DNA from: Alitta virens
Taxonomy: Eukaryota > Annelida > Polychaeta > Phyllodocida > Nereididae
Direction: 5' to 3'
Assembly (NCBI GenBank): GCA_932294295.1
Contig: OW028576.1
Coordinates: 22,575,227-22,639,226 of the forward strand
DNA length: 64,000 bases
Under the pieces are notes generated by a model. It was not told where the DNA came from. It did not search any database and worked only from the letters and a program-made list of their open reading frames with translations. Within the stretch, counting starts at the first letter, position 1. The number at the start of each line of letters is the position of its first letter. A program made the position numbers and the translations under genes. This document shows positions 1 through 64,000 of the stretch, in pieces.

Positions 1-200
1 CCAGTCTGGGCACTCATCATGAGCTTCATCCCGGATGCACGTCGTTGGGATGAGACGTTTAATTGGGGGTGGTGGTGCCTCGTACTCGGTGTCTATGCTG
101 AGGGTGACCAAAGGGGTAAATGTATAACATGGTGTTGACTCCAAGCCTTATCATCTCGTTGTTACGTCTGCCACTCTCAGCTGGTCGTAGCATTGAGACA
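1..200 (+). repeat. tRNA-SINE family S3, body fragment
   Basis: The stretch matches, as reverse complement, the body of the SINE at 62385-62645: both share the gatgagacgtt(t/a)aattgg block, the gtgtctat(g/a)ctgagg block and the ggggtaaatgt block. The tRNA-like head would lie left of the window edge. The right limit is approximate. Confidence 0.6.
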
Positions 201-483
201 TTACACAATTACCAAAATGTCATTGTACAATATGTCTCACAATGTAACCATTGTGTAATTGTTTGTACTACTGAACCCCACCAATACAAGTGTCTGAAAT
301 AAAAAATTCTGTACAGTTATCTATTTCCTCATTACACTTCACTGGAAAAATAGCGTTCCGCCTACATTTCACCAAATTAATGCCAGTGTATACTGAACAA
401 ACTTTCAGAAAAGCTGACGGAGCTTCAGACCAGTAGATGACACGTTTTATTATACATGATATAATTATTTATCTTCATTATAG

Positions 484-3400
484 TTGCATTGTTTGGAATT
501 TGCATGAGGAAGTAAGAGGAAAGTTCAACTTTAAGGGAAATCTGGACTTAAGGTATGTTGATACAAAACTTCGATTAAAATTTGATTAACATATATGATC
601 TTACAAAATTAAAAAAGATTCGAATTGCACCACTGCTAATTAAACAATTAAAACCCAATTTGGTTTTCGGTTTCTTTCCAGGAATTTCCTAGAAATGGCG
701 CAGGAAGTGGGAATGTATGTTGTCATAAAACCAGGTCCATTTGTTGGTGCAGATTTGGAGTTCGGAGGGTTGCCAAGGTAACCAGCATATAAATGTAAAC
801 AATGAAATGTTTGCGATGTTTAAAAATCGAACATGATAGTAAGACAGGACCTCCTTTACTTGTGGCGTATCGATTTCTGCCAGACTCATTTTCTACCTGT
901 TTCAAAAAATGAAATCACTATACCATTATGACTTTCCTTATCATGCAGTTGGTTACTTTCTACCCCCGATATGGAAGTTAGAATGAATCACCGTGGGTAC
1001 CTGCATGCTGTAGAAGGTTACATCAAAAGATTAAGTGAAGAAATAGCAGATCTTCAGGTAACGTTATTAGTAATAGCTTATTGCTACTAAATTTCATCCA
1101 AATTTGAAATGCAGTTGAAATGATTTATATTTCAACAGTTGTCGGTGGCTGTGATTGCAATGTATTTGTATTGCCGATGTAGTTTACAAGTTATTGAATG
1201 TTATATTACTAGTCGTTCTCATGTGATAGGACAATACATGTCATCACTAATACACAATGATAGATGAAATCATCAATAATTGGGCTGTGGTGACGTCATG
1301 CATTGTTTGTTATTTCCGGGTACAAGGTCACATGAGAACTGAAAAACCCTATTACCCTCTGTTAGGCAAGGTTAAAGCAGGAAACTGGTGAATATTTGCC
1401 GTGGGCCAACGCCCTGGGGCCTGGGTGGGATAAAAACCTAGGACCTTATCAAGAGGTGCTGTGGCCTAGTGGTCAAGGTGCTCGCCTGCAAAGTGAAGGT
1501 TGTAGGTTCGAGCTCCCACCATGGCATGGAAGAACTGGGTAGATCCTCAAACTCTTTGCTCCACTCCACCCACGTGTAAATGGGTACTTACTTGGCTATG
1601 ATGGTAATTGTGAGTGCTTGACCCATGAAGCGCCGTAATTGGCTGCATGCTGGGTGTATGCTCCCCAGGGAGTTGAGAAAGGCTCAAGCTTAAACAGGCC
1701 TGCCAAGGTGTTATTGTTATAGTCGGTTGAGCTCATCTACGAGGATAACACTCTAAACCCAGACACTTATATTTATTTACCTTTCCATTCATACACCATT
1801 ATATACAGTAGCAACCAAAAAATCAACGCTTTAACCAACTGAGCTAAATATAGTTTCCTACGATCTTGTATATGTTTCAATTGCAGTTTAGCAATGGAGG
1901 TCCAATAATTGCAATTCAAGTTGAGGACGAGTATGGTGATTACGACCAAGATGATGAACATTTGGTTTGGTTAAGAAATGTAAGTAAATATTTGCATTAT
2001 ATAATGTTGTTATGAAAAAAGTTAATCAAGACAAATTGTACTTAAATTGGCGTTTTTTATTTTATTTATAGATTTATTTTAAATTGCATTATTTTTGTTG
2101 CGAGATGCTAAATGAGAAAGCCATTTGCTTACAAGAAATCTAAGTTATATCTTTTTTGCAAGATACTAAAATCGTGTTATTTTTAGTTGCACAAAAGTCC
2201 AATGGTGTCATTTATCTTGCAAGTCACTTGAATGATGACATTTGTGTTGCAGACTTTGATACAAAATGGATTCACTGAATTGCTTTTCACAGCGGATAGA
2301 CATTCAGGACTGACTCATGGGACTATCCCAGGAGGTAGGATGTCCCCTTTACTAATACAACGGTTGCTATGATGATTTGTTTAATGAATAGAATATGTTA
2401 AATGCTTAAAAGCTTTGGTTAAAAGCAAGTGACATAAGCTAGAAGAGTAACCAAAACCACAAGGTTGTTCATATTTTACGATTCTTTTATCTCAATATTG
2501 ACAACCACAAACGGTTTATCGACCAAAACAACAACAACAATAAAAACCAAAAAAATGATTTGTCTTGTATCTCAATATCATGTATTTCTTCCACAATCAC
2601 ATTTTATAACCTGTCATCCTGTTGTGTAAATGCAATGACCATAAATATTGGCTATTCTATGTGTGTATCAATTCAGTCCTAGCAACAGCCAAGTTCTCAA
2701 CTCTAGAACACGGTACAACAATATTCAAGGCCCTGAAATACAGACAGCCAGGGGCACCTTTGTGGGTGTCCAGTTTCTTCACTGGAAAAGTTGACCACTG
2801 GGGAGTACAGCATGTTACAAGATTAGAAAAAGGTTTATATTTTTATGAAATATCCAATTTTGTTTGGAAAAAGTATGGCATTTTTATTGTTTTAGCTCAT
2901 CGCATTAAACTGGATTAAAATTTTGAAAATTTAGGCTACAAATTCAGAATGTAATTCAAGTGAAGTAATTGATTGCACTAGGGGTCATGGGAATTTGCCT
3001 GTCATCGAAATTCGCCACTTCCACAGAAAGGAAAGAAAAATCACTATTTGCGGATTGTTATGTTACCGTAACAATTGCTGAACATAAATTGATTAGGGGG
3101 GCGGGCAGTGACGAACTTCAATGACCTGACGAATACTGATGACCCCGAGTGTAGACACGGGTGGCATTTTACTCACTAGGATGATTCAATGTTTATCGGA
3201 AGTTGAAATGGTTTAGTCTGAATTTACTTTTCTTTTTTAAAGTACATTTTACATGAGAAGGATAAACACGTGGAAAACGCATTTGTTTTTGCCTAATTAA
3301 AATGAGGTAAAAACCATGCGTTTTCTATGCGTTTATCCAAACGCATGGATACATTTGGCCATGTAGTTATGGCTTAGTGGTAACATAAACCCGTCCTCTT

Positions 3401-4943
3401 TACAGCTAATTTAATTGGCTTGGGAAAGATACACCAGATGACATGATGTGAATGAAGGACTCCTATTGACGTCATCTGGTGTTTTGTTTCCATGTCAGTG
3501 CAATCAGCTGTTAAGCACTTTACAATTAAATCCACCACAATGCTGTCCAAACTATATTCGTAGACCACCTCACTACTTACACTTAAATTTGAAATGGTCT
3601 TATTAAGAAGTCTCTACTGTAAATATTTCTCCATTTCAGATTTTGCAGACGTTCTGGACCTAATTATGTTCTCGAACAGTAGTGTTAACTTCTACATGTT
3701 TACAGGAGGGACTAATTTTGGTTTCATGAGTGGCATAAACAGTGGTTCAAGTGAAAGTAAAAACTTCTTGGCCTGTACAACGAGTTATGGTAAGTGATTC
3801 ATTAATTATTTATCATATGAATATTGTTGGTTCGCTACCAATGACAATGACAATAAATGTTTGCCTAGTTCTCAGCTAATACAATGATAAGCTTCATAAA
3901 ATCATACACTAATTTGTAGACTGATTTTCCGCTCGTTAACATACCAATTAGAAATCTATAGTTGCTTGCAGAGCATAGAAACACCATCTAGTCCAACTTA
4001 TATCTTTTGTATAGCATTTTGTAAGCTAGACACTATTTGCACTTAACAAAACAAAAAGGTTACGGCTCGATTCAATTGTATCTTCAGGTAATTCTTCCAA
4101 GCTATACATAATTAACAACATACAAAACAGTAAGGTCAACCACGTCTGCGCCAGATATGGGATAGCTAGACAGGCATAACTGGTTAAAGGAATCTGCAGT
4201 TTTCTATAGCACGGACTCTCCTAAACTGCAAACTATGATTAAGTACTATGAGAATTCTTGTTTCCTCAAAACTAACTCTTTAGTGCAAGAGATTATGAAA
4301 ATATTCCAGAAGAAAAGTTACATAGATTTACGTCAACTGATTTACTGCTTTGACATTGATTTCTTGAGAAACTAATAGTTCATTTCTGCATGTACGTTTA
4401 CAATTTTTACTGAATAAGTAAACGATAAAATGTCATGCACCGATGACAACAGAATTGTATGCAACAAAACACGTTTTCATAATTTAAAATAGTACAGATC
4501 TTAAGACGCTGTTCTTAAGGACAAGCATATTGAGTTGATTCTTTTTTAAGTTAAAATGGGAGTATATACAGGAATACATGTTGAATGGCATAACTATGTT
4601 CTTTTTTACTCCAATTCTAGCCGTTTCATAAATGTATAAACTTTCAAAATTTAATTCAGATTAATCGTTGCCCTAAAGATAGTCAGTCACTAAAATTCGT
4701 AATAAATTTAAGGAAAAAATAAGCATTTTATGACGAACATTTTGACATATTACATTTTGTAAACCTATGATCAACAGGGCAGAACCTGTCCCAAATGTAT
4801 TCATCATTGCCCTAAGCTATTCGGTTGTGAAGTTCTATTCTATTCTAGTATTACATACATGTATATTATATGGAGTATTTTGCCAGTGCACTTGATAAGG
4901 TCAATGGAACTTTGCCAATTAGACTGCTCTTGATTATCTCAGC

Positions 4944-4987
<44 letters not shown>

Positions 4988-7900
4988 TGATTAGGGCTTT
5001 ACGTCCTGTATTTCTGCACCAGTTGGGCTAATTAGGACAGGCAGAGACCATGGCAATGAGACAAAGGATGAAACAGCCATCCAACTTAGGCTCAACCGGG
5101 AATCGAACCCGGGACCCAGCGGTTGGAAGCCCAGAGCGCTACCTCTGAGCTAGGCCCCCGCCCTGAGTCATATGCCTAAATAAACAATAAAATAAATATG
5201 AATAAATATCACTTGCAGATTCTGATGCACCCGTATCTGAAGGGGGTCAATTGACACCAAGGTATTTCACCATAAGATCAGCTATGCAAGATTATCACCC
5301 GAAAAATGGTAAGTCTATCAGATGAGAGAAGATGTTCCAAAAGCAGTAACATTTCTTGTTCCTGAAAATCAAAATATACCAGAGGAAAATCAACGAGTAC
5401 AGTCCTCCACCAGGGCCATTCAAATTTTCTTGGCTCCAGAAAATTATTTTAATCACCTCTGAATCTATTATTTTGCTGGCAAAATCAACTGAAATAAACT
5501 CCTTTTTCACCAAACTTCCTTTCTAACCAATTAAATTAAATATTATGCTTCTAATTTATAGTGAATACAAGTTATTCAGTTGCAGCCGTGGTTAGTTAAA
5601 TAACTGCATAGTTTCAGTACCTTTGTTGTACTAAATATTAATATTTCCTAAATTTCTGTGATTGTTTAGATGATAGTAAACAATTATTTTGTATCTGTCT
5701 TTTTTTTTCTTCGTCGTCATGAGTATCAGTCTTAGTACATCAATGAAAGTAATAAATTATGCAGCAACTCATATTATTTCAGTAAAGAATCGGACTGTGC
5801 CAATTTCACCAGCAGTAGCAAATCATGGTAAGTTTCATGCCTGCCAGAAACAGCAATTCAATAAACATTAAAACAGTATTGATGATATTAATATTCTATT
5901 GTCAATAGGCAACTTGTTTTTGTGTCACAGCTATAGAGTAAAATAAAAGCAATAATTAACATAAAATCAATTACCTCTATGAAATAACTGCATGACATGT
6001 CAGACTGTTTTTTGCGCCAATTAAACTATTATGGTAAATCTATCTATCTATCGATGTATCTATCTTTCTATCCATCTATACATCTATCATATTATAATTA
6101 TATTCACAACATTTTCAATGAATTTATGCTATTCAGGAGATATATCCATCACTAAATTGATGAGTTTCGAAAACATCTTATCTTTTGTTGTGGTAGGTGA
6201 TGTTTTTTCATAACTGCAAATTTCATTTTCTCACAAATCATATCTTAAATAATAATGCATAATCAACCATCTATTTTTCTTTCAATATTTGCAATAATAT
6301 CCAGCCCTCATATTTCAATAACCTCTTGTCGATGGAGGCATTGACAGACGTCAACAATGGAGGAGGCCAAAGCTATGGATTTATACTCTACAGGAAGAAT
6401 GGCTTCGTTAAAGGGAAGAAGTTGAAATTCCAAGGAAAAATCCGAGATATTGCTATGGTATCTCATATTCTATTCATTTAGCTTAATTGATTAATGATAT
6501 TAATCCATTCGCGAAGAAAAAGCTCTAAATCTGAGTGTTACCGTACGATGAAACGAAGTGCTTCCACAAAATGTCACCTTGAAGACATCCCAAAAGTTAC
6601 TGAGGCATTTCTTAAATCAAATTAAGCCATTTTAAAATTTTGAGGAAAACTAGGTTACAATTGAAATAATTCAGGTATAAAGATGGTTTCCGTTTCTCTA
6701 GTATCATAAAAACGTTAATGTCGGGCTGTCTATGGCCATGAGGAAGACATTCAATTTTTAAATATCAAAGATGGCTGAGTATTATTTATGTGGTTCCAGC
6801 TCTTTCAACATCATTTCTACACACATAAATACTTTATATGTTTGCAGATTCTAGTAAATTCTGAATTACATGACACTCTATGGTGGAACTCTACAGATCT
6901 GTCCACAAAGCTGCCAGATATTGAGGTAATGACAGTTCTAAATTTCAACTGGACGATTGCAAATTTCATGTTTTTGCAAAATATTCCATGGTAACGTCAT
7001 TTTCACCATAACATATTCCAGGATATGAACGTGGATATCCTAGTAGAAAACCTCGGAAGAATGAGTTCAATTACTAGTGATACGAACATGCTGTTAAGTC
7101 AACAACATAAAGGTATTGTATTTATCAAGCATTATAACCAATTCATCAATTCCTTTATCAGAGATAATCACTAATGTTTGAAATCAGTGCAGCCTGTATT
7201 GAGCGTGTGTGATATCAGGTGGTAGTGGGTGGATTAGGGCTTTACGTCCTGTATTTCTGCACCTGATGGGACAGGCAGGGACCATGGCAATGAGATGATG
7301 GATGAAACAGCCATCCAACTTAGGCTCGGCCGGGAATTGAACTCAGCACCCAGCGGTTGGAAGCCCAGAGCACTACCACCCAGCTAGGCCCCCACTCTGT
7401 GTGACATCATGCTTTACAACCTGTTAACCTGACAGGTCATTAATAATATTGGAACTAACTAGGGTGGGTGGGGTGATTAGGGCTTTACGTCCTGTATTTC
7501 TGCACCAGTTGGGCTAATTAGGACAGGCAGAGACCATGGCAATGAGACGAAGGATGAAACAGCCATCCAACTTAGGCGCGACCGGGAATCGAACCCGGGA
7601 CCCAGCGGTTGGAAGCCCAGAGGGCTACCTCTGAGCTAAGCCCCAGCCCCTCGGAACTAACTAGGGAGACCCAGGCATAGGGAGCGCTAGATGTAAGGAG
7701 AGCTAGGTTCATGCAACAGTGGCTCTAGGGTTCATGTTGAATATTCATGTATTTATGTTTGATATATTTAGAATTCTTTTCAATAGCAATTGATTGTTGG
7801 CAAAAAGCGTAAGTGTTCAACAAAAGTTAATGAATTATATCTTCACAGGTATTGTTCAAGTATCAAGTCTTTGCTTAAGTGTCAAGTCGTCATTGCAATC

Positions 7901-10900
7901 ATGGCTCTCCTTGCTTACTTTTATCACAGTGACAGGTAATTGCTACTTGTGTACACATCCCAGTTCAACAAATATGGCGGCTGGGGTCGTTCAAGAAGAC
8001 AGCGCGAACCAAAATCGGCTAATTTTCTGGTTGTATGTCGGGTTAGGGAAATCGGTTGCTCATGGAGTGACTTTTACACAGGGAATACCCCAGTTGTTGT
8101 TGTATGACAGAAAAGGGCGCTTATGGTGGGTGTCACTCAAGAGGAGCACTACTGTATGGGGAGAACTTTGTTACCGCCCATGCCTTCTTTGAGCGTTTCA
8201 CCACTTGAAACAAATCAAGAAAGAGTTTTTGTAAACACAGCCATGATGTTCCTGCATTGTATACTTAGCCGTGTTAATGTGGGTTAACGTTCATATGTGT
8301 CAATGAAATAGCCTGGTACAACTCGGATAAACACTGTGTGATGATATCATCTGCATGGGTGGTAGAACTTTGGGTGAAGACAGTTGCCAACACAGTGTTC
8401 TGCATACTGCATGCTCCAGTTATGCCTGTCTGGCTCTGTACCTCGAACAGACATGACTGACCTATCGGTTTAACATGTCGTGTAAACTTGACATCACCCA
8501 CCTTCGCCAACAGAAGATTAAAATGTTGTTAAACGTTACATCACCCACCTTGTACATTGACATTTTCGGGTGGACATATCTTATGTCTCACATGTAAACA
8601 TTTTATAATTGCAAAGTGGACATATTCGTACTTATGTACATTGCCTTAAGCAGTGCTACTACTTTATACAGTTGCAGACAAGTTAATTCATACAGATGAC
8701 CAGTTAGATTTTTTCCGGAATTAGCAATAGATGTCAATTGAGCAGGATTATCAATACCTGTCACAGGATGGCTGCTGAGAATGTAGTTACATCGGCAAAT
8801 TATGATGATAGACATGCAACTAATGAACACTCACTTGCCAAAAATGTGTGCAAGAACGCAAATGCATGTTTCAAAACCTAACAACATATCTTTTTGCTGC
8901 TGGACGTCATGTCTATCCAATGCCAGTACCACAACACATCGCCACACATGGATTATACCTTAATCAAACACTTACTGAAAGTTTCTCCCATCTGAGAAAT
9001 TTAGATTTTCGAAAAGAAGTAAATCATGTGCACCAACAAGAAATATAATTCATGTTTTGTCTGGGTAAGATTAAATTACACTTTTCTGATCAACATGACA
9101 TAAGAACAGCATTTAGAAAAAAAAATTGAGCCTTTCCAAGAGTATTGTATTTTTTCAGCAGTTTGGCATAGCCTGGAACTGGGAGACTGAACACAGTATA
9201 AAGTACTGTGAATGCTCAAGTGTGGCTAGACATCTCCCCGAAACATATGTTTCCTACTGCCTAAGATTTGATTGTACTTGTGTTAAATAGAAAGGGAGTG
9301 AACAAACCTTAATTACCGCAAAACCAAATTATGATGGGATACTCTAAAAACACTGGATGTCAAACCAATAAACTACAGCCTTCCCAATTAATGGTCCTGG
9401 ACTCAATTCACTTATTGGAGATATTATGCAAAGCTTCACCCCCACCCCGCCGACAGGAGAGATTTGCCCAGCCCCCCCACCCCGACAGTAGAGGCTTCAC
9501 CCCCCTTTCCAACTTTCGCATCACGAAAGTTGCAGACTTGATAATAGAAAGTAGTAGTGTAGGTTTCGCATCACGAAAGTGAAAGCTAATTCAATTAACT
9601 GCAAGTATGCAGCTTTCTAAGAGTAACTCCTCCTCTTCCTCCTCTTCCTCCTCTTCCTCCTCCCATACACCAATTCACTTTTTGTCACATCTATAAGAAC
9701 CTTTGACTGGTGTCCAATAATTAAATCAGTGACTAATGGAAGCCTATGTTAATGCGACCATATCTATAGATCGATTTTATCTAGAATACTGGGTAATACC
9801 TTAATAGAGGGTGATGTTTTGCTCCCTTGGTTGTGGTAATATCATATATCTAGTCTTTAGTTTAGGGATAATCAATGCATAACTTACAAGATAAGTTGCA
9901 TTTTGCGTTGTTTTCAACTCGCGATTGTTCACAAATAAAATGCTGTAGAATATGATATAAAAACAACTAGCAAAGTAAGAACTCACATTTCCAAAAAGGT
10001 CTAGAATTGGGGCAGCAGTATTCTAGATAAAGTACATCCAGAGATAATTGCGCCTAGACACTGGCTCCCAGACTGCATGAGAGGGGACTTGGGCAGCCGG
10101 CGGGCCGCCCCCCTTGCCAATTGTTTTTTTGTCATTTACTCGATGAATATTGCATCTATAGAATTGTTATAGAGATAATTAGCTAAAACCAGCCATGAGG
10201 GGGGGCAAGTTCGTAACTTACTTGAAACGACAGTTGGTACTTTCGTGGTGCGAAATTGGGACTGTCGTGGTGCGAAAGTGGGACTGTCATGGTGAGAAGG
10301 ATACTGTCTCCCCACAAACCACAAGGCCCTTGCAGGTCCTGGGCCTCCACGCGGCGAGGGTGGAAACACTTGGGTTGAAGTCCTCTATACCCAGTGGCTA
10401 AAACAGGACAGTGCGCATTGCACAAGCTGCTCCAGCTATCCAACGCAGACACTTATTGATTTTTTGCTAGAGAGCCTCTACATAGCCTATTCAGGTGCTG
10501 ATGAGGCGTTAAACAATAACACTACTACTACTACTACTACCACGAACCACGAGACAGCGAAGAGTACTCCTCGGCCACCATACCAAACTGCCATTTTACA
10601 GGAGTTAAGTAAAATTGCAAACAATAAATGAACAATTCCCAGCAAATTACTACGAAAACAAGACATATTAATAGGTATTTTAGAAAATTGCTTTTTTTTT
10701 TATTTAGTTTATATATATTTTATTTTTTTTTATATATTGCTTTAGGCCTAACACATATATACGAAATATATCTATTTTATCTTGTCTGAAGGAATAGCAT
10801 TTTATTATAAAGTGGTGCCTACCATTTAATTCTCAGAACAGTAGGTAGGCCTATCTTTCACTTTTGAATTAATTTGGAAATGTCTTTACTAAAAGGCTTG

Positions 10901-13900
10901 GTTGATGGTAGGTTGCTATACGAGGATGGGTCAAGCCTAGTTATGATTCTAGTATTGGCAGCGTGCTAAAGTTAAACCCGTCCCATTCGTAGAGTTACCC
11001 CATCTCTACGTTACTTGCAAAATGAGTTACCCCATCTCCCCGCTAGAAAGAACTTGTTCATTTCCGTGCAGTACGCACAAATATAACTGGATCCACTTCT
11101 ACATAGATTGTGTATAATAAGATAAGGGGTAAATCAAGTCATATTCTGGAGTAAACAGTTGGTCCAGAATGACGTGAAGTACATTTGGCTTGGAGCACGC
11201 CAGCCATATTGAAAGATGGGGTAACTGCATCGGCTTTGCCCCAGTGACAAGCACCCCTGAAACATGATTGAATTGTCGGAGGTGCACTATAATGAATGAC
11301 ATTTGTCATTTTTGGATGTGTACAACAACCTAAAGTCAAGGAGTATTGATAAACTCAAAAGGTGGATACACAAAATACCAATTGCGATGGCACTTGTAAT
11401 CATTTTCTCAAGTTCAAGCTATGTATTCCGTACTGTATGAATTTTTTGTCGATGCTACATTTAAAAAAAAATTTCATTATGTTCATTGTATTGCTCTAAT
11501 AGTCTAACACAATAAAAAGGCCACAAGAAGACAAAAATGAATGCCTTTTTTTGTTGAAAGAATGCATTTGTCTGCCTACACATACAATTTCCACTTTTGA
11601 CAATTTTTTATGTCTCATTGTTTATATCTCATTTCAGGAATAATAGGTGCAATCAGCATTGATAATGAACAGTTGCTGGATTGGACGACATTTCCTATAG
11701 AATTCAAAGAAACCTTCATGAAACGGTAAATTCCTTTTGTCACACACTTTCACTGAATGAAATGAGTAATAAGAGAAAATGTAACTTCGCAATCAGTCAT
11801 AAAATTGTTTTGTCTTGTATTATTCTGTTGTTCACAAAAACACAACATTAAATTTTAAATTCTTCAGTATTCCAGTACACAAAACATACTGCACATATTG
11901 TTTGTCTTTTAAACCCAGACCTGCATAAAACAAAATGTGTTGTTCATAACTTAGACAGTCTCAAATGGTGGGTTACAAGTGGGTCTGACCATATACAAAA
12001 AAGCCCCACTGTTAAATGCCGTGGTCTGTAGCCTAAAGTGTTAACATGCTGAAATGAGGTTAGCAGGTTCAAACCCCCATATTCAAGAAGCCAGGGAACC
12101 ATAAAAACTGGTGGGGTGCAAGGCGATCTAGCAGACATCATCAAAAATAATGAAATCCATTATTGGTGTCCTAGAAGACCCGGTCAAACCTCAGGTCTGA
12201 ATTTGGATAACTTTGGATTCTGATTTTCAAGGACCCTAATTAACTTCGATAAAGTATCTTGCCCCTTGATTTTGAAGTTTTATGAACTAAAACACTTCAC
12301 TGTCATAGCTTATCTCAGTCTGACCATCTCTGCAACATTGAACTGCCCTTGTTGAAGTTGTCCCCCTTGGGATCCTCTGGACCTGTAAGGTAGTGTACTC
12401 GCTTAAGAAAGTGCCCAATGTTCAGATAATGAATTGAAAAGTCTTTTAAGCTATTAGTCAAGACATTTAGAGCATCCACCTTCCAGGTGAGATTCCAGTG
12501 GGATCTGAGCTGCTGAGTGGTGCAAGGTAGATCCTTGCCTACCCAACCTCAGCATTGCTTTAGATTCCAAAGAAATGGTTTACATGTAAATCCAGTACCA
12601 TTAATCCTTGAGCTGAATCCCACCTCTTGAAATAGCACTGTGTTGGTCTTTCAATAACTGATTTTGTTTGAACTAACTCAAAATATGGCCCTTTTTGGCA
12701 CCTGGCTCTACCACCATAGCATGGCGGAGTTGGGCAGATCCTGCTGCTGCCACTACTATGCCCCATCCAAGTGTAATGGGCACTTGGCAATAGGCAATAG
12801 AGTGTGAGCTCTAAAGTGATTGCGGCTAACCCTGGGTTTAATGCTGAATACTGCCCAAGGAGTTCTGATAAAATCTGAACTGGTGTAATTATAAGGTTTG
12901 TGGAATCTGCGCAAAACAAAATAGCAGACAGCAAACCTATAAACCTTACATGTCTTTCGTTATATTTTCTACATATGTTGGACTAAAAAAAAAAATCTGC
13001 CATTGACATTTCAAATCATAAATCGCTGTGATCTACTCCTATTAATTATCAACAGATTTAACTGGCTTTACATCTATCTTCAAGGCTTTAATTTGCAATA
13101 TTACACCGAACCTAGTTCACCAAAAATGTCAATATAATTCTTTATAGACTTTTATTTACCATTTCAGAGTGATTTCTGCATCATCAAAATGGGAAAATAT
13201 TTTTGAGTTTGAAGACAGTGATTTGTCGGGACCCATTATGTTAATGGGAGAGTTCAAAATCAAAGAAGAACCAAAAGATACCTACTTAAATATGCATGTA
13301 GGTTCCTTTAAAAGACTTCGTTACATCACCCAATTGTATCAAAGCAAAGTAAATAAACCAAATATTTGACTTTAAAAAAATTAGCGCATGGGTTGTTTGG
13401 CTGGGTGACCTCTTAAAGATATTTGTCTTGTTTTTTATGCAGTGCCAAAATATTGTTAACATTTTCATTGTTTTTCCACTCGAAGTTATTTCCTTTTTAA
13501 CTCTAAATGTCATATGATGTTTACTTTACTGATACATTGTAATATTTCTACTCGTGCCCACAATTATAATTTGCGCCTCACATCAGTGAGTGATATTGTT
13601 TAAGGACGAGTTAAACATTTATGTCACTCACAACTTTTCGAAGCCAGACAGGCACGACTAGAGTGTGCATTGTGCAGAGCCCTGTGTTGGCCACTGCGGT
13701 TCGAAGTCTTGTCCCCCAGTGTTTTCAACTTTGCCACAAGGAAAATTTCAAGAGCGACTGCAGCAGAGATGTTGATTTGTTGCCCCCAACCCCAATATTT
13801 TCTGTGTGAATCGGACTGCCAAATGAGCATGACAGTAAAGTATGATCCCATGTGATGTGACAGGGAATGTCTCACACAAAAAATATATACACTCATGATG

Positions 13901-16197
13901 TTCACTTTGTACGCCCAGTATTCTCCTGTACACTTGCCAGCCATACTTATCTATCCATACCGTAGTCGGACGTTAATGACCTTTAAGTTACAGGAATGAA
14001 CTTCAACTATCTTATACCCCTGTGCATAAAGCCAAAAAGCTAAGATAGAAAGCAACAAACGGGTTATGTTAGCAGACTGCAATTCAAGTTTGCCTTTTAC
14101 ATGGAAGTATATCAACTTATATCCCAAAATTCAAAATGTTTGAAAAAAAGACGTTCCCTTCTTGTACAGCCAAACACACCTTCAATGAATAATAGCATGA
14201 ATAGCATGAATAGCATGAATAGCATGAATAATAACAAGCCTCTACTGAATAGTTTTACAAATTATGATCGTTATAATTTTTTTTCGTGCCATATATTCTC
14301 TATGATCTTGCGTAATTGTGTTATTTGGAACTAAATTTATTTCTATCTGTTATTACAGGGATGGTTTAAAGGTATAGTTTTCATTAATGGACTCAATTTA
14401 GGAAGATACTGGAATGTGGGACCATATGAATATGTGTATGTTCCTTCACCCTGGCTCAAGAAAGGCACTAACGTGGCAAGTACATATGTTCTCATTTCAA
14501 CCGTGATACTTACAACTTTCAACATATATATAAAAAAAAATGCAATTAATGAGTCATGTAATATTTAATGAGGTTTCAACCTGTAAGGTCATTCACGTAT
14601 GTGCCAGTTTTGCGAGCTGGACAGGCATAACTTGCCACAAGGAGGCCTTGAGCATTAAAATGGCATTTAATGCATGATGATCAAATTGAATGATATGCCA
14701 TAGCAGAGTTCAATTGGTCACCATCAGATGAATAAAGTGTTCATGTTACTATTAGGCAATATGTGAAAGTTTTTTTTGTTTTTTTTTACCTACAGATTGT
14801 GATCTTTGAGATATATATGGGACGGGGTTCAATAGCCACACTGCGAACCACTAACACTACTGGAAAGGGTAAGCTCTGCAATCAAATTTATAAAATCAAA
14901 TTTTCCTGTATACCCTGTGACAGACTAGAAGAAATTCTTAAGACAATGTGACTGAGAGCGTCCAGATGATAGGGTGGGTTGGTGTATTGGGGCTTTACAT
15001 CCTGAATTCCTGCCCCTGCTGGGCTAATTAGGACAGGCAGTGACCATGGCAATGAGATGATGGATGAAACAGCCATCCATTTTAGGCTAAACCAGGATAT
15101 GAACTCCGGGACCCAGTGGTTGGAAGCCCAGCATGCTACCACTGAGCTAGGCCACCACCCTTAAGCCATATGATATGTTAAGGGCGTTCACACTGTCACG
15201 GATCAGACCTACGTATGACAAAACGGGCTATTCTTGCTCACTGGTGGCTCTGTTAATTTCGTATAAACTTTTTTCACGAACGTACATGAGGCCGTCATAG
15301 ATCGCTCAGCGGACGTCAGTCAAACGCTCGCGAACGTCTGTTGCCAAGCATACTTCAGGCATCCGTCAGGCACCCATAGATCGCTTGTGCGAGTGGTTCA
15401 AGAGTTAATGAGGATAGGGCTACGGATTGGCACAGAAGACAACGGACGTCAGCTGAGCCTGTTACGAGCATTGTAGGAGTGGACGCGAATGGATGGCGAG
15501 TATATACGGATGGACAGTGGCAACGTATGGCCAAGGATGGCCACGAATATACTTAGAACATACGTAGAACGTAACTAATATAAACAATTTACTCGTAGAA
15601 CGTCCGCCAAAGTTTTAAACATGTTTAAAAAAATGTGCCCTCTCCAGGTATGGTCACGGATGATTTAGCTCTACCAGAAGAGTTCTACGGATTAGCAGGA
15701 GTAAAAATAATTTTTCATCTGTGGTCATACGTAGGTTTTATACGTGACAGTGTGAACGCCCCTTTAGAGTTATGAATGGATAGGTTCAGATAGTTAGGTT
15801 TCATTTAGAGTTTACTTCCCTAAGTCACCTTCAAAAGGTTGAACTACATGTTGTATGCCAACACTCTCTTATGTAGCCATGCATAGGCGCTTCACAATTT
15901 CATCCAAATATAAATATTTAAATTAGAATAGAAAATTTTATCAGGAAATAGCATTAAATTGCAGAAAATCACAAAACACGCTGTTTCAAATAAACTTTTC
16001 TTCAAAATTGTTTGGGATTGATGTAATGATTCAGAACATTTAATGTTAAAAAGGAAGTTTATTCCATAAAACTGGACTACAGACAGACTTTGACCTTTCT
16101 GCAAAAGTATTTCGCAACCTTATGAGTGATTATTTTTATTTAATGATGTGTCAACACATTCTTGTATTTATTTCCAGCCCATTTGACGGGATTGTGA
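484..16197 (+). CDS. GH35 beta-galactosidase-like protein (GLB1L2/GLB1L3 type), 3' part of gene, predicted catalytically inactive
   Basis: Eighteen exons splice in frame to about 564 residues and a TGA stop: 484-552, 682-777, 949-1057, 1887-1979, 2253-2334, 2677-2832, 3640-3789, 5219-5308, 5783-5827, 6137-6192, 6305-6457, 6848-6925, 7022-7112, 11638-11725, 13168-13297, 14359-14475, 14796-14868, 16178-16197. The 5' exons (signal peptide, first barrel strands) lie upstream of the window. Family motifs, in order: [65 protein letters not shown]35 enzymes release terminal beta-galactose by a double displacement using two Glu. The acid/base Glu is kept (1929-1931), but the preceding Asn is Asp (QVEDEYG). 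The nucleophile position reads Ser (2772-2774, [13 protein letters not shown] where the family has S-E-F/Y). The frame is open throughout, so this looks like a maintained pseudoenzyme, perhaps a galactoside-binding secreted or lysosomal protein; that role is inference. All introns are GT-AG except the one after 14475, which is GC-AG. Confidence 0.9.
1452..1720 (+). repeat. tRNA-SINE family S2
   Basis: The head shows an A box (GTGGCCTAGTGGTCAAGG) and a B box (GGTTCGAGCTCCC), followed by a unique body ending near ...aggcctgccaagg. The same family occurs inverted at about 37806-38100 and 42456-42750. It sits in the intron after the exon ending at 1057. Confidence 0.75.
4946..4985. repeat. (GT)n microsatellite
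   Basis: About 19 GT units abut the SINE that follows. Confidence 0.95.
4986..5163 (-). repeat. tRNA-SINE family S1
   Basis: On the minus strand the head reads like a tRNA gene: A box TAGCTCAGAGGTAGCGC and a perfect B box GGTTCGATTCC. A conserved body follows, ending ...acgtaaagccctaat. Sister copies lie near 7231-7396, 7461-7650, 14971-15160, 46970-47145 and 49880-50064. It is antisense to the host gene. Confidence 0.85.
7231..7396 (-). repeat. tRNA-SINE family S1
   Basis: Same body and tRNA-like head as the copy at 4986-5163, with a mutated B box. Intronic and antisense to the GH35-like gene. Confidence 0.8.
7461..7650 (-). repeat. tRNA-SINE family S1
   Basis: A near-identical S1 copy only about 65 bp from the previous one and in the same orientation. 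The B box is intact. Confidence 0.85.
8820..9470. repeat. Interspersed repeat, inverted relative to 27740-28990
   Basis: Blocks here (gctgctggacgtcatgtc, the fragment translating as [16 protein letters not shown], cttattggagatatt) recur on the opposite strand between about 27740 and 28990. The family is not recognised. Limits are approximate. The short open frames inside are not supported as genes. Confidence 0.6.
9500..10000. repeat. Interspersed repeat, second copy near 44880-45310
   Basis: Shares with 44880-45310 the blocks cgaaagtgaaagctaatt, taatgcgaccatatctatag and a CCT-rich tract (9628-9663, a TCC/TTC microsatellite). Both copies are diverged and have no coding content. Confidence 0.55.
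10185..10315. repeat. Palindromic tandem array (ACTTTCGTGGTGCGAAAGT type)
   Basis: About four units of roughly 21 bp. The core ACTTTCGTGGTGCGAAAGT is a near-perfect palindrome. The flanks (atgagggggg... and ...ctgtctcccc) match, inverted, those of the array at 33060-33255, so both belong to one dispersed element. Confidence 0.7.
11990..12160 (+). repeat. Possible degraded tRNA-derived SINE
   Basis: GCCGTGGTCTGTAGCC resembles an A box and GCAGGTTCAAACCC resembles a B box about 45 bp later. The body matches no other copy here. The downstream stretch to about 12900 looks like further diverged SINE sequence. Intronic in the GH35-like gene. Confidence 0.4.
14191..14230. repeat. 9-bp tandem repeat (aatagcatg)n
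   Basis: Four exact units plus a partial one, within an intron of the GH35-like gene. Confidence 0.9.
14476..14795 (+). other. GC-AG intron of the GH35-like gene
   Basis: The upstream exon ends ...AACGTG and is followed by GCAAGT. The downstream exon begins ATTGTG after a T-rich tract and CAG. Phase 0 joining gives GTN-V-IVIFE, matching the family. No GT donor at this position keeps both frame and motif. Confidence 0.8.
14971..15160 (-). repeat. tRNA-SINE family S1 (diverged)
   Basis: Same layout as the other S1 copies, with more substitutions (ggggctttacatcc, damaged B box). It lies directly before a MITE. Confidence 0.8.
15181..15763. mobile_element. Non-autonomous Harbinger-type MITE, family A
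   Basis: The termini AGGG(G)CGTTCACACTGTCACG are inverted at both ends and flanked by TTA target duplications (15178-15180, 15764-15766). A 3-bp TWA duplication is typical of PIF/Harbinger. The interior is non-coding and full of CGNACGTC-type degenerate repeats. Inserted in the last intron of the GH35-like gene. Confidence 0.85.
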
Positions 16198-16304
16198 ATA
16201 ATGGGCAGTGCAATGATTCGAACATTATGTGATGTACAATGTGTGTTTCTTCTACCGCTGTGAACATGATTTAATAATTTGTTGTTATGAATTTAAGTAA
16301 TATC

Positions 16305-16310
16305 AATAAA
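16305..16310 (+). promoter_or_regulatory. Poly(A) signal of the GH35-like gene
   Basis: AATAAA lies 108 bp after the TGA stop at 16195-16197. It is the first canonical hexamer downstream on this strand. Confidence 0.6.
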
Positions 16311-17694
16311 CATATCCAAGAATACTTTATCATTATCTATATATGGTTCGTGCTATTTTGTGATACAATATGCGAATATTATGGGTGTTAGTTGATATTG
16401 CGTAGTCCCCATTTTTATCACAGGAGAAAACCTCAAGACATAGAATAGTGAACAAATTAGAAATTAATCGTATGATATCAAATAAATCAACCGATGAGTG
16501 GCTTAGGCTTATTATGTTTAATGACATGTTAACCTTCAAGGTCATTCCCTGCAAACACAAGCATATTGTGACAATCTTGTCACAATATTGTATATTATTG
16601 TCACAATATTGTAGATCACATTGTCGCAGTATGAATGTGTGGACTTTAGTAGAGTGTGCGGCAACATTATAATATTCCCAAAAGCATTATGAATATATTG
16701 TTAGAACAAACAGATTATTTTTATAAGTAATCCATCTAATACAATATTGTGAGAATATATTTACAGCATTGACATGTTTAACTAACATTTTGAGAGTATT
16801 GCAGATCATATTGTCACAACATTAAAGTGTCCACAGTAGAAACATTATTGCACATGTTTCCCTGAAATATAGCCAGAAGATACTCATGACATTGATATTA
16901 TTGTATTGAACAAATACTGTGACTACTAGTTGAACATAGGGCTACGGATTGGCACAGAAGACAACGGACGTCCGCTTGTTGAACATATTTTCACAAGATT
17001 GAAGTGTGGACCCTGAACACTTTGAAGCAATATTTTCTAAATATTAAGAAAAAAGATTTTCAATATTTTATAATATATATTTATATATTTAGGTTTAATA
17101 TATAAAATATAACAGCAACATGTCTGGAATAAGGAGAGAAAATCTTTATTTTCAAATGATCATTCGATCAGTATCTGGTAGTTATCAACTTCAACAAAAC
17201 TGCAATTTGTTCTTTTTATTATACTGAATATATAAATGGTAATGGTTGGTGAGCATTCACTTTGATGTATCTCTCCATATGATGTCTTGTTGTCAGTCAG
17301 GCTCATGGTAAGGTCCACTTCTACATCAGTATACACCTCTGAAAATTATAATTAGAAAATCTGTTTAAATTGAAACTCAGCATAAGCTATATATTATTTA
17401 CATTTGCATGACATTAGTGACACATTTCGAAGGGAATTAATCTTCATTTGTTGTCTACAATGACTTATCACTGACAACGCTACAAAAAATAATAAAAATA
17501 CCAATTAATTATTAATCTGCTTGTAGTCTTATTTTAGTCTGTTTGGGAAAATCTTTAATAAGCTATATATTACAAAGTGACTATGATGCCTTCTGACAAA
17601 TATAATCTCGATATGAATATCACTAACTGGCATTAAGTACACTAAGACTAAAGTCAAAACATCAGCATTTTCCGCAGACATGTGCTATGTTCAC
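16311..17694. other. Intergenic, no gene seen
   Basis: AT-rich. At 16564-16640 a short palindromic cluster repeats gtcacaatattgt. A 36-bp stretch at 16937-16972 is identical to 15415-15450 inside the family A MITE. I see no coding exon. Confidence 0.6.
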
Positions 17695-17838
17695 CTACAG
17701 TGTCCTGGACATAAGAATGTCTTTTTCCACTGATATAAACTCAAGGTGATCCTGTGAAATGGAAGAATGGAACCAGTTCTTTACATACTTGAATGTTGAA
17801 AAACTCTCACATGCAACTTGTGTTACAGCAAAAATGTG
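17695..17838 (-). pseudogene. hAT transposase C-terminal (hATC dimerisation) fragment
   Basis: On the minus strand, codons from about 17838 down to a TAG at 17695-17697 translate with the hATC-like motif VACESFSTFKYVKNWF, then DHLEFISVEKDIL. In hAT transposases and domesticated hAT proteins this region (ERxFSxLKxIKxxxRSxM...L) mediates dimerisation. Nothing recognisable of the catalytic core lies upstream: the open frame at 17878-18102 shows no family motif. I read it as a stranded 3' remnant of a hAT element. It could alternatively be the last exon of a domesticated gene on the minus strand; there is no evidence for that here. Confidence 0.6.
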
Positions 17839-18194
17839 AGTATGAATATGTATCCTAGGCCAACGAGGTGATATGCATCAGCCAGCAGGTTGTGTTAGGT
17901 AACAGTTCAAGGGGCAGTTTTTACCATCTTGTCGTCGTTTCAGAGATTTGAAAATATTTTGCCGCCATTGCTTGTGAAGCAAATAACGATCCAAGCACGC
18001 CCTCATTTGCCACCAAAGTCGCCTAAACATTGTATGCCACAGCACTGACCTGAACCTCCGTTTCTCGGGCACTTTTATGCCAATTTGTGCAATAATCAAC
18101 AATTATTAAACTTGATAACGACCAATTGCCTTCCTGGAAATCGGGTCAGTGTGAAATGCGGACCATGTGGACCAGCGCTAAACCAATCTAGAAT

Positions 18195-18213
18195 GGGGGG
18201 GGGGGGGGGGGGG
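18195..18213. repeat. Poly-G run of 19
   Basis: Nineteen consecutive G, a possible quadruplex or sequencing trouble spot in an otherwise AT-rich intergenic stretch (17839-19025) where I see no gene. Confidence 0.95.
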
Positions 18214-19025
18214 TAGCAGGATAGCGAGTAGACGCGAATAGGCATTCTACTGTATCTCACCTTTTCCCATCCATGGGAGTTAAAACAAATTGATAAATAC
18301 ATAATTAAATCACTGTTTAATTTAATAGAAATTATACATATGGCTATTGCAACTTATTTCATGAATTGATTGAATAAATGAAGCCTAATGCAATTACACA
18401 AATGTGCATACACAATAAGAAATATGGTGCCAGACAAATGGAAGATGAAAAGATAGTATACATATTTTACTGAATTGCAATTGGATACTTATAATTGAAT
18501 TGATTTAATTTTGTGGGTATGTTAACACAAAATTGAATTGGGATACTTCAGAGGGATTGGCTGAATAGCAGCCAAGATAGGTCTCCTTTGAGGTGTGAAT
18601 TACAATTAGCACTTGGTATAAACTGCCTAATATTATAAGCAATTAATAATATGGCCTAATTTTGAATTGGTCTAACATCACTATTTTTTTTAACTCAGTG
18701 CAGTTTGATTTCATATTAATTAAAAAAGCATAGTATTTTTTGTGTCATTCTGCTCACATTTTGAACTTATCTTTTGTTAAAGCAAATGAATTATAATAAA
18801 TACACTGAACAGTCAGCAGAAATTTGACGTTGGTCGTTCTGCAAACACTAATTTATTTATAAGGGGTGAGGGGAACTGTCTCGGCCAAAGCGTATTAAGT
18901 GCCCTTGGCATGTTATCTTTAAAGCTTCTATTGATTATGTCTAGCAGGGTTGGAAATTTGTAAAAATCATTTTACATTTTTGTCAATGGTGCAAACTAGG
19001 ACAGACTCTCAGATATCTTGTGTAA

Positions 19026-19748
19026 AGCCCTGGTCTCACATAGACTGTTTTGCCGTAGTGAACCCGTAGTATTACATAACGGTTATGCAACAGCTTTTTT
19101 CGCCAGCGACGGATTCTGGCGGCAAAAATGGTTCTACGGTGACTCTGGGGGTTCTACGGGTGACTCTGGGGGTTCTATGGATGACTCGGAGTAAGCCGAC
19201 GGGTAGTAGGAGTAACTCGACGGCTTTCAGGAGTAATCCGCCGAGTTGTAGGAGTAACTCGCCGACTGCTTCCAGCGTCAGCATCAGCGTAGGCAGGGAG
19301 GGGTGTTGTATATACTTTAAAAGGCTGCTGCTCCCCTAATTTAAGTCAGATTTTCGTCAAATAAAGACTGAATTGTAGTATAGTTCATACTGATTCCATA
19401 AGTGTTTTCGGATCGAAAATTAACCAAATATTAAGCGAGATATTTTATATTATATAATGAGCATATAAATCTATCTGTCTCTCTAAACTAAAATCGGACT
19501 AATATAAGGGGAGCAGCAATTAATAATATGGCCTAATTTTATGGCTTCACGGGTAATCCGCCGGCTTCCATGCAAGCATGGCTCTTCCGGCTACCGGGCC
19601 CGAAACTCCCAGCTTGGCCACGGGTCCCAGGTGTTACTCGACGGGTATCGCTTGGTATCCACGGGTAGCCATCAGGTTGGAGCAGGGAAGCGCATTGCGT
19701 AACCGTTATATAATACTACGGGAAAACCGGCTATGTGAGACCGGGGCT
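19026..19748. mobile_element. Non-autonomous Harbinger-type element, family C
   Basis: The ends are inverted (AGCCC(T/C)GGTCTCACATAG) and flanked by TAA on both sides (19023-19025, 19749-19751). Subterminal zones carry many GGAGTAACTCGCCGA-like short repeats. The interior holds a block with TATATACTTTAAAAGGC and a tcgtcaaataaag segment that recurs inside the elements at 44087 and 58092. Open frames through the GC-rich short repeats are artefacts. Confidence 0.85.
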
Positions 19749-21082
19749 TAATGCTGAGGCAATGCCATGTCAATGACAAATGATCATATGATGATAGAGA
19801 TATACTGCCTAGTGCCTAAGCTAAACACCAGACATTGGTTGAATTCATTTCATGATCATAGTAATTAATATAATTAGCATCATTTCCAGCTTACTATTTA
19901 AATATGTAGTTTCTATAGGGCATTAAATGAATTCCATGCAATTACATAGGTGAGGATTCCTTTGACAGCTCAAGCCCCTGCTTCCCCTTAATTGCTAGTC
20001 AATTGATATTTTGATGGCCCTTTTTGGTCTTTTAACTGGTCCTCTGGACCGACCGCTAGGCTTCTCCAATCGGTCATAACCTTTTCAAACTTACAAGCCT
20101 GATGTCCAGTTGCATCAGAAAGACATTAGCGAACGGTAAAGCCATGAATAACTCTGGGGAATTTCTAGTTGAGCAACAGGCAACAGCAACCAGCAGGATC
20201 GTGGAGCAAGCATTCAAGAGTCTCAATTAACTTATTTTACTACTACTCTATTAATCATTGTGCACATAAGATGTTGCTATGCTATAATTAGCATGTTTAA
20301 AAGAACTATTTTGTTCAGCCATGCGTTGCTTTCAACGTGCGTAGTAACAGTAATTTTCCTGCCACTTTGAAACCAATCAGACCCTTCATCTGCAATTTCG
20401 GCAAGAGGGTCTGTTGTCAGACTGATTGAATTAAATATTAGTGATGCGGACCACACTGGACCGACTGGTTCATGGGCGGTCCATGGATCAAAAAAATTGG
20501 GATTAGGCTCAATCTAAATTGCCACATTTTTTTTCACTTAACAGATCTCATCTATGTCTTTTCAGAATTTCCAAATATCATATTATATAAAAAAAATAAT
20601 TCTCATAAGAATTGGCAAATACATGTATCATAATGTATAACACATCAGTGTCTTCTCAGAAAACATTTTTAAAACATCATTTCAGTCTCTTTATCATATA
20701 TAACATGTGCACTGCAAATGAAAAAAAAAAAACTTACAATAGGCAATATCATGTCAGCACTATGCTTAACTTACCAGATTAGTAAAATTGGGTCATGAGA
20801 CTCATGTGTAATACACACACCTACAAAAAAAAGAAGAAATAGAATAAAGAATTGATGTATATATCAGTGTAACATTAATTTATTATTGCTTAATGGGAAA
20901 TGGAAAGAGCACAAAATAAATTTATTTATGACCATGATTGTAAATTCCCTAATGTAAAAATTTAGCATTGAATACACTCCTTGTTTTCATGGAAACTAAT
21001 ATTGATAAATTTGTCTAAGTACTGCTCAATTGGCTTGATGCCGTTGAGTTTAATTATACTTAGACTTTGTAGTGTGTACTGA
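19749..21082. other. Intergenic, no gene seen
   Basis: AT-rich. No exon, RNA gene or element with both ends could be recognised. Confidence 0.5.
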
Positions 21083-21759
21083 AGGGGCTGTCTCACCGTC
21101 ACATAGAAGATCGACATATGATGACGGATGAAACTTATTTACTCTTGCTCATCCTTGTCCATATATGATTCACTTGCCAGGCGTTTTACGTATACTCGCG
21201 GTTTTTCGTAATCACTCCTGGTTGCACTGGACTACTCACGAGCATACGTGGACAGGGCAAAAACATTTAAACATGTTTAAAATTTTGGTGGACGTTCTAC
21301 GAGTGAATTGTTTATATTAGTTACTTGCTGGGGAATCCAAGTATGTTCTACAGCCATACGTAGCCATAAGTAGCCATACATAGCCATAAGTAGCCATAAG
21401 TAGCCATACGTAGCCATACGTAGCCATACGTAGCCATACGTAGCCATACGTAGCCATACGTAGCCATTGTCCATCTGTATATACTTGCCATTCACTCGCG
21501 AACGCTCGTATAATGCTCGTAAAGTGCTCAGTAGACGGATGCCTGACGGATGCCTAACGATGGACATTTGGCGAGCGTTTGAAGGACGTCCGGCGAGTGT
21601 TTAATGGGCATGTGGCAAGCGATCTACAACTGCCTCACGTACGTACATTCTTTGAAAGCATTTATACATGATTAACAGAGCCAAGAGTGAACACGTATAG
21701 CTACGTATAGCCCATTTTTGACGTACATAGGTATTGTACGTGACAGTGAGATCGCCCCT
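21083..21759. mobile_element. Family A MITE carrying a 10-bp minisatellite
   Basis: The ends AGGGGCTGTCTCACCGTCAC and its inverted partner ...GTGACAGTGAGATCGCCCCT match family A. The flanks are TGA and TAA, a one-base-diverged TWA duplication. At 21350-21470 the 10-mer tagccatacg is repeated about 12 times. The open frame through it (MATYGYVWLR-like) is a by-product of the repeat. Confidence 0.8.
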
Positions 21760-22470
21760 TAAGTGTACTATCATGCAATGAACTTTACTGTTCGTTGAAT
21801 ATTCAACGAATCTCCAATATCCAATGAACTTGACTGGCCTTGTTAATATGAGCATGATGCCCAATTTTTTTAATTCCAATCTCAAAAATGTTTGAGAGTG
21901 AAGTCCTACAATTTTGCAGTTGGTCATCATTCATATACAGGTACCTATGAAAAATATTCATGAAAATCTTAGACAGTCATTTGGGAGGGCCAGGTGATTT
22001 GGCATGCAATGACCCAATATATAACATTTCGAGGTATACCTAAAATAAGAATTAATGTTTAAAGGTTGTATATATTATGTAGTGGCGACAGTAGGCGAAT
22101 AATGTAAAGCCCCGTTCCCACATAGCCGAGTTTCTCGTAGTCAACTCGTAGTAATAACAAAAATTACGTAACACCCAAAATTCGAGGAGTTGGCGACGAA
22201 TTTTTGCGGAAAAAGTGACCAGGAGTGACTCGCCGAATTACTCACCGAATTACTCACCGAGTTACTCGGCGGGTTCAGCGAGCGACTCGCCGAGTACCAG
22301 GAGTGACTCGCCAAGTTGCAGCCAATTAGTGAACGATTTCGAGGAGAGTGTCGGCGAGTTAGAGGAGTAAATCGCCGAGTACCAGGAGTAACTCGCCGAG
22401 TACCAGGAGTAACTCGTAAAGTCGACGAGTTATACTCATGATACTCATCAGGGTTATTACTTAAATTATT

Positions 22471-22510
22471 ATGCAAATAGCTGTGTTTAATTACAAAAAT
22501 ATATAAATAG
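22471..22510 (+). promoter_or_regulatory. Octamer + TATA promoter of the Harbinger transposase gene
   Basis: ATGCAAAT (22471-22478) is followed 22 bp later by ATATAAATAG (22501-22510), and the ATG lies at 22567. Initiation about 30 bp after TATA would leave a 5' UTR of roughly 35 nt. The octamer-TATA spacing resembles that of histone H2B promoters. Confidence 0.55.
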
Positions 22511-22566
22511 GGGCTGCATCTTCTGTTCTTGATCATTCTGTCTGTAGCTGCTGAAGAGAGAGGACC

Positions 22567-23891
22567 ATGGACATGCATCAGACAGAACATCAGAATAGAG
22601 TCTTGGTACTACTAGCTGCTCATGCGAATCTGCAACTTGCTGTTGTTGCAGCAGCATTACTTGAGGATGAGGAGAGTAAGAAGAAAGAAGAAAGAAAATT
22701 AGCAGCCATGAGGAGGAAGAGGAGGAGGAGGTGTTGGGTGAGGCCCTGGCTGCTGAGAAGACCTCAGATGGGACAGTATGAGCGTCTACTGACTGAACTG
22801 ATGCAAGAGGACACTTCTAGTTATACTAACTTTTTGAGAATGGAACCAGCCATGTTTCAAGGGATCCTTGGCAAAATAGGTCATAGGATTACCAAAGAAG
22901 ACACCTTCTGGAGGAAATCTTTGGATCAGGACTCAGACTTGCCATCACCCTCCGCTATTTGGCAACTGGAAACAGCTACAGGTCCCTCATGTATGGCTTC
23001 AGAGTGGCTTACAATACCATCAGCAACATAATTCGAGAAGTCTGTGAAGCCATCATTGCGGAGTATAATGAAGATGTCCTGGCATGCCCCACAACTCCAG
23101 AAGAGTGGAGAGAAGTTGCGAAACTGTTCTATTCAAGGTGGAACTTTCCTCACTGTATTGGAGCCATTGATGGGAAGCATGTGGCCATCAAATGTCCTCC
23201 AAAAGGTGGTTCAGTGTATTTCAATTACAAGGGCTTCCATTCCATCGTACTCATGGCTCTTGTGGATGCTGATTACAAGTTCCTCTATGTAGACTGTGGA
23301 GCAAACGGCGCTGGATCTGATGGAGGAGTTTTTAATGATACACTCCTGAGAGAAGGACTTGAAGAAGGGACCATTGGATTACCTCCACCTGAACCAATTC
23401 TTCCTGGTCACAGACCTCTTCCCTACTTCATTGTCGGAGATGATGCCTTCCCCTTGAGAACCTGGCTGATGAAGCCACTGCCTCTCAGAAACATGACCAA
23501 AGAGCAGAGGATATACAATTACCGCCTCTCCCGGGCAAGAAGAATTGTGGAAAACGCATTTGGGATCCTTGCAGCAAGGTTCAGGTGTCTCCTGACTACC
23601 ATGCCACAAAGAACTAAGACAGTGGAATCCATAGTCATTGCATGTTGCTGCCTCCACAATCTGATGAGAATAACTTATCCGACTGCTCAGAACATCATGC
23701 TGGAACATGAAGATCCAATCACACATTGTATCATCCCAGGAACTTGGAGGGCAGCTGGAGAAATCGCTGAAATGCCACCAACAAATAGAGGGCATTCTAT
23801 GACTGAAGCAGCCAAGAATCAACGGCAGTACTTGGTGGACTTTGTCAATTCAGACGAAGGAAGAGTGCCATGGCAAGATGACATGGTATAA
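22567..23891 (+). pseudogene. PIF/Harbinger DDE transposase (nuclease), single-base frameshift
   Basis: Cuts and pastes the element at TWA targets, together with its Myb-like partner. The N-terminal frame runs 22567 to the break near 22926-22930: basic stretch RRKRRRRCW, then WVRPWLLRRPQMGQYE and NFLRMEPAMFQGIL, typical of the family. The C-terminal frame continues to TAA at 23889-23891 with RYLATGNSYRSLMYGF (helix-turn-helix region) and the DDE catalytic domain. The triad is intact: D at 23169-23171 (GAIDGKHV), D at 23319-23321 (GSDGGVF), E at 23550-23552 (VENAFGIL), spaced 50 and 77 residues. One missing base near 22928, where the family has LDPGLRLAI, shifts the frame. Uninterrupted it would be about 441 residues, the normal family size. 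The break may be a real inactivating mutation, a sequencing error or, less likely, programmed frameshifting. Intronless. Confidence 0.92.
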
Positions 23892-23911
23892 AGATTCCAC
23901 AAAACAACCCC

Positions 23912-23949
23912 GGCCTTTTTCAAGGCCACCAAATCCTCCCAAAAGAGCA
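23912..23949 (+). terminator. Histone-type 3' end signal of the transposase gene (stem-loop + downstream element)
   Basis: GGCCTTTTTCAAGGCC (23912-23927) folds into a 6-bp stem with a TTTC loop and is followed by ACCA. It lies 20 nt after the stop codon. Thirteen nt further is AAAAGAGCA (23941-23949), which matches the U7-snRNA-complementary histone downstream element (AAAGAGCTG in vertebrates). Canonical histone mRNA ends have exactly this arrangement. The same 16-mer, spacing and downstream element follow the partner gene on the other strand. Confidence 0.75.
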
Positions 23950-24016
23950 GACCATGTACACTTCTTGTGTAATAAAAAAAAAAGTTCCTGTCTGACCCAC
24001 ACAAAATATTTTATTG

Positions 24017-24349
24017 GTTCAGAAGTGCCGTAGTTGTTGGTTGTTCAGAAGTGCCGTACCTTTTTTTTTGTTCAGAAGTGCCGTAGTTGTTTCTTGTTCA
24101 GAAGTGCCGTACTTTTTTTTTTGTTCAGAAGTGCCGTATTTTTTCTCTTGTTCAGAAGTGCCGTAGTTGTTTCTTGTTCAGAAGTGCCGTACTTTCATTA
24201 TTTTCATTGCAGTATAATAGAAAAAACTATGGCAGTTCTGAAGCAAAAAAAATAATACGGCACTTCTGAACAAGACACAACTACGGCACTTCTGAACAAA
24301 AAAAAAGTACGGCACTTCTGAACAAGAAAAAACTACGGCAGTTCTGAAC
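24017..24349. repeat. 26-bp-period array, forward then inverted, between the two Harbinger genes
   Basis: The unit gttcagaagtgccgta starts at 24017, 24043, 24070, 24096, 24123, 24150 and 24176. Its reverse complement starts at 24229 (diverged), 24256, 24282, 24308 and 24334. Spacers alternate between a GTTGTTTCTT type and a T-rich type, so there is also a period near 53 bp. The whole can fold into one long hairpin. Apparent open frames (VQKCRTFF-like) are repeat artefacts. Confidence 0.9.
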
Positions 24350-24587
24350 CAAAAAAAGTATGTCTTCTTTCATCAAAATTATTAACCCTTATTAAAAGAA
24401 ATATTACAAAAAAATGGACCAATATTTGTGCTCTAATGAAAAGGAAATATGAACAAGTTACTTGATGTGAAGAAATTGATTTTGGACTAAAATATTATAC
24501 TTTCGTGGACAAAGATAGAGAAAAGTTTGGAGGGTTTTGGAACTTCTTTTTGATTGATTGTTTATACACAGATATGTGTACAAGGCG

Positions 24588-24625
24588 TGCTCTTTTGGGA
24601 GGATTTGGTGGCCTTGAAAAAGGCC
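24588..24625 (-). terminator. Histone-type 3' end signal of the Harbinger partner gene
   Basis: On the minus strand GGCCTTTTTCAAGGCC (24625-24610) lies 25 nt after the stop codon at 24651-24653. ACCA follows, then 13 nt after the stem comes AAAAGAGCA (24596-24588). It is identical in layout to the signal after the transposase; the two form a 40-bp inverted pair flanking the intergenic array. Confidence 0.75.
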
Positions 24626-24650
24626 GGGGATGGTTTTAAAACTGTTGTCT

Positions 24651-26354
24651 TCAAACATTCAAAAACTGGCTTATGTTCAAAGCAGGAGTTGAAGTGGTGG
24701 GAATCTCGGATATCATGGATGGAGGTCCGGAAGGAGGCATTGCTGAGGTTCCCGCTGGCCAATTCTTTTCTGGACTTATCATTGGTGGGAAGTGCACCTG
24801 ATGCTGGGACCCAGAAGGAGGATAGAACTGGTGCTGCTGCTGGTGCTGCTGCTGGTGCTGCTGCTGGTGCTGCTGCTGGTGCTGCTGCTGGTGATGCTGC
24901 TGGTGCTTCATGAATTGCTGAGGTTGATGCTGGGGTTGATGCTGCAGCTGGAACCTGGCTCTAATGGCATTCGCTTTGAGCTGCATGAATGTGGGGATCA
25001 GGTTGCTGTGCAGGTCTTCAAATGCTTCATCATCCATGGACAGGCATTCCATGACAATGAACTCCCCCATCGCACGGATTCGCCTCTCCTTCAAATCCTT
25101 TGGAGGAACGACCATTTGCTGCATAGTCTGCTGGATGACTCCAGTAGACTGTCTGGCAATGTTCACAAGATTTTCTATGCCAGATTGCGGTGGCGTGGAC
25201 CTTTTCCTTTTCTTGTAGGGACCACCCTTCGTCTGCTGGACAGGAGGGATATCCATAGAAATGTCCGGATCAGAAATTTCCTGGGGCCCGGAATCATCAG
25301 CTGGAGTAGAGCTCCCTTCTTCTTCCTCGAGATTTTTAAGTGTCTCCCGTGTCTTGACAATTTTCTTCTGAAGGGCAGTGTTCCCCCGGCGACTTGGAAT
25401 GCGTGTTATGTGGTCCACAAGGAATCCAAAATTCGTTATGATCCACAACTCCTTCTCTGTGGGGTTCCTCTTCGCAGTTCCAGATGGTCCCTGCCGCACT
25501 AGTTTCCCTGCGACAGTCCGCATGGATTCCATCCAGGTCTTCAATTGGAATCCAGTGCAGGGGACACTCAGTTTCCTTGCCATCTCATTGATGAGGGCCA
25601 TTTTCTTGCCTGTATCCTTGTAGGATTTCAAGGTCCGGTCATAGAAAATGGGATGGTCTCTAAACCAGTCAGTGATATCCTGCTCATCAGTGGCTGGCAG
25701 GAACAATTTTCCTGTTTTTTTCCTGGCAACATAGGAAAGTGTAGCAGGCACTTCGGACGTAGCAGGCGAAGGAACAGGCGAAGAAGCAGGCGAAGAAGCA
25801 GGCGAAGGAGCAGGCGAAGGAACAGGCGAAGGAACAGGCGAAGGAGCAGGCGAAGGAGCAGGCGAAGGAGCAGGTGCAGGCGAAGAAGTAGCAGGTGCTG
25901 CAGCAGACGCAGGAGTAGCAACCTGGGGCTCATCATTACTACTGCCAGCATCTGATGACGTTCTTGTTGGCACTGGCAGACGCGTCTTGGCAGTCCTCTT
26001 GGCAGGAGATCTTGCAGCAGCAGCAGTCCTCTTGGCAGGAGATCTTGCAGCAGCAGTAGTCCTCTTGGCAGGAGATCTTGCAGCAGCAGTAGTCCTCTTG
26101 GCAGGAGATCTTGCAGCAGCAGTAGTCCTCTTGGCAGGAGATCTTGCAGCAGCAGCAGTCTTCTTGCCAGGAGATCTTTTGGCAGCAGCAGTCTTCTTGA
26201 CAGGAGATCTTGCAGCAGACTTCTTCATTTTCTTCACAGGAAGAGCACTCTTCTGCGATGTCTTTGTCGGGTTTTCAGAGTCATCAGAAGATCCAGCAGA
26301 TAGTTCTGTGTCCTCTGCAGGCCTTTTGGCGAACCTGGTCTTTTTCATCGGCAT
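24651..26354 (-). CDS. Harbinger accessory protein: H1-like tail, Pro/Ser linker, MADF/Myb-like domain, Gln/His tract
   Basis: 567 residues, intact. In PIF/Harbinger elements the second ORF encodes a Myb/SANT or MADF protein that imports the transposase and binds the ends. Residues 1-45 are acidic/basic. Residues 49-122 hold seven (R)SPxK(K/R) units with an 11-residue period and AAA spacers, like the tail of linker histone H1. Residues 155-200 are a PSPAPSPVPS linker. Residues about 205-290 are the MADF-like domain (DITDWFRDHPIFYDR, QLKTWMESMRT). Residues 340-350 are acidic and 380-386 are a basic KKRKRS nuclear signal. Residues 418-468 (DDEAFEDLHSNLIPTF) resemble a BESS interaction motif. 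Residues 470-510 are a Gln/His repeat from CTG-rich DNA. The start ATG is preceded by a TATA box about 80 bp upstream. Intronless and convergent with the transposase. Confidence 0.85.
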   Translation of the reverse strand: MPMKKTRFAKRPAEDTELSAGSSDDSENPTKTSQKSALPVKKMKKSAARSPVKKTAAAKRSPGKKTAAAARSPAKRTTAAARSPAKRTTAAARSPAKRTTAAARSPAKRTAAAARSPAKRTAKTRLPVPTRTSSDAGSSNDEPQVATPASAAAPATSSPAPAPSPAPSPAPSPVPSPVPSPAPSPASSPASSPVPSPATSEVPATLSYVARKKTGKLFLPATDEQDITDWFRDHPIFYDRTLKSYKDTGKKMALINEMARKLSVPCTGFQLKTWMESMRTVAGKLVRQGPSGTAKRNPTEKELWIITNFGFLVDHITRIPSRRGNTALQKKIVKTRETLKNLEEEEGSSTPADDSGPQEISDPDISMDIPPVQQTKGGPYKKRKRSTPPQSGIENLVNIARQSTGVIQQTMQQMVVPPKDLKERRIRAMGEFIVMECLSMDDEAFEDLHSNLIPTFMQLKANAIRARFQLQHQPQHQPQQFMKHQQHHQQQHQQQHQQQHQQQHQQQHQFYPPSGSQHQVHFPPMISPEKNWPAGTSAMPPSGPPSMISEIPTTSTPALNISQFLNV

Positions 26355-26435
26355 GATAAAAAATTTCTAGAGCGGTCTTTTGGTCTTCTATGTGTGTTAG
26401 CAAAATGCTGAATGATCCCCTGATCACTGGTCAAT

Positions 26436-26508
26436 CTTTATATACTACCTAGAGAGCGTACCCCGCTGTGATGACATAACAAACCCAGATACCATTGCGT
26501 CATTTGCA
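26436..26508 (-). promoter_or_regulatory. TATA box and octamer-like site of the Harbinger partner gene
   Basis: On the minus strand TATATAAAG (26444-26436) lies about 80 bp before the ATG. TGCAAAT (26508-26502), seven of the eight octamer bases, lies roughly 58 bp further upstream. Confidence 0.45.
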
Positions 26509-27310
26509 GTTAGTCCAAGCGCGTTGGATCTACATCATTCACTGGTTAAACCCACGGAGTGACACTTTAAACCCCCTCGACTGAATTCTGGCACTCCTAC
26601 AACTCGGCGAATTACTCCTACAACTTGGCGAATAACTCCTACAATTCAGCGAATTACTCCTACAATTCGGCGAATTACTCCTCGCACTCCTGAACATCCA
26701 GTCGAGTGTAATACGAGTGAAATTAGCGCCGAGTAACTCGGCGAGTAACTCGGCGAGTTAGAGGAGTTACTCGGCGAGTTAGAGGAGTTACTCGCCGAGT
26801 GACTCTTGGTGCTCGGCGAGACATGACCAAGATTTTGAAACTCCTGAAAATCCGCCGAGTGTGCCGTGCAGCGCGGCATACTCGGGATACTCGGCATACT
26901 CGGCTCCAAATCTCGCGAGTTCGCTACGAGTCACAGGAGTTTCTCGCCGAACATCTCTCGAGTGCGAGGAGTAATCGCAGAGTTTAGTACGAATTGGGCC
27001 CGAGAGGCGTGTTACGTAATACTACGAGTTGACTACGAGACACTCGGCTATGTGGGAACGGGGCTTAAGTTTATAATAAGGTTTTGTATCTAAAATTGTC
27101 AGATATAATTCTGGTGCAAGGGTTAATGGTACTGTTTCAAATCTTTCTATATAAATTGCACTGATAATAATGAAAAATAAGTGATAACGCTTGAGAATGC
27201 CCATCTGTCGGATGAATAATCTCACAATTATCAGCGCAGACTTGGAACATAACTAAATATAATGTGAAGGTGACTATTGCATCGCCCTTGCGTACCACCA
27301 AAGCATCCAA

Positions 27311-37547
<10,237 letters not shown>

Positions 37548-37556
37548 AGATTTAGA

Positions 37557-37562
37557 AATAAA
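37557..37562 (+). promoter_or_regulatory. Poly(A) signal of the serine protease gene
   Basis: AATAAA only 10 bp after the stop codon, giving a very short 3' UTR. Duplicated at 42207-42212. Confidence 0.5.
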
Positions 37563-37805
37563 GTATATTGAATATTAAATTCTTGTTTTTTTTATATGAA
37601 ATCAATGAAAATACCAGCATTGGTGTAAATTCACTGTGACAGACATAGCTGGTGTGTGCATTGCACGGTGTCTGTGCCGCTTGGGTTTGAGACTTTCACC
37701 CAAAGTGTCCATGATGAGCCAGGACTCTCAAGGGCTGCTCTCTAAACAGAACAATTGTAAATTTGTCTGGGAATTATGAGTTTTCTATTACATAATGGAT
37801 GTACT

Positions 37806-38100
37806 CTACCAACTTAACAATTGAGCCCTTGGCAGGCCTGATCAAACTTGAGCCTTTCTCAGCTCCCTGGGGCGGATACACCCAACATGCAGCCTGTTAG
37901 GCGCTCCTTAGGTCAAGCACTCTATAATTGCCATCTCTGCTTGTAGCCAAGTACCATTTACACCTGCCAGTGGGTGGAGTGGAGCGAAGGATCTGCTCAG
38001 TTCCCCATGCCATGGCAGGAGCTCGAACCTGCAACCTGGCTAGCACCTTAAACACTGAGCCACGGCCCACGGCACCACTCAGTGAGCTGGAGGACAACAT
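37806..38100 (-). repeat. tRNA-SINE family S2 (copy 1 of duplicated pair)
   Basis: On the minus strand a tRNA-like head (GTGGCTCAGTG..., B box GGTTCGAGCTCC) and the same body as 1452-1720. Identical copy at 42456-42750. Confidence 0.8.
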
Positions 38101-39012
38101 TACTTAATTCAAGGAACTTTTATATTACTCGTTTGTCAGTAAAATATTTCTGTTGAATTTTATAAGAAAAAGTTTTTGCCAGAAATATACTTGATTTTTC
38201 CCCCTGTATTTCTAAAAAAAGAGTTTGGCAGTGAACATAACGCAAACTAACTGCTGCATTAACAGGAAATAAGTATATGATAACTGGTGTACACTTTTGC
38301 TTCTTTAGTTACTCAAAACTTTTTTTTCACAAATTTAACAGACAAATATTTCTAAATCAAAATTAATATAGTATGGTACACTATTGTGCAATACATAAAC
38401 TACACCCTGACTCGACATTTACATACTAAGTGTGAGTTTCGCTAATTCAATTTACATATTATCCCCTAATAATAGGTGTTCTATATAATTTATGGCCATG
38501 AGAACCCTGAAAGGCACAACTACACTATTTTAGACAAAAAATAGTGGAGAAATATCAACGTGACTATCAAAAGGCACAACTAGGTGATATAGAGTATAAT
38601 ATCCCACAATAACCTGTATACCATAGAAAAGCCATGTGGTACAGCCTATGTGGTATACATCTATATACTACATGGTTGACCTTACAAGGATGGGAAATGT
38701 ATACCACATACTTCTATGTTTGGCATGCCAATGAAAAAAAAAATCACTTTTTGCAGCTAAGCGCTTCGCCGTTTAAGCTAGCACTGCCGCTTTAAAACAA
38801 TATTCTGTGTCAATCTCTAAAACAGTTTGAAATTTTGAAATCAGACCAGAATTAACGATTCTAGAGCCAAACAACGTAACAGAAAGTCAATGGTCTGTTA
38901 AGTCCACAGATACTGGTTTGTAAATAGCATTCATAAATTTCTTTATTAATCTGAAAATGTCCCAGAAAGTTTTGAGGGGATGACGTTGCTGACAGTTATG
39001 CAATGCTCTGAT
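38101..39012. other. Downstream of protease exon, no gene seen
   Basis: AT-rich. Contains two similar stretches around aaggcacaacta and a short inverted motif (tatgtggtatac / gtataccacata) near 38650-38720. No exon recognised. The same applies to 42751-43662. Confidence 0.5.
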
Positions 39013-39144
39013 TACAAATATAATAAATATTCATAATATTGCAATATTCTTTCTATATAAGGCATTACAGGAAGTTCCTTCTCCAACTGCCTTGAAATTC
39101 AAGATTTTCCAGCAGGACTGGTCTCTCTCACTTAAGGGGCGTTC

Positions 39145-41408
39145 ACACTATCACATATAAGACCTACGTATGACCACGTACGCCAAAAATTGGCTATACG
39201 TGCTTACTCGTGGCTCTGTTAATCATGTATAACTTCTGCCTATGATCATATGAGGGGCTATCGTAGATCGCTCGCCGGATGTCTGTAAAACCCTCGCCGG
39301 ACGTCCGTAAAACCCTCGCCAAACGTCCGTCAACGGGCATAAATTAGGCATCCAATGAGGCATCCGTGAGGCACTCGTAGAAACTCGCAGAACGCTCGTA
39401 GATCGGGGTAGAACGTACGTAGAACGTACAGCCTGCAGGAGCTTCTTTAGTTGCCACGTTCCAGCCTGCAGGTACATACCCGTCTTCTGGACCTGGGAGG
39501 ATTTGGTGGCCTTGAAAAAGGCCATACATTTTTGTTTAGTTTTCTTGTTTTTTCTACTGGAACATCTACTGCAACAGGAAGAGGAACAGGATCAGGATAA
39601 GGTGATTACTTCTGAGACATCTGAGTCATATTAAGGAAGGACGAGTTCATCAGGTGGCTCATGTTGAGCGAAACTGGCAGGAACGTTGTCACTGGCAGAC
39701 AGCAAGGATCCCACTGAAGGAGGGTAAAGGAAGAAGAACCAGGCACCACTGGAGAAGGTACAGCAGGGAAGACACCCAATGAAGGTCCAGGTCCAGAAGA
39801 CTGGTAGGTACCTGCAGGCTGGTCCGTGGCAACTGAAGAAGAAGCTCCTGCAGGCGGGGTTGTTTTGTGAAATCTTGCAGGCTTCTCAAATCATATCATC
39901 TTGCCATGGGACACTTCCTTCCTCTGAGTTGACATATTCCACCAAGTACAGTCATTGTAATTAGGCACTCTGGGTAGCATAGTTCCCTCCGATCCTGTGT
40001 GGTGGCATTTCAGGAATTTCTCCAGCTTCCCGCCAAGCCCCAGGATTGACCTCATGGGTGACTGGATCTTCGTGGTCAAGCATTCTGTTCTGGGTGGTCG
40101 GATATCTGATTCTCATGAGTTTGTAGAGGCAGCAGCATGCAAGGACTAAAGATTCCACTGTCTTGGTTTTCTGGGGCATAGTGGTTAGCAGACACCTAAA
40201 CCTTGATGCCAGGATACCAAAGGCATTCTCCACAATTCTTCTGGCTCTGGAGAGTCTGCAATTGTAGATCCTCTGCTGTTTGGTCATGTTGCAGTGGTTT
40301 CATCAGCCAGGTTCTCAAAGGGAAGGCATCTCCCCAACGATGAAGTATGGTACAGGTCTGTCACCACCAGCAATAGGTTCAGGTGGAGGTAATCCAATGG
40401 TCCCATCTTCTAGAGCTGCCCTTAGGGCTGCAGCAGCAAAAACTCCTCCATCAGATCCAGAACCATTTGCTACACTATCCACATAGATAAACTTGTAGTC
40501 TGCATCCACAAGAGCCATGAGTACAATGGAATGGAAGCCCTTGTAATTTTAGTAGAGTGAACCTCCATTGGGAGGACACCTGATGGTCACATGCTTCCCA
40601 TCTATGGCACCAATACAATGGGGAAAGTTCCATCTTGTCTCAAACAGCTGTGCAACTTCTCTCCACTCTGCATCCTCTATCAATAATTCATTCATCAAGC
40701 GTTCGTATTGGCCCATCTGAGGTCTTCGCAATAGCCATGGCCTCACCCAAAATCTCTGCCTTCTCCTTCTTTGATGACTGCTTGTCTTCTTTCTGCAGCT
40801 CTTCTGGACTGTTCTTCATCGTGCATAATAGCTTGTGCAATAGTTGCTAAATGCACATTTAATTCTAAGCTGGCCTGAGCTAATTTTACAATGGCTGTTG
40901 GTTGGTCTACTGCATGTGCTATGGTCCTTTCTCTGTGGTAACAAGGAGCAGAATGAAGGCTACAGACAAGCAGCCACTTATATATTCACATCTACCCCTC
41001 CACCGTGACAGCCAGCCTTCAAACGTAGTACACGTAGTTCACGTAGTTAACTCGCCGGGTCGCTCCTTGTAACCTTCACAGTTGTGATTGACACATGCTT
41101 GATACACCCCTCACACGTACAAGCTTGCGGATCGTTCGTAGATGCCGTGGAGTCTCCTTTGGTAAACGTGATTTACTCGTGGCTCACCTGGCATCAGACC
41201 AGGCATCATCAGTTGGGTTTGGTACGTATCCTACGTGTGATCTGACTGGTGACCGTGATTCACACCTCGCCACCAACTCACCCGTCGTCTTAAGCCCCGC
41301 CCCTTTTAGCTTCCAACAACCGTGGTGAAGTCGTCAAAATGGGGTATTACATAATTCTACTACAGCAATATGGCTTCACCGGAAAACCGGCTATGTGAGA
41401 ACCCCCCT
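39145..41408. mobile_element. Decayed Harbinger element, second copy by tandem duplication
   Basis: Identical to 34495-36758 at an offset of 4,650. The transposase pseudogene is at 39886-40922 (-) and the stem-loop at 39508-39523 (-). It arose by segmental duplication, not by an independent insertion. Confidence 0.7.
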
Positions 41409-42038
41409 TAATTGCCATTGTGTAACATGCTATGTAGGCCTAATCATGATTGCTCAGGTTTATCACACACACTATTAAAGTACTTAGTAAATAAATTGGT
41501 CATCAAGCGGACTAGTTGGGTTATATATTTGATCCTTAACCAAAAATGGTTGTCTCGGACAACTAGGTATGGCTTATTTTGATTTTTTTTTAGTGTGTCA
41601 ATGTGACAATCAAAAGGCACCACTTGGCCATGTAGTAGGATATTACTATATAAAATGTTATTAGGGTAAGTGCATTAGTATTGGAAGTTGTACTCTGGAA
41701 GTGTTTCGCCAGCCCTCCTGTCTGTCAGCTGTACGCTAAACAACTTTAATGATGCTTGTGTGCTATGAGGAATTTGCTGTGGGTTTTGCTGCAGCACAGC
41801 CTATGTTTCTATATAACTATCTGTTTTAATATCTTCTGTAGAATTGATAATTCTAAACTTTGTGTCTTGTACATGCTCTGTACTGAAACCTTAAGTATCA
41901 TTACACAACAAGCTTTCATCTCATAGAGCTAAAAACATAATTTCTTCTTAATCGCAAATTTCATGGAAGATAAGATAGTGCATTTCTTTTTGAAGATCAT
42001 GAAAGTTACTAAAGTTCTATTTATTGTCTTTCCACCAG

Positions 42039-42197
42039 GGTGACAGTGGAGGCCCCCTGGCGTGCAGACAAGGAGATGAGTTCGTTGTGGCAGGAGCTAC
42101 ATCTTGGGGACATGAAACATGTGATCCGACATTCCCATCAGTTTATACCCGAGTCAGCTACTACAGGGATTGGATCAGAGAAATTTCCGGATTTTAA
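42039..42197 (+). CDS. Second copy of the serine protease terminal exon
   Basis: Identical to 37389-37547, including the CAG acceptor, catalytic Ser (42045-42047), stop codon and AATAAA (42207-42212). No copies of exons 1-5 lie between the two, so it is either an alternative terminal exon of the same gene, unused, or an assembly duplicate. Confidence 0.85.
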
Positions 42198-42455
42198 AGA
42201 TTTAGAAATAAAGTATATTGAATATTAAATTCTTGTTTTTTTTATATGAAATCAATGAAAATACCAGCATTGGTGTAAATTCACTGTGACAGACATAGCT
42301 GGTGTGTGCATTGCACGGTGTCTGTGCCGCTTGGGTTTGAGACTTTCACCCAAAGTGTCCATGATGAGCCAGGACTCTCAAGGGCTGCTCTCTAAACAGA
42401 ACAATTGTAAATTTGTCTGGGAATTATGAGTTTTCTATTACATAATGGATGTACT

Positions 42456-42750
42456 CTACCAACTTAACAATTGAGCCCTTGGCAGGCCTGATCAAACTTG
42501 AGCCTTTCTCAGCTCCCTGGGGCGGATACACCCAACATGCAGCCTGTTAGGCGCTCCTTAGGTCAAGCACTCTATAATTGCCATCTCTGCTTGTAGCCAA
42601 GTACCATTTACACCTGCCAGTGGGTGGAGTGGAGCGAAGGATCTGCTCAGTTCCCCATGCCATGGCAGGAGCTCGAACCTGCAACCTGGCTAGCACCTTA
42701 AACACTGAGCCACGGCCCACGGCACCACTCAGTGAGCTGGAGGACAACAT
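42456..42750 (-). repeat. tRNA-SINE family S2 (copy 2 of duplicated pair)
   Basis: Offset 4,650 from 37806-38100 and identical to it. Confidence 0.8.
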
Positions 42751-43737
42751 TACTTAATTCAAGGAACTTTTATATTACTCGTTTGTCAGTAAAATATTTC
42801 TGTTGAATTTTATAAGAAAAAGTTTTTGCCAGAAATATACTTGATTTTTCCCCCTGTATTTCTAAAAAAAGAGTTTGGCAGTGAACATAACGCAAACTAA
42901 CTGCTGCATTAACAGGAAATAAGTATATGATAACTGGTGTACACTTTTGCTTCTTTAGTTACTCAAAACTTTTTTTTCACAAATTTAACAGACAAATATT
43001 TCTAAATCAAAATTAATATAGTATGGTACACTATTGTGCAATACATAAACTACACCCTGACTCGACATTTACATACTAAGTGTGAGTTTCGCTAATTCAA
43101 TTTACATATTATCCCCTAATAATAGGTGTTCTATATAATTTATGGCCATGAGAACCCTGAAAGGCACAACTACACTATTTTAGACAAAAAATAGTGGAGA
43201 AATATCAACGTGACTATCAAAAGGCACAACTAGGTGATATAGAGTATAATATCCCACAATAACCTGTATACCATAGAAAAGCCATGTGGTACAGCCTATG
43301 TGGTATACATCTATATACTACATGGTTGACCTTACAAGGATGGGAAATGTATACCACATACTTCTATGTTTGGCATGCCAATGAAAAAAAAAATCACTTT
43401 TTGCAGCTAAGCGCTTCGCCGTTTAAGCTAGCACTGCCGCTTTAAAACAATATTCTGTGTCAATCTCTAAAACAGTTTGAAATTTTGAAATCAGACCAGA
43501 ATTAACGATTCTAGAGCCAAACAACGTAACAGAAAGTCAATGGTCTGTTAAGTCCACAGATACTGGTTTGTAAATAGCATTCATAAATTTCTTTATTAAT
43601 CTGAAAATGTCCCAGAAAGTTTTGAGGGGATGACGTTGCTGACAGTTATGCAATGCTCTGATTGGTAAATGGCAAAAATTAATATTCATGAATTTTTTGT
43701 AAACTACATGAATGCATAGCCAGGCAGCTCAACTTGT

Positions 43738-43880
43738 GGGGTATAATTAAGACCCAAGTGGTATATTTTTATATTCCCTCACTCATGGACAGATCGGCTT
43801 CAGTAATCCTACCCAATCTGTCCACTTGTGGGGAATATAAAAATATACCACATAACCATTGGGTCTTATTATAATACTAT
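43738..43880. repeat. Fold-back (inverted repeat) of about 60-bp arms
   Basis: Arm one reads ...aagacccaagtggtatattt...tccctcactcatggaca. Arm two is its inverse (...tgtccacttgtgggga...tataccacat...tgggtctta). It is a MITE-like fold-back beginning about 75 bp after the tandem duplication ends. Confidence 0.65.
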
Positions 43881-44086
43881 ATGAAATGTCATGAGGGTAA
43901 GTGCTTCAGCGTTGGCATTCTGCGCCACAAATATATTTTAACACAATTTTTAGCATTTATCCAGATTTTCCATCAGTTTCAAAGAAGAATGATTTGGATG
44001 ACAAAATGCAGTTCATAAAAGGAAAGAACTATAATTTAGATAATTAATTGTAAGCTGAAGGGTACATTTTCTGGTGCGAAGGCTTA

Positions 44087-44830
44087 AGCCCCCATCTCAC
44101 ATGGCCAGTTTTGCCGTAGTGAACCCGTAGTATTACGTAACAGTTATGCAACGCGCTACCCGTCTCAGACCCGACGGCTACCCACCAATACCCGGCGGTA
44201 TACCTGTCGAGTGACTCCTGGGACTCGTGGCCAAGCCGGGAGTTTCGCAGTTTCGCAGCTGGTAGCTGGGTATGCCATGCATGTGTCCAAAAACTGTCAT
44301 AAGTCGGTGGATTACACTTCGAAGTCGGCGTATTACCCGTCCCTAATTTTACCTGTAGTAAAGCCGGCGGTTTACTAGGAGTAAGCCGCCGAGTTGTAGG
44401 AGTAACTCGCCGTCTGCTACCAGCATCAGCATCAGCGTAGGCAGGGAGTGGGGGTTGTATATACTTTAAAAGGCTGCTGCTCCCCTAATATTAGTCCGAT
44501 TTTCGTCAAATAAAGACTTTATTGTTCAGGAAAATGTGTTAAATTTATATAATAGAAAACAAGAATATTCTTGTAAAAAACGCCCCCAACGAGAGACTCG
44601 CCGACTTTACCGGGGCTGTCGTAGCTACCTTGCTTAACTTCTTCAGAACCCGGCGAGCCTACCGTACAACCCTGTGAGACACTCCTACAACTTGGCGAGT
44701 TACTCCTACAATACGTTGAGTCTCTCCTGGGTTTCGTGGATCAAACGGCTGTAATCCGGCGAGTCACTCGTAGAACCCGGCGAGTCACACATAGAACCCG
44801 TCGAGTCACACGTAGAACCCGGCTATAGCA
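44087..44830. mobile_element. Family C Harbinger-type element, right end lost
   Basis: The left end AGCCCCCATCTCACATGGCC is preceded by TTA and followed by gttttgccgtagtgaaccc as in 19026-19748. The shared internal block (TATATACTTTAAAAGGCTGC, tcgtcaaataaag) is at about 44455-44520. The right side ends in tcgagtcacacgtagaaccc without a matching terminus. Confidence 0.7.
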
Positions 44831-44879
44831 ACCATAGGTATTTTTTGTACCATGACACACCTTCATTGCTCGACAGTCG

Positions 44880-45310
44880 ACCCCACAACAGTGTGAGTTT
44901 CGCACCACAAAAGTGAAGGCTAATTAAATTAACTGCAGGTATGCAACTTTGTTGGAGTGGCTACATATCCTCCTCCTCCTCCTCCAATATGATAAAAAAA
45001 AATTAGGAAAAATCCATTGACACTGGCCAGATGACCAATAAAGCTGCTGTAAGAGCACTCCAAAACTGTTAATGCGACCATATCTATAGATGTATTTTAC
45101 ATAGAATACCGGTTAATACTTCTTGAAAATGCTATTTCTTACTCTCTCAGTTGTTGTAATATCATATTTGTACAGTGTTTAGCTTGGTTACAATCTTTGA
45201 AATGACGCAAAATGCGATATTACTAACTTCAAAGATAAGTCGCATTTTGGATCGTTTTCAACTCAAGATTGTGATATTATCACAACATAAGCAGTAAGAA
45301 TGTGCCGTTC
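44880..45310. repeat. Interspersed repeat, partner of 9500-10000
   Basis: Same order of blocks as at 9500-10000, including a CCT-rich tract and taatgcgaccatatctatag. Non-coding. Confidence 0.55.
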
Positions 45311-45444
45311 TATTAATGTGTTACTGTGATACAATTGGGGTCAAACTCCTGGAGTAAACAGACTAAAGACTGATGCACTTAATATGCTAGACTGAACAAC
45401 CGCGACCAATATTGAAATAACGTTGTCCTGGTTTGGTATGCAAT

Positions 45445-45930
45445 TGGGATTAAAACATAGGCTGTGCTGCAGCAAAACCCTCAGCGAATCTGACATAGCA
45501 CACAGGCATCATTAAAATTGTTTAGCGTCCATCCGACATGAGGGAAGGCGGGCCGTCGGAACACTTCGTTTCCATAGCAGAATTCCCAATACTTATATAT
45601 CCACTTACCCTAACAGAATTTCTTACAGTAATACTCAATATGGCCTAGTTGTACTTTTGACAGTTTAAGTAATACTCTATATGGCCAAGTGGTGCCTCTT
45701 GATAGTCACATTGACATATGTCGGCTATGTGTGACTAAATTTGGAACAAAACACTTTTTATTTTATTTTCTGTCATCTCCAAGCGGGACTCAGACACTGA
45801 GATAACCATTTGCGGCTAAGGATGATTATATTATATAACCCAACCAGTTCATGTATTTTATATGGCCAAATATTGTACAGAGTGCTTTAATAGTGTGTGC
45901 GATCAATCTGCATGTTACGCAATGGCAAAT
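45445..45930. repeat. Inverted copy of the repeat at 36760-37165
   Basis: Starts acataggctgtgctgcag and runs to cacacactattaaagc read in reverse. The stretch to 46547 holds no gene that I can support. Confidence 0.6.
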
Positions 45931-46547
45931 TACAATTCAGGATGTCCTAAATGTTTAACTCTTGAATTTCCCCATCGTTAATAGCATTCGGACATGTGTG
46001 AATATATTAACATCAATCCATCCTGTTCAGATTAAAGCTGAATGCACATGAAAACTGTTTATCCAATCTTCATAAAGCAAGCCCGCCATATTCATGTAGC
46101 TATACTAGGCGGCCTTGCTAAATTTAACAGCAAAGCGGTGGTTTCATTTCGCCGTGGCCCTCTAGTGGTAAGTATGTGCATGACTAAGTAGGTCAGCAAA
46201 TGCAAGCGATGCACCAACGTTTCAAAAGACTCAACAGTCACTCCAGGCCACATTACATTTCATAAACACTAGCGCTGATTTGGCGCTCAACAGATCGTCA
46301 CGACCAATCAGACTGATCTTTATAAACCTGGTAAATAAGCCTTTTTCTTGCAAAGGCCACAAAGCGTAGCTATGCGATGATTGCAGGCTTGCTTTAGGAA
46401 GATGTGTATATCCATATCCTGCCATTTAATTTGTTTCAGATGTTTGATGCCCAGTAGGAGTATTCAGCATTAGAATTATCAAGACAATAACATGTCCCTT
46501 AAATAATCTACACCAAGATTGTAATTTTTCTGTCCAAACTCATACAT

Positions 46548-46912
46548 GTGCCATTCCCTGCAACTGTTAAATAGTTACTGAATTGTTTACAAAAACTTTC
46601 AACTGGGTTGCTGAGTGAAATTAAGGGACCGGGTGAGAGAGATTAGCCTTGCAAAGTATGGAATGATATAACTGGGGAATGTTGGAAACAACTCCATTTT
46701 TAGCATTTTCATCCTGATTTTTCCATTATTATGAAACAAAAAGGATGAAACAAAATATAGCTTAAAAAGTAAAAGTACTACAATTAAGATATGTTAATAT
46801 GTAAGGATCATACTAGCATTGATATGGGGTTTGAAAGAGTACCAAATCTTCATATTTTCCTCCCTATTACAAAATCATATATCATTAATGGTCATGAAAC
46901 CCCAAAAATTAT
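46548..46912. repeat. Interspersed repeat R1
   Basis: Matches 52685-53170 in the same orientation (ccattccctgcaactgtt, aaaactttcaactgggttgc, gaaagagtaccaaatcttca, catgaaaccccaaaaa). Related inverted copies occur near 34040-34440 and 54115-55130. No coding content. Confidence 0.7.
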
Positions 46913-46969
46913 GACATATTATGGCAAGTTTTTTTTCAAAATGTTGTAAAAAAACAGCCGACGACATGC

Positions 46970-47145
46970 AGGTGGTGGTGGAGTAGGGCTTTACGTCCTG
47001 TATTTCTGCACCTGATGGTCTAATTAGGACAGGTAGGGACCATGGCAATGAGACGAAGGATGAAACAGCCATCCAACATAGGCTCGACCGGAAGTTGAAC
47101 CCGGGACCCAGTGGTTGGAAGCCCAGCGCGCTACCACTGAGCTAA
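46970..47145 (-). repeat. tRNA-SINE family S1
   Basis: Same body and tRNA-like head as the other S1 copies. It abuts the LINE remnant that follows. Confidence 0.8.
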
Positions 47146-47239
47146 CATAATAATGTCAAAATCATAATCAGAGAGAAGAATGCCAGAAGTACCAGACAGC
47201 GAATCTGGGGATTGAATGTCAATTAGAAACAATACAGGC

Positions 47240-48182
47240 AAGCGGCTGGAAATGCAAGCATCTTCAATAATGAACTTGAAAAAACACTTGATGTCATCAA
47301 AGAAAACAAGCTATGTGTAATATGTGGAGATTTCAACATCAACATTATGAATAACAAACATTACCCATCAACTGAATTCATAAATCTAACGCTGTCTCAA
47401 AGCTACATAAATATAAGCTGCCCCACAAGAATCACCAACTATTCAGCTACACTTATTGACAACACATTTTTACACTGGAACATTGATTGTTTAGAAGCAA
47501 AAATTACATTGGGAAACTTATTGACAGATATTACTCATCACTTTCATCATCTTTGGAATAAACCAAAAGAATATAAAGAAAAACAGGCTATTTGTAAAAA
47601 TATACAGTAATAACAATATACAAGAATTCAAGGAATACCTGGAGAAGACTGAAAATTGGATGCCATTCACACAAGAAACTAACTGTGAAACAGCTGCTGA
47701 AAAATATTTCCAGATCACAGCAACAGTGCATGACAACATCTTTCCTATGAAACAGGTATCAAGAAAAAGTGCAAAAAATGGCTAACAAAAGAAATTTGCA
47801 TTAGCTGCAAGAATAAAATAAAACTGTACGGGAAATTTTTGAAGAATCCAACATAAGAAAAGAAAAGAAAATGAATGATGATATTGGTGGCTATAAATAC
47901 AAGTTAAATGAGTGCAAAATGATTGCATATTTCCAAGAACCAAAACCAATTGTCAGACGAACATGACCACATGAAAGTTGGAAATGACATATATCGAGTT
48001 CAGCAGTAAAATATCTCGGCGTACATGGCCAACTGAAGGAAAAACGCATGGAAAACAGCTAATTTTAATGAGGCAAAAACCATGCGTTTATCAAAGCGCA
48101 TGGAAAACGCATGTGCCACAAATGGCCATGTAGCACTGATTATAAACTATTATGGAACTCTCATATTGAAGTTAAATGATAA
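47240..48182 (+). pseudogene. Non-LTR retrotransposon (LINE) remnant, endonuclease to RT part
   Basis: The plus-strand frame translates as ICGDFNINIMNN, then SYINISCPTRITNYSATLIDN, the conserved ends of a LINE apurinic-type endonuclease domain. Downstream scraps (KNKIKLYGKFLK near 47810, AVKYLGVHGQL near 48000) fit the linker and reverse transcriptase, but frames are broken and most of the RT is missing. The LINE continues after the inserted DNA transposon at 50826. Non-functional; clade CR1/Jockey-like by pattern only. Confidence 0.75.
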
Positions 48183-48904
48183 ACCACCATTACAGTGTCC
48201 CAAAAAAAAAATGTCCAAAATTCAAAGGGGCTAACCCTTAAATAGCTTCTATGAACCCTTTCTGTCTCACATGCAAAATTTTGTCTCATTTGAAGGGATT
48301 TTAGAACTCCCCCAAATGAAAAATAGATGAAATGCAGTTTTGTGCTATTTTTCTCCGCCGAAAATGGCTTTTTTGCCTTATTACTCTTAAAGTATCAACT
48401 TTAGACCATATAAATGTATTGGCAGTTAATATAAATGTGTATATTCTGAACATTTTAGTACCTACAAGATGTCTGTATCATGCACAGTTTTCAAGATATG
48501 ACACATTGTTATACTTACGGCAGATAAAGAAGCAATTATCATAACAGATGAATCTTTTGAAAGGTCTCAGTTTATTAGGTTGCTCTTTTTTAATTTCCTG
48601 AAGTGGATATAAGCTTGAGTGAGCTTAGATGTCAGTGGTACAGCTGATGCTGGGGAGATTTAGTTTGAAAAGGATTATCTAGCAAATCCTTCTTAGCGCT
48701 GAGCAGTGATTGTGTCTCTTTCAGACTGAACTAATGTCATTACAGTTGCAATGGCTAAAAAGACCACAAGGAAAACCAGTTTAGTGCCATTAATAGGATA
48801 TCCTAAGGAGACCATTACCGGTGCTCGTTTACCCTCTGGCCATGATGTTATGAGAAATTTCATATTCTTCCACAAATTGATGAAATTAAAAATTTCCTTA
48901 TATG

Positions 48905-50205
48905 CAAGCACGTAAATGTGTGGTGCAGTGGGATGGCAAGCTCCTTACCAGAAACTCATTCAGGTGTCGAAGTTGATAGGTTACCCATCTTAGTGTCCTC
49001 CTGCATTGGTGACACTTCCAAACTACTTGGTGTTCCGAAGTTAGAAAGAAGTACAGAAAAAGGAATGAGTAATGCTGTTATGACACATCTGGTTGCATGG
49101 GAGTCAGACAAAACAGTCATTGGAATGTGTCATGACACCACAGCGGCTAACACTGGTCGAAATCTGGGTGCCGCAACTCTTCTGGAAAATGCCCTTGTAG
49201 TAATCTTTTGTGGCTCAGATGCAGACTCTACATGATGGAAATACTATTAGCTGACGCATTTAATGTTTGTTTTGGACCCTCAAATGGTCCAGAGATAAAA
49301 CTTTTTAAGCGATTCAAAGAGGACTGGCAAAATTTACGAACTACCCCATTACAGCTGCAAGAGAATCCTGGTATATTGGCAAAAGAATCATTGAAGAACT
49401 TCATTTCGGAACAGCTTACTAAGACTCATGAAAGAGATGATTATCTGGAATAGCTACAGTTGGCTGCTCTGATGGTTGGATTAGAAATAGAGGTAATATA
49501 GAATAACTCTTTCTTGGAAACTTGCACTCTATCCGTTTTACTCAATAACATACAATTTATTTATTATGTCTGTTTTAGGGCACAATCAGAAAGCTTGGAG
49601 CCTTACATAGAGCTCGCTGCATGGCGAAGGCCATTTACAGCCTGAAGATCGAACTACTTTACAGTTCAAATATGTCCAAAATGATATCAAGGGAACTGAA
49701 CGCCATCCAAAGATTCAATCGTTTTGTAGTCAATGTCTACATCCAATAGTACACGTGTTGCAGATCAGTAGTTGATGCCCCTGTCAATGCCATTCTTTTA
49801 ATTCAGAGGTTAATTGAGCTCCAAGATGCCAAATTGCAAGCAGCTGGTCTGAAAATGATACTCAGACATTCTTGGTATCGGTGGGTGGGTGGATGGGTGA
49901 TTAGGGCTTTACGTCCTGTATTTCTGCACCAGTTGGGCTAATTAGGACAGGCAGAGACCATGGCAATGAGACGAAGGATGAAACAGCCATCCAACTTAGG
50001 CGCGACTGGGAATCGAACCCGGGACCCAGCGGTTGGAAGCCCAGAGGGCGACCTCTGAGCTAAGGTTAAAAATCTAGTATGTGCAATGGACATTGCCGAA
50101 AGAGGGGTTGCTCTCATCCAGAAGTTCAATCAAAGCACAATTGATGAAGTCCAGAAACAATATTTGCTTCAAGTTGTCCAAAATCACCGCAAACAATTTT
50201 AAAAA
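48905..50205 (+). pseudogene. Broken transposase of the hAT-like element
   Basis: Plus-strand frames read VQWDGKLL, VDRLPILVSSCIGDTSKLLG, MCHDTTAANTGRNLGAATLLE, FGPSNGPEIKLFKRFKEDW, LGALHRARCMAKAIYSLKIELLY and CAMDIAERGVALIQKFN. I recognise this series as a transposase-like family common in invertebrate genomes, with the DTTxxNTG and C-(R)HH motifs of hAT-type catalytic cores. Here the CRHH motif has become CRLY. The frame breaks near 49210, stops follow (e.g. near 49453), and an S1 SINE sits at 49880-50064 before the last conserved block. Inactive. Confidence 0.7.
49880..50064 (-). repeat. tRNA-SINE family S1 inserted in the hAT-like transposase
   Basis: Full S1 body with an intact B box on the minus strand, breaking the reading frame of the transposase remnant. 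Confidence 0.85.
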
Positions 50206-50825
50206 TATTAACCGAACTGAATTGGAAATGATGCAAACTCCCACTGAAGCATGATACAATGTGAACATTACCTGCAATATGAACAATTTCAAGGAGCCAA
50301 GGTGATATCTTTCTGTATAAGTTATATACTTATGATAATTTTGCATCTTGTATTTGATTGCTGTTGACAAATATATTGTTGTACGGATAAACTGTAATTG
50401 TAAAGTGTTGTATATGATCAATAAACCCGTATTTTTAACAATTATGCTCACTTGACCTTATATCAAACATTCAAAGAATGAAAAGAGGGCAATTCTACAT
50501 TTGAAAAATGTGTCATATCTTGAAATCTGTGCATGATACAGACATGGTATAGGTACCAAAGTGTTCAGAATATACATTTTTATATTACCTTTCAATACAT
50601 TTGTATGGTCTAAAGTTGATACTTTATGAGTTATAAGGCATAAAAGCCATTTTCGGCAGAGAAAAATAACACAAAACTGCATTTCATCTATTTGGCATTT
50701 CTAAAGACCCTTCAAATGAGCTCAAATTTTGCATGTGAGACAGAAAGGGTTCAAAGAAACTTTTTAGGGGTTAGCCCCTTTGAATTTAAGATTTTAATTT
50801 TTTTTTGGGACACCCTAACCACCAT

Positions 50826-51400
50826 GTAGTAGAAATGATCTATAGAGCTGTCAATTAAATTAGCTACAAGTCTTGCAAAACCGGACATTAAAAAAACTGT
50901 ACAAAGACTGGCGGACTAACACTGAAGAGCTACATAAGGAAATAGCAGTCTTGAAAATCAAAGATATAATTAAATTATGCATAGTAAAATTAGTGCACAA
51001 ATGGAAAAACAATGAAATACCTTATATTTTTAGAACTTCTTTCATGTATAAATATGAAATACACCAAATGAACACAAGAAATTCATTTAAATTACATGTA
51101 CCAAAATATAACAAAAAGATATGGTGGAAGCGTTCTATATTCATTTAGGTGCTAAAATGTTTAATGAACTGTCAACAAAACTCACTAATTTGAAAAATGT
51201 ACAACAGTTCAATATACTATTAAGAGGCTTTTACATAGATAGATATTAGTTCTTTCGATTGCATGCATTGAGTATGATTGACATTGTTGTTTAATCTTGT
51301 AAATATATACTGTATAGTGTATACATGTACTGGGTGTCAACACCGATAGGCTTTGGCCTTTTTGACATCCTACTTTTTTTGTGAAATAAAAAATTGAATG
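50826..51400 (+). pseudogene. LINE remnant, 3' end
   Basis: Translates as LKKLYKDWRTNTEELHKEI and FRTSFMYKYEIHQMNTRNSF, then WWKRSIFIYLGAKMFNEL, the typical C-terminal tail of LINE reverse transcriptases. A 3' UTR-like stretch follows, with aataaaaaattgaatgg near 51385. It continues the element broken at 48182. Confidence 0.7.
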
Positions 51401-52684
51401 GAATTGATTGATTTGCAGTTTCTTAAAGCGACTACACCTCTTATTGGTTTGTCCAAACTACTTTTATCATAATAATTTTTATTTATTTTTTTACTTTTTT
51501 GATGGATTAATTTGCTTAAAACGCAATTGTGTCAAGTGAAAGAACAAATGTTATTAATGAATAAATTTAGAATTTTAATGGAAATGCTTTCTCTACTTTA
51601 TTGGATAATGTAAGAATTGATAAAAAGCCATCTAAAACTTTCCTTGAAATTTATTTGGAAACATTTCATTCAGTGGCTCCCTTGCATTATTGTGTGTGAG
51701 GCAAATTGAGTTGTATTTACGAGTTTTGGAGTGGGCCAAAAAATTGGCCAGTTTATTCATAATCAAGTTCAATGATGTTTTTGGCAACTCTTCAAGCCTT
51801 TGACAAAGTATATACACAAAATAAAGTTGAAGGAAATTCTATGCTCCTTTTTGAGAGAATCCTTATTGCCGAAAGTGAAATTTGAATAAATCAAAAAAAG
51901 AAAGAAAACCCCAAGGAAAATTTCAGACTTTGATGTCACAAAAAAGTTGACTGAATAATGTTTTGTTATGACAGGCTCTCGGGCAAAAGAACATAGTTAA
52001 AATGTATAGAAAAAAAAAACTTGGAAAATACAATATCTTTTTGTATAAATACGACGTATGAAACGCCTGACAAAGTTATATTTAAAGCATAAAAGCAAAT
52101 ATAAAGCATAAAATATATAATTCATGCAAGACTGACTTTCACTGAGAGTCTCAGGAGGATTATTTAAAGCTGGATTTTTACTAAAAAAAAGTTATACAAA
52201 TGGAAGAAAATGCTTCTAACGGATGATTTCAAGAACACAAATTGCCTGGATTGAACAAAATTTATAAATGTCAGAGGAATTTACTACAGCGGCTTTGTTT
52301 ACATTTTAAAGGAATGAAGAGCCTCGCCGATTCGCGATTTCAAGGTTATTTTACTAAAATTTAAGATCATAACTGCTTAATTCGTGTGATAAGCGAGATA
52401 AATATTCCTGTGCATAATTAACTTAGAATATTGAAAATCGGACAAAAACTAAAAAGTGCTAGGAAATAAAATGTAGTATGAAGCGAAGACGCTAATGACG
52501 CCCATGACGTTCGTCCGTTCCTTGTTTTCATTCCTCATATGGAATATTTCGTGCCATAAAAAATTAAATGCGATGCGAATTTTTTTTTTTAAGAGAAATA
52601 GTGCATTTAGCAAGGCTGTGATGACAGTCAATCAGTATTTCTGATTACGTTTAGCTTTCAACTGAAGGAACTATAATTTATCAA
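51400..52684. other. Intergenic, no gene seen
   Basis: AT-rich, with short open frames only and no recognisable motif. The stretch 52320-52540 is slightly less AT-rich but shows no splice-compatible coding block. Confidence 0.5.
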
Positions 52685-53170
52685 TTGCCATTCCCTGCAA
52701 CTGTTCAATAGTTACTTGATTGTTTGGTTGCTGATTTGCACCAAATCTATGGTATTTAAATTAGTTATAGATTATTATGCAACTAATTATAAGGAAATTT
52801 GTATTAATATCCAAAAACTTTCAACTGGGTTGCTGAGAGTGAAATTAAGGGACTGGCTGAGAGAGATGCACAAAAACATTTTATGGCTGACATTGCAAAG
52901 TATGGGATAATATAACCTGGGAATGTTGGAAACAACACCATTTTTATCTGGATTTTCCATTTTTATGATACAAAAAGAATGGAACACATTTCAAAATATA
53001 GCTTAACAAGTAAAAGTACTACAATTAAGATGTGCTATGCAAAATTTGACTCATGTAGGGATCATACTGTCATTTATATGGGGGTTTGAAAGAGTACCAA
53101 ATCTTCATATTTTCCTCCCTATTACAAAATCATATATCATTGATGGTCATGAAACCCCAAAAATGTATCT
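52685..53170. repeat. Interspersed repeat R1, second direct copy
   Basis: Matches 46548-46912 with indels. Confidence 0.7.
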
Positions 53171-53264
53171 CTAAAAAACAAAGAGCAAATTCGGACTTTT
53201 GAAATATTTTAGATCATTTGTTGGTTATTGTTAGTAGGTTCAGCCAACCTTGACAGTTATAAAG

Positions 53265-53480
53265 CACAGTAATCAACATATTAGGACAATCCCTCTGTTG
53301 GTCAAAAAGCTTTTGTACTTTCACAAAACAAAGCAATAATCTACATCACAAGGGCACTTTATTTAGCTATTTAAGTACTTGCCAAACTCCGTGTGTAACC
53401 ACTGATATGCTGGGCACTCTAATGTTCGGGTCTCGAGACACAAAATCTAAGAAGACAAATACATTATATGGTTATATACT
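53265..53480. repeat. Interspersed repeat R2
   Basis: Paired with 56265-56440: both contain gtaaccact(g/t)atatgct, tctcgagacac, gacaaatacattatatggt and a T-rich run. Unclassified. Confidence 0.65.
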
Positions 53481-54109
53481 TCTTTTTTTATGGGCCTGTT
53501 GAACTCCTTGAAAAACCAGATTGTAGAAATTAATTTACATTTACGGTTCTACTCATGTTACCTAGATAGTTTTTCTCTGTCATGCAAAAATAAAAAAGAA
53601 CAACCTTGTTGTGTGCCATTTCTGTACATTTTGATCAAGCCTGAAGAAACATTTGCATATTTCTGGTCGAGAGGTAACAGACCATGTCTGTTGTAAACAA
53701 TTAATCTCACTATAAGTACGTGTACACTTTGATGATTATCTCTATTATAAAAGATGCTTTCCTAAATATTTTATTTATATATGAAGGTGCCTAGAATATG
53801 CCGTAATTTGTACAAATATCTCTTTTCCTAAATGCCCATCAAGTAACTTATGCAGAATGTTAATACGCTACTTATCAGTATATCCAAATTGGTGGGTAAT
53901 TATGCCCCAGCATTATAGTCGCTGTCTTTTTCGCTTTATGGCACAAATTAGCTTTGTACAACGCTCACTTCAGTTGGCCATAAACACACTTGAATAATGT
54001 ATTGCTGCAAAGGTCAAAGGTTTGGGCGGACGGACGGGGGCGGACAGACGGAGTAGAACTCTGACACTACTGCACCTACATGCTTAAAACGTTGTCATAA
54101 TATGTCTAA

Positions 54110-55130
54110 AATAGTGTAGTGGTGCCTTTTGGGGGTCTCATGGCCGTAAATACTATAGAATTTTCAAAATCAGGGCAAAATAGAGAAAATTCCTACCTTT
54201 TTCAAACATACATACAAAAGACACTATTTACCCTACATTAATGAAATTGTTTCAATAACATAACTAAATTATAGTATTTTCACTTTTTAAACTTCATTTT
54301 GATATCCATTTCATGCTGATTACATAATAATGGAAAATCAGAAAAAATATGCCAAAAAATGTTTCCAGAGGAGAAATCTGGCATTTATGCACTTACCCTA
54401 ACAACATTTTATATGTTATTACTCTATATAGCTTAGTTGTGCGCGTTGATAGTCACATCGACATTTCTCAGCTGTTTTAAAATATTTAGAGAAAAAAGAA
54501 AATAATTCTGTTTCCAGAGCAGAACTCACACACTACTGCACCTACATGCATACTAAACTTTTAAAAGCATGAATGACAGATAATTTTATATAATAATGAA
54601 ACAATGAAAATTTGGTACTCTTTCAAACCCTCATATCAATGACTCTCTGATCATTACATAAGTAACATTTTGCCAATGATATATCTAGATTATATTAGTT
54701 TCACTTTTAAGTTTCATTTTGAAATTTGTTTCATCCTTCTTTTTTTTGTATATATAATGGAAAATCTCGAAAAAAATTCTAAAAATTGTGATGCTTCCTT
54801 CTTTAGCATCCCAGACTTAGCAATGACAGCCGTAAATGTTGTACAATTCATGTGCAATTATTAAATATTTGGTCGAAGTATTGCCATGCTAAACCCATTC
54901 AATAGTTTTGTTTATAATTAGCAATTTTATAATAATTAGTTGCATGCCGATCTATATTACTTTCACTTGACTCCAATACTTATTATTGTTTTCTTCATAT
55001 ATACCTGTAAAGTTGTTGGTTATAAATACTAATTTAAATGTCATAGATTTAATGCAAATCAGCAACCCTAAAATTCAGTAACTGTTGAAGGGAATATGGC
55101 AATTGATAATATATAGTCTCTTCAGTTGTC
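54110..55130. repeat. Clustered inverted R1-related repeats
   Basis: Blocks such as aatggaaaatc(a/t)(g/c)aaaa, tttcactttttaa and gcatttatgcacttaccctaac recur within this stretch and, inverted, near 46600 and 52950. No gene. Confidence 0.5.
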
Positions 55131-56264
55131 AACTAAATGTAAACAGCGAGCAAAAAATTTATTTTGACTTATACAGGGATTAAAATCGGTGTGTTGAGTA
55201 TCATTCCACACAAAATAAACCTTTAAGATTTGTATTTATTTGTATTTTTTAAGACTTTATTTATTTAAATACAAGTACAAACCTTAAAGGTTCATTTTGT
55301 ATGAAATTTATACCCAACATCTTTACGTAGCATATTATTGTTGCTGGATTTTTTATATATTCCGTAGGATCACTATTTTGGACATATAAATGATAATCTT
55401 AGTTGTAAATTAGTTAAGGGAATATGCTATTGTGTTGATAATACAGAACGGATTGCTGTTAATAAGTAAGATATTTGTAAGACATTATAACCCACAGGAA
55501 CACTGTATTATTTCACACTTAACAGAATATAATGCCTATATAAACACTCAATAAGTGGACATTCCAGCGGAATCCTACGAAACAAGATCTTCGATTAGAG
55601 ATAAAAAGATCCATGATATCGATGAAGTAATTTGTTTTCTCACCAAAAACTTATTGAGAAACCGAACAGACTACATGCCTTTTATTAAAGTTCTAACAAC
55701 TATTTAACTACTTTAATTTTACCAATCATATATTTTGTAGTGATATTATTTTTGAAAACCTTAGCTATACCTGAACCTGCATTAGGATAGTGTAGGCCAG
55801 TACTACAGGGAAGATATGATTGGGGAACAGTCCATACCCCATATATGTGGGAAGTTTTACTTTAATGACATTTCAGAATGCTATCTTTAAATGTATTTTT
55901 TCAAATTTAAAAGTCTATAAGAACCTAATTACATGAGCGTGAGCGAACGTGACCTGAACAATTTAAAAATGAGTCAAACAAAAAGTGAGTTGTTTTGCAA
56001 GTCGATCTTGCCATGGTGCCAGTGCTTTATGTTTCTTTTATGGATTATTTACATTGTAATTATTTTGTAGAATAGTCTTTTACATTATTCATCGGTGACG
56101 TCATGAGCGTTTTGCAGCCAGTGATTTCTTCTGCAATCGAATCAAAGCGTCCGCAAGACTACCTACCCTGCCTGGCCCTTGACCTAGTTTCTTTCACCCA
56201 CCAAAGTTAACGTTTGTAATCTGTCATAGATATATCATAGATTTATAGGTCTAGACGCCAAATA
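55131..56264. other. Intergenic, no gene seen
   Basis: AT-rich. A short inverted pair (aaccttaaaggttcatttt near 55281 against the acacaaaataaacctttaag stretch near 55209) suggests a small fold-back. No coding signal. Confidence 0.45.
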
Positions 56265-56440
56265 TAAAAACCAGTAACCAACATAGGACAATATCCCTCT
56301 GCTGGGTCTAAATTCTCGCCTGGTTGAGCAAATTGAATAGCTTTTGCGTAACCACTTATATGCTAGGCATCCTAATGTTTGGGTCTCGAGACACACAAAA
56401 TCCAAGATGACAAATACATTATATGGTACATACTTTTTTT
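56265..56440. repeat. Interspersed repeat R2, second copy
   Basis: See 53265-53480; same orientation. Confidence 0.65.
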
Positions 56441-56971
56441 TTTTTGGCGATGAAAATATGCGCTCCAGTGCACTTACAGCCACCTCAGGGGAACTTCGGC
56501 TGCCTATGAAACGAGATTCTGTCAAGTCTCACTTCAAATTGTCCCGATATACCGCCGTGGCCATAAGTTTTCGGAAACTTACTATAGATGGTGACTAGCG
56601 TAAGATTTTGGGTCACAAGTTGACTCAAAAGAACTTCTGACTATCTCACAATATTCCGAAGCTGTCTCTTAAGTTCATAATAAATATAAAAGCGAACGAG
56701 TCAAAGTCAGTGTTTGGTGTCTTGACCAGTCAAGTTCCAGTAGGAAGAAACAAATACCTTTGGCCACGGCTGTAGGCAGCCTATTTTTGGCATAAATGAC
56801 ATTAATATCTCCCACAAAAAGTGTTACTTTATGATGCTATAGGGAGAGTTTTCGAACACTTTAACACACTTTAATTTTGATCTAGTTTTGCTTTATGGCA
56901 CTTTTTCTTGAGTTAGTTTCTTATTGGATCATAATTACCATCCTGAAAACACATTTGCGCTACAACCATGA

Positions 56972-57506
56972 CAATATGTGGGTCATTCCACCGAAACGGT
57001 GCACTCTGTGAGCCTTGAATGGTAACAGGAAGCAAAGTAACAGGAAAAGCATTTAAAGAAACTTTATGCAATATCTGAAAGGGAAATGGTAGTAATTTCA
57101 CCCAAATTTCCATTCCATTTGTAATTATGCAGTACATTCAGAATTACGTTGAAGCTTTTTTTATGATAAATAATTTTCTCATAAACTTGGTAACAGGAAG
57201 GAGAAAACAAAAAGTCACCCGTGCGTTTTATGTCACAATTTTCTTTCTTTCAAATTCTTCTAATTATATTTTAGTGAATATTAGAAACAATTTTTATCTT
57301 AGATTCATTGGGGGATTAAGAGATATATAAAATGAGGGTAGAACATGCCATTTTGGCTGCATTACAGCAAAAAGAGCCAAAATATCAGATATGACAGACT
57401 CATGCAAACATTTCTTGGGTGTATTAATATCTTAACTTAATAATCACATTTGAAAGTCGAGGGATTGGAAGGGGGGTGCAGTTTCTGTGGAATGACTCAT
57501 ATATTG
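56972..57506. mobile_element. MITE with GTCATTCCAC ends
   Basis: Left caatatgtgGGTCATTCCAC and right (inverted) caatatatgAGTCATTCCAC continue into (C/A)GAAAC...GCAC, about 35 bp of inverted similarity. The interior is non-coding, with a doubled ggtaacaggaag motif. A microsatellite (atcc/atct)n follows at 57545-57592. Confidence 0.65.
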
Positions 57507-57592
57507 AATTGTTATATATAGAAATAAGCTTTTCCACTCTGTTATCTATCCAACTATTCATTTATCCATCCATCCATCTATCTATCTATAAA

Positions 57593-58088
57593 TTTTTGGA
57601 AAATTATGTTGAATGCGTTTATTTGAAAATACTAGTAAAACCGCAAACTGATCTCCAACCCCGAGGGGTTTCCTGTGTGTTTTATCAATTTGTAAGAGTT
57701 CCTCCTATTGGACTCTAACAAGAGGCATGAGACAAAGTCCTCTGCATTGCATTGGCAGATTCAGGCATCCAATATGACAAGCTAAAGTCAGCGAGATGTG
57801 CATGATTTATTATGAATATTAGTCGTCCAGGCAAAAGCATGCATCAGGGAGGTTGCCACACCCAAGATCAACTTCCTAGCACCAATAACAAGGAAGTTAC
57901 TCGTCTGGTAGCCATTTTGTTTTTGGCCTTTAATTTGTTAAGGCTGCCAGAATGCCACCCTTAAAGTAGCAGGGATTGTGCTTTACCCGTTTTTAGCCCT
58001 AGTTGACACTGTAGCTTGGCTTGGGGTAAAGTTAAGTGAACTTAAGGTGTAATGCCTCAGGAGTTAGTTACTAAGGCCTGCATGCACT
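57593..58088. other. Intergenic, no gene seen
   Basis: No recognisable feature before the next Harbinger element. Confidence 0.45.
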
Positions 58089-58091
58089 TTA

Positions 58092-60303
58092 AGCCCCGTT
58101 CCCACATAGCCGAGTTACTCGTAGTCAACTCGTAGTAATAACAAAAATTACGTAACACCCAAAATTCGAGGAGTTGGCGACGAATTTTTGCGGAAAAAAT
58201 GACCAGGAGTGACTCGCCGAGTTACTCGCCGAATTACTCGCCGAGTTACTCGGCGGGTTCAGCGAGCGACTCGCCGAGTACCAGGAGTGACTCGCCGAGT
58301 ACCAGGAGTAACTCGCCGAGTACCAGGAGTAACTCGCCGAGTACCAGGAGTAACTCGCGACGAGTCACCCATCGAATGATAGGCCGACGCCAGCCTACCT
58401 GCATTCTCAGATGAATATCTCGCTTAATATTTGGTCTATTTTCGATCCGAAAAAACCTATGGAGTCACTATGAATTATACTACAAAACAATCTTTATTTG
58501 ACGAAAATCGGACTAATATTAAGGGAGCAGTAGCTTTTTAAAGAAGCGCTCAGCTTTCTGCATTAATACAGTCTGGGCGCGGACGCTTCAGGGAGCACCA
58601 GTATAAGTAAATTAAATATAGCAAATAAAATCACAGATCAAATCACAAATACTAATTACAATATCAATATTAGATTTAAATTTTACAAAATATACACAAA
58701 TTTATACTGATCATAATATCACAATAAGATTCAAATTAACACAAAAAGATAAGAAAGTTATACAAATATAATCATTGCCTGGTAATTACAATTAAATATA
58801 TTGCTTTTAATTAATGAAAGCAATTACATATTTTTGTAATTGTGAATGACAATCAAGACAATGTCATATTACTGTGTCATCTTTGAACAAACCATGAAAT
58901 GACAGGTCAAAGAACCCCAATTTAGGCAATGAGGCAATTGACACATGTATTGAATTTGCTGTATGCTCTACACCAATTCTTTGTATCATTCAAAATGCTA
59001 ATAGCAATTACTGTGTCATCTTTGAACAAACCATGAAATGACAGGTCAAAGAACCCCAATTTAGGCAATTAGGCAATTGACACATGTATTGAATTTGCTG
59101 TATGCTCTACACCCATTCTTTGTATCATTCAAAATGCTAATAGCAATTGACATAACAGTCATGGCAGTTGGCAGAATGAGTAGAAATGAATTGCAATAAA
59201 GCTCATCCAAACAATGTATATAAAATGGTCAAAAATATTGACCACACCATTCATGTCAGGGCCATACACAGAGCACCTTGCCACCGCCAGACTACCTGCC
59301 TTCTCAGACAAATATCTCGCTTAATATTTGGTCTATTTTCAATCTGAAAATCTGTGTGGAATAAGTATGAACTCGACTATAATTCAATATTTATTTGACG
59401 AAAATCGGACTAATATTAGGGGAGCAGCAGCCTTTTAAAGTAGCGCTCAGCCTTACCTGCATTGATACAGTCCGGGCGCGGACGTCTGCGAGAGCACCAC
59501 TGTTTGCCTCCGCCAACTTAGCTGCCTTTTCAGACGAATATCTCGCTTAATATTTGGTCTATTTTCAATCCGAAAACGCGTATGGAATCAGTATGATTTA
59601 TACTACAATTCAGTCCTGATTTGACGAAAATCGGATTAATATAAATGGAGCAGCAGCCACCGCAAGACAACTGCCTTCTCAGACAAATATCTCGCTTAAT
59701 ATTCGGGTTTTTTTTAATCCGAAAATACGTATGGAATCACTATGAATTATACTACAAAACAATCTTTATTTGACGAAAATCGGACTGATATTAGAGGAGC
59801 AGCGGCCTTTTATATTATATACGACCCCCTACGCTGATGATGGATGTACTAAAGGTAGAACTCGACGAGTTACTCGGTGAGTTACTCCTACAACTCGCCG
59901 AGTTACTCCTCGCACTCCTGAACATCCCCCCCGAGTGTAATACGAGCGAAAATAGCGCCGAGTAACTCGCCGAGTTCGAGGAGTAACTCGGCGAGTTCGA
60001 GGAGTAACTCGGCGAGTTCGAGGAGTAACTCGGCGAGTTCGAGGAGTAACTCGGCGAGTCATGGCCGAGTTTTTGGACTCCTGGATAATTCGCCGAGTGT
60101 GCCGTGCAGCACGGCATACTCGGGAGACTCGGCCTTCTCGGCTCCAAATCTCACGAGTTCGCTACGAGACTCAGGAGTTACTCGCCGAGCATCTCTCGAG
60201 TGCGAGGAGTAATCGCCGAGTTTAGTAAGAGTTGGGCCCGAGAGGCATGTTACGTAATACTACGAGTTGACTACGAGTAACTCGGCTATGTGGGAACGGG
60301 GCT
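58092..60303. mobile_element. Non-autonomous relative of the family B Harbinger element
   Basis: The first ~120 and last ~130 bp are nearly identical to those of 22108-27065 (AGCCCCGTTCCCACATAGCC ends and GAGTAACTCGCCGAGTA arrays at 58205-58350 and 59880-60060). Flanks are TTA and TAA. The interior has no transposase. It carries four copies of a block with gaatatctcgcttaatattt and gacgaaaatcggac (from about 58409, 59299, 59530 and 59679), shared with family C elements, and a 139-bp tandem duplication (58869-59007, 59008-59146). Open frames in the arrays are artefacts. Confidence 0.85.
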
Positions 60304-61181
60304 TAAGTGAGGCTGCCTTAATGGTGAAATATCTATGGCTTGCAATAACAAAACCATACAAGCAATTTGTGACTCTAGAATTAATTTACAGAACAGTGCA
60401 ATGCTAAGATGCATTTGAATGTCCTGCATGAGTTGACATGAAATAACCTAAGTTAAATGAAATGATGTGAGCTACACAATTCAGAGACTTGGTTGCTGAA
60501 GCATCGTGGTCATATCATTATGAAAACAAATAATCTGGTCGTTATGCTTCATTGCATGCAAGGGAAAAGATGGCGCCATTGAATTTTCCACATTATAACC
60601 AAAAATGTCTACATCATTGCAAAGCCATTGTGGCCAAAGTTCTCCCAATGTGGCGTAGCTTTGGCCGCCTGTTTGTTTGTTAATTAAATGTCAATATTGG
60701 CATGAAATAAATTTAGTTTTCCTGCGTATGTTTTGGTAGAGCCAAAGTGATTCGGAAAGTCTAAAAATAAAATTTTACGACTACAGTTGAATGAGAAGGA
60801 GTGCATATTTCATTGCACAAAGTCATGTAGAAAATATGCCATCCGAGTAACCGATTGTACTGCATGTCTTAAAATGCACCAAATTCGTGTGATAACATTC
60901 TGTGCATCAACATTATTCATACATAATTCATGAAAACTTTTTAAAATAGTTTTTTCACCAAATTTGCAGATTTCAGCCATAACAATCACGATTTTAAGGC
61001 ATGAGGCTCCGTGATGTCACTCATGATATAGCGTCATTAGTTACCATGGCAACCACGAATACTCTGGTCACTCAACCTTGAAAGTGTTCTTATAAGGCCT
61101 GCACAGCCCACGCCAGCTCAGGATGCATTTTCTGCTTTTGAACTGAAGATTACATTGAGGCTTTCTGCAATACACTGAAAT
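60304..61181. other. Upstream region of the third gene
   Basis: Mostly unremarkable AT-rich DNA. CTTATAAGGC near 61091 is a possible TATA box about 90 bp before the predicted ATG. Confidence 0.4.
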
Positions 61182-63307
61182 ATGGAGAATTCCTTTAGAT
61201 TGGTAGGTCGAATTTTTGTTAAATGGTATTTCATTTATTTAATGTACAAAAAATATAGAAAAGTTTCAAAATACGTTTTAAGTTAAAAGCAGAGTAATTT
61301 AATCATAAGGGAAATTGACCATTCTGTAAATGCTAAACTATTCTTGCTCATTGGCATGGAATGGACCAGGTTGCAATTGTGGAACCTGTTTTTATTGCAT
61401 TTAATGAATTATTTGTCTATTTGCTTTAATTATATATTAATCTAATCCGTTTTTTATAGCTTTCACTCCTCATCTGTATATATTTCATTCTCATATCGTT
61501 TTATTCTAGTCGAGCAAAAGCTTCTGCTTATGTTATTTGTTCTTACATACGACTTTAAATATAATATATCCTGTCTTTTTTTTTTATAATCGAAAAACAC
61601 AATTTAACCAGCGAGTTGGCATACTTTTATTACATATAATTTACATGAATTGCAGTTCAGCTACAGTTGTTTTCAATTTACTTTAAGGTCGAAAAATAGT
61701 CAAATCATATATTACTAAGATAAAAAATTAGGACAATCCTTTGCAGTATGTTTAATTGAAATTTTGCCAGACACTTGTTTTTTAGCGATATTTTAACATT
61801 GTGCAATTTTTGTCAAATCTTGTCTTATTTGTTTATATTATACTTCTTTTTAATTTATTATTTTCTATCCGCTTCCTGGATATTTGTGCATGTTCAACTT
61901 ACTACAAACAAATGTTCAATTAGTTCAGCAGGAATATATAAGATTGGAGTGTATACCATTCGTCTGCAAACATTTACATAGACAGCGCTATGGGTTTGTC
62001 ATTGTCATAAGCCCAATAATTGGATCAGTATATATTGAGGTAGTTTTGTCAAAAAATCTAGATTTTACTGCATATTATATTAGTTATCCCACGGTAGAAT
62101 TATATATACATTAATAATTACATTGCAATATTAATGTTGTTTTTTTGCGATTTAACTATTGTCACGATTAATAATTGCATTCACTATTGCAATTTGACAA
62201 AAACCATAAAAGATATTTCAAACATTAATCACAGCAGGGTCCTTTATCTATGTGCTTATAAATGCACTTGGCAACAATATATCCATATTGAAACTAATTG
62301 TATTTGAAAAAAAAGCTATTTACAACCTGCAAAGAAAGAAGCAATATTTCTTTTCATATAGATAGATATGGATAATGCAGCCCCTCAAAGGTCAGTTTTT
62401 GCTGCTGTCGAGGGTTGATTGATGAGGTGAGAGAGAGAAGAGTCCACCCACGTTACACATTTACCCCATGAGTGGGATTTTTTACTTGCCTCAGTATAGA
62501 CACTAAGTACAAGGGACGGCCAATTTAACGTCTCATCCAAACGACATCCGGCTGGGATGTTGCTCATGAAGGGTGCCCGGGTCTGGGATTGAACCCAGGT
62601 CCTTCAAAGGAGCAGGCGAGCGTCTTACGTCTAGACCACCCAGCTGTAATAATACATATATAGCAGCCTCCTTTTGATATATATATATATATATATAAAC
62701 AATGTTTACAGTAAAACTGAAAAATAATTATCAGAAGACCTATTGTGCGTCTCTTAAGATTGCCTTGTCATTTTAATTACATTTCATTTTACCATACAAT
62801 TCAACCATTAACCGGAACTGAAGTGCAACCTTATGAAACGGCGCGTCATTTAGGAGCTACTTGTTGTAAAGGCCTCCCTGTTGATATACTAATCTAGCTA
62901 TCCAAGTCTATTCCCTGAACCCCAGAACTATAAAAACTTCTTGTTAACTTTGTTTCATTAATGTTATATCCACGTTCCCTGAACATTTGGGCACATAATT
63001 ATGGCCATCAAAAAACATTCAGTTTTACAAGTGATTACTTAATCAAACACATGGTTTCGGTAGCTTTTGACTGTATTTTTGTAAAATATGATATGCAAGA
63101 CCTTCTAGGCAACAGGGTGTTCTTGGGACTGATATTCGTATTTAAAATTCCAGGAACTTTAAGAACTTATAATACATAGCCATCATTTGTCAATCAACTT
63201 TATTTTCTAATCAATTTCAGACCGTCGTGACACTGATGCTATTCTTGTTCAATTTGCAAGGGACAAATTCACAAATGGACGAGGTCACGAAAGTTTTGAT
63301 GAAACAG
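61182..63307 (+). CDS. Predicted 5' exons of a secreted protein (signal peptide)
   Basis: Exon 61182-61202 encodes MENSFRL and ends at GTAGGT. Exon 63221-63307 follows a T-rich tract and CAG, encodes TVVTLMLFLFNLQGTNSQ then MDEVTKVLMKQ, and ends at GTAAGC. Both junctions are phase 0. Together they give a classical signal peptide (short N-region, hydrophobic TVVTLMLFLFNL core, polar QGTNSQ before a likely cleavage site). The remaining exons lie beyond the window, so the family cannot be named. Exon 2 could instead be read in another frame (RRDTDAILVQFARDKF), so this is a hypothesis supported by splice sites and signal-peptide shape. Confidence 0.45.
61203..63220 (+). other. Putative first intron of the third gene
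   Basis: About 2 kb, AT-rich. Contains the S3 SINE at 62385-62645 and an (AT)n run near 62680-62697. No further exon recognised. Confidence 0.4.
62385..62645 (-). repeat. tRNA-SINE family S3
   Basis: On the minus strand the head reads CAGCTGGGTGGTCTAGACG (A-box region) and CTGGGTTCAATCCCAG (B box), followed by the body that also occurs at 1-200 and 29950-30060. Confidence 0.8.
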
Positions 63308-63996
63308 GTAAGCGGAGAACTTTCTTGGATTGGAAATATTTGATTTTTTATATGTAGTCCTGGATGTTGTGTCATATGCACCAGTATGACATCATCTCGA
63401 CGTTGGTCACTTTGGATGAGATCAGATCGGGTCAGCCTGGCACACTATCCAAGAATAACTTCTTTCCTACTTAAAATCACAGGCATTTGTCAACATGTAC
63501 ACTTTAACTAATCCCAAGGCTCCTGATTGCCTTAACTGGCTTCTCATCTCAAGAGGCAGCAGGCACCTATTCGCATTAAATACATACAAATTTAATTTCC
63601 TTATAGCCTATGGCATTGAATATATACATTGTGCATTGAGTAGCTCAATTCTTATGAAGTAGTAGTAAATGTAAACAGATTGCTCAGTTAGGTCGCTTAA
63701 TTGACTTGCAGCTGACAGCACATAGTGGTTGGGAGGTATTGGCCAATTAGGGAGCTTCTCTTAAAAAAGCTACAGAGCCTTCGTGTATGTAGATGGTGAA
63801 ATATGCAAATAGCTGCCACTAGGTATGAGAATTGAAAATTACTCCCAATTGCAGCCATATCACGTGAAATATCGGGTAATACAGGCCGGATTATCTGAAT
63901 TTCATAACACACAGAATTACGTTCAGACGTTGCAATGCCCAAAGAAGATTGATAAAACGCCTTTGTTAAAATTGTCAATTTGTTTTGTAAAGTCAT
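63308..63996. other. Downstream intron of the third gene, nothing recognised
   Basis: No exon with family motifs or convincing splice pairs before the window ends. Confidence 0.4.
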
Positions 63997-64000
63997 TTTC

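Follow-up and report, generated by a model that had tools for sequence, protein, structure and literature searches.

Candidate histone-type 3' processing signals after both genes of a PIF/Harbinger transposon in the annelid Alitta virens

The window, by which we mean the whole 64,000-nt stretch of Alitta virens DNA analysed here (contig OW028576.1, positions 22,575,227 to 22,639,226 of the forward strand), contains a PIF/Harbinger element, E1, with two convergent genes whose stops are separated by 759 nt. Its features, numbered from the first letter of the window, are as follows.

22105-22107, no strand: TAA target-site duplication, left (sequence reading and TIR search)
22108-27065: PIF/Harbinger element E1, 4958 bp, two genes (TIR search)
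22567-23891, + strand: E1 transposase gene, DDE_Tnp_4 (PF13359, E 3.4e-30; open reading frames)
23908-23949, + strand: histone-type 3' module that follows the transposase gene (hairpin 23912-23927, AAAAGAGCA 23941-23949)
23971-23976, + strand: AATAAA, 79 nt beyond the transposase stop and 21 nt beyond the purine element
24009-24357, no strand: arrays in inverted orientation, built of a 26-27-nt unit (GTTCAGAAGTGCCGTAGTTGTTTCTT type) and lying between the E1 gene ends, forming a long hairpin if transcribed
24588-24629, - strand: histone-type 3' module that follows gene 2 (hairpin 24610-24625, AAAAGAGCA 24588-24596)
24651-26354, - strand: E1 gene 2, Myb/SANT-like MADF protein (PF10545, 28.7 bits; cut-off 22)
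27066-27068, no strand: TAA target-site duplication, right (sequence reading and TIR search)

E1 was assigned to PIF/Harbinger on features that it shares with these transposons, namely a DDE_Tnp_4 transposase, a second gene encoding a MADF protein, identical 23-bp TIRs and a 3-bp TAA duplication. The TIR, AGCCCCGTTCCCACATAGCCGAG, is found at 22108-22130 and, reverse-complemented, at 27043-27065. The transposase copy is frameshifted by a net loss of 1 nt between the frames 22555-23031 and 22887-23891, and its stop codon, TAA, occupies 23889-23891 (+). The protein collection holds an intact relative of 441 aa (P0001) that is 99% identical to the E1 transposase over 96% of the query, so intact copies exist. 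Gene 2 has an open frame of 567 aa, counted from the first ATG, with its stop at 24651-24653 (-). The earlier note had spoken of both genes of a Harbinger transposon, a description that suits the open gene 2 and has to be qualified for the frameshifted transposase copy.

The N-terminus of the gene-2 protein consists of AARSPAKRT-type repeats, and a 33-nt repeat of 6.9 copies at 25990-26218 encodes these units. They resemble the SPKK tails found on linker histones and sperm histones, in a protein whose mRNA itself has a histone-type end. Of the 7988 candidates scored against the gene-2 protein, a single one, P0121, proved to be a relative; the probable reason is that low-complexity words crowded the candidate list.

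Both genes are followed by the same module, in the order CCCC-GGCCTTTTTCAAGGCC-ACCAAATCCTCCC-AAAAGAGCA. GGCCTTTTTCAAGGCC is a hairpin with a 6-bp stem and a 4-nt loop (6/6 pairs are standard in the transposase-end hairpin on the + strand), ACC follows, and the 13-nt spacer ACCAAATCCTCCC separates the hairpin from AAAAGAGCA, which lies 13 nt past the stem at both ends. The gap from stop to hairpin, CCCC included, is 20 nt for the transposase and 25 nt for gene 2, a position like that of the signal in histone mRNAs. The earlier note had placed one hairpin at these two distances after the convergent stops, followed by ACCA and by a second element 13 nt past the stem, and we confirmed this at both ends. 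The likeness to the metazoan histone signal comprises the 6-bp stem, the 4-nt UUUC loop, the ACC flank and an AAAGAG element 13 nt further on, as AAAAGAGCA contains AAAGAG at both E1 ends. The hairpin also satisfies GGYYYTTHTHARRRCC, which, together with a stem-loop of the form GGYYYU...ARRRCC, is the histone consensus; the purine-rich downstream element (HDE) is expected some 9-15 nt after the stem. The fit to the histone signal that had been claimed stands for the stem with its loop, for the ACC flank, and for the downstream element with its spacing; it fails in one detail, the flank continuing as ACCAA and not as the ACCCA given for histone mRNAs. Unlike the histone signal, the modules follow a transposase and a MADF gene; unlike other PIF/Harbinger transposons, E1 ends both of its genes in a histone-type module.

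The hairpin 16-mer occurs exactly four times in the window, where 0.03 occurrences with at most two mismatches would be expected by chance. The two sites outside E1 (34858-34873 and 39508-39523, - strand) belong to E2, a second Harbinger element that is present as two identical copies. In random sequence with the second-order composition of the window, the strict stem-loop consensus was found 18 times in 100.5 million bases, or 0.023 per 128 kb. The count of the 16-mer, the rate in random sequence and the conservation in E2 rule out the hairpin as a plain product of chance.

SLBP and U7 are expected in animals and, the host being an animal, are expected here. A vertebrate-type U7 5' end, from which that of the host may differ, pairs with the two E1 ends at -14.9 and -13.8 kcal/mol, and 1.2% and 2.5%, respectively, of random 60-mers of the window pair as well with it (n=3000). 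In this pairing, eight pairs fall on AAAAGAGC and the remainder form a second helix further along. According to excerpts of PMC7026596, the animal hairpin is bound by SLBP and the HDE is paired by U7 snRNP, with CPSF73 cleaving between them; changing the AAAGAG core of the HDE to pyrimidines in a mouse H2a pre-mRNA reduced processing in extract to below 5%.

Rfam RF00032 (Histone3) aligned to the two E1 ends over its full 46 positions with 30.7 and 28.8 bits (E-values of 8e-5 and 4.3e-4 for the 64-kb window searched). At E <=1, Histone3 has four matches in the window, and they coincide with the four sites of the 16-mer. The curated gathering cut-off of this family is 34 bits, so that a search at the default cut-off omits both E1 ends; this shortfall of 3-5 bits counts against SLBP/U7 processing, and for this reason the module is not assigned as a member of the family but only as working like one. 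One difference from the RF00032 consensus is the 5' flank: the consensus places AAA ahead of the stem, and E1 has CCCC. For the hairpin regions, the RNA folding z-scores (-1.76, -1.59 and -0.86) are unremarkable and likewise speak against SLBP/U7 processing. The central arrays also gave matches to Rfam microRNA families, all of them below cut-off, which were taken as effects of A/T-rich inverted repeats.

Unlike the histone signal, one of the two E1 genes also has an AATAAA. The earlier note had described both stops as free of a nearby AATAAA; this is correct for gene 2, where neither AATAAA nor ATTAAA starts in the first 635 nt downstream of the stop, and incorrect for the transposase, where the hexamer follows at 79 nt and counts against SLBP/U7 processing. 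It would be expected if the module were a passenger, a captured host histone 3' end that was duplicated in inverted orientation, the mRNAs being polyadenylated at the AATAAA (transposase) or elsewhere. If the module were a passenger, it should have degenerated as much as the sequence around it, and its conservation does not follow that expectation. The two E1 ends share an unbroken run of 42 identical bases that starts with CCCC and extends through the end of AAAAGAGCA (GAGCA), whereas the flanks of this core agree in 9/16 columns upstream and 32/48 columns downstream, or 41/52 without gap columns. The chance of 42/42 at the flank rate is about 5e-5, a simple product that ignores gene conversion. 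The identity of the core could be maintained by gene conversion between the inverted arms, and the flanks are fairly similar to each other, which counts against SLBP/U7 processing.

A further comparison is provided by E2, which sits within an intron of a trypsin-like gene and is exactly duplicated, the second copy starting at 39013.

34485-36758: second Harbinger element, E2, broken, with its transposase on the - strand (ends by eye)
34844-34873, - strand: 30 nt identical to the E1 module (hairpin and ACCAAATCCTCCCA; Histone3 21.1 bits, E 0.3)
39494-39523, - strand: the same 30 nt in the second E2 copy (exact 4650-bp tandem duplication)

Over the alignable part of the transposase, E2 and E1 are identical at 453/506 first and second codon positions, 172/253 third positions and 57/90 four-fold sites. 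Judging from these sequence differences, E2 is a member of a Harbinger family diverged from E1. The module bases are kept at 30/30, with a chance of about 1e-6 at the four-fold rate if gene conversion is ignored; a passenger would not be expected to exceed the four-fold sites in this way, nor to stay near the stop at both E1 gene ends. The conserved stretch takes in the 13-nt spacer, which is as well conserved between E1 and E2 as the hairpin. The SLBP/U7 model makes no such demand, and a copied block would be expected to behave like this. On balance, we regard the passenger explanation as unlikely; a capture origin as such is compatible with SLBP/U7 processing, the conflict lying only with the word passenger. 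The conservation evidence comes from three distinct places belonging to two families within one window, the duplicate E2 copies counting once.

In several respects, E2 falls short of E1. AAAAGAGCA is absent from its module when compared with that of E1, its pairing with the vertebrate-type U7 is ordinary (-9.8 kcal/mol, equalled by 24% of random 60-mers), and no hairpin directly follows its transposase. These deficits are weak evidence against SLBP/U7 processing because E2 is broken. Past the transposase stop, E2 retains ACAAAACAACCCC as far as the first base of the hairpin; a rearrangement interrupts it there, in which a coding-like segment rich in Pro and Ser is present as inverted copies. 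An 82-codon Pro/Ser-rich frame stops 82 nt ahead of the E2 hairpin. The frame may be what is left of gene 2 ahead of the hairpin, an attribution kept tentative by its unfiltered BLASTP comparison with E1 gene 2, in which the similarity was of low complexity only (best E 3e-4). In the bivalve Lucina, the histone mRNAs covered by the excerpts of PMC6210712 have the palindrome, with nearby purine elements in only some of them, so an end like that of E2, which has no clear HDE, has a parallel.

Between the E1 stops (23892-24650), the intergenic RNA has a folding energy of -345 kcal/mol, whereas 20 shuffles averaged -172 kcal/mol, and the arrays within it could give rise to double-stranded RNA on read-through of the gene ends. 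This far lower folding energy would also be expected if the two ends were identical as arms of a large palindrome under gene conversion, with the hairpin a feature of the DNA or of double-stranded RNA and not a processing signal. Such a palindrome would agree with the 92% complementarity of the 61-nt arms and with the homology of E2 to E1 past the transposase, which stops at the first base of the hairpin. It leaves unexplained why the module fits the histone consensus and HDE and why the identity is restricted to the stretch from CCCC to GAGCA, and E2 retains a single hairpin with no inverted partner. The array pairs are centred at 24157-24250 and the module arms at 24268, near one palindrome but not quite one, which argues weakly in the same direction. 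Considering these points, we judge the palindrome explanation to be distinctly improbable.

A third explanation is that the module is a DNA site needed for transposition. Excerpts of PMC9710019 describe a 9-bp motif bound by the Myb-like protein of the zebrafish Harbinger, and the conserved stretch in E1 and E2 exceeds the length of the hairpin, both of which would suit a binding site. The zebrafish motif is subterminal according to the same excerpts, whereas the E1 module is found only past stop codons and none of its 9-mers occurs elsewhere in E1. The window also contains a shortened element related to E1.

58092-60303: non-autonomous E1-family derivative, its 23-bp TIRs identical to those of E1

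This derivative contains no exact hairpin 16-mer, ACCAAATCCTCC or AAAAGAGC. A transposition site would be expected in both the autonomous element and its derivative, while an expression signal need not be. The absence of other 9-mer copies in E1 and of these module parts from the derivative indicates that the module goes with the genes and not with the transposition ends, and we consider a role as a transposition site very improbable.

By eye, TCTCGCTTAATATTTGGTCTATTTT-type units are repeated in the interior of the derivative. Elsewhere in the window, 19020-19750 and 44080-44820 are similar to the subterminal repeats of E1, and a segment at about 21240-21760 has an end that, by eye, resembles the left one of E2; these three are probably further non-autonomous elements of Harbinger type. 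The trypsin-like serine protease gene, a host gene, extends over 27315-37550 in several exons (by eye), with E2 in an intron. Among the best 120 of 201 matches, its named relatives are lophotrochozoan, comprising brachiopods, molluscs, bryozoans and annelids. The exact tandem duplication at 34363-43663, with a unit of 4650 bp, holds E2 and the last exon of this gene (by eye), and it is either very recent or an assembly artefact. A tRNA-like match at 1457-1527 scored 32.7 bits, slightly over the Rfam cut-off of 29, and is perhaps a tRNA-derived SINE.

The earlier note had proposed looking for the hairpin 16-mer in other genomes. Exact module patterns retrieved 0 loci from the viral contig collection and 0 from the genome contig collection, and relatives of the transposase gave 0 confirmed loci from 5 and 171 pattern matches in the viral contigs and 0 from 114 in the genome contigs. 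The 16-mer was not found among the 30 of 541 literature matches listed for it. The statement that no DNA transposon with such ends had been described held within the titles and abstract openings of those matches, where no transposon with histone-type 3' ends appeared. The terms 'stem-loop' and 'polyadenyl' have 0 occurrences each in the main texts of three Harbinger papers (PMC9179366, PMC4482050 and PMC9710019). The signal is adoptable outside the core set of histone genes, as the histone variant H3.3.2 of Hydractinia uses a replication-dependent 3' end according to excerpts of PMC5011920. Unlike H3.3.2, which is still a histone gene, the users here are genes of a mobile element. Within the literature searched, the machinery and the type of transposon are each known, and their combination appears to be new.

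The explanation that we favour is that both E1 genes end in a working metazoan replication-dependent histone 3' processing signal recognized by SLBP and U7, which we consider probable on the strength of the stem, loop, ACC flank, spacing, downstream element and conservation of the module as an island. Cleavage of the transposon mRNAs by the U7/SLBP machinery, as the earlier note had proposed, is thus retained as the best explanation, with the AATAAA after one of the genes standing against it. Host SLBP would bind the hairpin of the module and U7 snRNP would pair with AAAAGAGCA, and CPSF73 would cleave between the two. The transposase and MADF mRNAs would then terminate after the hairpin with no poly(A), be produced at similar levels and be stable chiefly in S phase, accumulating alongside histone mRNAs in replicating cells, perhaps those of the early embryo or germline. 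Cleavage of each message at its own hairpin would also block convergent read-through into the long inverted array. From this model, we infer that the mRNAs may be non-polyadenylated and restricted to S phase, and may escape poly(A)-based control.

To our knowledge, the histone 3' end is normally seen as exclusive to replication-dependent histone genes. We suggest only tentatively, as a possibility that falls somewhat short of being probable, that two diverged Harbinger families have been selected for a histone hairpin and U7 element on their transposase and MADF messages, which would be non-polyadenylated and co-regulated with those of histones; transposition would thereby be coupled to S phase and poly(A)-dependent control circumvented. 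If this is true, these would be the first DNA transposons known to end their messages in this way. Sequencing of poly(A)-selected RNA would under-sample such messages, and elements of this kind may have been overlooked in expression surveys. They would also offer a natural non-histone reporter of SLBP and U7 beyond the standard model animals. For the transposons themselves, expression would be timed to the replication of the chromosomes, when insertion into unreplicated DNA can raise the copy number.
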